Shown here: in pieces, positions 1 to 64,000 of the stretch
How positions within the stretch are numbered: position 1 is the first letter of the stretch
Layout: each line of letters opens with the position of its first letter
Assembly: GCF_024919275.1 (NCBI RefSeq)
Contig: NZ_JANWGH010000003.1
Span: forward strand, 595,677-659,676
DNA length: 64,000 nucleotides
Reading direction: 5' to 3'
Source of the DNA: Algoriphagus limi
GTDB lineage: Bacteria > Bacteroidota > Bacteroidia > Cytophagales > Cyclobacteriaceae
Program-made: the position numbers and the translations under genes
Notes under the pieces: generated by a model
Told to the model about the DNA's origin: nothing
Database searches by the model: none
The model's input: only the letters and a program-made list of their open reading frames with translations

Positions 1-1
1 G

Positions 2-925
2 TTTATCCTAGCTGATCCTGAGAAAGCTTTTGATCTTTCCTTCTTCCCAAGTCAGGGAGTTGGTTTGATGCGGATGGAGTTTGTTGTTTCGAAAAACATT
101 AAAGTTCATCCCATGGCTTTGGTCCATTTTGATCAGATAGAGGATAGACAAGAGAAAAAGCAAATTGAAAAGCTCTGCGAGGGTTATGCTGACAAAAAGG
201 AATATTTCGTAGACAAGCTTTCACAAGCTGTCGGCACGATTGCGGCAGCCTTTTATCCCAAAGACGTGATTTTGCGAATGAGTGATTTCAAGTCCAATGA
301 ATACGCCAATCTTTTGGGAGGAAAGCAATTTGAACTGTCAGAGGAAAACCCCATGATAGGCTTCCGAGGGGCATCTCGGTATGATCATGAGAACTACCGC
401 GAAGGCTTTCAATTGGAATGTGAAGCGGTAAAAAGAGTTCGGAATGATATGGGATTGGAAAATCTTAAAGTCATGATTCCATTTTGTCGAACCCCTGAGG
501 AAGGTAAAAAAGTGGTGAAATTGATGGAAAGCTATGGACTCAAGCGAGGTAAAAAAGGGTTGGAAATCTATGTGATGGCAGAGATTCCTTCCAATGTTAT
601 TCTTGCGAAGGAATTTACAAAAGTCTTCGATGGATTTTCAATTGGGTCCAATGATTTGACCCAGCTTACTCTTGGGGTGGATCGGGATTCGGAAATTTTG
701 AGTGAATTGTTTGATGAAAATAATCCAGCAGTAAAATGGATGATTTCTGAAGTGATTAAAGTGGCTCGAAAAAATGGTAAGAAGATTGGTCTTTGCGGTC
801 AGGCTCCTAGTGATAAACCAGAATTCGCTAAGTTTTTGATTGATGCGGGAATTGATAGTATTTCCTTTAATCCGGATGCTTTGCTGAGGGGCATCAAAAA
901 CATGGTAAAGGCTGAAAAGAATTAG
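2..925 (+). CDS. ppsA: Phosphoenolpyruvate synthase, C-terminal part (5' end outside window)
   Basis: The reading frame is open from base 2, so the gene begins left of the window and only about 307 C-terminal residues are seen. The visible part is the PEP-utilising TIM-barrel domain. It opens with ILADPEKAF and GVGLMRMEF, typical of PpsA, and near the end carries GLCGQAPSD, whose Cys is the catalytic acid/base of this family. The known reaction is ATP-dependent conversion of pyruvate to PEP in gluconeogenesis. Pyruvate phosphate dikinase is the main alternative, but the GQAPSD context fits PpsA better. No terminator is obvious; the next gene is convergent. Confidence 0.9.
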   Translation, partial: FILADPEKAFDLSFFPSQGVGLMRMEFVVSKNIKVHPMALVHFDQIEDRQEKKQIEKLCEGYADKKEYFVDKLSQAVGTIAAAFYPKDVILRMSDFKSNEYANLLGGKQFELSEENPMIGFRGASRYDHENYREGFQLECEAVKRVRNDMGLENLKVMIPFCRTPEEGKKVVKLMESYGLKRGKKGLEIYVMAEIPSNVILAKEFTKVFDGFSIGSNDLTQLTLGVDRDSEILSELFDENNPAVKWMISEVIKVARKNGKKIGLCGQAPSDKPEFAKFLIDAGIDSISFNPDALLRGIKNMVKAEKN

Positions 926-950
926 TGATTCATTAAAAGAAAAGTCTATT

Positions 951-1580
951 CTAATCCATTATTCCCTTTCCCTCCATGATTTTTGGGATAAATTTCTCAA
1001 TCCGGTTTATTCTGGTTTGACTTTTTTTTGTGCCTAAAAAATGGATTAAATATCCTCTCTGTCTACCAGGAGTGAGGGAATAAAAGGCTTTCTTCAATCC
1101 CTCAATTTCCTCAAACTTTTGATTCAATTCTTCAGGAATTTCAAGTTGATGTGCCAAAGTTCTTGCTGGCTTTTTTCCCGATTTTTCTATTTCAATTGCT
1201 TCTTTGATAAATGCCCGAATTTCGCCTTCTAATTCGACTAGCTGCTCCTCTTTAGTAAATCGAATTAATCTCCCGTCTCTTGAATTTGGGCCGGGTAGTT
1301 CCAAAATTCCCTCTGGATCTTTCATCAAACTACCTTTTAGGAAACTGATCACACAGGATTCTTTGAAAACCCCGAGCATTATCACGTTTTTTCCATTCAG
1401 GGTATAGGTTGGGACACCCCATTTTCTTTCTTCAATCAGTTCGCTCTCGAGAAGCATTTGTCTCAGCTTTTCTAGGAAAGCTTTCCATTGGTGAACCTTA
1501 CAGGCTGGAGTGGCGCCTTTCGAACAGCGCATACAGCCTTCTACTAAAAATAAGTCTACTTGAGGATTGGGGGTATTCAT
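951..1580 (-). CDS. YdeI/OmpD-associated family protein with DUF1801-like domain
   Basis: About 209 residues from the ATG at 1580. A TTG 66 bp upstream (1646) would lengthen it to 231 residues, but the MNTPNPQVD start looks more like relatives. The middle (RKWGVPTYTLNGKNVIMLGVFK) resembles the DUF1801 fold. The C-terminal part (LTPGRQRGYLIHFLGTKKSQTR and IEKFIPKIMEGKG) is the YdeI/OmdA bacteriocin-protection-like signature. The molecular function of this family is not established. A cysteine pair near the N-terminus (CMRC) is visible. It is convergent with ppsA and divergent from the aminotransferase at 1709, so both are probably expressed from the 130-bp gap. Confidence 0.8.
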   Translation of the reverse strand: MNTPNPQVDLFLVEGCMRCSKGATPACKVHQWKAFLEKLRQMLLESELIEERKWGVPTYTLNGKNVIMLGVFKESCVISFLKGSLMKDPEGILELPGPNSRDGRLIRFTKEEQLVELEGEIRAFIKEAIEIEKSGKKPARTLAHQLEIPEELNQKFEEIEGLKKAFYSLTPGRQRGYLIHFLGTKKSQTRINRIEKFIPKIMEGKGIMD

Positions 1581-1708
1581 AGAAAGGGGGTAACTGAACC
1601 TTGAATATCGGAATTCTATGGGGTTTATTTGTTTTTGGATAATCAATCCTTTTCCTCTGAATTTCGCTTTCTTTGTATTGGATCCTTTTCCAACCAGCCT
1701 ATTAAACT

Positions 1709-3013
1709 ATGAGACAGCTACTTTTACGACCGGGAGCTGAAGAATTATCCTACGAAATCCGTGGCATCGTTAAAAAAGCCAGACAGATTGAAGCTCTGGG
1801 TTATCCCATGACTTGGGAAAACATCGGAGATCCCATTCAGAAGCACAATCAGGTTCCCGATTGGATGAAAGCCATCATTGCGGATTTGGTGAAGGAGGAT
1901 AAAACCTATGGTTATGCAGATTCCAAAGGGGTATTGGAGACTCGCCAATTTTTGGCTGACCTTACTAATGAAAAAGGAGGCACCCAGATTAGTCCCGAGG
2001 ATATTTTATTTTTCAATGGGCTAGGAGATGCGATCGCAAAGCTTTATCAATTTTTGATTCCCACAGCACGGATTATTGGCCCCTCGCCTGCGTATTCTAC
2101 TCATAGTTCGGCTGAGGCGGCGCACGCCAATACCGCTCCGATTACCTACAAGCTGGACCCAGATAATCAATGGTTACCGGATTTGGATGACCTCTATCTA
2201 AAAGTCAAATACAATCCTTCCATTGTCGGGATTTTGATCATTAATCCGGATAATCCTACGGGGATGGTCTATCCGAAGGAAGTTTTGGAGGGATTTGTAA
2301 GAATAGCAGAGGAATTCAATTTGCTTCTGATAGCTGATGAAATCTACCAGAATATCACTTACAATGGAATCAAAGCGGTTGCTTTGGCTGAAGTAATTGG
2401 AGATCGGCCGGCAATCTCATTAAAAGGGATTTCCAAAGAATTTCCATGGCCTGGAGCTCGCTGTGGTTGGATGGAATTTTACAATCGGGGTAATTCAAAA
2501 GAGTTTTCCAAACTTTGTCAAACCCTGGAAAATGCCAAAATGATTGAGGTATGTTCGACTATTCTTCCTCAATTAGCTATTCCAAAAATCATGAGCCACC
2601 CGGAATATTTGAAATACAGGGAAAATGCCAACTTGGAAATTGGGAAGCGGAGCCAATGGATGGAAGATATTTTGGGGCAAATTCCAGGAATTAAATTCAA
2701 TCCTACTCAAGGAGCATTTTATAATACCATTGTTTTTGAGGAGGGAGTTTTGAGCCCAAATCAGCGATTATCCATTTCTGATCCTCGCCTGCAAACCTTG
2801 GTTGAAGGTTGGGTTTCTGACCCAAGTATGCCACTCGACAAACGCTTCGTTTATTACTTACTGGCATCCGAACAGATTTGTGTAGTTCCGATTTCGTCTT
2901 TTTGCTCAGATTTGAGAGGTTTTCGGGTGACTTTATTGGAAGAAGAAGAGGATGTTTTCAGAGATACTTTTGAGCGATTGGGAAAAGCCATATCGGAGTA
3001 TCTGAATTCTTAA
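1709..3013 (+). CDS. Pyridoxal-phosphate-dependent aminotransferase, class I/II
   Basis: 434 residues, fold-type I aminotransferase. Visible signatures are NPDNPTGMVYP (cofactor-pocket Asn/Pro region), LLLIADEIYQ (Asp contacting the pyridine nitrogen, then Tyr), and ISKEFPWPGARCGW with the Schiff-base Lys at about residue 243 and a downstream Arg. The family moves an amino group between an amino acid and a 2-oxo acid. The alanine/aspartate-type subgroup is plausible, but the substrate cannot be fixed from sequence. It stands alone, and its stop lies 16 bp from the convergent stop of the phospholipase-like gene. Confidence 0.88.
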   Translation: MRQLLLRPGAEELSYEIRGIVKKARQIEALGYPMTWENIGDPIQKHNQVPDWMKAIIADLVKEDKTYGYADSKGVLETRQFLADLTNEKGGTQISPEDILFFNGLGDAIAKLYQFLIPTARIIGPSPAYSTHSSAEAAHANTAPITYKLDPDNQWLPDLDDLYLKVKYNPSIVGILIINPDNPTGMVYPKEVLEGFVRIAEEFNLLLIADEIYQNITYNGIKAVALAEVIGDRPAISLKGISKEFPWPGARCGWMEFYNRGNSKEFSKLCQTLENAKMIEVCSTILPQLAIPKIMSHPEYLKYRENANLEIGKRSQWMEDILGQIPGIKFNPTQGAFYNTIVFEEGVLSPNQRLSISDPRLQTLVEGWVSDPSMPLDKRFVYYLLASEQICVVPISSFCSDLRGFRVTLLEEEEDVFRDTFERLGKAISEYLNS

Positions 3014-3029
3014 TTTGAGGTAATTCGAA

Positions 3030-3974
3030 TTAATTATCGTGAGTTCTAACTCGCAAGGCAGGGTTTGTTGGAAGCTCTTCTTCCTCAGGTTCTGTTTTAG
3101 TTTCAAATTGGGATAAGTCGGGCTGACCTGCATTCACCCAAGCGGTATACCAAAAATCTGCGATCATTTTGATGGATTTTTGCATTTGGCGTTCTACCAT
3201 TCCATCCAAGGCATTAGCATAAGCCTCGGTAAATTCCTGGGAATAAACTCGTGTGGTCAAACCATTTCGTTCTTCAAAGCTATATTTCTGATCCTCGGGA
3301 AATTGACGGCTCAACTCGAGTTCAAATCTCAGGACGCTATCCACTTTGCTGTGAGCTTCTTCCACTGCTTTCCAGATTTCCTGCTGAGGCTTTTCAATGT
3401 ATTCAGCTTTCCCTACCCAAAGTGAGAAGTTTTGCGAAAGCAATTCAGGTACTCGGCTTTCCCAAAAACCATGTATTCCTTCCTGCCCTGTAAGCTGTCC
3501 ATTATAATTCATCGTTGTATGAAGCGGGACATTCAAATCCCCCAAATAATGACCCAAATCGGCTGAAAGTCGAAGAATAGCGGTGCTGTTCTTTTTCTCA
3601 AAAGCCTGAACCAAGTTTAGAAAGGTCAAATAAGCAGACCAAGGACCAATTCCATGAGCTCGGAGGCTATCTTCTCCAAATTTTTCTACGGCTTCCTTCC
3701 AATATATTGGAAGGATACTAAGTGCAGAATCTCCATACTGATCCAAGTCGATGTAGTGTTTTTCGGCTTCGCCCTCAACAGCATAGCGTCTTCTATCCGG
3801 ATTGACTGCTTTTTCTGTAATAAACTGAATTTGAGGTTTATAGAAAGTAATCAACTCAGGCGGGAGAGAGTAAACTGCCAGCCGATTGATCAGTTGATGA
3901 GCAAAAAATCCCCAAGGAGCAACTGATGATGCTGTTAAAAAGAGGGAAAAAATGTAGATCATAAAAAATTTCAT
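3030..3974 (-). CDS. Zinc-dependent phospholipase C/P1-nuclease-like secreted protein
   Basis: 314 residues with an N-terminal hydrophobic signal segment (residues 1-17). The mature part starts APWGFFAHQLINRLAV; a Trp at the mature N-terminus followed by a His is how the trinuclear zinc site of phospholipase C/P1 nuclease proteins begins. A second cluster, LGHYLGDLNVPLHTTM followed by GIHGFWESRVPEL, supplies the His/Asp/Glu ligands expected of that superfamily. Such proteins are exported hydrolases of phospholipids or nucleic acids; the true substrate here is unknown. The C-terminal tail is acidic (EPEEEELP). It is convergent with the aminotransferase. Confidence 0.8.
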   Translation of the reverse strand: MKFFMIYIFSLFLTASSVAPWGFFAHQLINRLAVYSLPPELITFYKPQIQFITEKAVNPDRRRYAVEGEAEKHYIDLDQYGDSALSILPIYWKEAVEKFGEDSLRAHGIGPWSAYLTFLNLVQAFEKKNSTAILRLSADLGHYLGDLNVPLHTTMNYNGQLTGQEGIHGFWESRVPELLSQNFSLWVGKAEYIEKPQQEIWKAVEEAHSKVDSVLRFELELSRQFPEDQKYSFEERNGLTTRVYSQEFTEAYANALDGMVERQMQKSIKMIADFWYTAWVNAGQPDLSQFETKTEPEEEELPTNPALRVRTHDN

Positions 3975-4103
3975 ATTTCAAAATAAACAGAATTAACGAG
4001 CAGAAAAACTTCAAAAAGCCTTTATATTTGTCGGAAATTAATCTAGCACGTAAAATTTTCGATTTCTTCAGTTTGAATTTTAGTGAGGTAATTAATAAAA
4101 TCC

Positions 4104-4135
4104 TTTGGCGGAAATAATTATTTACCGTAAATTTG
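4104..4135 (+). promoter_or_regulatory. Bacteroidota-type promoter of rpsT
   Basis: TTTG at 4104-4107 is followed after exactly 20 bp by TAAATTTG at 4128-4135, a full match to the Bacteroidota -33/-7 consensus (TTTG, TAnnTTTG). It lies 49 bp upstream of the rpsT start, giving a leader of roughly 40 nt. Confidence 0.7.
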
Positions 4136-4184
4136 CACTCCAATTCGGTTAGGGGATCGTAAAGAAATTTATTAAAATCAAGAT

Positions 4185-4439
4185 ATGGCAAATCACAAAT
4201 CCGCTCTAAAGAGAATTCGTGCCAACGAAGCGAAGCGTTTGAGAAACAGATATCAAGCCAAAACTACTAGAACTTTCATCAAAAGATTGAAAGCTGCTAC
4301 TGATAAGGCTGAAGCACAGGAGCTTTACAAAAAAGTATCATCTATGCTTGATAAGCTGGCAAAGAAGAACATTATTCACAAGAATAACGCTAGCAATAAG
4401 AAATCTAAGCTTGCGAAATTTGTCAATGCCCTTGGCTAA
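4185..4439 (+). CDS. rpsT: 30S ribosomal protein S20
   Basis: 84 residues, the usual length of S20. It begins MANHKSALKRIRANEAKRL, the family hallmark, is highly basic and helical, and has the conserved IHKNNASNKKSKL segment before the C-terminus. It binds the 5' domain of 16S rRNA during small-subunit assembly. It is monocistronic: a consensus promoter precedes it and a strong hairpin terminator follows within 25 bp. Confidence 0.98.
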   Translation: MANHKSALKRIRANEAKRLRNRYQAKTTRTFIKRLKAATDKAEAQELYKKVSSMLDKLAKKNIIHKNNASNKKSKLAKFVNALG

Positions 4440-4460
4440 TTAGCATTCAACTTATTTTCA

Positions 4461-4485
4461 AAACCCCGCTTGTCGGGGTTTTTTT
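4461..4485 (+). terminator. Rho-independent terminator of rpsT
   Basis: AAACCCCG, a 5-nt loop (CTTGT), then CGGGGTTT running into a T-tract. This is an 8-bp GC-rich stem with uridine tail, 22 bp after the rpsT stop. Confidence 0.9.
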
Positions 4486-4530
4486 ATTTTCAGTTTATCA
4501 GTATTTTTAGTTTCAATAAACTTTTTAAAT

Positions 4531-5226
4531 ATGGATTTTTCTACATCAATCAAAATCTCGCAGCTATCCGAGGAAGATAGACCTCGAGAAAAGCTTTTGC
4601 TAAAAGGAAAAACTGCTTTGACCGATGCCGAACTGATCGCCATACTTATCGGTTCTGGAACTCCCTCGCTTAGTGCTGTGGATCTTTCCCGGCATATTTT
4701 GGCCTCCGTTAATCATGATTTGGCCGCCCTGGCGCGGCTGAGTGTTCAGGATCTCAAGAAATTTAAAGGAATCGGCGAAGCAAAGGCAATCAGCATTGTC
4801 AGCGCATTGGAGCTAGGTCGAAGGAGAAAAAAACTTGAGCCTCGAAAACGAGTGAAAATCACAAGTTCTCGAGATGTGTATGAACTTATGAAACCCGAAT
4901 TGTTTGATGAATTGGTGGAGCATTTTTATTTGGTATTGCTCACCCGCTCCAATCAGGTCATCAAAAAGGAACGGATTTCCCAAGGCGGGACATCAGGAAC
5001 TGTGGTTGACGCAAAAGTGGTTTTTAAGACTGCACTGGATCATCATGCTCAGTCTGTGATTTTGGTTCATAATCATCCGAGTGGTACACTCAGTCCCTCT
5101 GAACAAGATAAGCGCTTGACCAAACGGCTCACCGAAATAGGCCGCGCAATGGATTTGCCGGTCTTAGATCATGTGATTTTTACAGATATGGGCTATTTTA
5201 GCTTCGCCGATGAAGGTATTCTGTAA
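4531..5226 (+). CDS. radC: RadC family JAB/MPN-domain protein
   Basis: 231 residues. The N-terminal half has a UPF0758-type helical region and a helix-hairpin-helix (KKFKGIGEAKAISIVSALELG). The C-terminal half is a JAB1/MPN metalloprotease-like domain with VHNHPSGTLSPSEQD, the JAMM zinc motif, at about residues 178-193. It was named after a DNA-repair phenotype that was later attributed to recG, so the repair role is doubtful; a metallopeptidase or DNA-processing function is inferred from the domain. It starts 46 bp after the rpsT terminator and is followed after 3 bp by a DUF1684 gene, probably co-transcribed. Confidence 0.93.
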   Translation: MDFSTSIKISQLSEEDRPREKLLLKGKTALTDAELIAILIGSGTPSLSAVDLSRHILASVNHDLAALARLSVQDLKKFKGIGEAKAISIVSALELGRRRKKLEPRKRVKITSSRDVYELMKPELFDELVEHFYLVLLTRSNQVIKKERISQGGTSGTVVDAKVVFKTALDHHAQSVILVHNHPSGTLSPSEQDKRLTKRLTEIGRAMDLPVLDHVIFTDMGYFSFADEGIL

Positions 5227-5229
5227 AAA

Positions 5230-5844
5230 ATGAAAACTAATCATATCCTACTCATCTTCGTGTCCGTGGTGGTACTCGCCGCAGTCATCTATACGCTCAC
5301 GAGTGCCGAAGACCCCGAAACCTATATTGAAAAAATCGAATCCGAGCGCGAACGGCAATACAAATTTATCCGCTTCAACATAGAGTCTCCACTAACGGAG
5401 GAACAGAAGCTAGACTTTAAAGAGTTGACCTTTTATCCCATTGATCCCACCTATAAAGTCAAAGCTCGCTTGATTCCCAACGAAGAAAAGAAGGTACGGG
5501 AAGTTCCTCTGACGGATGGAAGTAAGGAGCGTTACATTGAGCATTCATTTGCTGAATTTGAATTGGGAGGTCAGACCAATCGGCTGTTGCTTTTGCAGGC
5601 AATTGATGAGACCGATATGCGGAATTTCTTTTTAGCTTTTGCGGATGAGACAAGTGGTCGAGAGACCTATGGAGGCGGACGCTATATCAATGCCCGTCAA
5701 GATGGTAAAAACAGTATCACGTTAGATTTTAACTTGGCTTATAATCCCTACTGTGCCTACAATCCTGATTATGCCTGCCCGATTCCCCCCCGGGAAAATA
5801 TTTTAAAAATTCCTATTGAGGCAGGGGAGAAAAATTACAAGTAA
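5230..5844 (+). CDS. DUF1684 domain-containing exported protein
   Basis: 204 residues with an N-terminal membrane segment (about residues 5-24: HILLIFVSVVVLAAVIYTL) acting as signal anchor. The body matches DUF1684: FYPIDPTYKVKARL near the start and the C-terminal hallmark GGGRYINARQDGK ... LDFNLAYNPYCAYNPDYACPIPP. The biochemical role of the family is unknown. The Cys-containing C-terminal motif may form a disulfide outside the cytoplasm (inference). It lies 3 bp after radC and is probably in one transcript with it. Confidence 0.85.
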   Translation: MKTNHILLIFVSVVVLAAVIYTLTSAEDPETYIEKIESERERQYKFIRFNIESPLTEEQKLDFKELTFYPIDPTYKVKARLIPNEEKKVREVPLTDGSKERYIEHSFAEFELGGQTNRLLLLQAIDETDMRNFFLAFADETSGRETYGGGRYINARQDGKNSITLDFNLAYNPYCAYNPDYACPIPPRENILKIPIEAGEKNYK

Positions 5845-5848
5845 TCAG

Positions 5849-5878
5849 TTTCGACCTAGTTTAAATCCCTTAAATTTG
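5849..5878 (+). promoter_or_regulatory. Probable pheT promoter
   Basis: TAAATTTG at 5871-5878 is a full match to the Bacteroidota -7 element. TTTC at 5849-5852 could be a degenerate -33 element (18-bp spacing). Transcription would start near 5885, giving a pheT leader of about 78 nt that contains the hairpin listed next. Confidence 0.55.
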
Positions 5879-5900
5879 TGGTCATTTACTTTAAAAATCG

Positions 5901-5919
5901 GGGTTTACGAACCCTTTTT
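5901..5919 (+). terminator. Terminator-like hairpin upstream of pheT
   Basis: GGGTT, loop TACG, AACCC, then five T. The 5-bp stem is modest. It lies downstream of the predicted pheT promoter, so it either ends the radC-DUF1684 transcript or acts as an attenuator in the pheT leader. Confidence 0.4.
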
Positions 5920-5962
5920 CTTTATTGAATAGCGTGCAAGCAAGCACTGAATTTCAGATTTT

Positions 5963-8377
5963 ATGAAAATTTCAATCAATCGATTAAAAAAATACATTGC
6001 TTTAACTGAATCACCGGAAGAAATCGCCGACTTACTCACCCAATCAGGATTGGAAGTGGAAGGGATTGAGGAGTTTATTTCCATTCCTGGAGGATTGGAA
6101 GGGATCGTAATTGGGGAGGTTTTGACTTGTGAAAAGCATCCGGATGCTGATAAACTAAGTATTACTACAGTAGATATCGGTTTAGATACCCCTTCTCACA
6201 TCGTTTGTGGTGCTCCTAATGTGGCTGCAGGGCAAAAAGTTTTGTTAGCTACCGTAGGTGCCACCCTTTATCCAACGGAGGGGGAGCCCTTTGCCATTAA
6301 GAAAGCCAAAATTAGAGGTCAAGTATCCGAAGGAATGATCTGTGCAGAGGATGAATTAGGGCTGGGAAGCAGTCATGCTGGGATTATGGTTTTAGATACC
6401 GATTTACCCAATGGAACTCCAGCTTCAGAACTATTCCCGGTGACAAAAGATCATGTGCTGGAAATTGGACTTACTCCCAACCGAGCAGACGCAGCTTCTC
6501 ATTTAGGTGTAGCCCGGGATTTGAAAGCCTTGTTGGGTAGGGAATTGTGCATCAATCAGGAACCTGAAATTCAAGTCGAGACAACCGGTCCGGCAATTTC
6601 TGTGACGGTGGAGGATTCTATGGATTGTCCTCGTTACGCTGGCATTACAATTACCGATTTGAAAGTTGGTCCATCTCCTAAATGGCTTCAGGACTTCTTG
6701 AAGTCTTTGGATATGGAGCCCATCAATAACGTAGTGGACATCACGAATTTCATTTTGCATGATTTGGGTCAGCCGCTACATGCTTTTGATGCAGCTAAAA
6801 TTTCCGAAGGAAAGGTAGTCGTCAAAAAACTCCCGAAAGACAGTCCATTTGTGACTTTGGATGAAAAAGAGCGAAAGCTGTCCGGAGAAGAGTTGATGAT
6901 TTGCGATCCAAATGGGGGGATGTGTATTGCTGGTATTTTCGGAGGAATTGGTTCTGGTGTTACGGAGCAAACAACCTCTATTTTCTTGGAATCAGCCTAC
7001 TTCTCTCCGGATGTGATTCGTAAAGGTGCTCAATTTCATGGATTGAAGACGGATGCTTCCTTCCGATTTGAGCGAGGTACAGATCCAAATATGCCGGTTT
7101 ATGCTTTGAAGCAGGCAGTGAAATTATTGCAGGAAATTGCCGGCGGAAAAGTTTGCTCTGAAATCATCGACATCTACCCAGAGCCTGTTGCTGATTTTGA
7201 AGTGCTAGTGGAGTATGGCCATATCAATAGGTTGATTGGAAAGAATATCGGTCCTGCTCAGGTAAGATCAATTTTGGAAGGGCTTGATATTCAGGTAAAA
7301 AATGAAACTGATAAGGGGTTCACAGCAATCGTAAAACCTTATCGAGTGGATGTGACTCGAGAGGCGGATATCATTGAGGAGATTTTGCGGATTTATGGTT
7401 TTCAGCAAGTGGAACTTTCCGAAAACCTGAAAACCGATTACCTCGCAGAGCATCCAGTTAAGGATATCAATAAACTTCAATACCGACTTTCAGAAATCTT
7501 GGGTTCCCAAGGTTATCATGAGATCATCACCAATAGCTTGACGAAGCCACTTTATTCTGAAAAATCCGGTTTCCTGGATCCATCCCTAAATGTTGAAATT
7601 TACAACAAGTTGAGTGAGGATTTGGGTGTGATGCGACAGAGCTTGCTTTTCAGCGGATTGGAAGTTTTGGCTCATAACATCAATCGTCGTCAGACGGATT
7701 TGAAATTGTTTGAGTTTGGAACGGTTTACCAAAAAACCGAAGAAGGTTACCAAGAGGGAAGGCGATTGGCAATTTTTCACTCCGGAAATCGTTCTGCTGA
7801 AAGTTGGATTGAATCCTCCAAGCCTTTCGGTTTTGCAGATTTGTATTCCACGGTAGAGAAGGTATTGGAAAAGCTAAACCTTGAAGTTAGCGAAGTGCAA
7901 ATGGTGGAAAGCGCACCTTTTACTTATGGTCTTCGACTAATGCTGGGCCAAAAGGAATTGGGTACGCTAGGTCTTGTTGATGATTCCTTGCTGAAACTTG
8001 CCGAAGTAAGACAGGAAGTTTGGTTTGCCGATTTGAATTGGGATTTGCTTTGCAAGAAGGCTTTAGGCCTGAAGAAGTACCAGGAAATCTCCAAGTTTCC
8101 TGAGGTACGACGAGACTTGTCTTTGGTCTTGGACAAATCTATTAGCTATGATCAAGTGAAGCAAGTGGCCTTGAAGGCAGGAGGTAAACTTCTTCAGCGT
8201 ATTGGTGTGTTTGATGTTTATCAAGGAGATAAAATCGAAGCTGGAAAGAAGGCTTATGCTTTGAGTTTCCACTTGCAGGATCAGGAAAAAACCCTGACCG
8301 ACAAGGTAATTGATAAAACAATGCATAAATTAATGGAGGCTTTCCAAAATGAAGTTGGGGCCGTCATTAGAAGTTAA
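5963..8377 (+). CDS. pheT: Phenylalanine-tRNA ligase beta subunit
   Basis: 804 residues, normal length for bacterial PheT. It begins MKISINRLKKYI. An EMAP-like tRNA-binding OB domain lies around residues 40-150, with GMICAEDELGLG. B3/B4 editing-domain motifs follow at about 210-400 (MEPINNVVDITNFI, GQPLHAFDA). The B5 and catalytic-like core come next, and an FDX-ACB anticodon-binding domain ends the protein (PEVRRDLSLVLDKSISY). It pairs with PheS, which is not in this window, to charge tRNA-Phe; split pheS/pheT loci are common in Bacteroidota. Downstream after 3 bp is a coiled-coil gene and then zapA, suggesting one transcript. Confidence 0.97.
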   Translation: MKISINRLKKYIALTESPEEIADLLTQSGLEVEGIEEFISIPGGLEGIVIGEVLTCEKHPDADKLSITTVDIGLDTPSHIVCGAPNVAAGQKVLLATVGATLYPTEGEPFAIKKAKIRGQVSEGMICAEDELGLGSSHAGIMVLDTDLPNGTPASELFPVTKDHVLEIGLTPNRADAASHLGVARDLKALLGRELCINQEPEIQVETTGPAISVTVEDSMDCPRYAGITITDLKVGPSPKWLQDFLKSLDMEPINNVVDITNFILHDLGQPLHAFDAAKISEGKVVVKKLPKDSPFVTLDEKERKLSGEELMICDPNGGMCIAGIFGGIGSGVTEQTTSIFLESAYFSPDVIRKGAQFHGLKTDASFRFERGTDPNMPVYALKQAVKLLQEIAGGKVCSEIIDIYPEPVADFEVLVEYGHINRLIGKNIGPAQVRSILEGLDIQVKNETDKGFTAIVKPYRVDVTREADIIEEILRIYGFQQVELSENLKTDYLAEHPVKDINKLQYRLSEILGSQGYHEIITNSLTKPLYSEKSGFLDPSLNVEIYNKLSEDLGVMRQSLLFSGLEVLAHNINRRQTDLKLFEFGTVYQKTEEGYQEGRRLAIFHSGNRSAESWIESSKPFGFADLYSTVEKVLEKLNLEVSEVQMVESAPFTYGLRLMLGQKELGTLGLVDDSLLKLAEVRQEVWFADLNWDLLCKKALGLKKYQEISKFPEVRRDLSLVLDKSISYDQVKQVALKAGGKLLQRIGVFDVYQGDKIEAGKKAYALSFHLQDQEKTLTDKVIDKTMHKLMEAFQNEVGAVIRS

Positions 8378-8380
8378 AAA

Positions 8381-8665
8381 ATGATTCACGAAGAACTGCA
8401 AAAACTGGAAAAACTGGCGAGACAGGCAAGTCTAAAGCTTGCTGAAATGTCTGATGAAAACCGTCAGTTGAAAGAAAAATTGGCACAAATGGAAGCTGAT
8501 TTGGACCAGAAAGAGCAGGCGATTGAGGATTTTAAAAATAAAATTAAAATTAGTAACATTGTTGATAACCGTACGGTGAATCCGGAGGATTCGGCCGAAA
8601 TGAGTGAATTAATCAATAATTATATACAACAGATTGATCAACTGATCACCTATTTATCTGAATAA
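8381..8665 (+). CDS. Small coiled-coil protein upstream of zapA
   Basis: 94 residues, not recognised as a named family. Residues about 4-60 are a continuous heptad-rich acidic/basic helix (EELQKLEKLARQASLKLAEM, ENRQLKEKLAQMEADLDQ) predicted to form a coiled coil. A second helix ends the protein (SELINNYIQQIDQLITYLSE). It sits 3 bp after pheT, and its stop abuts the zapA start with no gap, so translation is probably coupled. The architecture recalls ZapB, a small coiled-coil partner of ZapA at the division ring, but that is an inference from neighbourhood and shape, not from sequence identity. Confidence 0.85.
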   Translation: MIHEELQKLEKLARQASLKLAEMSDENRQLKEKLAQMEADLDQKEQAIEDFKNKIKISNIVDNRTVNPEDSAEMSELINNYIQQIDQLITYLSE

Positions 8666-8950
8666 ATGGAGACTCTTGCAATACGCATTAAAATCGGTGA
8701 CCGGGAATATCCCATGCGGGTAAAAGCGGAAGACGAAGCCAAAATTCGGCATGCGGGCAAGTTGATAAATGAGAAGCTGAGGAAATATAAATCGGAGTTT
8801 GGACTTGATGATAATCAGGATTTACTGGCAATGGTAGCCTTTGACTGCATGGTGGAGTCGCTGGAAACCAATGAGGTAAATACAGAAGATAGTGAGCATA
8901 TCAGAGCCAGTTTAGCCCAAATCAACTCCTTGCTTTCCCAAGCGTTATAA
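8666..8950 (+). CDS. zapA: Cell division protein ZapA
   Basis: 94 residues, matching ZapA length. The N-terminal beta-rich head starts ETLAIRIKIGDREYPMRV, followed by EDEAKIRHAGKLINEKL, and the C-terminal helix forms the antiparallel tetramer stalk (MVAFDCMVESLETNEV). ZapA bundles FtsZ filaments at midcell. It directly follows the coiled-coil gene and lies 69 bp before rny, so pheT, coiled coil, zapA and perhaps rny may share a transcript. Confidence 0.88.
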   Translation: METLAIRIKIGDREYPMRVKAEDEAKIRHAGKLINEKLRKYKSEFGLDDNQDLLAMVAFDCMVESLETNEVNTEDSEHIRASLAQINSLLSQAL

Positions 8951-9019
8951 TTGTTGAATTCCCACTGATTTTCCGAATTTTTAGGATTCCCGACAGGTCA
9001 AATAAATACCAAAATACCT

Positions 9020-10585
9020 ATGGGAGAAGTGTTATATATCATCCTGGCCGGCCTGGTAGGTCTTGGCGCAGGTGCAGCGCTAGCGAGCGTTTTGATAAAA
9101 AATAAGCATCAAAAATTAGAGGAGGAGACCAAAGAAAAGGTCAAGTCCATGTTGCGGGAGGCAGAGATTTCTGCAGAGTCTATCAAGAAGGATAAAATCC
9201 TAGAAGCCAAAGAGAAGTACTTGAAGCTCAAAGCTGAGTTTGATGAGGAAGTATCGCACAAGAAAAACATCATCATCACCAATGAAAACAAACTGAAGCA
9301 GCGTGAGCAACAGCTATCCAAGGAACTGGAGCAAGTGAAGCGAAAAGAAGCTGAGTTGGATAGTAAGAAGGAAAACCTGGATGCTCAACTTCATGCTGTA
9401 AAAGTGAAAAAAGATGAGCTCGATCGGGTGACTAATCAGCGAATCGCAGATCTTGAAAAAATTGCAGGATTGACTCGAGAAGAAGCCCGAGATCAATTGG
9501 TGCAGATGCTTACTGATGAGGCGCAAAGTAAAGCCTCTTCCCGCATCAAAGATATCTTAGATGAGGCAAAACTATCTGCTACCAAGCAAGCCAAAAAGAT
9601 TGTTTTAGACACCATTCAGCGTACAGCTACTGAGCATGCGATTGAAAACTGTGTCTCTGTTTTTAATATCGAAAGTGACGATATCAAAGGAAAAATTATC
9701 GGCCGGGAAGGTAGAAATATCCGGGCTTTGGAAGCTGCTACAGGTGTTGAAATTATCGTTGACGATACGCCTGAAGCGATCATTATTTCAGGCTTCGACC
9801 CAGTAAGAAGAGAGATTGCTCGGCTTTCACTTCACAGATTGGTTCAGGATGGTCGAATTCACCCTGCCCGAATTGAAGAGGTGGTTGCAAAAACCGAAAA
9901 GAACATTGAAGAAGAAATCGTTGAAATCGGTGAGCGAACCTGTATCGATTTGGGAGTTCATGGATTACACCCTGAATTGATCAAGATGGTGGGCCGAATG
10001 AGATTCCGATCTTCTTATGGTCAGAACTTACTTCAGCACTCTAAAGAAACAGCGAAGTTGGCGGCTATTATGGCTGCAGAAATGGGGCTTAATGCCAAGC
10101 TTGCCAAGCGTGCTGGATTGCTGCATGATATCGGAAAAGTATGGCATGAAGAGCAGGAACTTCCGCATGCTATTCTAGGAATGGAATTGGCAAAGCGATA
10201 CAAAGAGCATCCTGAAGTTTGCAATGCAATCGGCGCGCACCATGATGAAATCGAGATGACCTCTATGATTTCACCGATTGTACAAGCCTCCGATGCTATC
10301 TCCGGTTCAAGACCAGGAGCTCGTCGAGAAATCATGGACAGCTATATTAAGCGTCTCAAAGAACTTGAAGAATTGGCGCTTGGATTTGATGGAGTGAATA
10401 AATGTTTTGCAATGCAGGCCGGTCGTGAATTACGTGTCTTGGTAGATGCTGAAAATGTAGACGATCAAACTGCCAGCAAGCTTTCCTTCGACATTTCACA
10501 GAAGATTGAGAAGGAAATGCAGTATCCGGGGCAAATAAAAATCACAGTAATTCGTGAAATGCGAGCCGTGAATTATGCACGATAA
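9020..10585 (+). CDS. rny: Ribonuclease Y
   Basis: 521 residues, typical for RNase Y. An N-terminal transmembrane helix (residues 4-26) anchors it to the membrane. A long charged coiled coil follows to about residue 170, then a KH RNA-binding domain with [15 protein letters not shown], then an HD phosphohydrolase domain with [13 protein letters not shown] and [10 protein letters not shown]. It ends with the conserved [18 protein letters not shown]. The enzyme initiates mRNA decay by endonucleolytic cuts. A hairpin terminator follows 12 bp downstream. Confidence 0.97.
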
Positions 10586-10597
10586 ATAATAGATTAG

Positions 10598-10627
10598 AAA
10601 GGTAGTTGGGGTCTCAGCTACCTTTTT
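10598..10627 (+). terminator. Rho-independent terminator of rny
   Basis: AAAGGTAG, a 12-nt loop, then CTACCTTT running into T. An 8-bp stem placed between rny and the M90 peptidase gene, only 9 bp before the latter's start codon. Confidence 0.8.
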
Positions 10628-10636
10628 TATTTGTTT

Positions 10637-11398
10637 ATGTTTCTTGTCGAAGTACTAAGTTTTGTCTCCGAAAGCATTTGGAGGATTTGGAGAGCAGTTT
10701 TTCATCACCGCCTGAACAAGGAAGAACTAGATGCTCTCGATAAATATTTCCCTTATTTTTCTCAGCTCTGTCCTACACATCAGAAAGAATTCAAGCAAAG
10801 GCTCGAATATTTATTGACGGATAAGAAATTCATCGCTCGAGGGAATCTTCTGGGAATTACTCCCGAAATGAAAGTGCTGATTGGGGCAACCATAGTTCAG
10901 GTCACCTTTGGTTATTCTAATGTTCAGCTTCGGCATTTCAAGAAAATTCTGGTTTATCCCGATACTTATTTCTCCAATATTTCAAAAGCTTTTCATCGTG
11001 GAGAAGTAAATCCCCGTTTGGGATTAATTGTACTATCCTGGTCTTGTTTTGCAAAAGGGTTGGCAGATTATGAAGACGGTGTGAATTTGGGAATTCATGA
11101 GGTAGCACACGCTCTAAAGCTGGAGAACCAGATTCGTTACAATGGCGAAAGTGATTTTTTCCATCCAGTCATTTGGGAGGAATATCAAGAGTTGGCGTTT
11201 GGAGAGCAGAAGCTAATTAGAACTGGGGTCGATGATTTTTTTCGAGAAAGAGGAGGAGAGGATTCCCATGAATTCTTCGCAGTCGCATTGGAAAATTTTT
11301 TCGAACGGCCTGAACTGTTCAAAGCTAGAAAGCCCGAGTTATATAGTGTCTTGGTGCGTTTACTTCAGCAGGATCCAATCACCTTAAAATCTGTCTAG
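10637..11398 (+). CDS. M90 (MtfA-like) zinc-dependent peptidase
   Basis: About 253 residues from the ATG at 10637; a TTG two codons upstream is possible. The zinc motif HEVAHALK is at about residue 152, followed by a glutamate-rich region (WEEYQELAFGE) and RGGEDSHEFFAVALENFF, which together match the M90/MtfA family. MtfA in enterobacteria is an aminopeptidase that also binds the Mlc repressor; the latter role should not be assumed here. The start lies immediately after the rny terminator, so its promoter must overlap that hairpin region or read-through drives it. Its last 15 bp overlap the 3' end of uxaB on the other strand. Confidence 0.82.
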   Translation: MFLVEVLSFVSESIWRIWRAVFHHRLNKEELDALDKYFPYFSQLCPTHQKEFKQRLEYLLTDKKFIARGNLLGITPEMKVLIGATIVQVTFGYSNVQLRHFKKILVYPDTYFSNISKAFHRGEVNPRLGLIVLSWSCFAKGLADYEDGVNLGIHEVAHALKLENQIRYNGESDFFHPVIWEEYQELAFGEQKLIRTGVDDFFRERGGEDSHEFFAVALENFFERPELFKARKPELYSVLVRLLQQDPITLKSV

Positions 11399-12772
11399 TT
11401 TCTGCCTTAATTTTTCCAAAGATTGGGTCAGATGAGTTTTCAAACTTGGATAGGAGTTTAAATCTTCACCCCACAGTTCTGTATTTCCCAAAACTTCTTC
11501 AATGACTTTATTTTCGTCCGGATTTTTCCAAGCCTGTTTAAAATAATCTGTGACTGATGGGAGATCATTTAGGGGAAGAGAAGTCCCTTTGAATTCACCT
11601 TTGTAGAAAAGGAAGGTGGCTGCAAAAGCCTCACAAAGCTTTTTCTGCCAGTTTCCGGTTTTTTGATGAAAAGCTAGAATAGAGGGAAGGACCCGAACCT
11701 TGAATTTTGATATGCTATTCAGAGCTATAGATTGAAGTTCATGTCGGATGAATGGATTGGCAAAGCGTTCCAAGATTTCATTAGAATAAGTCTCTAATTC
11801 ATCTTTATCCCCATCGAGAGTTGGTATGACTTCTTCGAATAAGACAGCCTTTAGCCAATTTTCTATTTCGGGGTTATCCAAACATTCCCTAACCGTTCTG
11901 AAACCTTGAAGAAAGGCAAAAGGGACTAAAGCCGTATGCGCTCCGTTTAGAATTCGGACTTTTCGAGTTCGGTAGGGAGTCAGGTCCTTTACGAATTTGA
12001 CAATCAAGCCTGCTTTATCCAATGGAAAAACTTCCGGTAACCAATCTGGCCCTTGGATTGCCCAAAAATGGAAGGGTTCCACCATGACTAGTAGCTCATC
12101 TGGAAAATGAAGTTGAGGCTGAATTTCAGAATAATTTTCTTTTGGGAAACCAGGGACAATTCGATCAACTAAGGTATCGCAGAAAGTACAAGCCTGTTTG
12201 AGCCAAATTGAAAATCTTTCTTCCAATTTCCAGGTTTTCGCATACCAAAGAATACATTTTTTTAATTCCTGCCCATTCCTTTCGATGAGTTCACAGGGTA
12301 AAAAAATCAATCCCGCTTCATCATTTCCCTTAAAATGCAAATAGCGATACCAAAGCAATTGGGTCAGTTTTCCCGGAAATGTTGTTGGGATATTTTCAAA
12401 ATTCTCATCCTCAGGATTAGTTTCAATCCCTGCTTCTGTGGTATTGGAAATGACAAATTTCAGGTCAGGATTTTCACCGATTTTTAAAAATTCCTGAAAA
12501 TCCTCTTGTGCGCAAGAATACGCAGCAATGCTGTTTATTTCCTTGAGTCGACTAACTTTTCTACCTTTTTCAATCCCCGCTTCCCAAACATGAAAACGGT
12601 TATTTTGTCGCCTCATTCGAGGATCAGCTTGTTTGGAGTGGATTTGGACGCTGTGAATTTTTCCGCTGAAAATACCCTTTTCATTAGCCACCTGAATCAT
12701 CCAATCCACAAAGCCACGGAGGAAATTTCCGTTTCCAATCTGAAGTATTTCTATGGGGCTGCTTGAATTCAT
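11384..12772 (-). CDS. uxaB: Tagaturonate reductase (altronate oxidoreductase)
   Basis: About 462 residues from the ATG at 12772; an upstream in-frame start at 12814 would overlap uxaA and is less likely. The N-terminus has the mannitol-dehydrogenase-family Rossmann start (IEILQIGNGNFLRGFVDWMI). Further motifs are SNTTEAGI and the catalytic-domain segment KVRILNGAHTALVPFAFLQG with the Lys/Asn/His set of the polyol dehydrogenase family. The enzyme reduces D-tagaturonate to D-altronate with NADH in galacturonate degradation. It starts 4 bp after the uxaA stop, forming a uxaAB operon. Confidence 0.92.
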   Translation of the reverse strand: MNSSSPIEILQIGNGNFLRGFVDWMIQVANEKGIFSGKIHSVQIHSKQADPRMRRQNNRFHVWEAGIEKGRKVSRLKEINSIAAYSCAQEDFQEFLKIGENPDLKFVISNTTEAGIETNPEDENFENIPTTFPGKLTQLLWYRYLHFKGNDEAGLIFLPCELIERNGQELKKCILWYAKTWKLEERFSIWLKQACTFCDTLVDRIVPGFPKENYSEIQPQLHFPDELLVMVEPFHFWAIQGPDWLPEVFPLDKAGLIVKFVKDLTPYRTRKVRILNGAHTALVPFAFLQGFRTVRECLDNPEIENWLKAVLFEEVIPTLDGDKDELETYSNEILERFANPFIRHELQSIALNSISKFKVRVLPSILAFHQKTGNWQKKLCEAFAATFLFYKGEFKGTSLPLNDLPSVTDYFKQAWKNPDENKVIEEVLGNTELWGEDLNSYPSLKTHLTQSLEKLRQKLDRF

Positions 12773-12776
12773 TTGA

Positions 12777-14417
12777 TTAGAGAGAAACACCCCGCTTCCA
12801 AGGAATGAAGTCATCTTGTCCTAAATCCATTGCCTTCGTAGATTTTTTACCACTTGCAATCAGGATAATTTCTTCCAGTAATTCTTCTCCAATTTCCTCA
12901 ATTGTCTTTTCTCCTGAAATAATTGCTCCTGCATCAAAATCAATAATATCCGGCATTCGCCTAGCTAAGGAATTATTGCTGGAAACTTTGATTAAAGGAG
13001 TGATTGGGTTTCCTGTCGGCGTGCCTAATCCTGTGGTAAAAAGAATGATGTTGCATCCGGAACCGGCCATTGCGGTTGTACTTTCCACATCATTTCCTGG
13101 GGTACAGAGGAGTGTAAGTCCAGACTTTTTTACATACTCCCCATAATCAAGTACATCAGCGACGGGAGAGGTCCCCCCTTTTTTTGCGGCTCCACAGGAT
13201 TTGATAGCGTCCGTGATTAAGCCGTCTTTAATGTTTCCCGGGGAAGGATTCATATCAAATCCCGAACCTACTTTTTCAGCCGCTGAGGAATAGGCTCGCA
13301 TCAATTCTGTAAATCGATTGGCGGTTTGGTCATCCACGCAGCGATCGATTAAATTTTGTTCGACGCCGCAAAGTTCAGGGAATTCGGAGAGTACAGCTTT
13401 CCCTCCCAAACTCACAACCAAATCCGAAACATGGCCTAGAACTGGATTTGCAGAAATACCGGAAAAGCCATCCGATCCCCCACATTCCAAACCAATACAT
13501 AGTTTGCTAAGAGGAGCAGGTTTTCGTTTATTTTTATTAGCGGCAGCTAGGCCCCAAAAGGTCTTTTCTATTGCCTTCGCTAAAAGCTCGGATTCCGTTC
13601 CCTCTTTTTGCTGCTCAAAAACAAATAGAGGTTTATCAAAATTAGGGTTGAATTGGTACAGTTTTTCTTTCAAAATATCTGCTTGTGAATGTTGACATCC
13701 AAGACTTAAAACAGTCGCCCCCGCCACATTTGGATTGTGAACATATCCCGCCAACAAAGCACACAAAGCCTCCGCATCCTGTCGAGTCCCACCGCATCCT
13801 CCTTGATGAGTTAAAAATTTGATTCCATCAACATTTGGAAATAATCGCTGACTAGTTGAGTTTGAAAAAGTCTCCAATTTGATTTCGGACTCTTTTTTCC
13901 CGCTTTGATATTCATGGACAAGTCCTTTCACCAAACTTTTGAAGGGGTTGGGTTTAGCGTATCCCAATTCTTCCAAAAATGCATTTCGGATCACTTCCAC
14001 ATTTCTATTTTCACAAAAGACCAATGGAATAACCAGCCAATAATTTGCCGTCCCAACTTGCCCGTCAGATCGATGAAACCCATCAAATGTTCTGTTTTCA
14101 AAACGATCGGTTTGTGGAGGATTCCAGGTATACTTTATATTTCTTCTTCCGTATTGGGCACTATCATGTTTGATGTTTTCAGTTGTTAGGAGCCCCCCTT
14201 TTGGAATGGATGCCGTTACTTTTCCCACCAAAACCCCATACATGATTACCGATTCCCCTGGTTTCAGGTCCTGCAAAGCAAATTTGTGTTTTGCCGGAAT
14301 ATCATCTTGGAGCACAACCTTTTCCTTTTCAGTTTGAATTGAATCTCCTTTATATAAATCTTGGAGAGCAACTTGTACATTGTCTAAAGGATCAATCTGC
14401 AAACTTCTGATTTTCAT
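12777..14417 (-). CDS. uxaA: Altronate dehydratase
   Basis: About 546 residues from the ATG at 14417; an in-frame ORF extends 78 bp further upstream, but MKIRSLQIDPLDNVQVALQD matches the usual UxaA start. The N-terminal SAF-like domain (about residues 1-95) is followed by a long catalytic domain with DGQVGTANYW, HQGGCGGTRQD, LGLECGGSDGFSG and PTGNPITPLIKVSSN. It dehydrates D-altronate to 2-keto-3-deoxygluconate using iron. It lies upstream of uxaB and divergent from the TRAP transporter, so import and breakdown of a uronate are probably co-regulated. The isomerase uxaC and the KDG kinase/aldolase are not in the window. Confidence 0.93.
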   Translation of the reverse strand: MKIRSLQIDPLDNVQVALQDLYKGDSIQTEKEKVVLQDDIPAKHKFALQDLKPGESVIMYGVLVGKVTASIPKGGLLTTENIKHDSAQYGRRNIKYTWNPPQTDRFENRTFDGFHRSDGQVGTANYWLVIPLVFCENRNVEVIRNAFLEELGYAKPNPFKSLVKGLVHEYQSGKKESEIKLETFSNSTSQRLFPNVDGIKFLTHQGGCGGTRQDAEALCALLAGYVHNPNVAGATVLSLGCQHSQADILKEKLYQFNPNFDKPLFVFEQQKEGTESELLAKAIEKTFWGLAAANKNKRKPAPLSKLCIGLECGGSDGFSGISANPVLGHVSDLVVSLGGKAVLSEFPELCGVEQNLIDRCVDDQTANRFTELMRAYSSAAEKVGSGFDMNPSPGNIKDGLITDAIKSCGAAKKGGTSPVADVLDYGEYVKKSGLTLLCTPGNDVESTTAMAGSGCNIILFTTGLGTPTGNPITPLIKVSSNNSLARRMPDIIDFDAGAIISGEKTIEEIGEELLEEIILIASGKKSTKAMDLGQDDFIPWKRGVSL

Positions 14418-14493
14418 TTTGGGCTTTGTTGGGGTAAAATGACAAAGCAAGATAGAAGGCTTTTGAGAAAAATAAAGTATGGTGGAATTAGAC

Positions 14494-14539
14494 AATCCTT
14501 TGGAGGATTATTTGAGATGGGAGCCAATCGCAATACGAT
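14494..14539. promoter_or_regulatory. Candidate operators between uxaA and dctP
   Basis: The 170-bp divergent intergenic region holds a perfect inverted repeat AATCCT-4 bp-AGGATT (14494-14509), nearly midway between the two starts. A second short inverted repeat, ATCG-5 bp-CGAT, follows at 14527-14539. Either could bind a regulator controlling both directions; no regulator gene is adjacent. Confidence 0.3.
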
Positions 14540-14587
14540 CATATAATTCTACTGCCAATAGTCTTTTAAAAAGTGTATTATTGTTTG

Positions 14588-15589
14588 ATGAGTAAAATTC
14601 GATTAATGCAGGCTAGAAAGGCATTTTGGATTCTTTTGTTTTCAATTGCGATTGCAGTTTCCTGCAGCGGTCCTTCTGATGTGCGAGTCATCAAAATGGG
14701 ACATGCTTTGGTTACTTCCCATCCTGTGCATGAGGCAATGCTTTTCTTGGCAAAGCGGGTGGAGGAAAAGTCCGGAGGAAAATTGAAAATCAAGGTTTAC
14801 CCAAATCAACAATTGGGTACAGAAAGGGAATTGGTTGAGCTCCTTCAAATCGGCAGCTTGGGAATGACCAAGGTTTCTTCAGCAGCTTTGGAAGGTTTTG
14901 CGCCTATGATGCAGGTGTTGGGAGTTCCTTTTCTATTTAGAGATGATGAGCATTTAACCAAAGTCCTTCGAGGTGAGATTGGTAAAAAACTCCTTTTGGA
15001 CGGTGAAAAATATTGGTTACGTGGACTTTGTTATTATGATGCTGGAAAGAGGAGTTTTTATTCTAAGGAAAAGCCAATTGAAAGCCCAGAAGATCTCAAA
15101 GGTTTGAAGGTCCGAGTAATGGAATCCAATATGGCTACCAATATGGTTCGAGCTATGGGAGGTTCGCCTACGCCTGTCGCCTATGGAGAATTGTACACAG
15201 CCCTTCAGCAAGGCATTGTGGATGGTGCCGAAAACAATCCACCAAGCCTTTACACATCCAAGCATTATGAAGTTTGCGGCTATTATTCTTTGGATGAGCA
15301 TACAGCGCTACCAGATGTGGTGATCGTTAGTACCAAAGTTTGGAATAGTTTGAGTCCTCAGGAGCAGGAATGGCTTCAGGAGGCGGCAGATGAGTCTGCA
15401 GATTACCAATATGAACTTTGGGCTGCTTCTACAAAAAAATCCCTGGAAGAATTGGAAAAGGCGGGTGTGGTTATTTCCTATCCTGACAAAGAGCCTTTCA
15501 GGAAGGCAGTAAGCGCTGTTTATGAATCCCTAAAAACTGAGCAGCCGGAAATCTATGAAATCATCCAAGAAATTCAGGAATACCAATGA
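14588..15589 (+). CDS. dctP: TRAP transporter substrate-binding protein, DctP family
   Basis: About 333 residues from the ATG at 14588 (a GTG five codons upstream is possible). The N-terminus is a lipoprotein-type signal: positive residues, hydrophobic core WILLFSIAIAV, then SCSG, so the protein is probably tethered rather than soluble. The body matches DctP: NQQLGTERELVELLQIGSLG, VLGVPFLFRD, LRGLCYYDAG, LKGLKVRVMES with the binding-site Arg, and GELYTALQQGIVDGAENNP. It captures an organic acid for the adjacent permease. Its position divergent from uxaAB suggests a hexuronate ligand (inference). It overlaps dctQ by 4 bp (ATGA). Confidence 0.92.
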   Translation: MSKIRLMQARKAFWILLFSIAIAVSCSGPSDVRVIKMGHALVTSHPVHEAMLFLAKRVEEKSGGKLKIKVYPNQQLGTERELVELLQIGSLGMTKVSSAALEGFAPMMQVLGVPFLFRDDEHLTKVLRGEIGKKLLLDGEKYWLRGLCYYDAGKRSFYSKEKPIESPEDLKGLKVRVMESNMATNMVRAMGGSPTPVAYGELYTALQQGIVDGAENNPPSLYTSKHYEVCGYYSLDEHTALPDVVIVSTKVWNSLSPQEQEWLQEAADESADYQYELWAASTKKSLEELEKAGVVISYPDKEPFRKAVSAVYESLKTEQPEIYEIIQEIQEYQ

Positions 15590-16083
15590 GTCAACTGTTT
15601 TCATTAAAAAGGAAAAGTCAAATTGATCGAGTTATTGCTACGGCTTTAGTTGGGTTGATGGCTTTGATGGTTATCAATGTGACTTGGCAGGTAGTTTCTC
15701 GTTATGTCTTTCAAAATCCAAGTTCGTTTACTGATGAACTTGCCCGATATATGTTGATATGGGTTGGAATGCTTGGAGCAGCTTACGTTGCCGGAAAGGA
15801 TCAGCATTTAGCGATTGATATTGTTTTGAGTAAAATGAACGGTTCACAAATTCGAGGAACAAGAATTCTGATTCATCTTTTCGTATTGCTATTCGCTTTG
15901 GTAGCCATGTTTATTGGTGGAAGTAACTTGGTTTACATCACCTTTACCTTAGGGCAAACCTCCGCTGCATTGAAAATTCCGCTAGCCTATGTGTATGCCA
16001 TTATTCCTATTAGTGGGCTTTTGGTGATTTACTATCAAGCAATGGCTATTTTCTTTTTGAAATCATCCCAACCAAGCACTTGA
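15586..16083 (+). CDS. dctQ: TRAP transporter small permease, DctQ family
   Basis: 165 residues with four predicted membrane helices (about 16-38, 50-70, 89-111, 127-150). The segment FTDELARYMLIWVGMLGAAY, with FxDExARxxxxW, is the DctQ hallmark. It forms the membrane complex with the large permease downstream. It overlaps dctP by 4 bp and is separated from dctM by 1 bp, so the three genes form one transcription unit. Confidence 0.92.
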   Translation: MSQLFSLKRKSQIDRVIATALVGLMALMVINVTWQVVSRYVFQNPSSFTDELARYMLIWVGMLGAAYVAGKDQHLAIDIVLSKMNGSQIRGTRILIHLFVLLFALVAMFIGGSNLVYITFTLGQTSAALKIPLAYVYAIIPISGLLVIYYQAMAIFFLKSSQPST

Positions 16084-16084
16084 T

Positions 16085-17380
16085 ATGGAGACTTTAAGCA
16101 TTTTGGTTTTGGTTATTTCATTCTTGTTCTTTTTGGGAATAGGAGTGCCTGTGGCTTGGAGCTTGGGACTTTCAAGTTTGTTGACACTATTAGTAACAGT
16201 TTCAGCACTACCTGCAGCTACTACTATAGCCCAGCGAATGGGGACAGGATTGGACAGTTTTTCACTACTTGCTATTCCCTTTTTCATTTTAGCTGGGGAA
16301 CTTATGAATAGGGGAGGAATAGCAAATCGGTTGATCGAATTTGCAAAGGCCCTTACAGGAAGATTACCAGGAGGCTTGCTTCATGTGAATGTAATCGCGG
16401 CCATGTTGATGGGAGCAATCGCAGGTTCGGCAGTAGCAGCAGCTTCTTCCATGGGAGGGATTTTGGGAAAAAGAATGGAGAAGGAAGGATATCCAAAGGA
16501 ATTAGGGGCGGCTGTGAATATTACTTCTTCTACTACTGGTCTGATTATCCCACCTTCCAATGTACTGATTGTCTATTCTTTAGCCTCAGGAGGAGTTTCA
16601 GTAGCAGCTTTATTTGTGGCAGGTTATGTGCCCGGACTTTTGGTGGGATTGATGTTGATGATCACAGCCGCGGTTTTGGTGAAGATCAAGAAATTACCTT
16701 CGGGTGAGTCTTCTTCCTTTAGACATTTGCTTTCAACTTTTTGGAAGGCAATTCCAAGCTTGTTCTTGTTGATTGTGGTTATAGGAGGAATTGTTGCTGG
16801 AGTTTTTACAGCCACAGAAGCATCAGCAATTGCGGTATTGTATGCTTTGGGGCTTTCTTTGATTTATAGAGAATTGAAAGTTTCTCAGCTTCCATCAGTT
16901 TTGTTGAAGTCAGCAGAAACAACGGCCGTTGTTATGTTGCTGATTGCTACTTCTATGGCGATGTCTTGGGTGATGTCCGCAGAAGAAATCCCTCAACAAA
17001 TAGCAAATTCCCTTCTATCACTGAGTGATAACATCGTGGTCATCTTAATCATGATCAATCTGATTCTATTGTTTGTTGGGGTTTTTATGGATATGACTCC
17101 TGCTGTATTGATCTTCACTCCGATTTTTCTCCCAGTAGTGACTAAGCTCGGAGTAGATCCTGTTCATTTTGGAATCATGATGGTGTTGAATCTTTGTATA
17201 GGTCTTTGTACACCTCCTGTAGGTTCTATCTTATTTATAGGAGTGGGTGTAGCACAAACCAGTATTCAAAAAGTTCTCAAGCCATTACTTCCTTTCTTTT
17301 TTGCGATGATATTGGCTTTGATTTTAATTATGCTTTTTCCGCAAATAAGTCTTTGGCTACCCGAATTATTTGGGGTATAA
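16085..17380 (+). CDS. dctM: TRAP transporter large permease, DctM family
   Basis: 431 residues, the usual length, with about 11-13 hydrophobic helices. Conserved DctM motifs include LLAIPFFILAGELMNRGGIANRL, GAIAGSAVAAASSMGGI, TGLIIPPSNVLIVYS and FVGVFMDMTPAVLIFTPI. It is the sodium-driven translocation channel of the TRAP system in the inner membrane. It is the last gene of dctPQM; a strong bidirectional terminator follows 4 bp after the stop. Confidence 0.94.
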   Translation: METLSILVLVISFLFFLGIGVPVAWSLGLSSLLTLLVTVSALPAATTIAQRMGTGLDSFSLLAIPFFILAGELMNRGGIANRLIEFAKALTGRLPGGLLHVNVIAAMLMGAIAGSAVAAASSMGGILGKRMEKEGYPKELGAAVNITSSTTGLIIPPSNVLIVYSLASGGVSVAALFVAGYVPGLLVGLMLMITAAVLVKIKKLPSGESSSFRHLLSTFWKAIPSLFLLIVVIGGIVAGVFTATEASAIAVLYALGLSLIYRELKVSQLPSVLLKSAETTAVVMLLIATSMAMSWVMSAEEIPQQIANSLLSLSDNIVVILIMINLILLFVGVFMDMTPAVLIFTPIFLPVVTKLGVDPVHFGIMMVLNLCIGLCTPPVGSILFIGVGVAQTSIQKVLKPLLPFFFAMILALILIMLFPQISLWLPELFGV

Positions 17381-17384
17381 AATG

Positions 17385-17418
17385 AAAGGAGGGTTTTCGA
17401 AAAACCCTCCTTTTTTTT
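17385..17418 (+). terminator. Strong bidirectional terminator after dctM
   Basis: AAAGGAGGGTTTT, loop CGA, AAAACCCTCCTTT and a T-run. The 13-bp perfect stem has T-rich flanks in both orientations, so it can also end the convergent isomerase pseudogene transcript. Confidence 0.92.
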
Positions 17419-17422
17419 GTTT

Positions 17423-18256
17423 TTAGTCTTGCCCCATGACTTTTTTAATAAATGCCACCGAAAGTGGGATTTGCTCAACCGATCGACTGCTTTCATCTTC
17501 AATCACTAAGTAAGCCGTACCCTGCTTTTGGGCTTCTTTGATGATTTTCTCAATTCCCACATCGCCTGTTCCCAAGACGACATTTGTTTCTACATCTCAA
17601 TGTCCATCATTGGAGTTTGGTGTTCCTATTTTTCTGTCCTTTAAGTGAAGCATGGGAAATTTTCCTTTGTGCTTTTTCATGATTTTCAAAGGGTCACCTC
17701 CTCCCATTTTCACCCAATACACGTCCATATTGAATGCGAAATTTTCAGCATTTTCAAGCATCCAATCCATCACCACTCCTTTTCCTGCAGGTGAAAATTC
17801 AAAGCCATGCGGATGATACAAGAGTGTGATTCCTTCTTTTTGAAAATCTTTTCCCACTTCATTGAAAAGTGCTGTGGCGACTTTGATCTCATCTAGAGAA
17901 ATGGGACCTTCCTGATGAGGTATCCAATAGCAAGTAGCATATTTTACGCCTTGCTTTTTCGCCTCCTGAATGATTGGGGTAGGATCTCTTAGTAATTGAT
18001 TATAGTCTGCACCAACTCCAACGATCCGTAGTCTGTTTTCTGCAAATAGTTGCTCATATTCAACTTCCGACAAATCGTATAGCCCGCCTCCTTCTATGGC
18101 ATGGATTCCCCAATCGGCGATCATTTCATAATACTTGACAGGATCTTGTGGCAATTGATTTCGAAGGGAATAAGTTTGAATGGCGATTTCCTGAGCAAAT
18201 GTTATTTGCATTAGGAAGAAAAGAAATGAGGATAGAGTCAGGCTTTTGAGTTTCAT
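17423..18256 (-). pseudogene. Sugar phosphate isomerase/epimerase interrupted by in-frame TGA
   Basis: The frame from the ATG at 18256 encodes a signal peptide (LTLSSFLFFLMQITFAQE) and an AP-endonuclease-2-like TIM barrel (IQTYSLRNQLPQDPV, HPHGFEFSPAGKG, FNMDVYWVKMGGGDP, MLHLKDRKIGTPN). A TGA at 17597-17599 stops it after 219 residues. Beyond it the same frame continues without any shift: DVETNVVLGTGDVGIEKI, then YLVIEDESSRSVEQIP, to a natural TAA at 17423-17425. The tail aligns with the C-terminus of the intact paralogue at 22671 (LGEGELDFPAILREA, MFIEDESEHELEALP). One base change therefore explains the lesion at codon 220 of 278. Without read-through the product lacks about 58 residues, including part of the barrel. 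Confidence 0.85.
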
Positions 18257-18443
18257 GGCTAATTTTTTTATAAGTTATTGATTCTTGCCTATTCTTAAAA
18301 ACCTTGCCTTTTGGACTACTATTAAATTATCTATGGTTTTTATAGCCCTATAAAAAATGAAATTTGGGTTTTTGAGATTGATTATTCTTTCTTCCTCAAT
18401 TTTCATTTGAATTCCATTTCGCTAACTTGAAAGAAACTACACT

Positions 18444-19484
18444 ATGAATTCGCGAAGGAATTTTATTCAAAAGACTTCCCTTTTTGGATTTGCTATGAGC
18501 CTAAAACCTGATTTTTCATTATTTGCTGCCCAAGACAAGATCTTAGGTCATGGAGATTTTCGTTACAAGTTGGATATGAATTGGGGGAATCTGGATCCCG
18601 ATAAGTATCCGGTGGTGAATTGTCATGAGATGGTTATGGATCGAAAAGGTAGAATGATTTTATTGACAGATGAGCCCCGCAATAATTTGATCATCTACGA
18701 CCAAAGTGGGAAACTATTGGGGACTTGGACCTTGGGGATGAAAGCGGCTCATGGTTTGACTTTGGTGGATGAAGGTGATGCAGAATACCTGTGGATAGTA
18801 GATAATGGTGGGCGAGTGGTGAAAACTACTTTGGATGGAACCATAGTAACTGAAATCGAGAATCCAATTCAAGAAGGCATTTATCAAGAAGGGATGCGGT
18901 GGACTCCTACCGAGACAGCTGTCGCTCCAAATGGTGATTTATATATAGCGGATGGTTATGGTTCCCAATTTTTCCTACACTATGATTCAAAAGGAAATTT
19001 TATAAGAAAATTTGGGGGTGATGGACATGGGGATGCTCAATTTAAAACTGCACATGGGATTGCAGTGGATCAAAGGGGAGGAGCCAAACCTACTTTGATT
19101 TGCACCTCGAGAGGGCATAATTCCTTTAAACGGTTTAGCATGGAGGGGGAATATTTGGAAACGATTTTTCTTCCTGGAGCTTTTGTTTGCCGACCTGTTA
19201 TTCATGGTGAAAATCTTTATGCTGGAGTATGCTGGTCCCGATTGAAGTATTTGGAGCAAATGGATAATTCAGGTTTTGTCACAATTCTGGATAAAGAGAA
19301 TAAGGTCGTGTCAAATCCAGGAGGAACAGCACCGGAATACCGAAATGGCGAACTTCAATTAATGGTGCAGTCCGAACCCATCTTTAAGCATTGCCATGAT
19401 GTTTGTATAGATCAGGATGAGAATATCTATGTCTGTCAGTGGAATGCTGGGAAAACTTATCCGATTAAATTAACTAGAGTTTAG
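18444..19484 (+). CDS. Tat-exported NHL/six-bladed beta-propeller protein
   Basis: 346 residues. The N-terminus SRRNFIQKTSLFGFAMS fits a twin-arginine signal (RR-x-F-I-x-K), so the folded protein is probably exported. The rest is a run of propeller blades of NHL type: YPVVNCHEMVMDRKGRMILL, NNLIIYDQSGKLLGTW, TAVAPNGDLYIADGYG, FIRKFGGDGHGDAQFKTAHG, VCIDQDENIYVCQWNAGKTY. Such propellers occur as lyases or as sugar-binding and scaffolding proteins; the catalytic role here is unknown. It lies near the sugar isomerase and GMC oxidoreductase genes, hinting at periplasmic sugar processing. The VOC gene starts 30 bp downstream. Confidence 0.8.
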   Translation: MNSRRNFIQKTSLFGFAMSLKPDFSLFAAQDKILGHGDFRYKLDMNWGNLDPDKYPVVNCHEMVMDRKGRMILLTDEPRNNLIIYDQSGKLLGTWTLGMKAAHGLTLVDEGDAEYLWIVDNGGRVVKTTLDGTIVTEIENPIQEGIYQEGMRWTPTETAVAPNGDLYIADGYGSQFFLHYDSKGNFIRKFGGDGHGDAQFKTAHGIAVDQRGGAKPTLICTSRGHNSFKRFSMEGEYLETIFLPGAFVCRPVIHGENLYAGVCWSRLKYLEQMDNSGFVTILDKENKVVSNPGGTAPEYRNGELQLMVQSEPIFKHCHDVCIDQDENIYVCQWNAGKTYPIKLTRV

Positions 19485-19514
19485 AATCAAGTTTTTCACC
19501 AAACCCACGGATTC

Positions 19515-19895
19515 ATGAAATCAGTAAAAATTGCTTGGTTTGAAATTCCTGTAGAAGATATGAGTAGGGCGATTAAATTCTATGAGAAAGTTTTTGATTG
19601 CCAGCTGGATTTTCAGGATCTTGGAGATTTTAAAGTGGCTTTGTTTCCAGTTGAAAGTGGGAGTGAAGGAGCTTCCGGCAGCCTTGTTTATCACAAAGAG
19701 TTCTATACACCCAGTGCTAATAAAGGAAACTTGATTTATTTCCAGACTGAAGATTGTGGGGAGGAATTAAGTAGAGTAGAGGAAGCTGGAGGAAAGGTTA
19801 TGATTTCCAAGCGTCAAATAAATCCCGAGCTGGGTTTTATGGGAGTATTTATAGATTCAGAAGGGAATCGTATTGGTATTAGATCCAAATCTTAA
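19515..19895 (+). CDS. VOC (glyoxalase/bleomycin-resistance fold) family protein
   Basis: 126 residues, one VOC module pair. It begins KIAWFEIPVEDMSRAIKFYEKVF, the classic first beta-alpha-beta unit. A second unit spans LIYFQTEDCGEELSRVEEAGG to MGVFIDSEGNRIGIRS, with the Glu/Asp metal-side positions near the end. Family members are small metal-dependent or non-enzymatic proteins; the substrate is unknown. It lies 30 bp after the propeller gene and is probably co-transcribed. About 1 kb without a protein gene follows. Confidence 0.85.
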   Translation: MKSVKIAWFEIPVEDMSRAIKFYEKVFDCQLDFQDLGDFKVALFPVESGSEGASGSLVYHKEFYTPSANKGNLIYFQTEDCGEELSRVEEAGGKVMISKRQINPELGFMGVFIDSEGNRIGIRSKS

Positions 19896-20052
19896 GCTCC
19901 GGGATATTTTTAAAAGCGAGTTGGATTTTCCCGGTAACTCTTTCAATCAAAGAAATAGCAGTCTACAGATAAATTATTTTTGGGATTGAATAGATCTGTT
20001 CGATCCTTAGGCAACCAAAACACTCATAATTTTAATGGGATAATGCGTTTTT

Positions 20053-20078
20053 GCTGATGGAAATCAGCTATTATTTTT
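20053..20078 (+). terminator. Possible terminator downstream of the VOC gene
   Basis: GCTGAT, loop GGAA, ATCAGC, then TATTATTTTT. A 6-bp stem with an imperfect T-tract, about 160 bp after the VOC stop and upstream of the structured-RNA promoter. Confidence 0.4.
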
Positions 20079-20172
20079 CAATTGTGGATAAGTAACAGAA
20101 TTTTGTTTATAAGCTGTTGAAATCATATATATTTTGTTGTGATAAATTGTGGGAAAATAAAATTTTAAATAG

Positions 20173-20203
20173 TTGGAAAGTAAGGAAATCTTGCTCAACT
20201 TTG
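20173..20203 (+). promoter_or_regulatory. Candidate promoter of the structured RNA
   Basis: TTG at 20173-20175, a 20-bp spacer, then CAACTTTG at 20196-20203, one mismatch from the Bacteroidota -7 element TAnnTTTG. It predicts a start near 20210-20215, just before the first hairpin. Confidence 0.45.
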
Positions 20204-20212
20204 ATATTACCA

Positions 20213-20813
20213 AGTGAGAGATAAATGGTCGGAAAACGTTCCGGATCTTGGTTTGACAGTTTGGGATCAGGCACAAAGGGGAATTATCGAAAGATAAATT
20301 TCTGAAACGGACTACCGCAGAAGTGCTATCAGGATGAGTTGAGTTTGAGAAAAATCTTCGGATTTACTCAAATTTCTGTCGCTGCTACTGGCTGATGATT
20401 CAGTCGAGCTTCTTGTCGGTCTTAGATCGATAACGTTGCGAGCATGGCAGATTAATCAGCGTACAGAGAAGCTTCGGCTTCAATGTCATCTGGCACAAAG
20501 GAGATATTTCGAAAGAAATACTTGAAACGGGTTACCGCAGAAGTGTCATTAGATCCACCCATTCGAAAATCGAAAGATTTTCCTGGGCTTCAGGTGTGAA
20601 GGGCAGCGTTTTTCGAAACAAAGCTGAGACGGGCAACCGCAGAAACACGACATGATGTTCGGTTGGGAATACTCTTCGGAGTAGCTTCAAATTGAAGGTT
20701 TCCTGCTGCTTGACAGATGGAGCCACGAACTGTAGCTTGGCGCAGTTTAACAATTTCGGTTGTTGGATTGTGGAACGGGAAGTAATCGAAAGGTTGCTTC
20801 CCGTTTTTGTTTT
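20213..20813 (+). ncRNA. Large structured RNA with a threefold repeated tetraloop-rich domain (class not recognised)
   Basis: No protein frame fits here, but helices crowd the plus strand. Three related modules lie at about 20265-20330, 20488-20554 and 20594-20648. Each holds a purine-rich AAGG, an internal hairpin, GARACGG, a CGG-tetranucleotide-CCG hairpin (loops ACTA, GTTA, GCAA) and the invariant ACCGCAGAA, closed by an outer helix: GCAC/GTGC, TGGCAC/GTGTCA and GTGT/ACAC. Internal hairpins are TTATC-GAAA-GATAA and TATTTC-GAAA-GAAATA in modules 1 and 2. Further hairpins: CGGAA-AACG-TTCCG (20230), AAATC-TTCG-GATTT (20352), GAAGC-TTCG-GCTTC (20468), GAAAATC-GAAA-GATTTTC (20565), TACTC-TTCG-GAGTA (20670). 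Changed but still paired bases argue for conserved RNA. A candidate promoter and a strong terminator frame about 600 nt. I find no RNase P, tmRNA or 4.5S signature; function is unknown. Confidence 0.75.
20775..20813 (+). terminator. Strong rho-independent terminator ending the structured RNA
   Basis: The stem is ACGGGAAGTAATC with GGTTGCTTCCCGT (13 pairs, counting G-U), capped by a GAAA tetraloop and followed by TTTTTGTTTT. The T-tract orientation fixes the transcript on the plus strand. Confidence 0.85.
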
Positions 20814-20936
20814 AAAGGCTATTGAATGATTCATTTTTTGCTTCAAAGTATTTTTCTACCTTTTATATCCATTTAACTGGAATATTTATCTGGTTTTATT
20901 TTGCTTTTGCCATATTTCATTTCAATCAAACAGAAA

Positions 20937-22640
20937 ATGTCTAATCTCAACCTGAAAGCCCAAGCCCAAAATACCTATGATGCCATTGTAATCGGATCGG
21001 GAGCAAGTGGAGGCTGGGCAGCAAAAGAACTTTGTGAAAACGGTTTGAAAACCTTGGTGTTGGAAAGAGGGCGCATGGTTCGGCATATTGAGGATTATCC
21101 TACAGCTTCTAAAGCACCTTGGGAATTTGAATTTCGGGGTACTGTCCCAATTGAGAAACGTTCGGGAATAGGTGCTGCCAGATGGGGAAGGGAAGAGACT
21201 ATGCATTGGGCTTTGGCTGAAGATGAGCAACCTTACATAGAGGAAAAGCCTTTCCGATGGTTTAGAGGGTACCATGTCGGAGGAAAATCCCTGCTTTGGG
21301 CTCGAGGAACACAGCGTTGGTCTGATTTTGATTTAGAAGGCCCGGCTCGTGATGGCTATGCAGTGGATTGGCCTATTCGATATAAAGATTTGGAACCTTG
21401 GTATAAGCATGTTGAGACCTTTGTTGGGTTCTGTGGCTCGAAGGATGGCTTAGATGTCCTTCCCGATCAGATTGTTCAGCCAGGCTTTGAATTAAGCTGC
21501 GTCGAAAAGTACTACAGTGAGCAACTCAAGAAGATTTATGGAGACCGTTATCTGATTCAGGGTAGATGTGCTCATTTGACCGATCCGCAGGAAATCCACA
21601 AGCAGCAAGGTAGAAATAAGTGTCAGCATCAAAATATGTGTAATCGAGGCTGTATTTATGGAGGATACTTTTCAGCAAATGCAGCTACTTTACCTTGGGC
21701 TGAGAAAACCGGAAATTTGACAGTTCGTCCAGATTCTGTCGTAGAATCCATTATATATGAAGAGGAAAAAGGCAAGGCAATCGGTGTTCGAATTATCGAT
21801 CGCCTTACCAAAGAAGCCATGGAGTTTTACTCTAAGATCATTTTTGTCAATGCTTCCACGATTAATACGAATGCCATTTTATTGAACTCAAAATCTTCGA
21901 GGTTTCCTAATGGATTGGGAAATGACAATGGCTTGATGGGAAAATTTATGGCTTGTCATAATTACCGTGGCAAAGGCTATGCTACTTTCGAAGGCTTTTT
22001 AGACCAAGCTACCGAAGGAAGACATCCAGGTCATGCCTATGTGCCGAGATTTAGAAATGTCTATAAACAAGAGACTGATTTTTTGAGAGGATATGCTATA
22101 GGAATGTCTGGAAGTAGAAGAATCGATTCCGACACCTCTGGGATTGGTCACCAATTGAGAGATAATCTTCTGAATAGAAAATATGGAGTTTGGGGAATGG
22201 CAGCTTGGATGCAAGGGGAGGTTGTCCCGATCGAATCCAATCATATGCGACTCAGCGAATCTGAAACCGACAAATATGGAATTCCTAAAATCGTTATGTC
22301 TGTGGAATGGACTGAGAATGATGATAAGATGACAGAAGATTTCCTCCAGCAGCAATATGAAATGTATGAGCGCATGGGATTCACTAATATTGATGTGAGC
22401 GATTCGGGAGCACCTCCGGGATCGGATATTCATGAAATGGGAGGTGTCCGAATGGGAAAAGATCCTAAAACATCCTTATTAAATAAACACAATCAATTGC
22501 ATGCTTGCCCAAATGTGTTTGTGACTGACGGAGCTTGTATGACAAGTACTAGTACACAAAATCCTACCTTGATGTTTATGACTTTGACAGCAAGAGCAGC
22601 AAATTATGCCGTGGAGGAATTAAAAAAGATGAACTTATAA
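20937..22640 (+). CDS. GMC family oxidoreductase (sugar/gluconate dehydrogenase-like)
   Basis: About 567 residues from the ATG at 20937; an in-frame TTG at 20901 gives an unlikely 12-residue extension. The FAD-binding motif VIGSGASGGWAAKEL lies near the N-terminus. YHVGGKSLLWARGTQRWSDFD matches the GMC signature. The C-terminal HEMGGVRMGKDP and CPNVFVTDGACMTSTSTQNPT carry the catalytic-site region. A cysteine cluster (CQHQNMCNRGC, C-x5-C-x3-C) sits mid-protein. Relatives oxidise sugars or polyols, often with a small Tat-exported partner subunit that is not seen here. No signal peptide is visible. The isomerase/epimerase gene follows after 30 bp, suggesting co-transcription. Confidence 0.9.
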   Translation: MSNLNLKAQAQNTYDAIVIGSGASGGWAAKELCENGLKTLVLERGRMVRHIEDYPTASKAPWEFEFRGTVPIEKRSGIGAARWGREETMHWALAEDEQPYIEEKPFRWFRGYHVGGKSLLWARGTQRWSDFDLEGPARDGYAVDWPIRYKDLEPWYKHVETFVGFCGSKDGLDVLPDQIVQPGFELSCVEKYYSEQLKKIYGDRYLIQGRCAHLTDPQEIHKQQGRNKCQHQNMCNRGCIYGGYFSANAATLPWAEKTGNLTVRPDSVVESIIYEEEKGKAIGVRIIDRLTKEAMEFYSKIIFVNASTINTNAILLNSKSSRFPNGLGNDNGLMGKFMACHNYRGKGYATFEGFLDQATEGRHPGHAYVPRFRNVYKQETDFLRGYAIGMSGSRRIDSDTSGIGHQLRDNLLNRKYGVWGMAAWMQGEVVPIESNHMRLSESETDKYGIPKIVMSVEWTENDDKMTEDFLQQQYEMYERMGFTNIDVSDSGAPPGSDIHEMGGVRMGKDPKTSLLNKHNQLHACPNVFVTDGACMTSTSTQNPTLMFMTLTARAANYAVEELKKMNL

Positions 22641-22670
22641 ATAGTTGTATCATACTAAAATACCCGAACT

Positions 22671-23537
22671 ATGAAGAATTATTGGATACTTATTCCAATC
22701 CTATTTGTCTATTCATTAATGCCTAATTCTTCGAAAGCCCAACAGAAAGGAGACCCCATGTTTCAGGTGCCATTGGGTATTGCCTCCTACACCTTTCGAA
22801 ATCATTGGGAAAATGGAGTGGAGGAGACGCTTGATATTATTCAAAGCTTAGGATTTACTGAATTTGAAGGCGGTGCTCCAGGGGGTGTAAATGCAGAAGA
22901 TTTTAAGCAAATGTGTGCGGAAAGAGGAATCACGATTCCTTCAACCGGAACTGGATTTGAGCAATTGGAAAAAGATCCTCAGGCAGTAGCTGATCGGGCA
23001 AAAGCCCTGGGAGCTAGTTATGTCATGTGCGCATGGATTCCACATAAGGTTGGGCAGTTTTCAAAGGTAGATGCGGATCGAGCAATACAGGTTTTCAATC
23101 AAGCCGGGAAAGTCCTGAAAGAAAATGGGATTACTTTCAAATATCACGTCCATGGATATGAATTCCAGCCTTACGAGGATGCGACTTTATTGGAATATTT
23201 AATTGAAAATACCGATTCGAATTTTGTCAAGTTGCAAATGGATGTGATGTGGACGCATTTTGGAGGAGGAGATCCGGCAGGCTTGCTTCGAAAGTACGGT
23301 GATCGATGGGTGTCCTTGCATTTGAAAGATTTTAAAAAGGGTGCTCCTAAAAATTTAACTGGATTGACTGGGCCTGAAAATGATGTTCCATTAGGGGAAG
23401 GTGAATTGGATTTTCCAGCTATTTTAAGAGAAGCAAATCGAATTGGTATCAAACATATGTTTATTGAAGATGAGAGTGAGCATGAATTAGAGGCTCTTCC
23501 AAAAAGTATCGCTTACTTAAAAAGCCTGAGGTATTGA
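22671..23537 (+). CDS. Sugar phosphate isomerase/epimerase (exported TIM barrel)
   Basis: 288 residues with an N-terminal signal (ILIPILFVYSLMPNSSKAQQ). The AP-endonuclease-2-like TIM barrel shows VPLGIASYTFRNHWENGVEE, FTEFEGGAPGG, KYHVHGYEFQPYEDATLLE, QMDVMWTHFGGGDP, SLHLKDFKKG and MFIEDESEHELEALP; the His, Asp and Glu residues are candidate metal ligands. It is the intact paralogue of the pseudogene at 17423-18256. It lies directly downstream of the GMC oxidoreductase, so a joint oxidation-isomerisation of a sugar in the periplasm is plausible. The true substrate is unknown. Confidence 0.87.
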   Translation: MKNYWILIPILFVYSLMPNSSKAQQKGDPMFQVPLGIASYTFRNHWENGVEETLDIIQSLGFTEFEGGAPGGVNAEDFKQMCAERGITIPSTGTGFEQLEKDPQAVADRAKALGASYVMCAWIPHKVGQFSKVDADRAIQVFNQAGKVLKENGITFKYHVHGYEFQPYEDATLLEYLIENTDSNFVKLQMDVMWTHFGGGDPAGLLRKYGDRWVSLHLKDFKKGAPKNLTGLTGPENDVPLGEGELDFPAILREANRIGIKHMFIEDESEHELEALPKSIAYLKSLRY

Positions 23538-23783
23538 TTGCTTTTAATTTTCCTTCTTATTGGATGATTTTAAGAGTGTTTATCAGAAAAGAAAGAAATG
23601 AAATACTGTTGCAAAGAATCTTGAAAGAAATTCTTTTTGATTTCGAAAAAAAATCCGAACCTTAGGGGCGAGTTAAGAAAGTTTAATGTTCGATTAGATA
23701 TACTGAAATCCTTCCGTTCATGTAAAAATTGCCTAATTCAGTGCTTAAATGCTGAATTTTTCAAAAAAATCTAAAAGAACTCA
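23538..23783. other. Intergenic stretch upstream of the exb operon
   Basis: About 340 bp separate the isomerase stop from the exbB start. Apart from the promoter at 23784-23815 I see AT-rich sequence with no ORF, convincing hairpin or repeat. Confidence 0.6.
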
Positions 23784-23815
23784 TTGTTTTTTGAAGCCAA
23801 AAAATGATAACTTTA
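23784..23815 (+). promoter_or_regulatory. Bacteroidota-type promoter of the exb operon
   Basis: TTG at 23784-23786, a 21-bp spacer, and TAACTTTA at 23808-23815 (one mismatch from TAnnTTTG). It implies a leader of roughly 55 nt before exbB at 23878. Confidence 0.55.
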
Positions 23816-23877
23816 AAACTCGATTTTAATTTAGAAACCATTTAACCTTTATCAAAAGTCTATTTAAAATTCACATT

Positions 23878-24687
23878 ATGAGAAAGTTAATCGCTTTGTT
23901 CATGCTGGCAGGTATCTTGTTTGCACCTGTTTTCGCTAACGCACAAGAAGCAGAAGCCGATAGTGCGGCTCAAGAAGAAACAACACCAGTAGCAGAGGAG
24001 CCTGCTGCATCTCCTATGATCGTCGATGACGAAATTGTAGCAGAGGAGCAAAGCTTCCACCAGGTGGTAAAAGAGAAGTTCATCGAAGGTGACCCTGTCT
24101 TCATGACTCCGGTATTGATCTGTTTGATCCTAGGTCTTGCCGTAGCTTTGGAAAGAATCATCACCTTGAACCTTTCAACCACCAATACAAAGAAGCTTCT
24201 TGCTAAAGTTGAGGACGCATTGTCTTCCGGAGGTGTAGAAGCTGCTAAAGAAGTAACCAAAAGCACTAAAGGACCTGTTGCTTCCATCTTTACGCAAGGT
24301 TTGATGAGATACTCTGAGGGTATCGAAATGGTAGAGAAGTCTATCATTGCTTATGGATCCGTTGAAATGGGCCGTTTGGAAAAAGGTCTTGTATGGATTT
24401 CCCTATTCATCTCACTTGCTCCAATGCTTGGTTTCATGGGTACGGTAATTGGTATGATCGGTGCATTCGACTCTATCGAAGCAGCTGGTGATATCTCTCC
24501 ATCCCTTGTAGCTGGTGGTATTAAGATCGCCCTTTTGACTACCGTAGCAGGTTTGATTGTTGCGATCATCCTTCAGTTGTTCTACAACTACTGTGTGGCT
24601 AAAATCGATTCTTTGGTAAATGACATGGAAGATGCTTCTATCTCTTTGGTAGACATCCTTGTGAAGCACAAGTTGACTGGTAAGTAA
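23878..24687 (+). CDS. exbB: MotA/TolQ/ExbB proton channel family protein
   Basis: 269 residues. A cleavable signal (LIALFMLAGILFAPVFANAQ) and an acidic Ala/Glu-rich linker precede the channel, an arrangement common in Bacteroidota ExbB. Three membrane helices follow (about 75-95, 160-185, 205-235). They include WISLFISLAPMLGFMGTVIGMIGAF and GGIKIALLTTVAGLIVAIILQ, the conserved TolQ/ExbB pore helices with the functional Thr. It uses proton flow to drive TonB-dependent uptake. It is the first gene of a four-gene operon with a small membrane protein and two ExbD proteins. Confidence 0.93.
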   Translation: MRKLIALFMLAGILFAPVFANAQEAEADSAAQEETTPVAEEPAASPMIVDDEIVAEEQSFHQVVKEKFIEGDPVFMTPVLICLILGLAVALERIITLNLSTTNTKKLLAKVEDALSSGGVEAAKEVTKSTKGPVASIFTQGLMRYSEGIEMVEKSIIAYGSVEMGRLEKGLVWISLFISLAPMLGFMGTVIGMIGAFDSIEAAGDISPSLVAGGIKIALLTTVAGLIVAIILQLFYNYCVAKIDSLVNDMEDASISLVDILVKHKLTGK

Positions 24688-24747
24688 TTTCCAGTTATTC
24701 CGAGTACCAATTAATTTAATTAGTCAAACTCCAAAGAAGAAACAATT

Positions 24748-25077
24748 ATGGATACTTATGACATTTTCCTATACGTTGGATATGGCCTAGTCATCTTCGG
24801 TGCTTTCTTCGCGATTGTTATGCCTTTAATCAAGTCATTGGACAATCCGAAATCTTTGCTGAAGACTGTCGTGGGGATCATTGCCATCGCAGTGTTGTTC
24901 TTCATTGCTTATTCAGTATCAAGCAATGAGGTACTTCCAAAATTCGAAGCAGAACCCTTTAACTTGACTCCTACAGGTTCACAATTTGTGGGAGGTATGT
25001 TGATCACCACCTACGTATTGGCTATCATTGCTCTTGTAGGTATTGTATTTACTGAATTGAATAAAGCTATTAAGTAA
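24748..25077 (+). CDS. Small three-helix membrane protein of the exb operon
   Basis: 109 residues, not recognised as a named family. Three hydrophobic helices are visible: about 8-28 (LYVGYGLVIFGAFFAIVMPL), 39-58 (LLKTVVGIIAIAVLFFIAYS) and 83-104 (GMLITTYVLAIIALVGIVFTEL). A periplasmic or cytoplasmic loop of about 24 residues lies between helices 2 and 3. It sits between exbB and exbD with 60-bp and 2-bp gaps, so it is certainly part of the operon and may be an accessory subunit of the ExbB/D motor. No catalytic motif is visible. Confidence 0.85.
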   Translation: MDTYDIFLYVGYGLVIFGAFFAIVMPLIKSLDNPKSLLKTVVGIIAIAVLFFIAYSVSSNEVLPKFEAEPFNLTPTGSQFVGGMLITTYVLAIIALVGIVFTELNKAIK

Positions 25078-25079
25078 TT

Positions 25080-25712
25080 ATGGCTAAAGGTAAAAGCAGA
25101 ATGAGTCAGGAAGTTAACGCAGGATCCATGGCGGATATCGCCTTCCTGTTGTTGATTTTCTTTCTCGTGACGACAACGATCGCTTCGGACAAGGGTATTT
25201 TGAACGTCCTTCCACCGAAGTTAGATCCGAATAATCCCCCACCAGAAATCGACAAAAACGAGCGAAACATCTTTACCATCCTGGTAAACGCTAATGACGA
25301 TTTGCTAGTTGAGGGTGAGTATCGCGAGAGTGCTGATGGTTTGGACGAAGAGATCAAGATGTTTGTCTTGAATTTTGCTGCACCCGATGAGGATGCACAA
25401 GCTTTGTTCAACTCACTTCCGGCATCTCTACGTGCTCAGGCTAAAAGAGATCCTGAATCATCCGATCACCCTGGTGAAGCGGTAGTTTCCATCAAAACAA
25501 ACCGTGGTACTTCTTATGAGAAATTCTTAGAAGTATTCGATTTGGCTAAAAAGGCATACTTCGACATTTATGCGGAGCGTGTTAATTTAGATACCGATGA
25601 GTACCGAACTTTGACAGGTAAAGATGAGGCCGAAGAGGCATTGATCGATAAAGGAAAAGAAGGAATCCCAATGGCGATTTCTATTGCAGAACCTGATAAA
25701 ATCGGTAGTTGA
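25080..25712 (+). CDS. exbD: ExbD/TolR biopolymer transport protein (long form)
   Basis: 210 residues. A short basic cytoplasmic tail leads into AGSMADIAFLLLIFFLVTTTI, the ExbD helix with its essential membrane Asp. The periplasmic part is longer than in classical ExbD (about 140 residues), with an acidic insert (AAPDEDAQALFNSLPASLR) before the typical VVSIKTNRGTSYEKFLEVFDLAKKAY. It works with ExbB and TonB in energising outer-membrane uptake. The second exbD begins 1 bp after its stop. Confidence 0.92.
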   Translation: MAKGKSRMSQEVNAGSMADIAFLLLIFFLVTTTIASDKGILNVLPPKLDPNNPPPEIDKNERNIFTILVNANDDLLVEGEYRESADGLDEEIKMFVLNFAAPDEDAQALFNSLPASLRAQAKRDPESSDHPGEAVVSIKTNRGTSYEKFLEVFDLAKKAYFDIYAERVNLDTDEYRTLTGKDEAEEALIDKGKEGIPMAISIAEPDKIGS

Positions 25713-25713
25713 T

Positions 25714-26178
25714 ATGGCAAAGTTTAAGAAAAAGACGAAAACCTCGGAAAGTATCCCTACCTCAGCACTTCCTGATATTATTTTCATGCTGTTGTTCTTC
25801 TTCATGGTTACAACAGTATTGAGAGAGCAGGAAATCCTGGTAGAGCAGAAAATTCCGCAAGCTACCCAGCTTCAGAAGTTGCAAAAGAAAACTCTTATTT
25901 CTTACATCTATATTGGTAAGCCAAAAAACACAGCGCTTTATGGTTCTGAGCCTCGAGTTCAGGCTAATGATGCGTTGATGAATACAACTGACATCGTCCA
26001 GTGGGTTAACCGTGAGCGTGATGCTTTACCTGAAGCTGATCGTGGAATGATCACCATCTCTATGAAGGTGGATAAGGATGTGAAAATGGGACCTATCTCT
26101 GACGTGCAAACTGAGTTAAGAGAAGCTGACGCCCGACGTGTGCTTTATGCATCTGTTGGTAAGGTAGTTCGCAATTAA
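25714..26178 (+). CDS. exbD: ExbD/TolR biopolymer transport protein (second copy)
   Basis: About 154 residues from the ATG at 25714, one base after the preceding TGA; an in-frame start 30 bp upstream inside the first exbD is unlikely. The basic N-terminal tail (KFKKKTKTSESIP) precedes SALPDIIFMLLFFFMVTTVL, the ExbD helix with the conserved Asp. The periplasmic domain is only distantly like the first copy, so the pair probably forms a heteromeric stator or serves different TonB proteins (inference). The operon ends with a hairpin terminator about 20 bp downstream. Confidence 0.92.
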   Translation: MAKFKKKTKTSESIPTSALPDIIFMLLFFFMVTTVLREQEILVEQKIPQATQLQKLQKKTLISYIYIGKPKNTALYGSEPRVQANDALMNTTDIVQWVNRERDALPEADRGMITISMKVDKDVKMGPISDVQTELREADARRVLYASVGKVVRN

Positions 26179-26199
26179 TTCTCAATAATCTTTATATTG

Positions 26200-26229
26200 A
26201 AAGCTACTTCTTAGGAGGTAGCTTTTTTT
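26200..26229 (+). terminator. Rho-independent terminator of the exb operon
   Basis: AAAGCTAC, a 10-nt loop, GTAGCTTT and a T-run; an 8-bp stem, 22 bp after the second exbD stop. Confidence 0.85.
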
Positions 26230-26237
26230 GTTTCGCT

Positions 26238-27551
26238 ATGTCTGTAATCACCACCAATAGAAAAAAGGTCCAAAATGCCTGGGCTATGTACGATTGGGCC
26301 AATTCGGTCTATAGTCTCGTAATCACCTCCACCATCTTTCCAGTCTACTATAACTCAGTTACCAAAGGTATAGACGGCTCTGAGATTGTTTCTTTTTTTG
26401 GGTTTGAGATTATCAACACGGTTTTATATTCTTACTCAATCTCTTTCTCCTTTTTGGTTATAGCTTTGCTCTCCCCATTGTTGTCGGGGATTGCTGATAG
26501 TAGTGGGAAAAAGCTAGAGTTTATGAAATTCTTTGCTTACCTAGGCTCTATAGCCTGTATTGGGCTTTTCTTTTTTGAAGGTGAAAATCTAGAGTGGGGG
26601 ATATTGTGTAGCGTTACTGCAAGTGTTGGGTATGCTGGAAGTATAGTTTTTTATAATGCTTTCTTACCCGAGATATCTAAAGAGGAAGAATATGATTTGC
26701 TGAGTGCTAAAGGTTTTGCCTTAGGGTATGTTGGAAGCGTGATTTTGTTGGTTTTGAATCTAGCTATGATTCAGATGCCCGGTGTCTTTGGTATTCCTGA
26801 AGGAGGAATTGCAGCAAGGCTTTCCTTTTTGATTACTGGCATTTGGTGGGCAGGATTTTCCCAGATTCCCTTCCGTGTTTTACCCAAAAACCCTTACAAT
26901 AAAAAACTCAATAGAGAATTGCTTTTTCATGGCTATCAAGAGATAAGAAAGGTTTTTGGACAGCTGAGAACCATGCCCGTGATGAATAAATTCCTGGCTT
27001 CCTTTTTCTTTTATTCTATGGGGGTACAGACTGTGATGTACTTAGCCGCGACATTTGGGGATAAGGAATTGGGTTTACCGGGAGCGCAATTGATCATGAC
27101 TATTTTGATTATCCAATTTGTAGCCATCATTGGGAGTTACCTCTTTGCATTCATTTCCAAAAGATATGGCAACAAAACCAGTTTGGTCATCATGGTTTTG
27201 ATATGGACTTTAATCTGTGGAGCTGCTTATTATGTCTACAATGTGTATGAATTTTTTGCCTTGGCTTTCGTAGTTGGGCTAGTCATGGGAGGTATTCAGT
27301 CCCTTTCTAGATCTACGTTTTCAAAATTGATTCCTGAGACAACCACAGACCATGCAAGTTACTTTAGCTTCTACGATGTGACTGAGAAAATTGCCATTGT
27401 ACTTGGTACTTTTTCCTATGGAATAATTGAGCAATTAACTGGAAGTATGCGGAATTCTGCGCTTTCCTTGGGGATTTTCTTCTTGGTAGGCCTTGGTTTC
27501 CTCCTTTTAGTTAGTATTCCGAAAAAGGATTTATCCATCAAAGCAACCTGA
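26238..27551 (+). CDS. MFS transporter, UMF1/Atg22 family
   Basis: 437 residues with 12 predicted membrane helices. The start VQNAWAMYDWANSVYSLVITSTIFPVYY is the UMF1/Atg22 hallmark. Other recognisable parts are LLSGIADSSGKKLEFMKFFAYLGS, PRIFR-like loop RVLPKNPYN, and GGIQSLSRSTFSKLIPE in the second half. Fungal Atg22 exports amino acids from vacuoles; the bacterial substrate is unknown. It begins 9 bp after the exb terminator and is followed after 4 bp by the NAD(P)HX repair gene. Confidence 0.87.
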   Translation: MSVITTNRKKVQNAWAMYDWANSVYSLVITSTIFPVYYNSVTKGIDGSEIVSFFGFEIINTVLYSYSISFSFLVIALLSPLLSGIADSSGKKLEFMKFFAYLGSIACIGLFFFEGENLEWGILCSVTASVGYAGSIVFYNAFLPEISKEEEYDLLSAKGFALGYVGSVILLVLNLAMIQMPGVFGIPEGGIAARLSFLITGIWWAGFSQIPFRVLPKNPYNKKLNRELLFHGYQEIRKVFGQLRTMPVMNKFLASFFFYSMGVQTVMYLAATFGDKELGLPGAQLIMTILIIQFVAIIGSYLFAFISKRYGNKTSLVIMVLIWTLICGAAYYVYNVYEFFALAFVVGLVMGGIQSLSRSTFSKLIPETTTDHASYFSFYDVTEKIAIVLGTFSYGIIEQLTGSMRNSALSLGIFFLVGLGFLLLVSIPKKDLSIKAT

Positions 27552-27555
27552 TAAG

Positions 27556-29025
27556 ATGATTCGCATTTTACATGGGGAATCCGTCAAAAAATTGGATCAG
27601 CTTCACATAGAGAGAAGTGGTGAATCCGGTTATGAATTAATGGAGCGAGCTGCTCAAGGGTTTTGTGATTGGTTTTTGGGAAAAGACTTTGATAGGACCA
27701 AAGACATCTTTGTATTTGCGGGAGCGGGTAACAATGGAGGAGACGGATTTGCGATTGCTAGACTTTTGTCTGAAAGAGGTTGGAAGGTAAATGTTGTTGC
27801 CTGCTTTGGTGAAAATTGCATTCTTAGTCCAGATGCTGAAACCAATCTTGAAAAACTTCCTAAAGAGGATAGTTTGATTAATTGGAAAGTCTTTTCAACT
27901 TCTAAAGATGCGATTTTTATTGATGCCTATTTGGGTGTGGGTTTGAAGGGAGAGCTTCGGCCAGAGGCACGTGAAATTATTCAAAAGTTCAATTCCTTTT
28001 CAGGAATCAAAATAGCAGTCGATATTCCAAGTGGGTTACAGTCTGAGGGATTGGGAGGTTCAGATGTTGCAAAAGCTGATTATACCATCACTTTTGCCTT
28101 TCCAAAGCTTGCGCTTTTGCTTCCTGAGAATGCAAATCTAGTAGGCGAACTGGAGGTCGTGGATATTGGAATTAATGAATCTCTTTATCAGGAGTTCGAT
28201 TCTGATTATTTCTTTGTTCAGCGAAAAGATTTGCTCCCTTTACATCGAAAGTTTAATCGCTTTTCCCACAAAGGAGATTTTGGTAAGATTTTGTTGGTAG
28301 GAGGGAGTCCCGGAAAAATGGGAGCAATGGTAATTGCCTCAAGAAGTGCTCTGCGAACAGGTGCTGGATTGGTGACTATTCATATCGAAGAGACCGAAAG
28401 AGAGATAATTCAGACGGCTGTTCCAGAAGCTATGGCATCTTGGGGACTGATCGCAAATCCAGAATACTATGATGCAATTGGAGTAGGTCCGGGCTGGGGA
28501 ATAGAACAGCGGAAATTATTACTCGAATCCATATTCAAGAATTTTCCAAAACCCATGGTTTTGGATGCGGATGCTTTGAATGTACTTTCCCGAAATCCAG
28601 AATTGTTGGAAAAGATCCCAGTTAATTCAATTTTAACTCCCCATATCGGTGAGTTTGAGCGATTAGTAGGAAAGGCTGAAAATCATCTCGAACGGATAAT
28701 TCAATCAAAAGACTTTGCTGAAAAGTATCAAATCGTCCTAGTGCTCAAAGGTGCCAATACCCTGATTTCTTTACCCGATGGAAGACAATTATTTAATAGT
28801 TCAGGGTCTCAATTTATGGCGACTGGAGGTTCAGGTGATGCCTTGACTGGGATGTTGACAGCTTATCTGGGGATGGGATATTCACCAGAAAATGCGGCTA
28901 TCTGTGGGGTATATCATCATGGTTTGGCTGGGGAATTAGCTGGTGAATTGAAAAAAAGGGGAACAATGGCCTCAGATATTATTGAAAAGATTCCTGAAAC
29001 ATATCGCATGCTAGGAATTGAATAA
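27556..29025 (+). CDS. nnr: Bifunctional NAD(P)HX epimerase/dehydratase
   Basis: 489 residues joining two domains. The N-terminal YjeF_N epimerase (about 1-210) has FAGAGNNGGDGFAIARLL and VDIPSGLQSEG. The C-terminal ADP-dependent dehydratase, a ribokinase-like fold (about 225-489), has HKGDFGKILLVGGSPGKMGA, VGPGWG, LDADALN, LTPHIGEFERL and MATGGSGDALTGMLTAYL. Together they repair hydrated NADH/NADPH. The two-domain fusion is the usual bacterial form. It is separated by 4 bp from the upstream MFS gene. Confidence 0.95.
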   Translation: MIRILHGESVKKLDQLHIERSGESGYELMERAAQGFCDWFLGKDFDRTKDIFVFAGAGNNGGDGFAIARLLSERGWKVNVVACFGENCILSPDAETNLEKLPKEDSLINWKVFSTSKDAIFIDAYLGVGLKGELRPEAREIIQKFNSFSGIKIAVDIPSGLQSEGLGGSDVAKADYTITFAFPKLALLLPENANLVGELEVVDIGINESLYQEFDSDYFFVQRKDLLPLHRKFNRFSHKGDFGKILLVGGSPGKMGAMVIASRSALRTGAGLVTIHIEETEREIIQTAVPEAMASWGLIANPEYYDAIGVGPGWGIEQRKLLLESIFKNFPKPMVLDADALNVLSRNPELLEKIPVNSILTPHIGEFERLVGKAENHLERIIQSKDFAEKYQIVLVLKGANTLISLPDGRQLFNSSGSQFMATGGSGDALTGMLTAYLGMGYSPENAAICGVYHHGLAGELAGELKKRGTMASDIIEKIPETYRMLGIE

Positions 29026-29106
29026 TTTATTCTATCGGTCGAAAAATAAAAGAGAAACACAGTAAACTATACTCATGAAAATGAGGTTTTGGGCTAAAGT
29101 ATTTTT

Positions 29107-30294
29107 ATGAATAAAGAAAAATTACTGCTTTGGACATTGGCAGCGATCAATTTTATCCACATCGTGGATTTTATGATTCTGATGCCGCTTGGCCCACAGT
29201 TGATGCGGATTTTTGAAATTTCTCCCAGTGAGTTTGGTCTTTTGGTTTCTTCCTACACCTTTAGCGCAGGAGTTTCGAGTTTCTTTGGAGCCTTCTTTTT
29301 GGATCGGTTTGATCGGAAACAAATTCTCCTTTGGGTTTATGTGGGATTTACCATTGCGACCTTAGGCTGTGCGCTTTCACCCAGCTATTTCATATTATTA
29401 ATGGCACGAATCCTATCGGGACTTTTTGGGGGATTGACCTCTGCTTTGATTTTAGCAATTATTGGAGATGTAATTCCCGATGTCAGAAGGGGAAGAGCAA
29501 TGGGTTTGGTAATGGCCGCATTTTCTGTTGCCTCGGTTTTAGGCGTTCCTTTGGGTTTGTTTTTGGCGGGTTTATCCGATTGGCATACCCCATTCTTCAT
29601 ATTGACAGCACTTTCCTTTATTAGTCTGGGAATGATTTTCAAATTTATTCCAAGCATCTCAGGTCATTTGGAGCAAGAACTTCAGCGCCCACATCCTATG
29701 GTAGTGGTACGTCGAGTGACTAGTAATCCCAATCAAATGCGTGCAATCACCCTTTCAGTGATGATGATGTTTGGTCAGTTTATGATCATTCCTTTTTTGA
29801 GTCCTTACACGGTAGCTAATGTGGGATTTACGGAGTTACAGCTGACATACATTTACATGGCAGGAGGCGCTTTTACCATCTTCACTTCTCCTTGGGTGGG
29901 TAAAATGTCGGATAAATATGGGAAGCTTCGAATATTCACCATTTTCATGACTTTGAATGTAATCCCGATCGCGATTATCACGCATTTGGGAGTCACTCCA
30001 ATTCCTTTTGTGTTGATGGTTTCGACCATGTTCTTTGTGACTTCAAATGGGCGCTATGTCCCAGCTGCGGCCATCATCACAGGTACTGCAAAGCCCGAAA
30101 ATCGGGGTAGTTTTTTGAGTTTTAATTCAGCGATTCAACAATTAGCAACTGGTCTCGCTTCCTTAATTGCAGGGATGATAATCGGGGAAAATGCAGCAGG
30201 AGAATTAACCAATTATAATATTGTCGGCTATTTAGCGATCGGATTTAGCCTTCTTTGTATTCCATTGGCAAGGCGAGTGAAGGTGGTTAGCTAA
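29107..30294 (+). CDS. MFS transporter, drug/sugar efflux (DHA1/AraJ-like)
   Basis: 395 residues with 12 predicted helices. DFMILMPLGPQLMRIF and SSYTFSAGVSSFFGAFFLDRFDRKQILL (motif A) are typical of DHA1-type exporters. ARILSGLFGGLTSALILAIIGDVIP and GVPLGLFLAG match motifs B and C of the antiporter branch. The second half has WVGKMSDKYGKLRIFT. Efflux of a small molecule is likely; the substrate is unknown. It has its own 80-bp upstream gap, and no partner gene identifies the cargo. Confidence 0.87.
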   Translation: MNKEKLLLWTLAAINFIHIVDFMILMPLGPQLMRIFEISPSEFGLLVSSYTFSAGVSSFFGAFFLDRFDRKQILLWVYVGFTIATLGCALSPSYFILLMARILSGLFGGLTSALILAIIGDVIPDVRRGRAMGLVMAAFSVASVLGVPLGLFLAGLSDWHTPFFILTALSFISLGMIFKFIPSISGHLEQELQRPHPMVVVRRVTSNPNQMRAITLSVMMMFGQFMIIPFLSPYTVANVGFTELQLTYIYMAGGAFTIFTSPWVGKMSDKYGKLRIFTIFMTLNVIPIAIITHLGVTPIPFVLMVSTMFFVTSNGRYVPAAAIITGTAKPENRGSFLSFNSAIQQLATGLASLIAGMIIGENAAGELTNYNIVGYLAIGFSLLCIPLARRVKVVS

Positions 30295-30357
30295 CCCTTT
30301 TTTCCTTTTGATTTATGGAAATTTTCAACATATTAATCAGTTCGTAATCATTCATTA

Positions 30358-31197
30358 ATGGAGGTTCAAACTGAAAATTGTCCTGCTTGTGGCACAATTC
30401 TAAAAGGCCAGTTTTGCCATGAGTGCGGTGAGAAAAAGCTCAGCTCTCGAGATAAAAGCCTCAGTCATTTTTTTGAAGAATTGATTGCTTCAATTTTTGT
30501 GGCGGATGGGAAATTTTTCAAAACAATTAAACTTCTTGTAACGCAACCAGGTGAATTGACTCAATCATTTATAAAGGGGGTGAGAAAAAAATACCTCTCT
30601 CCGGTTCAGCTATTCTTTTTTGCAAACCTTGTCTATTTCATTTTTCCATTTATTTCTACTTTCAATACTTCCTTATCTATTCAAATGACTGGCTTACCTT
30701 ACAGTTCTTTGATTCGACCCATTGTGGAGCAAAGAGTTGAGAAAATGGACATTAGCATGGAGGAGTTTAGGCTTAGTTTTGAAAAGAAATCTGAATCCAA
30801 TGCCAAACTCTTATTAATTGTACTGGTGATTATGCAGGGGGCTGTTTTGAGATTGTTGTATTGGAAGAGAAAGGAGCTGTATTTTTTAGATTTCTTGGCC
30901 GAATCAGCTTACTTCTATAGTTTTTATATCCTGATTTTCTTGGTCTTGGTACCAGGGCTTTTTCTCTTTCTGCAAAACTATTTCAGTTCTGGTTTTGGGT
31001 GGTTTTTCAATGAGTTTTCTCTCAGTATAATCTTTTTTATTGCCATTTGGGTCTATGGGTTTTTCCAGATGAAGCGAGCCTTCCAAATAACAAATCAGGA
31101 GTCTGTTTGGAAAAGTCTAGTTTTATCCATGTGGGTGATTCCAAGCTTTATTATTTATAGATTTATATTGTTTTGGGTCTCCTATTGGATGGTATAA
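30358..31197 (+). CDS. DUF3667 domain-containing membrane protein
   Basis: 279 residues. The N-terminus carries two CxxC pairs (CPACGTILKGQFCHECGEKK), a zinc-ribbon. Next comes FFEELIASIFVADGKFFKTIKLLVTQPGELTQSFIKGVRKKYLSPVQLFFFANLVYFIF, the DUF3667 signature, where the ribbon-linked amphipathic region enters the membrane. Four to five hydrophobic helices make up the C-terminal half. No function is established for this family. It stands alone and ends 3 bp before the terminator shared with fabD. Confidence 0.85.
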   Translation: MEVQTENCPACGTILKGQFCHECGEKKLSSRDKSLSHFFEELIASIFVADGKFFKTIKLLVTQPGELTQSFIKGVRKKYLSPVQLFFFANLVYFIFPFISTFNTSLSIQMTGLPYSSLIRPIVEQRVEKMDISMEEFRLSFEKKSESNAKLLLIVLVIMQGAVLRLLYWKRKELYFLDFLAESAYFYSFYILIFLVLVPGLFLFLQNYFSSGFGWFFNEFSLSIIFFIAIWVYGFFQMKRAFQITNQESVWKSLVLSMWVIPSFIIYRFILFWVSYWMV

Positions 31198-31224
31198 AAA
31201 AAGACCTGCACTGAGGCAGGTCTT
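31193..31224 (-). terminator. Terminator of fabD, shared between convergent genes
   Basis: A 9-bp stem AAGACCTGC/GCAGGTCTT with a 6-nt loop. The clean T-run lies on the minus strand, directly after the fabD stop; on the plus strand the tail (AAATTTT) is weaker. Confidence 0.85.
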
Positions 31225-31229
31225 AAATT

Positions 31230-32105
31230 TTAAACACCAGAAACGATGGCTTCCGGGTGGATTTTTTTGACTAATCCCTGAAGGACTTTTCCAGGTCCAC
31301 ATTCCACAAATTCAGAGGCACCGTCTTTAACCATGTTTCTTACCGATTGGGTCCATTTTACTGGAGCGGTAAGCTGAGCAATCAAATTGGCTTTGATCTC
31401 ATTTACATCGGTAACAGCTGTGGTACTTACATTTTGGTAAATTGGGCAAGTGCCTTGATTGAAGGAAGTATTCTCAATTGCCTTTTGAAGCTTTTCTCGC
31501 GCAGGTTCCATCAAAGGAGAGTGGAAAGCTCCTCCAACAGGAAGTGGAAGTGCTCTTTTTGCACCCGCTTCTTTCATTTTTTCGCAGGCAATTTCGATTC
31601 CCTTATTGGTTCCGGAGATTACCAATTGACCTGGGCAGTTGTAATTTGCTGGAACGACGATTTCTCCCTCAATGCTCGCGCAGATTTCTTCTACTTTTTC
31701 GTCATCCAAACCTAGAATTGCAGCCATGGCGGACGGGTTGATTTCACAAGCCTCCTGCATCGCCATTGCTCGCTGGTAAACGAGTTTTAATCCGTCTTCA
31801 AAAGCCAATACTCCATTGGCTACCAAGGCGGAAAACTCCCCCAAGGAATGACCTGCAACCATGTCTGGTTTGAAATCAGGGGTGGTCTTAGCTAAGATTA
31901 CTGAATGTAGAAAAATAGCAGGTTGCGTCACTTGTGTTTGCTTCAGCTCTTCGGCTGTTCCATCAAACATTACATCAGTGATTCGAAATCCCAGAATGTC
32001 ATTGGCTTGTTCGAATAATTCCTTTGCCTTTGGATTGTTTTCGTACAAGTCCTTTCCCATTCCTGGGAATTGGGCTCCCTGCCCTGGAAAAACAAATGCT
32101 TTCAT
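31230..32105 (-). CDS. fabD: Malonyl-CoA:ACP transacylase
   Basis: About 291 residues from the ATG at 32105; an upstream in-frame start at 32126 adds 7 residues and would run into the -7 element. It starts MKAFVFPGQGAQFPGMGKDL. The nucleophile motif GHSLGEFSALVANG is at about residue 90, and AFHSPLMEPA supplies the catalytic His. It ends ECGPGKVLQGLVKKI. It transfers malonate from CoA to acyl carrier protein in fatty-acid synthesis. Unusually for this gene, no other fab gene is adjacent in the window. Confidence 0.97.
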   Translation of the reverse strand: MKAFVFPGQGAQFPGMGKDLYENNPKAKELFEQANDILGFRITDVMFDGTAEELKQTQVTQPAIFLHSVILAKTTPDFKPDMVAGHSLGEFSALVANGVLAFEDGLKLVYQRAMAMQEACEINPSAMAAILGLDDEKVEEICASIEGEIVVPANYNCPGQLVISGTNKGIEIACEKMKEAGAKRALPLPVGGAFHSPLMEPAREKLQKAIENTSFNQGTCPIYQNVSTTAVTDVNEIKANLIAQLTAPVKWTQSVRNMVKDGASEFVECGPGKVLQGLVKKIHPEAIVSGV

Positions 32106-32125
32106 GTGTTTTAGTTTGGTTGGCA

Positions 32126-32133
32126 CAAATATA
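32126..32133 (-). promoter_or_regulatory. -7 element of a fabD promoter
   Basis: On the minus strand TATATTTG matches TAnnTTTG exactly, about 20 bp upstream of the fabD ATG. No good TTG is seen at -33, so this rests on the -7 match only. Confidence 0.4.
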
Positions 32134-32162
32134 GGGCTTTTCCTTCAGGCGGGACTGAATGC

Positions 32163-33074
32163 TTAGCTAAGTAGCCGCTTAAAAACCTCCTCGTGATTTT
32201 CTGAAATCCACCGAATAAATGCCAAGACTGCAGGGGAATGTTTTTTCTGCCGAAGCCAAACTAATTTCCAATCTGCTTCAAGTGGTAGGCCGTCCACTTC
32301 GAGAATTTTTATTCTTCCCTCCGGAATTTCTTTTCGCATAGAATATTGGGATAAAATCGTAGCTCCCAACCCCGCCATTACCGCTTGTTTTACGGCCTCA
32401 TTTGTGGCCAATTCCATTTTACTTTGAATGGTGATATCCCGGTCTTCAAAAAATTTCTCCATCATCACTCGGGTACCCGATCCTTTTTCTCTTAGAATGA
32501 ATGGGATTTTTTGCCAATTATTTTCCTCGATAAATTTCTGATACTTTTCAGCATTTTCTGGTGAAGCCACCAGGTACCACTTATTGTCTGCCAAGGTTAA
32601 GGTTTCCAAGTCCATGTCCTGTGGCGAAATGGATACCAAAGCTAGATCGGTGCTGTTTTCTTCCAGATGAGCAAGAACTTTGTATCGATTGGAAACCTCA
32701 AGGCTGATTTCCACATGAGGGTGAAGTTTCATGAATTCAGCCATCAAGTAGGGGATGATGTACTTTCCTGTTGAAACGGAGGAGATTCTAATTTTTCCGG
32801 CCAATAAGCCTTTTAACTCCAGCATTCGCTGTTCAATCTGTCCGAGTTCCTCAAAAATCCGATCTGTAATTTCTACCAATTCATTTCCGAATTCGGTAAT
32901 GTGTACCTTTTTACCGATCATTTCGGTAAGCGGAACATCGAATTGATCCTGAAGATTCTTAAGTTGCATAGACACAGCAGGCTGGGTCATGTCCAATGAT
33001 TTAGCTGCCTTGGTAATACTCTCGTATTGGGCTACAGCATGAAGCGCTCGAAGTTGATTGAAAGATATATTCAT
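32163..33074 (-). CDS. LysR-type regulator, CbbR/CmpR-like
   Basis: 303 residues, standard LTTR length. The N-terminal winged helix reads FNQLRALHAVAQYESITKAAKSLDMTQPAVSMQLKNLQ. The effector domain (about 90-300) has AGKIRISSVSTGKYIIPYLM, LALVSISP, PFILREKGSGTRVMMEKFF and NEAVKQAVMAGLGATILS, features shared with CbbR/CmpR-type regulators of carbon fixation and bicarbonate uptake. It is divergent from the SbtA permease 85 bp away, as LTTR genes usually are from their target, so it probably controls sbtA. The metabolite sensed is unknown. Confidence 0.9.
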   Translation of the reverse strand: MNISFNQLRALHAVAQYESITKAAKSLDMTQPAVSMQLKNLQDQFDVPLTEMIGKKVHITEFGNELVEITDRIFEELGQIEQRMLELKGLLAGKIRISSVSTGKYIIPYLMAEFMKLHPHVEISLEVSNRYKVLAHLEENSTDLALVSISPQDMDLETLTLADNKWYLVASPENAEKYQKFIEENNWQKIPFILREKGSGTRVMMEKFFEDRDITIQSKMELATNEAVKQAVMAGLGATILSQYSMRKEIPEGRIKILEVDGLPLEADWKLVWLRQKKHSPAVLAFIRWISENHEEVFKRLLS

Positions 33075-33085
33075 AACTAAAACTG

Positions 33086-33097
33086 ATACAAAAGTAT
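33086..33097. promoter_or_regulatory. Candidate LysR operator overlapping the regulator's own -7 element
   Basis: ATAC-AAAA-GTAT is an inverted repeat in the 85-bp divergent gap. It covers TACTTTTG (minus strand, 33089-33096), an exact TAnnTTTG -7 box for the LysR gene. Binding here would repress the regulator and could activate sbtA. Confidence 0.4.
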
Positions 33098-33159
33098 AAT
33101 ACGATCAAAAAAAATTATGTTTCTATTTTATTTAAATTTTTTCTGTAAATCTTTGTGAT

Positions 33160-34119
33160 ATGAATTTTGAAATTCTGATAAATAACCTAACTAATCCCAG
33201 CTTGCTGTTTTTTGTGTTGGGTATTTTGGCGGTCAAGTTTAAGAGTGATTTAGAAATACCACCTACCTCAGCCAAATTCATTGCCCTTTATTTGATGCTT
33301 TCTATTGGGTTTAAAGGAGGTCAGGAACTTTCTCACAGCCATTTTGAAATGTATATTGTTTGGGCCTTGATCTTTGGATTGGTCCTTTCTGCGGCTGTGC
33401 CGTTTTATACATTTTTTATCCTCAGGCCTCGTTTAGGCACACCAAATGCTGCTGCAATTTCAGCAGCCTATGGTTCAATTTCAGCAGTGACTTTTGTGGC
33501 AGCAGCTTCCTTTTTGGATACGCAAGGGGTGACTTTCGGAGGTCATATGGTAGCAGTAATGGCTTTGATGGAAGCACCGGCAATTATTTCGGGAGTGATT
33601 CTGCTGCGGAAATATTCCGACAATAAAACTCCTGGAGGAATTAGGGGAATTATCAAACATGCTTTTACTAATGGTTCGGTGCTTTTGATTTTGGGGAGTT
33701 TGGTCATTGGTTTGATTGCAGATGAAAAACAAGCAGAAGGGATAAAGCCTTTCGTTACCGATATTTTCAAAGGCTTTTTGGCGGTATTCCTGTTGGATAT
33801 GGGAATTAGTAGCGGTAAAAAACTGAAGGCCTTTTTCAAAAACGGTTACTTCTCCACCTTCTTCGCCATCCTAGTTCCTTTGGTTAACGGAAGTATTGTT
33901 TCCATCTTGAGTTATTGGATTGTACCGGATGTGGGGGATCGTTTTATTTTCGCAATTCTTGGAGCAAGTGCTTCTTACATTGCTGTACCAGCAGCTATGA
34001 AACTAGCGAATCCGGAAGCTGATGAAGGACTTTATATTCCTATGGCATTAGCAATCACATTTCCTTTCAATATTACTTTGGGAATGCCGATTTACTGGAT
34101 GATTATTCAGGCTTTTTGA
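33160..34119 (+). CDS. sbtA: SbtA-type sodium-dependent bicarbonate permease
   Basis: 319 residues, with about ten predicted helices in two inverted halves. Characteristic stretches are NPSLLFFVLGILAVKFKSDLEIP at the start, MLSIGFKGGQEL, AAYGSISAVTFVAAASFLD and FLLDMGISSGKKL, then AILGASASYIAVPAAMKLA. In cyanobacteria SbtA imports bicarbonate with sodium at high affinity and is gated by the PII-like SbtB; no SbtB gene is adjacent here. A heterotroph could use it to supply carboxylases. Its final 17 bp overlap the 3' end of the DCC-family gene on the other strand. Confidence 0.9.
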   Translation: MNFEILINNLTNPSLLFFVLGILAVKFKSDLEIPPTSAKFIALYLMLSIGFKGGQELSHSHFEMYIVWALIFGLVLSAAVPFYTFFILRPRLGTPNAAAISAAYGSISAVTFVAAASFLDTQGVTFGGHMVAVMALMEAPAIISGVILLRKYSDNKTPGGIRGIIKHAFTNGSVLLILGSLVIGLIADEKQAEGIKPFVTDIFKGFLAVFLLDMGISSGKKLKAFFKNGYFSTFFAILVPLVNGSIVSILSYWIVPDVGDRFIFAILGASASYIAVPAAMKLANPEADEGLYIPMALAITFPFNITLGMPIYWMIIQAF

Positions 34120-34534
34120 GGAAAGTTTTTGGAGAGAGAAATTTCGCTTGTTCTTCTGGAGTTGGAATTCTGCAGGTGTTTTTCTTTCCAAACCAACGAT
34201 AGCGATTTTTTCCTATCCAATCATAAATAGGGTCTCTTAGCCAGCTTGGAAAAATAATAAAGCCATAAAATAAAGGCCAAAGTCCACTTAAATGCCTTGC
34301 GATTTTTAATACGGCTGTGCTTCGATAAAAAATTTGATCGTTCTCCAAGAGAATAAGAGAATCTAAATAATCGGGCTTTACCGAATGCTTTGACAATATT
34401 TTTCTCGAAAAATCATCTTGTAAAGCACCTACAAGAAAGCGATTGTTTTTATCCCTTTGAATAATAAAATCGATGGAGCTATTGCAGAGATTGCATACTC
34501 CATCGAAGAAAATTATAGATTTGGATTCATTCAT
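34103..34534 (-). CDS. DCC family thiol-disulfide oxidoreductase (DUF393)
   Basis: 143 residues. It starts SIIFFDGVCNLCNSSIDFIIQRD, the DxxCxxC motif that names the DCC family, and continues with FLVGALQDDFSRKIL and LILLENDQIFYRSTAVLKIARHL, a thioredoxin-like fold. A C-terminal W/R-rich region (YDWIGKNRYRWFGKK) is typical. Its redox role is predicted from the CxxC, not proven. The start overlaps the stop of the upstream CHU_C-type gene by 4 bp, although the two proteins seem functionally unrelated. Confidence 0.87.
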   Translation of the reverse strand: MNESKSIIFFDGVCNLCNSSIDFIIQRDKNNRFLVGALQDDFSRKILSKHSVKPDYLDSLILLENDQIFYRSTAVLKIARHLSGLWPLFYGFIIFPSWLRDPIYDWIGKNRYRWFGKKNTCRIPTPEEQAKFLSPKTFLKKPE

Positions 34535-37305
34535 CGAAGAATCTGAATGGTTCCCTTCAGTTCTTGTTCTTTTTGGCTTGGATCCAACACATCAAAGGTG
34601 ACTTTTCCGGAGTAGAAGTAGGTACCGGCTGGTAGATCATTTCCATTTTGGTCTTTTCCATCCCAGCGGATAAATACGTCATTTTCGGAAGACTCAAGAC
34701 TGTTGTATCTGAATACCTCAGCGCCCCAACGATTGACAATAAAAATTTCCACACCAAGAACGAAACGAGGGCATTGGGAGAATGGATTGTCAAAGGCGAT
34801 GAAGGTGTCGTTCAGACCATCTCCATTCGGCGTGAAGGCATTCGGAAGTTCATAGAAAGGACAATTGTCTACGCAGACTATATTGCTTGGTTCACTTTCA
34901 TTGCCTGAGCGATCAATAGCAGTGATGTAGTAACAACCTCGGAACGTAGTTAGATTGGAAATACGGGTTGATAATTCCAAAGAACTGAGTTCGGCAATGA
35001 GATTAAACTGTCCTTCTTCACCATCTGGTGTGTAATACAATCTGTATCCAGAAAGCTCATCATCACATTCTCCAGAGAAGTCAGGCTCCCAGCTTAAATC
35101 ATGATAGAAGGTATTGGTGTTACATGGTTGTTCTGCTAAGTACTCCGAGCAAACTGGCCCATCAAAGGTCAATACTGGCGGACAAGGAAGGCGATTGTCA
35201 TCTGGTTTTGCACAGACAATTTGGGATTTGTTTTCCAGAGGATATACCAATCCTGCCACATTGTAAGCGCCCTTTGTCACTACATAATAGCAGTATTCGA
35301 TTTCCCGTTCGAGTGGAACACCATTGAAACTTCCGTCATCTAGGAATGTGAATCCATTTTGGGTGACATCCACCTCAGCAATCAATTCAAAAGTGTCTGC
35401 ATCTTGAGCATTGGCATCGGTTCTGTTTCGATAGACTTCGTGCTTGTATTCACCGATTGAATTGTTCCATGGAACTTCAAAAGTCCAATTGAGTTCAATT
35501 GCTTGATTGATGATCGTTGGCTCAAGTCTGACAGTGGAAGCGGTCGACGAAGTGTCTATTTTGGTGCCGTTATCTAGAAGAACGACCTTGTAATTATATA
35601 CCAAGTCTTCCGTGTTCAAGCCAGTATCTGTAAATAGTGTATCGCTTGTTATTCCCAAACTGGTTCTATTATTTGATCCAGAGAACCCATCTTGTCGAAT
35701 AAGTTCATAGCTATATGGTCCGGGGAACTGTATAGTATCGATGTCATAGGGCGGGGTCCATTTTACAAAAATCTCCCCATTCTGCTCATCTGTCTCCTCG
35801 ATGCTGACATTGGTGATGATTGGAACGTCTACATCGATTGTGATACAGATTTCTTCAGATACAATACTTTCTCCTAGTCTAGGCTCTGGGAAAGCTGCTA
35901 CCAATCGGTAGCAATAGGTGTTGCCTGGAGCTAGGCCTTCTCCTCCATTCAAATCGGTGAAACTGAAGGTTTCCATGTCAGTAATTCCAATCAACTCGTA
36001 GCCTGGACGAATTCCCGTCTCACAACTATCTGGCACATAAGGGTCAGAATTGATTCTTCTCCAGATTTGCATTTCGCTGGCGGAATTTCCACAGACATAT
36101 GGATCCCAGTTGAGTTCAACTGTTCTTCCGGTTTGTTGCTCTAGGTCATCCCATACTGGAGGTGGGCCAATTACTTTGATTCTCCAAGTTCGAATATCCA
36201 CCAAGGAAGGGCCGGATTGAGGTTGATCTGTGATTCGTACTCGTACATCGTATTCTCGAGCGCGAACGTGGTTGCAGACAGTTTGCCAAGAAAAATCTAC
36301 GATTCCCGGTGAACTTTGGAATGTTGGTTCAGGGCTATAGGAAGCAGGAGAGGTGGTTATTTCCATCGGCTCACCAAAAACCTCAATTATGATAGGATCA
36401 CCATCAGGATCTTGACCCTGAATAATTTCTTCGATAAGCGTACCTGCTTCTACACAAAGATCGGGCGGAAGGATTAATTCAGGTCTTCTGTTATTGGAGT
36501 TTTCGATAATGATTTGCATGTCTCGGACCACATATCCGATTTGAGTCCAAACTCCATCAAGTTTTCTAAATTCTTTAATTCTGAAGGCCACGTTAAACTG
36601 TCCCGCCGTGCCTGGGGCATCCCAAATCAAATCTCCGAAAAGCTCATCTATAGAAAATAGAGCTGGTGTGGCTCCTGATTCCTGATTGGTAGAGAACTCA
36701 GCGACATTGGGGTCACGATAATTATTTACTGGCCGCTGAAAAGCCTGCTTAGGGATATCCAATTCATAAGCCAAGCTATCTCCATCAGGATCATAGGCTC
36801 CTGGATTGTGGATGAATCGAACATTAACAGCTCCATTATCCACCGGAGGAATCGTAAGAACAGGGGAATTATTTACACCAATAAAAGGATCAATGGTGAT
36901 TTGAGTCTCTACATAAAAAGGCGTATCGACCGAATTGTCCATGTTCAGAGTCAAGTCATTTCGATTGAATTCCTGAAAACGGATGGTGTAAGTTCCAGGT
37001 CCTTGGAAAGTATGCGTAATGACAAAAGTGTTTTTTTCTACTTGAGGCGCTACAAGTTCCACCAATGAAAAATCGCTCTCTGTGTTGAGCTGTTCCTCTC
37101 TTCCATCACCAAAGTTTATCACCCCTGGTCCGAAAACTACATTGGATCGGGTATCCGTATATCCGACTACGGTGATTCGGTATGTTAATGTTTGGACGGA
37201 AATCCGTTCGGCAATGATCTCACCAGCTCGAATATGGGTTGCCCATGCCTCATTGATGGCAAGTAGTAAGAAGAAAAAAAATGCTAAGGAATATTTCAGC
37301 TTCAT
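34531..37305 (-). CDS. Secreted multidomain protein with gliding-motility C-terminal (CHU_C) domain
   Basis: 924 residues. A signal peptide (LAFFFFLLLAINEAWA) precedes THIRAGEIIAERISVQTLTYRIT, the usual N-terminal beta-sandwich of these proteins. A PKD/cadherin-like region includes AYDPDGDSLAYELDIP. Fibronectin-III-like modules follow between about 385 and 820 (ELNWDPYVCGNSASEMQIWR, VKWTPPYDID, ELNWTFEVPW, RLYYTPDGEEG). The last 90 residues are the type IX-secretion sorting domain: LPNAFTPNGDGLNDTF, VNRWGAEVFRY, IRWDGKDQNGNDLPAGTYFY. It is probably exported by the T9SS to the surface. Upstream lies a 315-bp gap to the divergent sdhC. Confidence 0.9.
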   Translation of the reverse strand: MKLKYSLAFFFFLLLAINEAWATHIRAGEIIAERISVQTLTYRITVVGYTDTRSNVVFGPGVINFGDGREEQLNTESDFSLVELVAPQVEKNTFVITHTFQGPGTYTIRFQEFNRNDLTLNMDNSVDTPFYVETQITIDPFIGVNNSPVLTIPPVDNGAVNVRFIHNPGAYDPDGDSLAYELDIPKQAFQRPVNNYRDPNVAEFSTNQESGATPALFSIDELFGDLIWDAPGTAGQFNVAFRIKEFRKLDGVWTQIGYVVRDMQIIIENSNNRRPELILPPDLCVEAGTLIEEIIQGQDPDGDPIIIEVFGEPMEITTSPASYSPEPTFQSSPGIVDFSWQTVCNHVRAREYDVRVRITDQPQSGPSLVDIRTWRIKVIGPPPVWDDLEQQTGRTVELNWDPYVCGNSASEMQIWRRINSDPYVPDSCETGIRPGYELIGITDMETFSFTDLNGGEGLAPGNTYCYRLVAAFPEPRLGESIVSEEICITIDVDVPIITNVSIEETDEQNGEIFVKWTPPYDIDTIQFPGPYSYELIRQDGFSGSNNRTSLGITSDTLFTDTGLNTEDLVYNYKVVLLDNGTKIDTSSTASTVRLEPTIINQAIELNWTFEVPWNNSIGEYKHEVYRNRTDANAQDADTFELIAEVDVTQNGFTFLDDGSFNGVPLEREIEYCYYVVTKGAYNVAGLVYPLENKSQIVCAKPDDNRLPCPPVLTFDGPVCSEYLAEQPCNTNTFYHDLSWEPDFSGECDDELSGYRLYYTPDGEEGQFNLIAELSSLELSTRISNLTTFRGCYYITAIDRSGNESEPSNIVCVDNCPFYELPNAFTPNGDGLNDTFIAFDNPFSQCPRFVLGVEIFIVNRWGAEVFRYNSLESSENDVFIRWDGKDQNGNDLPAGTYFYSGKVTFDVLDPSQKEQELKGTIQILR

Positions 37306-37542
37306 AATTTTTCAGTTTCCTATGATAATCAAAACTCCTTATCGACACGAAAGGTTGGAGTTAATCAAACGTAGGTTTTTTTAGCTCTATACGAAATAAA
37401 TGGAAGTAAGTAGAAATTCTGCTTAAAATCAAACAATAAAATTGAACAGGCTGTTGATCCAGCAACAATTTAGCGTAAAATGAGTAGAATTTTCAAAAAT
37501 TATTTAGAACGTTTTAAAATAACTTAGGGCTTTACGAATGGA
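37306..37542. other. Intergenic stretch between the CHU_C gene and sdhC
   Basis: This is the left part of a 315-bp divergent gap. It is AT-rich, without ORF or convincing hairpin. It must hold the promoter of the minus-strand CHU_C gene, but I see no exact TAnnTTTG in that direction. Confidence 0.5.
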
Positions 37543-37573
37543 TTGTTTGCTAGCTGTCGGAGGCGTAAATTTG
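37543..37573 (+). promoter_or_regulatory. Consensus Bacteroidota promoter of sdhCAB
   Basis: TTG at 37543-37545, a 20-bp spacer and TAAATTTG at 37566-37573, an exact -7 match with ideal spacing. Predicted start near 37580, leader about 40 nt. Confidence 0.7.
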
Positions 37574-37620
37574 GTCCCGGTATAGAAATAAGACATTCGT
37601 TTTAACAAAAGAAAAATTCT

Positions 37621-38301
37621 ATGAGCTGGGTTACAAAAACCTTAAGTAGCACCTTGGGAAGAAAGCTGTTCATGGCTTTGACAGGTCTCTTCCTCATCCT
37701 GTTTTTGACAGGCCACGTATCTGGTAACATGTTATTGTTCAAAGGAGATGGTGGTGAGGCATTTAATAAATATGCCCAATTTATGACCACTAATCCGGCG
37801 GTGAAGATTTTGTCTTACCTGACATACATCTCCGTAATCGCCCACGTGATTTATTCGATTCTCCTTACTCGCAAGAACAAGTCAGCCAGACCAGTGGGCT
37901 ATGCTGAGTCAAAAGCATCTACCAATTCTGCCTGGTCTTCCAGAAATATGGGAGTCTTGGGCACCATCATTCTAATTTTCTTAGTTGTGCACATGCAGGG
38001 ATTTTGGGCTAAGATGCACTGGGGAGATATGCCGATGGTGACCTATGAGGGAGAAACTTACAAGGATCTTTATCAGATTGTTCAGTTTGCATTCCAAAAT
38101 GAAATTTTGGTAGCGGGCTATGTGATTGCGATGGGCTTCCTAAGTTTTCACTTGTCCCATGGTTTTGCCAGTGCTTTTCAAACACTAGGCTTGAACCATG
38201 TGAAGTATTCTCCAGCTATCGAATTGATCGGAAGAATATACTGCATCGTGGTGCCGGTTTTATTTGCCAGCATGCCACTTTATATTTATTTCACTAGCTA
38301 A
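37621..38301 (+). CDS. sdhC: Succinate dehydrogenase/fumarate reductase cytochrome b subunit
   Basis: 226 residues with five membrane helices, the single-subunit di-haem type. [29 protein letters not shown] opens helix 1 with a candidate haem-ligand His (TGHVSGN). Further His residues lie in helices 2 ([13 protein letters not shown]), 3 ([19 protein letters not shown]) and 4 ([19 protein letters not shown]). It anchors SdhAB and exchanges electrons with menaquinone. The succinate dehydrogenase/fumarate reductase direction cannot be told from sequence. The sdhA start lies 13 bp downstream. Confidence 0.93.
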
Positions 38302-38314
38302 TCCATCGTCTTTT

Positions 38315-40249
38315 ATGATACTAGATTCCAAAATACCAGCCGGTCCTTTGGCGGAAAAATGGACCAAGCATAAGTTTAACATGAAGCTGGTCAATCCGGC
38401 GAATAAAAGAAAGTACGAGGTAATCGTGGTGGGTACTGGCTTGGCAGGTGCTTCCGCTGCAGCTTCTTTGGCTGAGTTGGGGTACAATGTAAAAGCCTTC
38501 TGTTTCCAAGACAGCCCAAGAAGAGCGCACTCTATTGCTGCTCAGGGAGGTATCAACGCCGCGAAAAACTATCAAAATGACGGAGACTCAATCTTCCGTT
38601 TATTTTATGATACAATTAAAGGAGGAGACTACCGTGCAAGAGAAGGTAACGTTTACCGTCTTGCTGAAGTCTCTGTAAATATCATCGATCAATGTGTTGC
38701 TCAGGGTGTTCCTTTTGCACGCGAATATGGAGGTCTTTTGGCTAACCGATCCTTCGGGGGTGCGCAGGTTTCCAGAACTTTCTACGCTCGTGGTCAAACC
38801 GGACAGCAATTGCTTTTGGGTGCTTACTCTGCATTGAGCCGTCAGGTAGCCAATGGAAAAGTGAAGCTTTATCCACGTACCGAAATGATGGACGTAGTTG
38901 TCATCGATGGACATGCGAGAGGTATCGTTACACGAAATTTGATTACCGGTGCAATTGAAACCCATGCAGCCCATGCAGTTCTTCTTTGTACTGGTGGTTA
39001 TGGAAACGTATTCTTCCTTTCCACGAATGCGATGGGATCGAACGTAACTGCTGCTTGGAGAGCGCACAAGCGTGGAGCGTATTTCGCCAACCCATGCTAC
39101 ACCCAGATTCACCCAACATGTATTCCAGTTTCAGGTGATCATCAGTCCAAATTGACTTTGATGTCTGAGTCTCTTCGAAATGACGGACGTGTTTGGGTTC
39201 CTGCAACAGTGGAAATGGCCGAGAAGCTTCGCAAGGGACAAATCAAGGCTAATGATATTCCAGAAAACGAGCGGGATTATTATTTAGAAAGAAAATATCC
39301 ATCATTTGGTAACCTTGTTCCTCGAGACGTAGCGTCCAGAAATGCTAAATACGTTTGTGACGAAGGTCGAGGAGTGAATGAAACCGGTGAAGCAGTATTC
39401 CTGGATTTCCGAGATGCGATCAAAAGAGACGGAGAAGATGTGATTCGGGCGAAGTATGGAAACCTCTTCGATATGTATCAGCAAATCACCGGAGAAAATC
39501 CATACCAAGTACCAATGAAGATTTATCCTGCTGTTCACTACACCATGGGTGGGCTTTGGGTAGATTATAATTTGATGACAACTATCCCGGGCTTGTACGC
39601 ATTAGGTGAAGCTAACTTCTCTGATCACGGTGCAAACCGATTGGGAGCTTCCGCTTTGATGCAAGGTCTAGCAGATGGATATTTCGTGATTCCTTACACT
39701 GTTGGGGATTACCTAGCACAAATTGGTACCAAGCCAGTGGATGCAAATCATCCTGAATTCGAAAAAACTGCTCAAGAGGTAAAAGATAGAATTCAAAAAC
39801 TATTGAGCATCAATGGTTCCAAGTCGGTGGACTATTTCCACAAAAAGCTTGGAAAGATCATGTGGAATGAATGCGGCATGGCTCGTACTGCTGAAGGTCT
39901 GAAAAAGGCGAAGCAGGAAATTCGCGAGTTAAGAGCTGAATTCTGGAAGGATGTAAAAGTTTTGGGAGAGAACGAAGAACTCAACCAAACACTTGAAAAA
40001 GCACATCGAGTAGCAGATTTCCTTGAATTGGGAGAATTGATGATTGATGATGCTTATCACAGAAATGAATCCTGTGGAGGTCACTTCCGAGAAGAATATC
40101 AGACCGCTGATGGGGAAGCACTACGTGACGATGAAAACTTCGCATACGTAGCTGCTTGGAAGTATACAGGAGATGGACAAGATGAGGAGCTTAATAAAGA
40201 GCCTCTCGAGTTTGAAAATGTGAAGTTGACCCAGCGTTCTTATAAATAA
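38315..40249 (+). CDS. sdhA: Succinate dehydrogenase/fumarate reductase flavoprotein subunit
   Basis: About 644 residues from the ATG at 38315 ([16 protein letters not shown]); a longer in-frame ORF reaches into sdhC and is unlikely. FAD binding: [20 protein letters not shown], and [15 protein letters not shown] with the His that carries covalent FAD. Substrate-site motifs include [25 protein letters not shown] and [20 protein letters not shown]. It is longer than enterobacterial SdhA, as in other Bacteroidota/epsilon-type enzymes. It catalyses succinate-fumarate interconversion at the membrane. sdhB follows after 115 bp. Confidence 0.96.
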
Positions 40250-40364
40250 TCAAGACAAAAATTCATGGTAATATGAAATCGAGCATGATGGAAATATCAA
40301 TAGAACACGATAATACAATCCATGCGAGATTCCATGTGACCTTTGAAATTTAAAAGACACACAC

Positions 40365-41114
40365 ATGAAACTGACATTAAAAGTTTGGAGACAAAAAAAT
40401 AAAGCCGATCAAGGTGGTTTTGTCACCTATCCAATAGATGGAATTTCCAAAGACATGTCCTTTTTGGAGATGATGGACGTGCTCAACGAAGAATTGACCG
40501 AAAAAGGTGAGGATCCTATCCATTTTGATCATGACTGTCGAGAAGGTATCTGCGGGATGTGTTCGCTTTACATCAATGGAAAGCCACATGGCCCTCAGCA
40601 GACTACTACTTGCCAGCTTCATATGCGCTCTTTCAGTGATGGAGATACAATCACCATTGAGCCTTGGAGAGCGAAAGCCTTCCCTGTAGTTAAGGACTTG
40701 GTGGTAGATCGTTCAGCCTTTGACAGAATCATCCAGGCAGGTGGATATGTATCCGTTAATACAGGTGGGGTACCTGATGCCAATGAGATTCCAATCCCTA
40801 AAAAGATTGCGGATGAGGCTTTTGACGCAGCAACTTGTATTGGATGTGGAGCTTGTGTAGCAGCTTGTAAAAATGCTTCTGCTATGCTCTTTACTTCAGC
40901 TAAAATTTCCCAATTGGCTATGTTGCCTCAAGGGCAGGTAGAGCGTAAGGAGCGAGCAGAAAAGATGATTGCACAAATGGATGCAGAAGGATTTGGTGCT
41001 TGTACCAACACAGGTGCTTGTGCTGCCGAATGTCCAAAGGGTATTTCTCTATCCAACATCGCTCGAATGAACAGAGAATATTTCTCTGCTGTTGTGAGCA
41101 GCGAAAACATGTAA
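40365..41114 (+). CDS. sdhB: Succinate dehydrogenase/fumarate reductase iron-sulfur subunit
   Basis: 249 residues. The N-terminal plant-type ferredoxin domain binds a [2Fe-2S] cluster through [16 protein letters not shown] and TTTCQLHM. The C-terminal dicluster domain has [13 protein letters not shown] for [4Fe-4S] and [15 protein letters not shown] for the [3Fe-4S] centre. It relays electrons between the flavin in SdhA and the haem/quinone in SdhC. It is the last gene of sdhCAB, with a strong terminator 20 bp downstream. Confidence 0.96.
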
Positions 41115-41134
41115 GATTTTTTCTAATTCATATG

Positions 41135-41161
41135 AAAAGCCGGAGTAATCCGGCTTTTTTT
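41135..41161 (+). terminator. Rho-independent terminator of sdhCAB
   Basis: AAAAGCCGGA, loop GTAA, TCCGGCTTTT and further T; a 10-bp stem 20 bp after the sdhB stop. Confidence 0.92.
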
Positions 41162-41194
41162 ATTTTTTCACTATTCTAATCTAAAATTGGATTA

Positions 41195-41289
41195 TTGTAT
41201 CAAATTTTCCCAAAAAACCCAATTTTATTTCATTTTTGGCCTTAGTTTATTAACTTTAAAAAATTATATTCTAAATCAAATTGATACAA
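41195..41289 (+). promoter_or_regulatory. Control region of the symporter gene with 9-bp inverted repeat
   Basis: TTGTATCAA (41195-41203) is the exact reverse complement of TTGATACAA (41281-41289), the second copy being 14 bp before the symporter start. The arms are 77 bp apart and flank AT-rich sequence with a TAACTTTA -7-like box. They could be paired operator sites. Confidence 0.3.
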
Positions 41290-41302
41290 ATCCCCTTAAA
41301 TA

Positions 41303-42748
41303 ATGCATTGGATAGATCTGGTGATCTTCGTTTTTTATATGCTAATAATGCTCGGTGTAGGCTTCTATTTTATGAGAAAGAACACCGGACAGGAAGACTA
41401 TTATGTAGGGGGTAGGAGTATTGGGGCTTGGCACATTGGGCTATCTGTGGTAGCCACGGATGTAGGTGGAGGATTTTCGATTGGACTAGGAGGATTAGGT
41501 TTTGCCTTGGGGCTTTCCGGATCTTGGATGCTTTTTACAGGTCTTTTGGGTGCATGGATTGCTGCAGTTTTATTGATACCTAGAGTTAAATCAGATGCAG
41601 CATTTTCTAAGTTTTTCACTTTCCCCCAAATTATGGGGCACTTGTATAATTCCACCACAGCAAAAGTAGCTGCAATCATCTGTTTTTTGGGCTATTTAGG
41701 ATTTACGGCTTCTCAGCTTTTGGCAGGAGCCAAATTAGCCTCAGGTACATTTGAAGCTTTAGATATTTCCACAGCCCTTCTGATAATGGGAGTAATTGCT
41801 GTAGTATATACTGTTATGGGCGGTTTGAAAGCTGTGATTTATACCGACACTGTGCAATGGATCATTTTGATGCTGGGATTGATGCTAATCGGAATTCCTA
41901 TGGCTTATAGTTACGTAGGGGGTTGGAAAGAAATCGAGGCTACGCTTCCTCCTGAGTTTTTTTCATTTTCCAATCTGACCTGGCAAGATTTGGTGAATTG
42001 GGGGATTACCATTATCCCGATCTGGTTTGTAGGTATGACACTCTATCAGCGCATTTTTGCTGCGAGAGATACTAAGTCGGCAAAAAAGGCATGGTTTATC
42101 GCCGGTTTATTTGAGTGGCCCATTATGGCCTTTATGGGAGTTTCTTTGGGTTTGCTTGCTCGTGTAGCCGTAGAGCAGGGAATTTTGGAAGGAGCTTCAG
42201 CTAGCATGGATCCTGAAATGGGATTGCCGATTTTGTTAAGTCAAATCCTTCCCGCAGGAATACTCGGACTAATGATGTCTGCCTATTTTTCTGCAGTTTT
42301 ATCTACTGCTGATTCTTGCCTGATGGCAGCTTCTGGTAACCTGACAACGGACTTGATGGGAAAGGTAATCGGCAAATGGTCTCACCGAGCTGAAGTTCGG
42401 ATTTCTCAGTGGATCACCCTCGCTATTGGGGCTGTGGCACTTTTATTGGCTTGGCAAATGAACGAAGTTCTGAGTTTGATGTTGTATTCATATGCCTTTA
42501 TGGTTTCCGGCTTGCTGGTCCCCGTCATCTTTGGTCTCTTTTTCAACAAAAGCAACCCAAAGGCTGCCATTAGTTCTATGGTTATGGGAGGAGGGCTTAC
42601 GGCTGGACTGACCTTTGTAAACATAGAAATGCCATTAGGTCTAGATCCGAATATTTTCGGTCTTTTGCTTTCCTTGATGACCTTTCTCTTGATTGATAAA
42701 CTTGAACCTCAAACAAAAACTAAAAAACATAGATATGCTAAAATTTGA
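41303..42748 (+). CDS. Sodium:solute symporter (SSS family)
   Basis: 481 residues with about 13 membrane helices. Recognisable SSS features are the start MHWIDLVIFVFYMLIMLGVGFYFMRK, YYVGGRSIGAWHIGLSVVATDVGGGFSIG, VYTVMGGLKAVIYTDTVQWIILM, and the sodium-site region SAYFSAVLSTADSCLMAASGNLTTDL. It imports a small organic solute with sodium. The substrate is not known; its neighbours, a GNAT acetyltransferase and a PLP racemase, suggest an amino acid or peptide. The 3' end overlaps the acetyltransferase start by 14 bp, so translation is probably coupled. Confidence 0.92.
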   Translation: MHWIDLVIFVFYMLIMLGVGFYFMRKNTGQEDYYVGGRSIGAWHIGLSVVATDVGGGFSIGLGGLGFALGLSGSWMLFTGLLGAWIAAVLLIPRVKSDAAFSKFFTFPQIMGHLYNSTTAKVAAIICFLGYLGFTASQLLAGAKLASGTFEALDISTALLIMGVIAVVYTVMGGLKAVIYTDTVQWIILMLGLMLIGIPMAYSYVGGWKEIEATLPPEFFSFSNLTWQDLVNWGITIIPIWFVGMTLYQRIFAARDTKSAKKAWFIAGLFEWPIMAFMGVSLGLLARVAVEQGILEGASASMDPEMGLPILLSQILPAGILGLMMSAYFSAVLSTADSCLMAASGNLTTDLMGKVIGKWSHRAEVRISQWITLAIGAVALLLAWQMNEVLSLMLYSYAFMVSGLLVPVIFGLFFNKSNPKAAISSMVMGGGLTAGLTFVNIEMPLGLDPNIFGLLLSLMTFLLIDKLEPQTKTKKHRYAKI

Positions 42749-43175
42749 AACCCTCTCCGCAATTGATAATGCCACCTTTCTTCAGAAAAATGAGATTGCA
42801 GATTTTCTGGTAAAGCACTTGGGGAAGTACGGGGATCCTAAGGAACATATCATGAAATGCTTGGATTATGCGCTGGACCACAGCTTACACGCGGGTGGTT
42901 TTGTGATCATTGCGAGGGAAAATGGGAAAATCGTCGGAGCCTTGGTGATGAATCATACCGGAATGTCTGGGTATATTCCTGAAAATATTTTGGTATATAT
43001 CGCAGTAGATGCTGCTCAGCGGGGAAAAGGTATCGGTGCGAAAATCATGGAAAAAGCCTTGAAACTTGCAAAAGGCGATGTTGCTCTCCATGTGGAGCCT
43101 GATAATCCTGCCAAGCGACTTTACGAGCGACTTGGATTTACAAATAAGTATCTGGAAATGAGATTGCAGAAGTAA
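42735..43175 (+). CDS. GNAT family N-acetyltransferase
   Basis: About 146 residues from the ATG at 42735, which overlaps the symporter gene by 14 bp; an earlier in-frame start at 42693 is less likely. The acetyl-CoA loop is VAVDAAQRGKGIGAKIMEKAL (Q-x-x-G-x-G/A type), preceded by GKIVGALVMNH. The C-terminal HVEPDNPAKRLYERLGF is typical of GNAT proteins. The acceptor is unknown; an amino acid handled by the neighbouring symporter and racemase is a reasonable guess. The racemase starts 1 bp after its stop. Confidence 0.87.
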   Translation: MLKFETLSAIDNATFLQKNEIADFLVKHLGKYGDPKEHIMKCLDYALDHSLHAGGFVIIARENGKIVGALVMNHTGMSGYIPENILVYIAVDAAQRGKGIGAKIMEKALKLAKGDVALHVEPDNPAKRLYERLGFTNKYLEMRLQK

Positions 43176-43176
43176 A

Positions 43177-44250
43177 ATGGCCTACCTAACACTCAATAAA
43201 ACCAAACTCAAAGAAAACTATGAATTCCTGAAAAAAATCTTTCAGGAAAATGAAGTCGCTTGGGGGGTGGTTTCTAAATTATTGTGTGGAAACCGCCTTT
43301 ACTTACAAGAACTAATAAACCTTGGTGTTACTGAAATTCACGATAGTCGAATTAGTAATTTGGCTATGGTAAAGCGGCTGAATCCCGATGTGCAGACTGT
43401 ATACATCAAACCTGTGTCCAAACGGAATGTTGGTAAAATGGTGGAGTTTGCTGATGTCAGCTTAAATAGTGAATTGGAAACCATTCACTGGATTAGTGAA
43501 GAGGCTGTTCTCCAGAATAAAAACCATAAAATCATCATTATGGTGGAGACCGGAGATCTTCGCGAGGGGGTAATGGGAGAGCAATTGATTGATTTTTACT
43601 CTCAAGTTTTCAATTTGCCAAATATTGAAGTGATTGGCTTAGGTACCAATTTGAATTGCCTTAATGGCGTGATGCCTTCTACCGACAAACTCATTCAACT
43701 GTCTTTGTATAAGCAGATCATTGAACTGAAATTCAATAAGAAAATCCCATGGGTTTCAGCAGGTACTTCTGTGACCATTCCCTTGATGTTGACCCATCAA
43801 TTACCGAAAGGCGTCAATCACTTTCGGGTAGGAGAGACCTTGTTTTTTGGAGTAGACTTGTTTGAGGAAAAGGTTATAGAAGGGATGCATGGGGATGTGT
43901 TTGAACTTCATGCTGAGATTATTGAAATGCAGGAAAAACCGATGGTTCCTGTTGGTAATCTTGCTGCAAATCCTCAAGGCGAGGTGGCTGAGATTGATGA
44001 AGACCTTTACGGAAGAACCTCCTTTAGAGCGATTGTGGATATTGGGCTTCTTGATGTAGATCCCAAATATCTAATCCCAGTGGATAATTCTATTGAAATT
44101 TTGGGCGCAAGCTCGGATATGCTGATTATGAATTTGGGAGATAACCCCAATAAGTACAAGGTAGGCGATATCCTGACTTTTGACTTAAAATACATGGGGG
44201 CTTTGGGAATCCTAAACTCCAACTACGTCGACAAGAAAGTCATCAGTTAG
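43177..44250 (+). CDS. Alanine/ornithine racemase-family PLP enzyme
   Basis: 357 residues with the fold-type III barrel of alanine racemases. The N-terminal WGVVSKLLCGNRLYLQELINLG contains the Lys expected to bind PLP (about residue 32). TEIHDSRISNL, KIIIMVETGDLREG, VIGLGTNLNCLNG and HFRVGETLFFGVDLF follow, as in the ornithine-racemase branch. A C-terminal beta domain ends the protein. It probably racemises an amino acid taken up by the upstream symporter; which one is not determined. Its stop overlaps the convergent cytochrome gene by 8 bp. Confidence 0.85.
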   Translation: MAYLTLNKTKLKENYEFLKKIFQENEVAWGVVSKLLCGNRLYLQELINLGVTEIHDSRISNLAMVKRLNPDVQTVYIKPVSKRNVGKMVEFADVSLNSELETIHWISEEAVLQNKNHKIIIMVETGDLREGVMGEQLIDFYSQVFNLPNIEVIGLGTNLNCLNGVMPSTDKLIQLSLYKQIIELKFNKKIPWVSAGTSVTIPLMLTHQLPKGVNHFRVGETLFFGVDLFEEKVIEGMHGDVFELHAEIIEMQEKPMVPVGNLAANPQGEVAEIDEDLYGRTSFRAIVDIGLLDVDPKYLIPVDNSIEILGASSDMLIMNLGDNPNKYKVGDILTFDLKYMGALGILNSNYVDKKVIS

Positions 44251-45352
44251 GGCTGGATTCCATGGAATTGATCCAAGCTCGGATCAACTCAACTCCTTCC
44301 TGATGGATCGTAGTTCTACCAATCTCTGGCATAGCAACTCCGACTTCAGTGCTTTTCATTCGGTGAATCAAGATAGATTCGTCTGCTTTTCCCGGTACGA
44401 TGTCAAACTGAAAACTTCCCGCTCCATTTCCCGCAGCAACCGGCGTTTTGTTTATCCCTAATTTGAGCGGATCATTTTGATCATAACCTAAGAAAAGCCC
44501 GGAGGTGGAAGCAGGACCTTCTTCCCGATGGCAATGGGCACAATTAATATCCAAATAGGCTTTTGCTCGTTCTGCTAAGGGAAGACTTTCATTGGAATAA
44601 TCAACCATTTTAGGATGTCGATTTTCGCCTAAAAACCCTTCGAGTTTTCCCTCATTAGCCCAAAAAGCCAGTTGATTAACGGACTCTCCTTTTATCTTCT
44701 TTTCTGAGTTAAGATGCTTGACTTCGACTCCAAGAGGATCGAGTTTTTCATTCTTATTATGACAAGTTTTGCACTGGTTTTTATTGGGAATCAGGTAATT
44801 GATGACCTGGTTCTTGCCATTTTCATCTTGATATTTTACTTGCGTTTCGCCTCCAACTACTTTTAGTACGGCATCGGTTTGGCTATCATTCCAAATGTAA
44901 GGAAAGGCTTCCCAGCCATTTGCTTGATGAATCATCAAGCGGGTTTCAATAATTCGTCTATCTCCAGTTGGTTTGGAAAAATCCTCTGGGTAGTAAAAGT
45001 TCTTTATTAAAATAGACCCGACAGGTAAATCCAATTCATCCCCTGAAATTTTTGCTTTTTCTCCTTCTGGCATCCAGACGAACCTGGATTTGTGGGCGTA
45101 ATCGGTGAATAGGGAAGAGGCTGGTTCGTAGGGGATTAGTTCTTCAATGGGTGAAAGATTTTTCAGATCTCCTTCAAAAAACCCATAGGTTGATAGCCAT
45201 CGATATGGTAAATCCCCATCTGCTTCTTCTGACTCTTTTTGAGGATCAAATGCAGTTTTGGATTCCTCACTTGATTCTGTTTTACAGGCAGAAAAAGCAA
45301 GCAAGAAAAGAATTCCTATGATGCAGAAGATAGAATTGATTTTCCTTTTCAT
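44243..45352 (-). CDS. Dihaem c-type cytochrome lipoprotein, SO_2930-like family
   Basis: 369 residues. A lipoprotein signal ends in LLAFSACKTES, so it is anchored outside the inner membrane. Family features: LPYRWLSTYGFFEG, LIPYEPASSLFTDYAHKSRFVWMPEG, RIIETRLMIH and PFTYIW-like PYIWNDSQTDA. Two haem-binding sites are CKTCHNKNEKLDPLG and CAHCHREEGPAST, with a distal Met possible in VAMPEIGRT. It always seems to accompany a parallel beta-helix protein, here directly upstream with a 4-bp overlap. The electron partners and role of the pair are unknown. Confidence 0.88.
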   Translation of the reverse strand: MKRKINSIFCIIGILFLLAFSACKTESSEESKTAFDPQKESEEADGDLPYRWLSTYGFFEGDLKNLSPIEELIPYEPASSLFTDYAHKSRFVWMPEGEKAKISGDELDLPVGSILIKNFYYPEDFSKPTGDRRIIETRLMIHQANGWEAFPYIWNDSQTDAVLKVVGGETQVKYQDENGKNQVINYLIPNKNQCKTCHNKNEKLDPLGVEVKHLNSEKKIKGESVNQLAFWANEGKLEGFLGENRHPKMVDYSNESLPLAERAKAYLDINCAHCHREEGPASTSGLFLGYDQNDPLKLGINKTPVAAGNGAGSFQFDIVPGKADESILIHRMKSTEVGVAMPEIGRTTIHQEGVELIRAWINSMESSPN

Positions 45353-46644
45353 CGGCTTGCAATTTCAGTTACATCCGTCTGAACAGACACGTTGCATTTA
45401 GTAAAAGGAGCTGCTTCTGCAAAACTTTGAATGTCATCCTCTCCCCGGCTCAGGTCAAAACGAGTGAACAAAAGATCTTGAATTCCCGGTTCGGAAATAC
45501 AGATATTCATTGGATTTTCTTCAATATCATTTCCTCTGCCTTCATCAAAAATCCCATCATATACAATATCCTGTGTTTTCGCTTTTCCATGAGCATTATA
45601 CAAACTGATCAACTGCCCCAATTCACGGGTCAAATCAGGCATGCCTTTGCTTCGATCGTAAGCATTGTCATGAATGTAAATATCCGAGGTGTAAGGTGAC
45701 CAATTGGGGGCATCGGTTGGGAATCCTGTGATCTGATAACTGGCAACTGCGACACCCACTGTTTTATTTCGTAATATCTCATTATCAAAAACCTCTACCT
45801 CTTTGGCCGCCAAAAGGACAACTCCAGAGCCTGGAGGAATCATCGTGACGGTATTGCCGTTTGGTCCTTCACCAATAGGAGTCGCGAAGTTTTTATGGTT
45901 GTTTTCGATGATCCGGTTGTTGTAAATTTTCGTTCCTTTTCCATCGGATTTTGGAAGACCAGGAAGATTGAAAACCAAAATCCCTCCGGAATTATTTCTT
46001 GCTGTATTTCCGAAAACTTCAGCATTATCACAGTTTTCGATTTCTATCCCTGCCACATTACCATAGGCCAAAGAATTTTTGACAATGATATTTTCAGATT
46101 GCCCTACATAGATGCCTGCATCACGTGAATGGGCTGCAATACATTCATCAATCATCACATTTTTGCACTGCACGGGGTAGAGTGCATAGGTTCCGTTTTT
46201 GGATTTATTTCCATGAGTCCAAGTGACATGGACTTTGCGAAGGGTCAGGCCATCTGTATGCTGAGCTTTGATTCCATCCCCTGGTGCATCTTCTATGGTT
46301 AAGTCTTCAACGGTGATGTTTTTACCCACAATCTTCATCCCCTCGCCGCCGGTTTTCAAATTCCGAAAGGAAAGCACCGTTTTTGTCATCCCTGCGCCTT
46401 TGATGGTGATATTTTCCTTGCTATCCAGGATTAATTGCGTCTTCAAATCAAAAAAGCCTTCACCAATCTCAATGGTTTGATTGTTTTCGGCCATGATAAA
46501 ATCTTCAACCACCCCTTCCACTTCTTCTGCAGTTCGCCTAGGAAGTAAACTCGAGTCAAAAAGCTGTTCATGGCTTGTTTCTCTACATGCCTGAATGAGT
46601 AGAATAAAAAGAAGTAAAAAGGGAAGAGCAAAGGACTTTTTCAT
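45349..46644 (-). CDS. Parallel beta-helix lipoprotein paired with the dihaem cytochrome
   Basis: About 431 residues from the ATG at 46644; an upstream in-frame start at 46677 is unlikely because it precedes the signal. Lipoprotein signal: LPFLLLFILLIQACRE. The body is a right-handed beta-helix of pectin-lyase type with short repeats (NITIKGAGMTKTVLSF, NITVEDLTIEDAPGDGI, NVMIDECIAAHSRDAGIYVG, NIIVKNSLAYGNVAGIEIEN, VFGNTARNNSGGILV). No classical polysaccharide-lyase catalytic set can be assigned by eye. It overlaps the cytochrome gene by 4 bp. A Crp/Fnr-type regulator lies 78 bp upstream on the same strand. Confidence 0.85.
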   Translation of the reverse strand: MKKSFALPFLLLFILLIQACRETSHEQLFDSSLLPRRTAEEVEGVVEDFIMAENNQTIEIGEGFFDLKTQLILDSKENITIKGAGMTKTVLSFRNLKTGGEGMKIVGKNITVEDLTIEDAPGDGIKAQHTDGLTLRKVHVTWTHGNKSKNGTYALYPVQCKNVMIDECIAAHSRDAGIYVGQSENIIVKNSLAYGNVAGIEIENCDNAEVFGNTARNNSGGILVFNLPGLPKSDGKGTKIYNNRIIENNHKNFATPIGEGPNGNTVTMIPPGSGVVLLAAKEVEVFDNEILRNKTVGVAVASYQITGFPTDAPNWSPYTSDIYIHDNAYDRSKGMPDLTRELGQLISLYNAHGKAKTQDIVYDGIFDEGRGNDIEENPMNICISEPGIQDLLFTRFDLSRGEDDIQSFAEAAPFTKCNVSVQTDVTEIASR

Positions 46645-46722
46645 AGTGGGCGGGTTTATTGGGAAGGTTAATTTCAAATCTAAGTTTTTCCCCTGAACCC
46701 TGCCTTGACAAAAGTCAAAATA

Positions 46723-47283
46723 TCAAATCTTGGATCGTACCCGACTTAGGGTTTCGATGGTCATATCCAAAAAAGAAGCAATATGGCCTACCGAAGCACG
46801 CTGAATGATTTTTGGTTTTTTCTCCATCAATTCCAGATATCGCTCTTTGGCAGATTTGAATTTGGAGAAGATCATTTGCTCCTCTAAAGCGATGTAGTAC
46901 TTCTCAAGGATGATTCGATAGACTCGCTCCAAATCCTGGAACTCCTGAAAACAGCGCTGTAAATTTTCGTAGGAAATTCGATAAAGAAGGGATTTTTCAA
47001 GGGTCTCGATAGTTTCGTAGCTCGGGCTTCGTGTGATAAACGAGTGCATAGCTGTCACAAATTCTCCTTCCAGCGAAAAAGATACCGTGATATCCCGATT
47101 GTCTCGAATGTAAAAGCTCCTTGCTGATCCCTGAGCAATATAAAAAAGGTAATTGCTGACCTCACCGGCCTTCTCTAATTTATAGCCTTTTTCAGCTTGG
47201 ATTTCTTCCAAATACCCAATGAAAGCATTCCTTGCTTCATCACTTACTTCTGCAATATTTTCAAAAAGGCCTGTTTTTATCAT
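46723..47283 (-). CDS. Crp/Fnr family transcriptional regulator
   Basis: About 186 residues from the ATG at 47283; a TTG 9 bp upstream is also open. The N-terminal half is a cyclic-nucleotide-binding-type beta roll (YKLEKAGEVSNYLFYIAQGSARSFY, DITVSFSLEGEFVTAMHSF). A long dimerisation helix and a C-terminal helix-turn-helix follow (ASVGHIASFLDMTIETLSRVRS). The HTH is short, as in the Bacteroidota branch of Crp-like proteins, and no cysteines suggest an Fe-S cluster. It probably responds to an unknown ligand. Candidate targets are the beta-helix/cytochrome pair downstream or the divergent beta-barrel gene. Confidence 0.87.
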   Translation of the reverse strand: MIKTGLFENIAEVSDEARNAFIGYLEEIQAEKGYKLEKAGEVSNYLFYIAQGSARSFYIRDNRDITVSFSLEGEFVTAMHSFITRSPSYETIETLEKSLLYRISYENLQRCFQEFQDLERVYRIILEKYYIALEEQMIFSKFKSAKERYLELMEKKPKIIQRASVGHIASFLDMTIETLSRVRSKI

Positions 47284-47369
47284 GCTAAACAATAAAAAAT
47301 CAAATGGATTTTACTTTAAAATTCTCTTGATCCACTAGTTTTATTGGAAATTTAAAACATCTAGAACAT

Positions 47370-47930
47370 ATGAGAAAGATTTTGGCTCTTTTCTTCCTTT
47401 TTGGAATTGTTTTTTCCGCTCAAGCCCAATTTGGAATTCGCGCAGGTTTGTCTTCCGCTAACTTCTCTGAAACCAATTACAAGGCGAATGTAGGCTTTCA
47501 TGGGGGAGTTTATTACAGATTAGGAACGCCTATGCTGGAGGTAGAGCCTGGGATTCAGTTTGCTCAAAAAGGATTTGAAACCAACAACCCTGTGAATGGA
47601 GATGTAATCACCGAGTCTTTGAATTATGTTGATTTTCCACTTTTGGTTCGTTTGAATTTTCTTCCTGCATTAAATGTCTTTGCAGGACCTCAAGTGAGTG
47701 TCTTGGTTTCAAGAAAGCGGGAGGAATCAGGAGATATCCAAACAGCAACTGACCCGATCAAAGGCTATGATTTTGGTGGGGTAGTGGGTATATCAGCTTA
47801 CGTAACAGAAAAAATCAACTTCCAATTGAGTTATGATATCGGTTTGTCAAGCTTGAATTACTACGATACGGATGTGAAAAACCGAGTATTGAAATTATCG
47901 CTTGGTTACGATATTTATCGCAAATACTAA
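47370..47930 (+). CDS. Outer-membrane beta-barrel protein (PorT-like)
   Basis: 186 residues. A signal peptide (ILALFFLFGIVFSAQAQ) precedes FGIRAGLSSANFSE. Alternating amphipathic strands (FHGGVYYRLGTPMLEVEPGIQF, YVDFPLLVRLNF, NVFAGPQVSVLVS, DFGGVVGISAYVTEKINFQLSYDIGLSSL) end with LKLSLGYDIYRKY, where the terminal aromatic-rich strand suits BAM insertion. It belongs to the broad outer_membrane_beta-barrel/PorT-like group common in Bacteroidota; no specific role can be given. It is divergent from the Crp/Fnr regulator and ends at a large hairpin shared with ruvC. Confidence 0.83.
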   Translation: MRKILALFFLFGIVFSAQAQFGIRAGLSSANFSETNYKANVGFHGGVYYRLGTPMLEVEPGIQFAQKGFETNNPVNGDVITESLNYVDFPLLVRLNFLPALNVFAGPQVSVLVSRKREESGDIQTATDPIKGYDFGGVVGISAYVTEKINFQLSYDIGLSSLNYYDTDVKNRVLKLSLGYDIYRKY

Positions 47931-47932
47931 TT

Positions 47933-47980
47933 AAAGAGGCTGGCATTAGTATGATTAATGTGACAGCCTCTTTATTTTTT
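47933..47980 (+). terminator. Long hairpin terminator after the beta-barrel gene
   Basis: AAAGAGGCTG/CAGCCTCTTT gives 10 pairs, extended by GCATTA/TAATGT inside, followed by TATTTTTT. It overlaps the 3' end of the convergent ruvC. Confidence 0.85.
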
Positions 47981-48547
47981 GATTCGATTAGGGTTTTCCT
48001 CAATAAAGGATTTCCAACCGGCAGACCTTCCTCTACTTTGGACTCTTCCCTCATGAAAGTGATGGCAGAGAGCCACGGCCAATGCATCTGTTGCATCGAG
48101 AAGTTTTGGAATTTCTTCCAGTTTGAATAGAGTTTGAAGCATGGCGGCCACCTGTTCTTTAGAAGCATTTCCGTTTCCTGTGACAGATTGTTTTACCTTC
48201 TTTGGAGAATATTCCGTGATTGGGATTTCTCTAGCAAGTGCAGCAGCCATCGCTACACCTTGTGCTCTTCCAAGCTTAAGCATGGATTGAACGTTGGCAC
48301 CATAGAAAGGAGCTTCCAAAGCGACCGAATCTGGCATAAATTCCTCCAAAATCCCGGTAATCCGCTCAAATATCTTTTTGAGCTTCAGCTCGTGACTTCC
48401 GTATTTCTTCAGGTGAATGACTCCATACTGAAGGAGTTTGTATTGCTTGCCTTCGGTCAGAATCAATCCATAGCCCATCACGTTTGTTCCGGGGTCAATA
48501 CCTAAAATGATTTTTTCCTTTGAGGGTTTTTTAGCTTCTTTACTCAC
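47972..48547 (-). CDS. ruvC: Crossover junction endodeoxyribonuclease RuvC
   Basis: 191 residues. The four acidic active-site positions sit in ILGIDPGTNVMGYG (Asp), VALEAPFYGANVQSMLKLG (Glu) and LLDATDALAVALCHH (two Asp), with YSPKKVKQSVTGNGNASKEQV between them. It resolves Holliday junctions after RuvAB branch migration. A C-terminal basic tail (RVQSRGRSAGWKSF) is present. It is divergent from the glycosyltransferase operon with only 21 bp between start codons. Confidence 0.96.
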   Translation of the reverse strand: MSKEAKKPSKEKIILGIDPGTNVMGYGLILTEGKQYKLLQYGVIHLKKYGSHELKLKKIFERITGILEEFMPDSVALEAPFYGANVQSMLKLGRAQGVAMAAALAREIPITEYSPKKVKQSVTGNGNASKEQVAAMLQTLFKLEEIPKLLDATDALAVALCHHFHEGRVQSRGRSAGWKSFIEENPNRIKK

Positions 48548-48568
48548 CTTCGCAAGATAGCCGAAAAG

Positions 48569-49714
48569 ATGCTAAGTTTTTATTTGCTCTGGTCCCTAAT
48601 CTATTTGCTTTTCTTAGGCTATCTAAAAATGGTATGGTCTAAAATCCCTGATCAGAAATACTCAGGACTCACTATTTTTCCAAATGTTAGCCTTTTGGTT
48701 CCGATTCGAAATGAGGTGTCTCGACTTTCGACTTTAATCCAAAACCTCCAAAAAATTCATTATCCAAACCTTGAAATTATACTTATTGACGACCAAAGTG
48801 AGGATGATTCCTTAGAGCTTCTGGAACAGTTAGTAGGCGAAAACCCACTTTTTAAAATTTATTCCAGTGATGGGGTGGGGAAGAAGGCAGCTTTGAAAAA
48901 AGGGATAAATCAGGCAAAAGGTGAAATAATAGTAACTACAGATGCCGATTGTGATTTTCATCCTAGCTGGCTGGAAACCCTCCTTTTACCTTTTCAAGAT
49001 TCCCGAATTCAATTAGTCGCTGGACCTGTTCTGCTTCGGTCTTCAAACACATTTTTAGCCTACTTCCAAACCTTAGATTGGGCAAGTATTCAATTGCTAA
49101 CTGGGGTATCGTTTGAAATGAAATCTCCTTTAATGTGTAGCGGTGCAAATTTGGCCTTTCGCAAAAATGCTTTTGAGAAAGTGGAAGGCTATATTGGAAA
49201 TGAACATTGGCTTTCAGGGGATGATGAGTTTCTTCTAAAAAAGATTGTCCGGAAATTCGGCCCTGAAAGTACCTGCTATATGCCTTCCCAGAAGTCGCTC
49301 GTAACGACAGAGGCAGAAAAAAACTGGCAAGCTTTATTTAATCAGCGAATCCGATGGGCTGGAAAATGGAAGGCACATGAATCATTTTTTCATGCAGCCT
49401 CAGCTTTCTTGATTGTCATCTTTCAGTTGATATGGCTGGGGGCTTTCAGTTTGATTTTTTTGAAAAACTGGGGGTTTTTGTGGGTATTTCTGATTTGGGT
49501 GATCAAGATTTTAGCTGAATTCATTTTTTTGGGATCCATTACAAAATTCTTCAAAAGTCCTGTCCCTTTTTGGTCTTTTGTTCTGACTAGTCTATGGCAT
49601 CCCTTTTATTCTGTTTTTATAGGATTAAAAGCAATTCGGGGAAATTACCAATGGAAAGGCAGAAGGATTCAGGGAAATGTTAATTTTGGGAATCATGGAA
49701 ATGACGGAAGATGA
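48569..49714 (+). CDS. Family 2 glycosyltransferase, membrane-bound
   Basis: 381 residues. One N-terminal membrane helix (residues 2-22) is followed by a GT-A domain: VSLLVPIRNEVSRLSTLIQNL, LEIILIDDQSEDDSLEL, KGEIIVTTDADCDFHPSW (DxD) and ANLAFRKNAFEKVEGY. The motif near NQRIRWAGKW is the Q/RxxRW signature of processive GT2 enzymes. Three hydrophobic helices form the C-terminus. It probably extends a surface polysaccharide or glycolipid from a nucleotide sugar. It is the first gene of a seven-gene same-strand run; the next start lies inside its end. Confidence 0.9.
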   Translation: MLSFYLLWSLIYLLFLGYLKMVWSKIPDQKYSGLTIFPNVSLLVPIRNEVSRLSTLIQNLQKIHYPNLEIILIDDQSEDDSLELLEQLVGENPLFKIYSSDGVGKKAALKKGINQAKGEIIVTTDADCDFHPSWLETLLLPFQDSRIQLVAGPVLLRSSNTFLAYFQTLDWASIQLLTGVSFEMKSPLMCSGANLAFRKNAFEKVEGYIGNEHWLSGDDEFLLKKIVRKFGPESTCYMPSQKSLVTTEAEKNWQALFNQRIRWAGKWKAHESFFHAASAFLIVIFQLIWLGAFSLIFLKNWGFLWVFLIWVIKILAEFIFLGSITKFFKSPVPFWSFVLTSLWHPFYSVFIGLKAIRGNYQWKGRRIQGNVNFGNHGNDGR

Positions 49715-49952
49715 ATTTGATCTGCTGGACGAGCTCTATTTTGTCCAGCCTTATGATTACCTTCAAGAGACAATGGGTTGGTCGGAAGATCGACTTTTAA
49801 ATACCTTGAAATCATTGCACGACAAGGCTTTCATCAAATGTCTTTCTGCTCCGGATGATGAATTATTTGGAGCGATCAATATTTTGGAGAATGGGAAAGA
49901 GATGTTATTCTTAGCCACCAAAAAGGGTCTGATGGCCCATAATGCCCTTTGA
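49695..49952 (+). CDS. Small winged-helix-like protein
   Basis: About 85 residues from the ATG at 49695; a second ATG two codons later is equally possible, and the start overlaps the glycosyltransferase end by 20 bp. The fold looks like a winged helix: EDEFDLLDELYFVQPYDYLQETMGW, then EDRLLNTLKSLHDKAFIKCL, then a wing and LFLATKKGLMAHNAL. I recognise no named family. A DNA-binding or protein-protein role is a guess. Its stop overlaps the start of the PP2C gene (TTGA), implying coupled translation. Confidence 0.8.
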   Translation: MEMTEDEFDLLDELYFVQPYDYLQETMGWSEDRLLNTLKSLHDKAFIKCLSAPDDELFGAINILENGKEMLFLATKKGLMAHNAL

Positions 49953-51181
49953 TTTTGTCACCTGAAAACCAAAAATATCAGCGCAAAGAACTGGAGTTGA
50001 AATCTCTGCTGGAGATTACTCAGGCAATCAACGAAAATCAGCCTGAGAATGTCTTAGCGGATATTTTCAAATTTACCTGTTTGGTGCATTTGAATATCCG
50101 CTCCTTACTCTTGTATGTGCGATCAGATAAGGGATTCGAAAAGAAAATTTCTCATGGAATCAAGGGGTCGGTTCCAAGTCTGATTTCCTTTGATCAGATT
50201 AAGGAACATAAGGATAGACATCGCTTGGAACTTCATTTGTCTGAAGGCTTTTCCTTTGATGAATTGGAGACTTATTTGCCGGTTTATCACAAGGACAAGA
50301 TGCTGGCGATTCTATTTTTTAAGCGAAAAAATCAAGAGGCTGAAATTGATCTGGATTTCACACAAGCCCTAACCAATATTTTGGTAGTGGCATTGGAAAA
50401 TAAGCGATTTGCCAGAAAGCAACTTCAGCAGGAAGTGCTCAACCGGGAAATTGAAATTGCCTCCCAGGTTCAGCAGATGCTTTTGCCAAGTGAATTGCCA
50501 CATGATGGGGAGTTACAGGCCAAGGTCACTTACATTCCACATAGCATGGTTGGGGGAGATTATTACGATCTGATTCAGCATGGGGATGATGTGGTTTATT
50601 TCTGTGTGGCAGATGTCTCTGGAAAGGGCATGGCAGCTGCTATGCTTATGTCCAATTTTCAGGCAGCTCTTCGCACACTTCTCCGAAGCAATGCCTCCTT
50701 GGAAACTGTAGTTCGGCAATTGAATTATACCTTGTTTGAGAATACAAAAGGGGAGCGTTTTATCACTTTTTTCCTTGGGAAATTCGATTTCCGAAACGGA
50801 AAGCTTGATTTCGTCAATGCCGGCCATAATCCACCCATTCTTTGTCGGGAAGACAAAATGAAAACCGAGTTGTTGGAAGCTGGGACGACCATACTGGGGG
50901 CATTTGATGAGTTGCCTTTTTTGGAATTAGGTAGCCGTCAATTGACTGGGGATTTTACCATTCATCTGTACACGGATGGCCTGACTGAAGTGATGGATTC
51001 AGCAGATGAGGAATTCGGAGAAGTGCGTTTTCAGGATTTTGTTTCCGGTCATATTTGTGTGGATCCGCGAACTTTCCATGATGAATTTCTGAAAAAACTA
51101 AAAGAGTTCAGAGGCGAAGAACCGCTTCGGGATGATTTGACCTTGTTTAGCCTTCGTTTCTTTTATGGTTCCCGCTCATAA
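49949..51181 (+). CDS. PP2C (SpoIIE/RsbU-type) phosphatase with GAF-like sensor
   Basis: 410 residues from a TTG at 49949 that overlaps the preceding TGA; no ATG occurs near the N-terminus, so a TTG start is likely. Residues about 20-165 look like a GAF sensor (LLEITQAINENQPENVLADIF, LPVYHKDKMLAILFFKRK). A linker coiled coil (QLQQEVLNREIEIASQVQQMLLP) leads to the SpoIIE-type PP2C domain: HSMVGGDYYDLIQHGDDVVYFCVADVSGKGMAAAMLM, FVNAGHNPPI and LYTDGLTEVMD, with metal-binding Asp residues. Such enzymes dephosphorylate anti-anti-sigma factors; no partner switch gene is adjacent. Confidence 0.88.
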   Translation: MILSPENQKYQRKELELKSLLEITQAINENQPENVLADIFKFTCLVHLNIRSLLLYVRSDKGFEKKISHGIKGSVPSLISFDQIKEHKDRHRLELHLSEGFSFDELETYLPVYHKDKMLAILFFKRKNQEAEIDLDFTQALTNILVVALENKRFARKQLQQEVLNREIEIASQVQQMLLPSELPHDGELQAKVTYIPHSMVGGDYYDLIQHGDDVVYFCVADVSGKGMAAAMLMSNFQAALRTLLRSNASLETVVRQLNYTLFENTKGERFITFFLGKFDFRNGKLDFVNAGHNPPILCREDKMKTELLEAGTTILGAFDELPFLELGSRQLTGDFTIHLYTDGLTEVMDSADEEFGEVRFQDFVSGHICVDPRTFHDEFLKKLKEFRGEEPLRDDLTLFSLRFFYGSRS

Positions 51182-51794
51182 AACACCGAGCTGGGTACAG
51201 CTAATATTCCCACATCGAATCTGGCAGAAAAAGACGGACGATCAATCTATTTTTTTGACTTTTGATGATGGACCAGTTCCGGGAGTGACAGACTATGTCC
51301 TTGATCAATTGGAGAAAAGAGGGCAGAAAGCGACTTTTTTTATGGTTGGGGACAATGTTCGAAAACACTCTAATCTTGCTCGGGAAGTTCTGAAAGCAGG
51401 CCATTCTATCGGAAATCACACCTTTCACCACCTGCATGGATTACGGTATTCTAAGGAAACGTATTTGGAAGATGTGCAAAAATGTGATCAGATTTTTCAG
51501 GAGGTTTTAGGGTTTGAAACATCACTTTTCCGACCTCCTTATGGTTGGATGAAACCAAGCCAAGCGAAGGCCCTCGCTCAAGAAAAGCAAATAGTCATGT
51601 GGGATATTTTGACTGGTGATTACGATCCAAAGCTCAGTCCAAAGAAGATTCTACAGGCTAGTTTGAAAAAACTGGTGCCGGGATCTATAGTCGTTTTTCA
51701 TGATCAGGAAAAGACCCGGGAAGTGCTACCGAAGGTGTTGCCTGACTTTTTGGATCAATTAAAAGAGAGAGGACTGCAAACAGGGGTCTTATAA
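51165..51794 (+). CDS. Polysaccharide deacetylase family protein (NodB domain)
   Basis: 209 residues. The NodB domain is almost the whole protein: SIFLTFDDGPVPGVTDYVLDQL (catalytic Asp and metal Asp), GHSIGNHTFHHLHG (metal His pair), FETSLFRPPYGWM (Arg and Pro-Pro-Tyr-Gly) and GSIVVFHDQEKT. No signal peptide is visible, so it acts in the cytoplasm or is anchored otherwise. It removes N-acetyl groups from an amino-sugar substrate, not identified here. It overlaps the PP2C gene by 17 bp and abuts the second glycosyltransferase directly. Confidence 0.92.
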   Translation: MVPAHKTPSWVQLIFPHRIWQKKTDDQSIFLTFDDGPVPGVTDYVLDQLEKRGQKATFFMVGDNVRKHSNLAREVLKAGHSIGNHTFHHLHGLRYSKETYLEDVQKCDQIFQEVLGFETSLFRPPYGWMKPSQAKALAQEKQIVMWDILTGDYDPKLSPKKILQASLKKLVPGSIVVFHDQEKTREVLPKVLPDFLDQLKERGLQTGVL

Positions 51795-52895
51795 ATGGAA
51801 CTGATCATATACTTTATCATTTCATTTATCCTGGTGCAGTTTGTATTAGGTATCTGTCATATTCTATTCGTTTGGAAATCATTTCCCTGTAAAAAAAAGT
51901 CAGATTCCCTTCCCCTCGTTTCAGTTTTGGTGGCTGCTCGAAATGAAGAATTCTTTCTTCCCAAGCTTTTGGAATCCTTTGAGAATTTGAATTATCCTTC
52001 GGATAAAATCGAGTTTTTATTTGCTGATGATCAAAGTGAGGATGCTACCTTTTCGATTTTGAATGAATGGTGCCAAAAGCAGCCTAATGCGATGGTTTAT
52101 AGAGTTGAGGAATTTGATCCTACAAAAAATCCAAAAGCCCAAGCCATAGCATTGATTGAAAAGAAAAGCCAAGGGGAGTATCTCTTTTTTACGGACGCAG
52201 ATTGCGAAGTCCCACCAAGTTGGATTGAGGCTTTGTTAGGCGCCTTCTCTGAAAAAACTGGAATGGTAATCGGAGTAACGCAAGTGAAAGGGGGTAATCT
52301 TTTAGGGAAATTCCAGGAATTGGATTGGTGGCTGACCCTTAGCTTGGTTAAAGTGGCCACGGATTGGAAGGTCCCCACCACAGGATTAGGAAATAATATG
52401 TGTATTTCCCGAGAGGCCTATAAAGCTAGTGGAGGATTCGAAAATTTAACTTTCAGCTTGACTGAGGACTTGGAGATTTCTAAAGCTGTACTTCGGAAGG
52501 GTTTTTTAATTCAAAATCAGGTATGTCCAGAAGCTTTGACCAAAACCAAAGCAGAATGCTCTTGGAGGGATTTACTGATTCAACGAAAGCGGTGGATGTA
52601 TGGAGTCATGACCTTACCGATTTACATGAAAGCATTATTGGCTTTGCAGTTTTTTTACTTTCCAGCTATCGTCTACTTACTTTTCCTCAACCTTCCCATG
52701 GGGTTAGGAATTTGGTTTTCAAAATCAACTCTTCAGGCATTTTTTCTCCTCATGTTTGCCAGAAAAGCTGGTAAATCACCGTCATTTTCTACTACCCTTC
52801 TCTTTGATTTTTACTTATTACCTGTTACCCTGCTGACGATTCTTTATTACTTTTGGCCTTCCGCTACCAAGTGGAAATCAAGAAGCTACTCATGA
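51795..52895 (+). CDS. Second family 2 glycosyltransferase, membrane-bound
   Basis: 366 residues. A hydrophobic N-terminal helix (residues 2-24) precedes the GT-A domain: VSVLVAARNEEFFLPKLLES, IEFLFADDQSEDATFSIL, SQGEYLFFTDADCEVPPSW (DxD) and GNNMCISREAYKASGG. LIQRKRWMYG gives the RxxRW processivity motif. The last 90 residues are hydrophobic helices. It is related to, but clearly different from, the enzyme at 48569, so the two may add different sugars or successive residues of one polymer. The start follows the deacetylase stop without a gap. Confidence 0.9.
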   Translation: MELIIYFIISFILVQFVLGICHILFVWKSFPCKKKSDSLPLVSVLVAARNEEFFLPKLLESFENLNYPSDKIEFLFADDQSEDATFSILNEWCQKQPNAMVYRVEEFDPTKNPKAQAIALIEKKSQGEYLFFTDADCEVPPSWIEALLGAFSEKTGMVIGVTQVKGGNLLGKFQELDWWLTLSLVKVATDWKVPTTGLGNNMCISREAYKASGGFENLTFSLTEDLEISKAVLRKGFLIQNQVCPEALTKTKAECSWRDLLIQRKRWMYGVMTLPIYMKALLALQFFYFPAIVYLLFLNLPMGLGIWFSKSTLQAFFLLMFARKAGKSPSFSTTLLFDFYLLPVTLLTILYYFWPSATKWKSRSYS

Positions 52896-53674
52896 ATTTA
52901 ATCGATACACACGCTCATATTTATTCACGCAAGTTCGAGTCCGATAAGGATGCGGTAATGCAGGAGATTCGAGAAGCAGGGGTAGAACGAATCTACATGC
53001 CTAATATCGATGTGGAGTCCATCGACGAAATGCTGGAAATGGAAAAATCCTATCCGGGTTTTTGTATTCCTATGATGGGTCTACATCCTTGTGATGTCAA
53101 AGAAGATTTCGAAGCGCAATTGGAAGTAATGAAAGATTGGCTTTGGAAGCGACCTTTTGCAGCAGTAGGTGAAATAGGATTGGATTTGTATTGGGATAAA
53201 ACCTTTTTCGAAGAGCAAAAACAGGCACTTCGTGAGCAAATTACTTGGGCAAAATCCCTGAATTTACCCATCGTCCTACATTGTCGGGAGTCCATGGATG
53301 AGACTATAGCCATTATTCGGGAAATGCAGGACGGGAACTTAAAAGGAATTTTCCATTGCTTTACGGGAAATCTCGATCAGGCTCAGCAGATTATTGAATT
53401 AGGCTTTCTCTTAGGAATTGGAGGAGTGGTTACTTATAAAAATGGAGGCTTGGATCAGGTACTTCCTCATCTGAAACTTGAAAATTTGGTCCTGGAGACT
53501 GATGCCCCATACTTAGCGCCGGTTCCTTTTCGTGGGAAACGAAACACACCTGCTTATTTGCCTTATATTGCAGAGCGGGTAGGAGATTTGATGGAGACCA
53601 ATGCAGCCGAAGTTGCTCAAATAACGAAGGAAAACGCACTCGCATTATTTAAGGAATTTGACTATGAATTATAA
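52892..53674 (+). CDS. tatD: TatD family hydrolase
   Basis: About 260 residues from the ATG at 52892, whose ATGA overlaps the stop of the glycosyltransferase. Metal-site motifs of the TatD amidohydrolase-like barrel: LIDTHAHIYS at the start, MMGLHPCDV, AVGEIGLDLYWD (Glu), PIVLHCRESMDETI, GIFHCFTG and LVLETDAPYLAPVPFRGKRN. Family members are 3'-5' DNA exonucleases/deoxyribonucleases. It overlaps the asparaginase gene by 11 bp. Its membership in a polysaccharide operon appears to be transcriptional rather than functional. Confidence 0.94.
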   Translation: MNLIDTHAHIYSRKFESDKDAVMQEIREAGVERIYMPNIDVESIDEMLEMEKSYPGFCIPMMGLHPCDVKEDFEAQLEVMKDWLWKRPFAAVGEIGLDLYWDKTFFEEQKQALREQITWAKSLNLPIVLHCRESMDETIAIIREMQDGNLKGIFHCFTGNLDQAQQIIELGFLLGIGGVVTYKNGGLDQVLPHLKLENLVLETDAPYLAPVPFRGKRNTPAYLPYIAERVGDLMETNAAEVAQITKENALALFKEFDYEL

Positions 53675-54731
53675 AATAGTCCGACTCAATACACAGGCAA
53701 AAACGAGTAAGACCTCCTCTGTTCTGATTATTTACACGGGAGGTACTTTGGGGATGGCTTATGATGAAAGCGGTTCCTTAGTCCCCTTTAATTTTGGCCA
53801 GATTTTGGAAAAAATCCCCATTCTTTCCAATCTGAATGTGGCTATAACGGTGATTTCTTTTCCTTCACCGATTGATTCGTCCAATGTGTCCATGTTGCAC
53901 TGGAAGGATATGGCTTATATCATCCATGAAAATTATGACAGCTACGATGGATTTGTCGTGTTGCATGGTACGGATACTATGGCCTATTCAGCTTCCATGC
54001 TCAGCTACATGCTTCATGGATTGAATAAACCTGTGATTTTTACAGGAGCGCAACTTCCCATCTCGGCTTTACGCTCAGATGCGCGGGAAAATTTGATGAC
54101 GAGCTTGGAAATCGCCACTGCCAAAATCGACGATAAACCTCTCGTTCCGGAAGTTTGTATTTTCTTCAATCACATGCTACTGAGGGGCAACCGTTCGAAA
54201 AAAGTGCAGAGTGTACATTTTGATGCCTTTGAATCGGAAAATTATCCTCCTTTAGCTGAATCCGGGATTGTGATCGATTATCATACGGCAGCCATTCGGC
54301 CTTATGAACCGAATCGCAAACTCCAATTGATGAATGAGCTCGATAATCGGGTGATGATTCTTAAGCTTTTTCCCGGAATCACAGATCAGATTATGGACGC
54401 CTGTTTTGCAACGCCAGGTTTGCGAGGAGTGGTACTTGAAACCTATGGTTCAGGAAATAGTCCCAGTGAAGCCTGGTTTATGCGATCCTTGGAGCGCGCC
54501 ATCAAAAAGGGTTTGATCATTCTAAATGTATCCCAGTGTAACGGTGGCCGGGTGATTCAAGGAAGATATGAGACTTCCCGGGAATTGCTGAATGTGGGAG
54601 TGGTTAGTGGGGCTGATATGACGACCGAAGCGGCTATCACGAAGTTGATGTTTTTACTGGGGCAATACACCGATAGAGAAGAAATCCGAAAGCGTTTAAC
54701 GATTCCTTTGGCTGGGGAGATGACTACCTAG
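53664..54731 (+). CDS. ansA: Type I L-asparaginase
   Basis: About 355 residues from the ATG at 53664 (a TTG 6 bp upstream is open). First Thr nucleophile in IYTGGTLGMAYDESG, second in VVLHGTDTMAYSASMLSYML, then FTGAQLPISALRSDARENL. C-terminal motifs: RGVVLETYGSGNSP and SQCNGGRV. It hydrolyses L-asparagine to aspartate and ammonia; no signal peptide is seen, so the enzyme is cytoplasmic, as type I enzymes are. It is the last gene of the seven-gene run. Confidence 0.95.
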   Translation: MNYKIVRLNTQAKTSKTSSVLIIYTGGTLGMAYDESGSLVPFNFGQILEKIPILSNLNVAITVISFPSPIDSSNVSMLHWKDMAYIIHENYDSYDGFVVLHGTDTMAYSASMLSYMLHGLNKPVIFTGAQLPISALRSDARENLMTSLEIATAKIDDKPLVPEVCIFFNHMLLRGNRSKKVQSVHFDAFESENYPPLAESGIVIDYHTAAIRPYEPNRKLQLMNELDNRVMILKLFPGITDQIMDACFATPGLRGVVLETYGSGNSPSEAWFMRSLERAIKKGLIILNVSQCNGGRVIQGRYETSRELLNVGVVSGADMTTEAAITKLMFLLGQYTDREEIRKRLTIPLAGEMTT

Positions 54732-54757
54732 AAAAGGGGTGCGATTTTCTCACGAAA

Positions 54758-54789
54758 TTTGGAAAGGGAAAGAATAATTTTTTTCTTTG
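54758..54789 (+). promoter_or_regulatory. Promoter of tRNA-Ser
   Basis: TTTG at 54758-54761, a 20-bp spacer and TTTCTTTG at 54782-54789, one mismatch from TAnnTTTG. Predicted start about 30 nt before the mature tRNA. Confidence 0.5.
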
Positions 54790-54824
54790 CACTCCGATTC
54801 AGCAAATGAATCAACAGACCATAC

Positions 54825-54912
54825 AGAGAGGTGTCCGAGTGGTTGAAGGAGCACGCCTGGAAAGTGTGTATACCCCTAAAGGGTATCGAGGGTTCGAATC
54901 CCTTCCTCTCTG
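54825..54912 (+). tRNA. tRNA-Ser (anticodon GGA)
   Basis: An 88-nt cloverleaf with a long variable arm, as in class II tRNAs. The acceptor stem AGAGAGG pairs with CCTCTCT, the discriminator is G, and CCA is not encoded. The anticodon stem CACGC/GTGTG holds the loop CTGGAAA, giving anticodon GGA, which reads UCC/UCU serine codons. The variable arm is TACCC-CTAAA-GGGTA. The T-loop is GGTTCGAATCC-like. It is followed by a hairpin terminator and then by an AT-rich island, so its 3' end is a plausible integration target. Confidence 0.96.
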
Positions 54913-54919
54913 CATAATA

Positions 54920-54958
54920 AAAACCTAACTATTTGATTTAATGATGGTTAGGTTTTTT
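54920..54958 (+). terminator. Terminator after tRNA-Ser
   Basis: AAACCTAAC, a 17-nt loop, GTTAGGTTT and a T-run; a 9-bp stem only 8 bp after the tRNA. Confidence 0.85.
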
Positions 54959-55076
54959 ATTTTTCGTAGGGGTGTGATTTGGGGTGTGGATTATTGAAGC
55001 TTATCAAGAAAATCTTCCATGATTTACTTTATTATGGTATACCAGTACAGAGCTTATTTTGTGAGTTAAGGCCCTT

Positions 55077-55469
55077 CTATTTGTCTGATGTTTCATTGTC
55101 GAAAAAAAACTCCGTATTTGAAAAGACTTCCTTAAGTCCGTTACAGGACCTGTTAAGTTGAAATTGGACACACTCTCTTTTCCCTTTCAGAACATCATCG
55201 ATCATTACTAATATTTTTCGCTGTTGGTCTGTAGTCAGTCTCCCAATTGGCTCTATATCGGAATAAGCAAGCATGGTTTTTTCATAGGCCTTGAGATAAT
55301 CTTGTGAATTCTGATAGCGTTCCTTGCTCATTCTCATAGCCTTGCTTGTATAAATCATGCTAGTGATTTCTTTTAATTCCTCCAGCAACCTTTTAAAAGT
55401 ACCGACAATATACCCTGGATTGAACCCTTCTTCGGAGGTGTGATATTTCATTTTTTCTCGATCGTACAT
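55077..55469 (-). CDS. Hypothetical helical protein
   Basis: 130 residues, not recognised. Mostly helical: YIVGTFKRLLEELKEITSMIYTSKAMRMSKERYQ and LTTDQQRKILVMIDDVLKGK. No membrane segment, signal or catalytic motif is visible. It lies at the tRNA end of the island, where an integrase would often be. The codon usage looks normal for an AT-rich gene, and the frame has no frameshift, so it is probably real, but support is limited to length and composition. Confidence 0.5.
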   Translation of the reverse strand: MYDREKMKYHTSEEGFNPGYIVGTFKRLLEELKEITSMIYTSKAMRMSKERYQNSQDYLKAYEKTMLAYSDIEPIGRLTTDQQRKILVMIDDVLKGKRECVQFQLNRSCNGLKEVFSNTEFFFDNETSDK

Positions 55470-55793
55470 TGGTTTTCTATTTTAACCTCATTTGGTAGAG
55501 CTAAACTCAAATGGTAGAAAAATTTTAATTTTTAGATCTAAACTATTTAACCTAATTAATTTAATCAATACCATAAACTGGGGGTTTTTCTAATAAACCT
55601 TGTTTCATGGCTTTTAATATTCTAGAAAAGTTTAATTGATACTTTCACACACACATGCGGAATTTTTTTTCCGCTTTCTTACAAAGTATTTATTTAGAAG
55701 GGTTCTATTAGAAAGATTTAATTGTAGGGTATTATTTAATAAGTACTATTTATAGGTTCGTACTTAGATTCATGAACATGTTTATCGTTTGTT
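55470..55793. other. AT-rich non-coding gap inside the island
   Basis: 324 bp of low-complexity AT-rich DNA with no ORF worth reporting. Short T and A runs are common. I see no clear hairpin, iteron or palindrome. Confidence 0.6.
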
Positions 55794-56558
55794 CTAGGGT
55801 GGGTTCTTTCGAAGTTGATCGAAGTGGCCTTTTACCTTTTGCAAGATTCTTTCCTTTTCTTTCACCCGGAGTCTTGCTTTAATATCCTTGAGAGCTTTCT
55901 TTTCTTCTACTCTGTAAGCAAGGTTTTCAAAAGACAAGGTTAATGAAAAGGTAATTCCCCTTGATTTTGGGAGGTAAACGAAACGGTTATACTTCTCCAA
56001 GTATTCGAATATTTTTTTTCTTCTTGAGCTTTTTGGTTTCATCCAATATTGAATCTTTTCAGGTATGGGGTTCTTTATGCCATTTGATTCTTGACTGGGA
56101 TATCCAGCCATTCTTGCTAAAAGAAGATCATTACTCACCTTAGCCCAAGACCTTTTCTGGATTATTGATTTAAAAGCGGTAAAGGCAAGAAAACATACAA
56201 ATCTAAATTCATCCTCTTCTTCCTTTAAACTAAAGTAGGTTGATATATGAATACCTGTCCATGGGCTACTGGTCATTTCGGAAATTCTCTCAAATAGGTA
56301 TTTGCCATTGGATTTGATTTCTTGAATTCGGATCGTTGGGATTTTAACCTCCCAGCTTTCCATAAAATCATCAATGTTCTCAAAAATGGCATCTTCCGAA
56401 TAAACCATCTGGTAAACAGCATAGTCAATTATATTCCTAAGGCATCTTTTAGGTTGATTTAGAAATCCTTGGAGAAGTTGAATTGGAAAATTCAGGAATT
56501 TATTTCTAATCTCCATATCTGAGACCCTCCTTGTCCTTGGTCCAAAATCTAGTGACAT
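55794..56558 (-). CDS. Hypothetical basic protein of the island
   Basis: 254 residues, family not recognised. The N-terminal half has aromatic-rich helices (NIIDYAVYQMVYSEDAIFENIDDF, VCFLAFTAFKSIIQKRSWAKVSNDLLLARMAG). A basic linker (KPKSSRRKKIFEYLEKYNRFVYLPKSRGI) and a strongly charged C-terminal coil (EEKKALKDIKARLRVKEKERILQKVKG) follow. Such layouts occur in DNA-binding plasmid or element proteins, but no replication-initiator motif can be identified. It lies 84 bp downstream of the next island gene. Confidence 0.65.
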   Translation of the reverse strand: MSLDFGPRTRRVSDMEIRNKFLNFPIQLLQGFLNQPKRCLRNIIDYAVYQMVYSEDAIFENIDDFMESWEVKIPTIRIQEIKSNGKYLFERISEMTSSPWTGIHISTYFSLKEEEDEFRFVCFLAFTAFKSIIQKRSWAKVSNDLLLARMAGYPSQESNGIKNPIPEKIQYWMKPKSSRRKKIFEYLEKYNRFVYLPKSRGITFSLTLSFENLAYRVEEKKALKDIKARLRVKEKERILQKVKGHFDQLRKNPP

Positions 56559-56642
56559 TCCTTATGTGACTTGAAATGCAGGTATTAGCAAGGATAGAAG
56601 ATATTCTATCCTTGCATACATTGAATAAATAAAATGAAATCA

Positions 56643-57191
56643 TCAGGATTTTTTATTTGGATAGTTTTTAGATCCCGATTTACATGCATCATTTAATATG
56701 CTTCTTAAAACAAATTCAGAGGCCTTTCCAGCTATTAGAATTTCTTGAATTAGTTTATTGATGACCTTGACTCGGTCTTTGCATTCAGGGTAAAAGCCTT
56801 CAAGCAGATAAAGGTTGAATGAAGACCTATCAGGCGAGAAACTTACCAATACAAGGTGGAGGTCTTTTTCATCCTTTTGGTAGGTCCTAAGCCTGCCGTA
56901 ATACCAATCTGAGAAAAGTGTCTTGTCTAGGGAAGACAGGAACTTAAGGCATCCCTGTGAATTTTTAAATGTCAATAACTCACCCAAGATTTGGCCCCTT
57001 GTGAATTTCTCAATTAGAATTTTTCGAGGAATACGTGAGTCATCTGGAGCTGAATCAGAATGTTCTAATTTCTGCTTATACCAGGACTTTCCATCAACCA
57101 CTCTAAAATGGCAGGGCTGGAAAATTTTTGTATCTTCAAGCATCCTACTGTCTAAAGACACATTTGCGGAGGTTTGGTGATTCCTTTTCAT
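56643..57191 (-). CDS. Hypothetical protein downstream of the HTH gene
   Basis: 182 residues, not recognised. It has mixed alpha/beta character: RILEDTKIFQPC-like start, RTYQKDEKDLHLVLVSFSPDRSSFNLYLLEGFYPE, then a C-terminal helix (VKVINKLIQEILIAGKASEFVLRSIL). No signal or membrane segment. It starts 2 bp after the HTH gene stop, so the two are almost certainly co-transcribed and may work together, for example as element maintenance genes (inference). Confidence 0.65.
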   Translation of the reverse strand: MKRNHQTSANVSLDSRMLEDTKIFQPCHFRVVDGKSWYKQKLEHSDSAPDDSRIPRKILIEKFTRGQILGELLTFKNSQGCLKFLSSLDKTLFSDWYYGRLRTYQKDEKDLHLVLVSFSPDRSSFNLYLLEGFYPECKDRVKVINKLIQEILIAGKASEFVLRSILNDACKSGSKNYPNKKS

Positions 57192-57193
57192 CT

Positions 57194-57469
57194 TTACCTC
57201 CGCTTTTTGTTTTCCAATGCTTCTAGAACTTTTTCTAGATCATACCGAATCACAGATCCTACCTGAATGAATGGGATTCTGTTTTCTTTTCTCCACCTTG
57301 ATATTGTGGGCCGTGTTACACCAAGCTTAGCACCAAGCTCATCTGTGTCGAGAATGGTTTTCGTTGGGGTTTCTGTCTTTGAAGTCTCAGGGTGTTTGAG
57401 CTCAATTAGTAATCCTTCAATGTTGGCAAGTCTTTCATCAAGGATTTCGAAAGGGTTTTTTATCCTCAT
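57194..57469 (-). CDS. Excisionase-like helix-turn-helix protein (HTH_17 type)
   Basis: 91 residues. An N-terminal helix (FEILDERLANIEGLLIELKH) is followed by a MerR-like/excisionase winged helix: ILDTDELGAKLGVTRPTISRWRKENRIPFIQVGSVIRYDLEKVLEALE. The pattern of HTH followed by IPFxxVGxxxRY is the hallmark of Bacteroidota excisionase/DNA-binding proteins found on conjugative and integrative elements. It probably controls the downstream gene or assists excision. A perfect 18-bp palindrome lies 50 bp upstream and may be its operator. Confidence 0.85.
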   Translation of the reverse strand: MRIKNPFEILDERLANIEGLLIELKHPETSKTETPTKTILDTDELGAKLGVTRPTISRWRKENRIPFIQVGSVIRYDLEKVLEALENKKRR

Positions 57470-57519
57470 TTCTGCAATTGTTTAGTGTTGCAGAAATGTT
57501 ATTCACTTTTTATATATAG

Positions 57520-57537
57520 AACCGGTTCGAACCGGTT
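57520..57537. promoter_or_regulatory. Perfect 18-bp palindrome upstream of the HTH gene
   Basis: AACCGGTTCGAACCGGTT is fully self-complementary and GC-rich in AT-rich surroundings. It also reads as two ACCGGTT units 10 bp apart. It lies 50 bp before the HTH start, without a T-tract, so an operator is more likely than a terminator. Confidence 0.5.
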
Positions 57538-57545
57538 TCAAAAAA

Positions 57546-58310
57546 TTATTCTTCCATAGTAAGCCTTGATTCAAGTATTTTCATTTCATCAGTTGCCTTT
57601 TGTTTTTTGTCCTCCGGAAGCCTTTCAATCGCCCAATTGTATTCTTCAATTCTGTTTAATTTTTTAGTATTTGATTCCAATTCAATGCATTTTCCAAATC
57701 GTCTAATTGCATTTGTGAAAACGGAAAAAGTTTTTTTCAATTTCTCTCCGTTTTTGTATCCATAATCCCTGGCAACTTCATCAAAATTATGGTTATAAAC
57801 TTTATCGTTGGTGAAGTATAAATAAAGAGCTAACCTGTCAATAGTAACTCCGTCTTTATACTTTACCTTAGGGCTTTCGGTTTCAGTTTTAATTTTTTTT
57901 TCGGTTTCATTTAATTCTTCAATTGCCTTGTTTGTTTCGATTTTCTCTTCGGTTGACCTTTGGTTTGAATTTGATTTCTTTTCTTTAGTGGATTCAATTG
58001 ATTTAGCAAGTTGATTCAACTCAAAAATCACCTTATCTGTCGAACCATCTGGAAAAGCCTTGTTTTGTCTCGTTAGTTCTGCTTCCTCAGCCCAATAAGC
58101 TTTGAAATGGTGGAATCTTGATGAATTTCCGCTAATCTTTCCAAATTCTTTTGCATCGAGGTATTTATGGCGAATTAATTCGATTCGCTGTTTTGCTGTT
58201 TCAAATCGTTTTTCCTTGATAAGATTTAAAATGTGTCTTTTGAAACCAAATACTCCTTCAATTTTGAAGTTGAATGGATCCCATTGATCCAAGGTTGTTC
58301 TTTCATCCAT
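57546..58310 (-). CDS. Hypothetical charged protein with central coiled coil
   Basis: About 254 residues from the ATG at 58310; a TTG at 58340 would add 10. The N-terminus (RTTLDQWDPFNFKIEGVFGFKRHILNLIKEKRFE) is helical. The middle (KSIESTKEKKSNSNQRSTEEKIETNKAIEELNETEKK) is highly charged and probably a coiled coil or disordered linker. The C-terminal part (DGVTIDRLALYLYFTNDKVYNHNFDEVARDYGYKNGEKLKKTFSVF) resembles a small helical DNA-interaction domain, but no family can be named. It is the first gene of the minus-strand island run. Confidence 0.65.
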   Translation of the reverse strand: MDERTTLDQWDPFNFKIEGVFGFKRHILNLIKEKRFETAKQRIELIRHKYLDAKEFGKISGNSSRFHHFKAYWAEEAELTRQNKAFPDGSTDKVIFELNQLAKSIESTKEKKSNSNQRSTEEKIETNKAIEELNETEKKIKTETESPKVKYKDGVTIDRLALYLYFTNDKVYNHNFDEVARDYGYKNGEKLKKTFSVFTNAIRRFGKCIELESNTKKLNRIEEYNWAIERLPEDKKQKATDEMKILESRLTMEE

Positions 58311-58392
58311 TCTTTCTCTGTTTTGATAAAAGTTACCCAAAAATGATAGACAGTCTTTTTTGGTTTAATAATTTCCCTTGTTTTAAATGTAG

Positions 58393-58500
58393 AGTTTTGT
58401 GAAGTTCAAGGTTAAGTTTTGATAAGTCTTAGTATAAATCTTGCTATTGTTACTAGGCTAACTTTTACTAAAGCGCAAAATGAAGTTTTGTCAAGTTTTG
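58393..58500. repeat. Four copies of AGTTTTG upstream of the island operon
   Basis: Direct copies start at 58393 (AGTTTTG), 58414, 58483 and 58493 (AAGTTTTG), all in the same orientation. The pairs are spaced 21-22 and 10 bp apart, i.e. on one helix face. They lie in the region that should hold the promoter of the first island gene. Confidence 0.45.
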
Positions 58501-58779
58501 ATGGATCGTTCTATTCTAAAAAGCTGCCTTGAAAAGTGAGTCCAGTTCATTATATACTAGCCTTTGTTATTCTTTCAATATTAACTCTTCTTACACCGTA
58601 AAAATTAATTATACAAAATTATTTTGTTTGTAAAAAAGGGGATACCATTGCCAAGAATTTATCCTGATCTTGGATTTACAATAATCTAGGAATCTAAATT
58701 GATACTGCCTTTCTTGTCTATTTTCCAACCATTCTTCAGAAAGAGATATAGAGGATATTCGGGACTTTAGAACATAGAA
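58501..58779. other. Non-coding stretch at the right edge of the island
   Basis: About 280 bp between the AGTTTTG repeats and the PorP/SprF stop. AT-rich, no ORF, no clear inverted or direct repeat, and no copy of the tRNA-Ser 3' end. Confidence 0.55.
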
Positions 58780-59739
58780 CTACCAAATACTGATGTCATT
58801 GCTCGGGTCCCGCTCATCCTTACCGAACAGGTTGAATACGGCAGTGAACTCATGAATCCTTCCGGGGATTTGGTAGGAATTGGCCACGGGAAATTCAAAA
58901 ATATAGCCGATCCGAAGCCGGTCCGTCAATATTCCGAACTGGAAGTTGCTCGCATAATCAAACCGGTGTCCACCTCCAACCCATACCCGGTCCATCAGAA
59001 GAACCTTCAGGTTGACATCAAACTGGTCCGGCAGATTCTTCTGCGAGCGGAAGAATGCGTTGGTAATAACCGCAAGGTTGGGACTCAAGCGCTCCCGGAA
59101 TCCCGCCTGAAGCATTTTACTGGCAGGATACCCATCCATAAATTCATCCCCTGATTTTATTCTGCCTCCATTTACCCGGTGCATACCATAACTCACATAG
59201 TATTTACGGTGAGTAAGGGCCATGCCAATATTAAAATCCAAAATCTGCATATCGGAGAACTGTCCGAAATACTGGCCCAGGGTAGGGTCATTCTGCTCTT
59301 CGGTAGTTAGGGAATTCCCATCCAGCCTGATCTGCTGGTAGCTAAATCCCGCACCCAGTCTCAGGTTATGTTTTTCACTGATCCGTATTCTGGATGCATA
59401 GGCAACAATCAACTCGGTCTCACGAAATGCACCATAACTGTCATGCAATAAATTAACGGATGCAGCATTTTTTCCCATCAGATCAGGATCCTGCTCGCCT
59501 GACAACTGGCCAAAATCCATTTCCGCACTGAAAAAATAGGTTTTCGGTGCCCCTTCTATCCCGGACCACTGGTTTCGAACAAAACCCCTCAGGGTACTTC
59601 CCTCATAACCAGTCAGTCCCGGATTGAAATAGCTCTGAAAATGCGAAAACTGGCTGATATATTTTCGGGACTGGCTATAGCCATTCAGGGCAGCGAGGAT
59701 GCCAACCAATGCCACGAGTAGGAACTTTCTAAATCTCAT
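58780..59739 (-). CDS. PorP/SprF family type IX secretion outer-membrane protein
   Basis: 319 residues. Signal peptide (KFLLVALVGILAALNGYSQ), then YISQFSHFQSYFNPGLTGYEGSTLRGFVRNQWSGIEGAPKTYFFSAEMDF, the PorP/SprF signature (NPAxxG...RxQW...P). Amphipathic strands of a 14-stranded barrel follow (LRLGAGFSYQQIRL, KYYVSYGMHRVNGGRI, FQFGILTDRLRIGYIFEFPV). In gliding bacteria these proteins are secreted-adhesin partners of the T9SS. It lies 72 bp downstream of the giant adhesin gene on the same strand, the usual adhesin-PorP/SprF order, so it probably serves that adhesin. Confidence 0.92.
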   Translation of the reverse strand: MRFRKFLLVALVGILAALNGYSQSRKYISQFSHFQSYFNPGLTGYEGSTLRGFVRNQWSGIEGAPKTYFFSAEMDFGQLSGEQDPDLMGKNAASVNLLHDSYGAFRETELIVAYASRIRISEKHNLRLGAGFSYQQIRLDGNSLTTEEQNDPTLGQYFGQFSDMQILDFNIGMALTHRKYYVSYGMHRVNGGRIKSGDEFMDGYPASKMLQAGFRERLSPNLAVITNAFFRSQKNLPDQFDVNLKVLLMDRVWVGGGHRFDYASNFQFGILTDRLRIGYIFEFPVANSYQIPGRIHEFTAVFNLFGKDERDPSNDISIW

Positions 59740-59785
59740 CTTTTTTCAACTAAAAATTATAAAATAATACTCCGGAAACAATCCT

Positions 59786-59803
59786 GCGGGAAATGAATCC
59801 CGC
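59786..59803 (-). other. Hairpin between the adhesin and PorP/SprF genes
   Basis: GCGGGA/TCCCGC with a 6-nt loop, without T-tract. Placed in the 72-bp intercistronic gap, it could stabilise or partition the mRNA. Confidence 0.35.
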
Positions 59804-59811
59804 CGGTTCTT

Positions 59812-62800
59812 TTATCTCCTCAAAAGGTTCAAGACTCCTCGTCTCACCTCACCGGTTTCCACTACTTCGATCACCCAGAAATAGGCCCCCACTGAAAGCT
59901 CTATACCGTTGAACGTGCCGTCCCATCGAACATCAGCATCCTCTGTATAGAACAGTCTTCTATAGTCTTTGTCATACACCATGATCCTTACCCCTTTGTA
60001 GTACCTCAACTGAGGAAGTCCCCAGGTGTCATTGATACCGTCACCATTCGGCGTGAATGTATTGGTCACCTCTAATTGGGATAATGGAATTCGCTGTCTG
60101 GTGATCAGGAAGGTCTTTTGGATGATGTTTCCGGCTCTATCTTCTACCTGAAGCAATACCTCAAACTGGGTTTCGCCCGGTCTTTGTTCAGAGGAACTCC
60201 AGAACAGAATACCGTCTATCACTTCAAACAGGTCATTGTCTTCAAATCCTTCCGGCAGACTCAGTATATGCTGATCATCCGAAGGATCGATAACCGTGAA
60301 CACGCCTATTTCCTGGAAGAATTGTCCCTGTACAGGTAGGAATTCAGCGGAGCTCAAAGTCACATCCTGAGGCGCAGGTTTAGGCAATATCTCGATACTG
60401 AGCTGGGCCTTGAGCCCATAGGTGTTGAACAATCCTTCCGGTAAAGTGAATTCTCCGAAGAAGATATAGACTCCGTTTACCAATGGGTTATAGTTTGTCA
60501 AATCCCATACGACAGGAAGGTCCATCATATCTCCCGTACCGGTAATCACCATCACTTCCGTACTCAGCTCGAGTTCATCCACCAAGGTTCCCCATTCAAC
60601 TGTCAGGGCCTGAGGGATAACATCTATCACTGACCTAAGCTGTATATGGTCTGGTACTCCATCCCCGTCGGAGTCTAAGAAATCCTCTGGATCGGTTGGA
60701 CTGGTTCCCTGTACCTCTTCCACATAATCAGGAACGCCGTCTCCGTCACTGTCTTTGAAGTCTTCTCCGTCTGTTGGATCGGTACCCTGTTCATTCTCCA
60801 CGAAGTCTGGCACACCGTCTCCGTCTGAATCACGATAGTCATTAGGATCTTTTGGATCGGTTCCCTGCTCCAACTCGACATCATCCGGAACCCCATCCCC
60901 GTCCGAATCGGTAGTGATAATTTCAAATTCGGCTCCGGTATAGCTGATCGTATAATTATCTCCTGCACTTAGGGATCCCAAATTAATCGCATAGAAGCCG
61001 ACAGCTTCTCCTGCTTCCCTTTCAAGGGAACCGGTCAAAATAGACACATCCTCTCCCGGGGCAAAACCGCTTGCCGAATAGGTTAATACAGGATCAGATT
61101 GACCAAAGAGCTTGCTCTGACCCGGATTTGCTGTGATCGCCAGTGTTGCTGGAGTTATTTCAAGAGTAGCTTCCAATTCAAGGCTCGTGTAATTCGAACC
61201 GCCAATGGTAGCTGTCACTTCCTGGCTTCCTGTGTTTGTCCTTCCGTTATTCTCATAAGAAACGGTGGCTCCCTGAGGAATATCCCCAGTCACTGCAAGG
61301 TTTTTCTCCTGCCCGTCGTAGACAAAACTTTGATCCAAGAAAGACAATCCCGTAATCTCAGCAGGTGTAATGGTCAATTCAGCAGTCAGCTCTAAGGTCA
61401 CATAGTTTGAACCGCTGATAATTGCAGTCACCTCCTGAGTCCCTACATCCGTTCTGCCATTATCCGTGTAATCCACCGAGGTCCCTTCCGGAAGGTCTCC
61501 TTCTATCTGCAAGGATTTTTCTTCTCCATCATAGACGAAGCTTCCGTCTGCAAAGGTGATACCTTCAATCTCTGCCGGACTGATCGTCAGGTCAGCAGTC
61601 AACACCAAAGTGGTATAGTTAGAGCCAGAAATCGTCGCTGTCACCTCCTGCATGCCCACATCGGTTCTGCTGTTATTAGTGTAGGCTACCGTAGTTCCTT
61701 CCGGAAGTGTTCCCGAAATAGCCAGCGATTTAGCTGTTCCGTCATAGACAAAGCTTCCGTCTCCAAAGGTGATTCCCGTGATTGGGGCTGGAGTGATGGT
61801 CAGGTCCGCTTTTAGTTCAAGTGTTGTAAAGTTCGAACCAGAAATCGTGGCTGTTACTTCCTGCGTGCCCACATCGGTTCGGCTGTTGTTCGTGTAGGTT
61901 ACACTAGTTCCTGCTGGAAGTGTTCCCGAAATCGCCAGCGATTTAGCCGTGCCGTCATAGACAAAGCTTCCGTCTCCAAAGGTGATTCCGGTAATCGTAG
62001 CTGGAGTAATTTCAAAGTCTGCTCCTGTAAAGTTGATTGCGTAATTAGGGCCAGCATTTAAAGTCCCCAGATTTATTGCATAGATACCTACATCTTCTCC
62101 AGCAGCTCTGCCTAATGAACCAGTCAGAATATCTTTAGAATCGCCAAACTCAAAACCTTCTATTGTATATGGAAAGCTAGGATCAGCCTCACCGAATACT
62201 TTTGACTGGTTAGGAACCGCCTTGATTTCGAGTACTTTAGATGCAATCGTGAAATTTGCTGAAATAAATGTTATCGAATAGTTAGGCCCTGCATCAAGTG
62301 TCCCAAGATTAATCGGGTAGCTTCCAATATTTTCACCTGCTGATCTATTTAATGTGCCTGTCAGGATCGCATTTGTATCTGCACCTTGAAAACCAGAAGA
62401 AGTAAATGTAAGGACTGGATCGATGTCTCCAAATACCTTACTTTGATTTGGATTGGCAGTAATAAATAGCTCTGCTTTTTTTATGGACGCTTGTAATCCA
62501 GATGGGTATATAATCTCATAATTATCTCTGTCTGCACCATCCAAAGTAAGTCCTGTCACAGTGACTGAAATTGCTGTCCCTACTTCTGCTTGCGTAAAAT
62601 TCCCGAGGGCAGACCCTGAAACATATACATCATCAGCTCCAATACCAGTCACAACTGCTGTTCCTGATAAATTGGCTAATTTTGTTCCATCATAGACTTT
62701 ATCCAAAGCAGACAATCCACTTACTACAAGCGATCTTGGAGATATTGTAGCACTTGCGGTTGGTGAACTATCCAGGTCAAGACTATAACGTTCTGCATCA

Positions 62801-63999
62801 GTTCCTGAAAGTGTTACATCTATAATTTTAACCAACTTATTTGGCCCGGCATTTTTATCTTCAAACTCAACTTGAATATTACTAATAATAACATCGGTAG
62901 CACCTGATTTTAATCCTTCAAGAGCTAAAGAATTAGATGTTAATACAGCACTTTTGCTACCATCATATATCTTGTCTGATACTTCAAAATACCCTGATAT
63001 CGCAAGCAAAGGTTTTTTTATTTCAAAGTTCTCTGTCAAAGAAAACTCTCCTCCCATATAACTATTGTCAATCGCTTGAACCTTCCATTCAAAGGTCTTG
63101 CCCAATGCTTCCTCAGGATAATTCCAGACATATTCCGTTCCAAGCTGAGCATTACCCATTGCAGACAACAGCCTCCAACCATTTGATTCCAAGGCATGTG
63201 GACTGACAATATAATTATTCTGGTCCTTCTCACGTATGTAAACATTGTAGCTCAGTGAGGCCGTTGGTGTTGTATTATCTGTTGAAGGATCCCAAGTCAA
63301 AGTCACGGCTTTTGCTTCTGCATCCACACTAGAAGATAAATTATTTGGTGCAGAAGGAGCCGAATAGCTTACACTGTTCTCAACAGAGTTATTTTTATAT
63401 ATCGAAAAGTAACCTTGACTATTTAAATAATCTAGAGTTATATCCCCTATAACAATATCCAAATCCCCATCGCTGTCAAAATCACCCCAGCTTAAGGGTT
63501 CAGGTTCATACCCCTCAAAGTTTATAATTGAAAAGGATCCCGAATCATTTCGATAAATTCTGCTGATATTAAGGCTTGAATTAAATCCCTTCAGCAAAAT
63601 ATCTAGATCTCCGTCTCCGTCATAATCCCCCCATGCTACTAAAGGAAAGCTTGCGCCTATTAAGCCTGCATGGATATCAATAAAATTGCCCCCATCATTT
63701 CGATAAATACTCGTCGTTTCGACATTATTTGAATTAAAACCAGACAGTAAAACATCCAGATCCCCATCTCCATCGAAATCACCCCAAGCTACAGACGATC
63801 TTCCTCCAACCCCTTCCAAACCAGCATTTATATCTACAAAATTACCCGAATCATTTCGGTAAATTCTACTATACTTAATTAATCCTAAACCAACACCAGA
63901 TATTAATAAGTCTAAATCTCCATCTCCATCATAATCCCCCCAAGCTGCAGAACCAAGATGATTTCCTTCTATTTCTGCGTTTATATCATTGTAATTTCC
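59812..63999 (-). CDS. Giant repetitive T9SS adhesin (5' end outside window)
   Basis: At least 1395 residues; the frame stays open to the right edge, so the N-terminus and signal are not seen. Order of domains from the edge: three or four FG-GAP/VCBS repeats (WGDFDGDGDLDVLLSG, WGDYDGDGDLDILLKG), a fibronectin-III-like unit (ATVTLTWDPSTDN-like region), several MBG-type beta units (KVYDGTKLANLSG), three units of an MBG_2-like type (NPNQSKVFGDIDPVLTF), four near-identical 71-residue repeats, four thrombospondin-3-like calcium repeats (DSDGDGVPD), and a C-terminal gliding/CHU_C sorting domain (TNTFTPNGDGINDTWGLP, VRWDGTFNGIELSVGAYFW). It is predicted to be exported by the T9SS as a surface adhesin. 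Confidence 0.93.
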   Translation of the reverse strand, partial: GNYNDINAEIEGNHLGSAAWGDYDGDGDLDLLISGVGLGLIKYSRIYRNDSGNFVDINAGLEGVGGRSSVAWGDFDGDGDLDVLLSGFNSNNVETTSIYRNDGGNFIDIHAGLIGASFPLVAWGDYDGDGDLDILLKGFNSSLNISRIYRNDSGSFSIINFEGYEPEPLSWGDFDSDGDLDIVIGDITLDYLNSQGYFSIYKNNSVENSVSYSAPSAPNNLSSSVDAEAKAVTLTWDPSTDNTTPTASLSYNVYIREKDQNNYIVSPHALESNGWRLLSAMGNAQLGTEYVWNYPEEALGKTFEWKVQAIDNSYMGGEFSLTENFEIKKPLLAISGYFEVSDKIYDGSKSAVLTSNSLALEGLKSGATDVIISNIQVEFEDKNAGPNKLVKIIDVTLSGTDAERYSLDLDSSPTASATISPRSLVVSGLSALDKVYDGTKLANLSGTAVVTGIGADDVYVSGSALGNFTQAEVGTAISVTVTGLTLDGADRDNYEIIYPSGLQASIKKAELFITANPNQSKVFGDIDPVLTFTSSGFQGADTNAILTGTLNRSAGENIGSYPINLGTLDAGPNYSITFISANFTIASKVLEIKAVPNQSKVFGEADPSFPYTIEGFEFGDSKDILTGSLGRAAGEDVGIYAINLGTLNAGPNYAINFTGADFEITPATITGITFGDGSFVYDGTAKSLAISGTLPAGTSVTYTNNSRTDVGTQEVTATISGSNFTTLELKADLTITPAPITGITFGDGSFVYDGTAKSLAISGTLPEGTTVAYTNNSRTDVGMQEVTATISGSNYTTLVLTADLTISPAEIEGITFADGSFVYDGEEKSLQIEGDLPEGTSVDYTDNGRTDVGTQEVTAIISGSNYVTLELTAELTITPAEITGLSFLDQSFVYDGQEKNLAVTGDIPQGATVSYENNGRTNTGSQEVTATIGGSNYTSLELEATLEITPATLAITANPGQSKLFGQSDPVLTYSASGFAPGEDVSILTGSLEREAGEAVGFYAINLGSLSAGDNYTISYTGAEFEIITTDSDGDGVPDDVELEQGTDPKDPNDYRDSDGDGVPDFVENEQGTDPTDGEDFKDSDGDGVPDYVEEVQGTSPTDPEDFLDSDGDGVPDHIQLRSVIDVIPQALTVEWGTLVDELELSTEVMVITGTGDMMDLPVVWDLTNYNPLVNGVYIFFGEFTLPEGLFNTYGLKAQLSIEILPKPAPQDVTLSSAEFLPVQGQFFQEIGVFTVIDPSDDQHILSLPEGFEDNDLFEVIDGILFWSSSEQRPGETQFEVLLQVEDRAGNIIQKTFLITRQRIPLSQLEVTNTFTPNGDGINDTWGLPQLRYYKGVRIMVYDKDYRRLFYTEDADVRWDGTFNGIELSVGAYFWVIEVVETGEVRRGVLNLLRR
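60645..60915 (-). repeat. Thrombospondin type 3 calcium-binding repeats
   Basis: Four tandem units at the protein level with DSDGDGVPD and intervening EQGTDPKDP-like linkers (GTDPKD, GTDPTD, GTSPTD). Asp spacing fits Ca-loops, giving a rigid stalk before the C-terminal domain. Confidence 0.85.
61159..62010 (-). repeat. Four tandem 213-bp repeats in the adhesin gene
   Basis: Exactly four units of 213 bp (71 residues), each starting I-(T/S)-P-A and carrying FxxxSFVYDG, then NxRT, QEVTA and GSN. The first two units are nearly identical in DNA, and the fourth is the most diverged. Copy number can vary by recombination. Confidence 0.9.
63440..63999 (-). repeat. FG-GAP/VCBS repeats at the visible N-terminal part of the adhesin
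   Basis: Units of about 60 residues with WGDxDxDGDLDxL, IYRND and GxF/FxDI; at least four are recognisable up to the window edge and likely continue beyond it. They form a calcium-binding beta-propeller. Confidence 0.85.
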
Positions 64000-64000
64000 A

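Follow-up and report, generated by a model that had tools for sequence, protein, structure and literature searches.

Introduction

CsrB and RsmZ are sponge RNAs that present GGA hairpins as sites for the protein CsrA, and their synthesis is under signal control. In the phylum Bacteroidota not many hubs of trans-acting RNA are known, and a survey of 2017 reportedly arrived at 224 candidate RNAs. Among the trans-encoded sRNAs of Bacteroides are FopS and GibS; FopS has paralogues and combines a single-stranded 5' stretch with a terminator (PMC11697453, PMC7366714). The structured RNAs 6S-Flavo (RF01685), Bacteroidales-1 (RF01693) and Flavo-1 (RF01705) are listed in another report (PMC2864571). 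ROOL and GOLLD are phage- and prophage-encoded (PMC12286853).

Here we analyse a locus in Algoriphagus limi, lying in a stretch of 64,000 nucleotides that is called the window throughout. A preliminary description, made from the letters of the window alone, had read this locus as a new large structured RNA with repeated domains. Comparison with relatives supports that reading. It also indicates something that the preliminary description had not seen, namely that the repeated modules have expanded within a broader family, the distinguishing feature of which is its pair of ends. A free-standing structured RNA gene of about 605 nt is well supported, whereas its expression, partner and function are inferred.

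Results

A structured RNA gene with its own promoter and terminator

Between the upstream VOC-type ORF, which ends at 19895, and the downstream GMC-type ORF, listed as starting at 20901, no protein gene is credible, as had been claimed: the longest ORF listed in the RNA stretch has 104 aa, lies on the minus strand and begins with TTG. The plus strand folds with a z score of -4.0, none of 20 shuffles being equally good, compared with -1.3 and two of 20 for the minus strand. The features that the preliminary description had listed were found in the sequence where it placed them, among them several hairpin caps each of the GAAA and UUCG types, and the promoter and terminator that it saw as the frame of the RNA are both conserved on the plus strand in relatives. 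Its proposed start at 20213 needs to be moved: of 70 upstream regions compared, 99% have A at -2 relative to the CAAG box, making 20209-20211 the more likely start. In a full-length alignment of 19 four-unit RNAs, 78 of the 134 predicted pairs carry a double change that keeps the pairing. The existence of the RNA, its strand, ends, helices and unit structure (Table 1) rest on comparative evidence of this kind and are well supported.

Table 1. Predicted features of the RNA gene and its upstream region (positions within the window)
Feature	Position	Strand	Basis
Upstream direct-repeat box TTGTGGATAA, first of array	20082-20091	+	Position; boxes common in relatives
Degenerate direct-repeat boxes	20103-20112, 20137-20146, 20147-20156	+	Sequence
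-33 type promoter box TTGG	20173-20176	+	TTG at -38 to -36 of CAAG anchor conserved
-7 type promoter box AACTTTGA	20197-20204	+	Position; TT at -10/-9 conserved in relatives
RNA gene, about 605 nt	20209-20813	+	Inferred start to terminator; ends conserved in relatives; no transcript data
Core P1, 5' strand CAAGU	20211-20215	+	Pairs with GCUUG at 20735-20739; top mutual information
Core internal loop, 5' strand (GAGAGAUAAAU)	20216-20226	+	Conserved in members, partly by construction (used as anchor)
Core P2, 5' strand	20227-20229	+	Pairs with 20722-20724
Hairpin 1	20230-20243	+	Double changes at several pairs
Module 1 (three-way junction)	20269-20329	+	Model R1, 65.1 bits, E 2.3e-15
Linker hairpin, UUCG loop	20341-20373	+	Sequence and fold
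Degenerate second unit	20381-20468 (limits approximate)	+	Alignment A6, rows L001, L002, L045; not matched by R1
Linker hairpin, UUCG loop	20469-20480	+	Sequence
Module in third unit	20491-20549	+	R1, 54.6 bits, E 3.2e-12
Linker hairpin, GAAA loop	20563-20583	+	Sequence and fold
Module in fourth unit	20592-20651	+	R1, 54.5 bits, E 3.5e-12
Linker hairpin, UUCG loop	20670-20683	+	Sequence; 19-sequence full-length fold
3' domain (model R2)	20698-20813	+	87.8 bits, E 7.5e-16; own sequence in R2 building set
Core P2, 3' strand (20722-20724), and core-loop 3' strand, up to AACUGUA	20722-20734	+	Conservation, pairing, full-length fold
Core P1, 3' strand GCUUG	20735-20739	+	Mutual information of end columns
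3' hairpin, UUCG/UACG-type cap	20740-20772	+	12 of 12 pairs with double change in alignment A3
Intrinsic terminator, strong	20774-20813	+	Sequence; helix conserved, 5 of 9 pairs changed on both sides in A3

A scan of the whole window with Rfam 15 at gathering scores returned only a tRNA elsewhere in the window. When E values up to 1 were admitted for positions 19700-21300, a single sub-threshold match appeared on the other strand (20149-20214, E 0.44), overlapping the promoter and the first bases of the RNA gene. The same limit applied to 36 loci of relatives gave tRNAs, one TPP riboswitch and sub-threshold matches, none of them on the RNA. The claims that the RNA is novel and is not OLE, GOLLD or ROOL are borne out to this extent: neither the gene nor its copies in the 36 loci matched the models of those three RNAs or any other Rfam family. 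No title or abstract describing the RNA was found in the literature; an earlier description is not excluded, supplements and preprints lying outside the search. The class appears to be undescribed and matches no catalogued family that was tested.

A three-way-junction module with covarying helices

The module is a 60-nt three-way junction with the junction motifs AAGG, UGARA and CAGAA. Its consensus runs from an outer helix (module P1) through RAAGG, the hairpin P2, UGARA, a 3-bp helix with a mostly GNRA cap and CAGAA to the returning strand of P1. The motif that the preliminary description found to be shared by three modules, CCGCAGAA, ends them at 20315, 20535 and 20637, and the outer helices that it described as different in sequence yet paired are present as GGCAC/GTGC, TGGCAC/GTGTCA and GTGT/ACAC. 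Its count of three modules holds for the intact copies; the length of the RNA is that of four units, the second being degenerate, with the conserved core motif lost in the window and in two close relatives (L002, L045). Model R1, built from the module, finds three modules in the A. limi genome, all at this locus, and two further matches at E 0.75 and 9.8.

Relatives yielded 52 modules, of which 45 were aligned after the omission of two exact duplicates, three near-duplicates (L010_m1, L010_m3, L016_m1) and two ill-framed sequences (L003_m4, L006_m2). The structure leaves 93.5% of cells paired, against 74.1% in shuffled alignments, in keeping with the earlier inference that selection acts on the structure of the plus-strand RNA. 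Changes on both sides of a pair occur in 119 cells as opposed to 38.2 after shuffling, a value that none of 500 shuffles reached, and 12 of 14 pairs show a double change. When the structure was slid along the alignment, the maxima were 43.2% paired and 42 double-change cells. RNAalifold, run unguided, proposed nearly the same module helices, with kept double changes in 11 of 12 pairs. The preliminary description had also called for homologues with covarying helices in related genomes; they were found for the module, for the full length and for the core helices described below. Junction columns have a mean identity of 93% and helix columns 68%, although CAGAA was used to find the modules and AAGG to frame them, so that the constancy of the junction is partly a matter of construction. 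GNRA caps occur in 28 of the 45 modules, and UNCG-like caps occur too.

The two ends of the RNA form a conserved core

In 65 distinct pairs of ends, the highest mutual information between a 5' and a 3' position links position 4 with position 8 (G-C in 61, A-U in three and U-A in one), from which we infer that the ends of the RNA pair as CAAGU/GCUUG. A second helix, core P2 (GNN with NNC), is paired in 91.1% of cases compared with 77.3% after shuffling (0 of 2000 shuffles; 30 distinct strings, 119 members), and it also appears in the fold of the 19 four-unit RNAs. The strands GAGAGAUAAAA and ANAAUAACNGUA lie between P1 and P2. The end anchors were found with patterns that include part of these core-loop strings, and kinship among the sequences inflates the shuffle tests. 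A pseudoknot between CUGUAG and the 3' loop CUACGG was considered and rejected: it showed no double changes and several breaks, and the loops are read as UNCG-type caps.

The 5' segment GAGAGAUAAAAG stays constant near the 5' end in all size classes while the interior changes, in part by construction through its use as an anchor. That behaviour might be expected of a base-pairing, trans-acting sRNA whose seed is this segment and whose interior is only a stabilising body, an explanation that we regard as unlikely, if far from negligible. The complement of the seed, TTTATCTCTC, is not clearly enriched, being present at 11 places in the A. limi genome (one of them the gene itself) compared with seven for the reversed control, although a test with one 10-mer in one genome has low power. 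Moreover, the segment lies between two covarying helices, opposite another conserved strand, and so looks like one side of an internal loop. Base pairing with targets is still possible, but the simplest target count does not support it.

The number of units varies in steps

The distance from the 5' to the 3' box in module-bearing members is 189-203 nt with one module, 295-297 nt with two and 504-517 nt with four, giving about 105 nt for each added unit; the box distances of these members include no three-unit form. The RNA in the window, with 504 nt between its end boxes, belongs to the four-unit class, and its second unit is degenerate as in L002 and L045. Three copies (L127, L139 and one of those in L128) fall within 189-203 nt yet have no R1 match. 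Members without the module have 126-132 or 140-153 nt between boxes, and a recount over the 74 source hits of model R3 gave 180, 215-224, 280, 335, 420-427 and 503 nt for other members. In that recount two of the 74 values (9 nt) reflect chance inner matches and another two are absent, and the list of box distances includes chance or cross-copy pairs at 22, 133, 162, 338, 372, 462 and 562 nt. The 105-nt step is limited to the module-bearing group, since the interiors of the other members have different lengths. In other genera than Algoriphagus, the module-bearing RNA mostly has a single module and a length of about 300 nt; 21 such sequences of 295-303 nt, three of them from Algoriphagus itself (L015, L058, L062), keep double changes at 43 of 64 predicted pairs.

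Distribution among relatives

Matches in a DNA search were confined to the genus Algoriphagus (16 of 58 genomes, one of 22 genera). The module model R1 matched in 45 of 295 genomes and 15 of 84 genera of a family sample; R2, the model of the 3' domain, matched in 52 of 390 genomes and 19 of 129 genera of an order sample and in six of 296 genomes and three of 139 genera of a phylum sample. A 17-base pattern scan of named genomes produced at least 120 loci. Among the matches listed, R2 is found at E <1e-5 in 42 of 80 named loci, and in 28 of the other 40 loci; 41 of those 42 bear Bacteroidota-type titles and one, L151, is a metagenome-assembled genome labelled Chlorobiota. The other 38 named pattern loci, again among the matches listed, include a single R3 match (L154, E 0.0011), and in three of them (L168, L190, L204) the sequence ends before the 3' domain. 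R3 is a model rebuilt from 74 hits; its alignment leaves out L121, an R2 match of the order sample (E 5.5e-5) that was rejected because it looked like a chance match in a coding region. In a class sample R3 matched in 39 of 395 genomes and 20 of 196 genera. The position of the 5' box served as a check independent of R3: 15 of 26 class-sample loci have the box on the same strand, 201-624 nt upstream, and L262 and L265 also have one under a looser 3' pattern. The E values of all three models are rough, having been obtained with shortened calibration, and any member that went into a model is bound to match it. On this evidence the ends of the RNA recur patchily across several families of the class Bacteroidia. 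Loci labelled Bacteroidales gave no R1 match, and the module therefore cannot be the essential part of the RNA.

No plasmid or phage copies were found by nucleotide searches, including a blastn search of 50,697 phage records; such searches would miss divergent copies. Two viral loci found by the pattern have no R3 match. These results, set beside the encoding of ROOL and GOLLD in phages and prophages (PMC12286853), weigh against an RNA-only or RNA-scaffolded particle that multimerises through hairpin caps and junctions in the manner of OLE, ROOL and GOLLD. In favour of such a particle, the RNA is large, highly structured and rich in GNRA-type and UNCG-like caps, but the smallest members of the family have about 130 nt between the end boxes and no R1 match, and we consider a particle quite unlikely.

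Several further features were noted in passing. Two copies of the RNA lie close together in L116, L117, L118, L119 and L215, with an ORF between them in L116, L118 and L119. A contig with a Bacteroidales-labelled family member carries the TPP riboswitch (L166:4177-4273). About 160 nt upstream of the RNA in L051 there is a fragment resembling the 3' end of a tRNA or tmRNA, unreported in the Rfam scan of that locus, which is perhaps an attachment-site remnant. In the window, GC content falls after the tRNA at 54825-54912, being about 0.35 at 55-59 kb, and then climbs to 0.485 at 60-62 kb, accompanied by negative GC skew; positions 54825-64000 are possibly an integrated element next to the tRNA.

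Two classes of promoter

The 135 upstream regions collected were reduced to 70 by removing those at least 70% identical. Each had to hold TTTG or TTAG near -10, which makes the -7 type box partly a product of construction. The three bases of TTG at -38 to -36 are conserved in 86%, 87% and 60% of the 70 regions. Farther upstream are direct repeats 11 bp apart, with peaks at -74 and -63 of the CAAG anchor: at least one box is present in 66 of the 70 regions (mean of 16.2 in shuffled sequences) and at least two in 60 (2.3 when shuffled). Phased direct repeats also precede the Bacteroidales-labelled copies. The repeats (TTGTKGATAA) resemble DnaA boxes. GC skew, sampled in stretches, led us to reject linkage to the replication origin as a general rule: its sign change in G033 falls near 0.6-0.8 Mb, whereas the RNA lies at 3.46 Mb; for G172, where the RNA is at 3.40 Mb, early stretches point to a change near 0.44-0.88 Mb and the rest is noisy; G141 was too noisy to judge; and the RNA gene in the window has positive skew on either flank. 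A regulon sharing the double box was likewise not sustained, with three places in the A. limi genome and two for the reversed control.

Seven loci without paired boxes (L123, L124, L129, L135, L154, L185, L193), chosen among 10 that were inspected, make up a second class. L154 is a weak member, resting on the R3 match mentioned above, and L135, L154 and L193 each have one loose direct-repeat match. The palindrome TGA-N6-TCA stands at -49 in six of the seven and at -71 in the seventh; at -49, give or take one base, it occurs in none of the 70 upstream regions, a set that includes L185 of the second class. If transcription starts at -2, the centre of the palindrome is at -41.5, which is the place of a class II CRP/FNR site. 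By comparison of upstream regions, then, paired direct repeats accompany the conserved promoter of the main class, and in a small second class predicted CRP/FNR-type palindromes take their place.

The neighbours of four second-class loci were scanned, and a CRP-family gene was found near three (L123, L124, L129) and a NarL-type response regulator near L123 and L129. L129 also has a PAS kinase, a PPOX-like protein and a P-type ATPase as neighbours. Nine ORFs around L135 include no CRP-family, NarL-type or other L129-type gene; its neighbours are pyruvate:ferredoxin oxidoreductase, an NDP-forming type CoA ligase and DsrC/DsrE proteins. L154 and L185 have similar neighbours, judged by eye only. 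The two promoter types and the nearby regulator and fermentation genes fit a regulatory RNA more readily than a housekeeping one that serves transcription or translation in a fixed way, for example as a 6S-like regulator of polymerase. For the latter speaks the retention of the RNA in nine genomes of only 1.2-1.6 Mb, all from one family of the R2 order sample, eight of which have two matches 0.34-1.5 kb apart. Nothing was found when 6S-Flavo was searched for in the A. limi genome, but the controls were equally empty and the result is uninformative. The fold, however, is unlike the 6S hairpin, and together with the patchy distribution and the two promoter types this leaves a housekeeping function decidedly unlikely.

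No common cis target was seen: the neighbouring ORFs, read by eye, differ between 20 regions, and the next ORF downstream varies among members and is on the opposite strand in some loci. This is difficult to reconcile with a leader or riboswitch array that acts in cis on the gene next to it, with the modules as tandem aptamers, even though a compact junction with invariant nucleotides, present in tandem copies, does look like an aptamer. With its own promoter, a strong terminator and two ends that pair with each other, the RNA makes a poor leader, and we find that explanation scarcely credible.

Discussion

We propose that the locus in the window belongs to an uncatalogued family of trans-acting RNAs, regulated titrating or scaffold RNAs in which the core binds a partner and the modules add sites, and we give this a probability of roughly 0.42. 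The terminal core, consisting of P1, P2 and the conserved internal loop, would dock a conserved partner, for which a protein is the likeliest candidate, although there are no binding data. Each module may be a further binding site, in which case the number of partner molecules carried by an RNA would be set by its number of units. Upstream-bound regulators, acting at the direct repeats in the main class and at the CRP/FNR-type sites in the second, would switch transcription, and the RNA, by titrating or assembling its partner as a multivalent sponge or scaffold, would change the expression of other genes.

The steps of this proposal differ in what they rest on. Action in trans is inferred from neighbours, read by eye, that differ between loci; protein binding by core and modules is inferred from invariant junctions within variable helices; and a binding capacity set by unit number is inferred from stepwise growth. 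Of what would define a titrating RNA, the repetition of a unit within one molecule is observed and protein binding is only inferred. That the ends are constant while the interior is quantised in module-bearing members counts, as far as alignments can tell, in favour of a platform for a partner. Against it we count the lack of R1 matches in Bacteroidales-labelled loci, the decay of one module in the lineage of the window without loss of length, the interiors outside the module-bearing group that do not follow the 105-nt step, and the lack of an identified partner and of transcript data. The patchiness in the class sample is also odd for a global regulator, unless it reflects the limits of sensitivity.

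A more far-reaching version of the titrating or scaffold RNA is possible but somewhat unlikely: the invariant core would recruit a dedicated protein, lineages would tune its capacity by gaining or shedding 105-nt modules, and paralogues would be wired to different transcription factors, one of them in a CRP/FNR-type circuit linked to low oxygen. If so, this RNA would act as a global hub of post-transcriptional control, in a phylum where little is known of such hubs. Irrespective of function, the locus represents an apparently undescribed class of RNA that occurs in several Bacteroidia families and for which the structural evidence is unusually clear. Its natural size series, with no module, one, two or four units, makes the role of added modules directly testable, and the second class, with its putative CRP/FNR-type control, offers a physiological entry point.

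Among described systems, OLE, ROOL and GOLLD share with this RNA the character of large, ornate, free-standing bacterial RNAs defined by covariation whose function is open or only partly known. It differs from them in matching none of their models and in a family size that extends from about 190 nt to more than 600 nt, and from ROOL and GOLLD in showing no phage association in nucleotide searches, with the reservation about divergent copies made above. Like 6S-Flavo, Bacteroidales-1 and Flavo-1, it is a structured RNA of Bacteroidota, but those three are catalogued in Rfam whereas this RNA and its copies in 36 loci match no family there. With FopS and GibS it shares, on our reading, the character of a trans-encoded RNA of Bacteroidota; unlike FopS, it has two ends that pair and a highly structured body. 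The nearest analogy in how it may work is with CsrB and RsmZ: repeated putative binding sites would be carried on one signal-controlled RNA, with the difference that the repeat is a three-way junction and not a GGA hairpin, and that it has no Rfam match.
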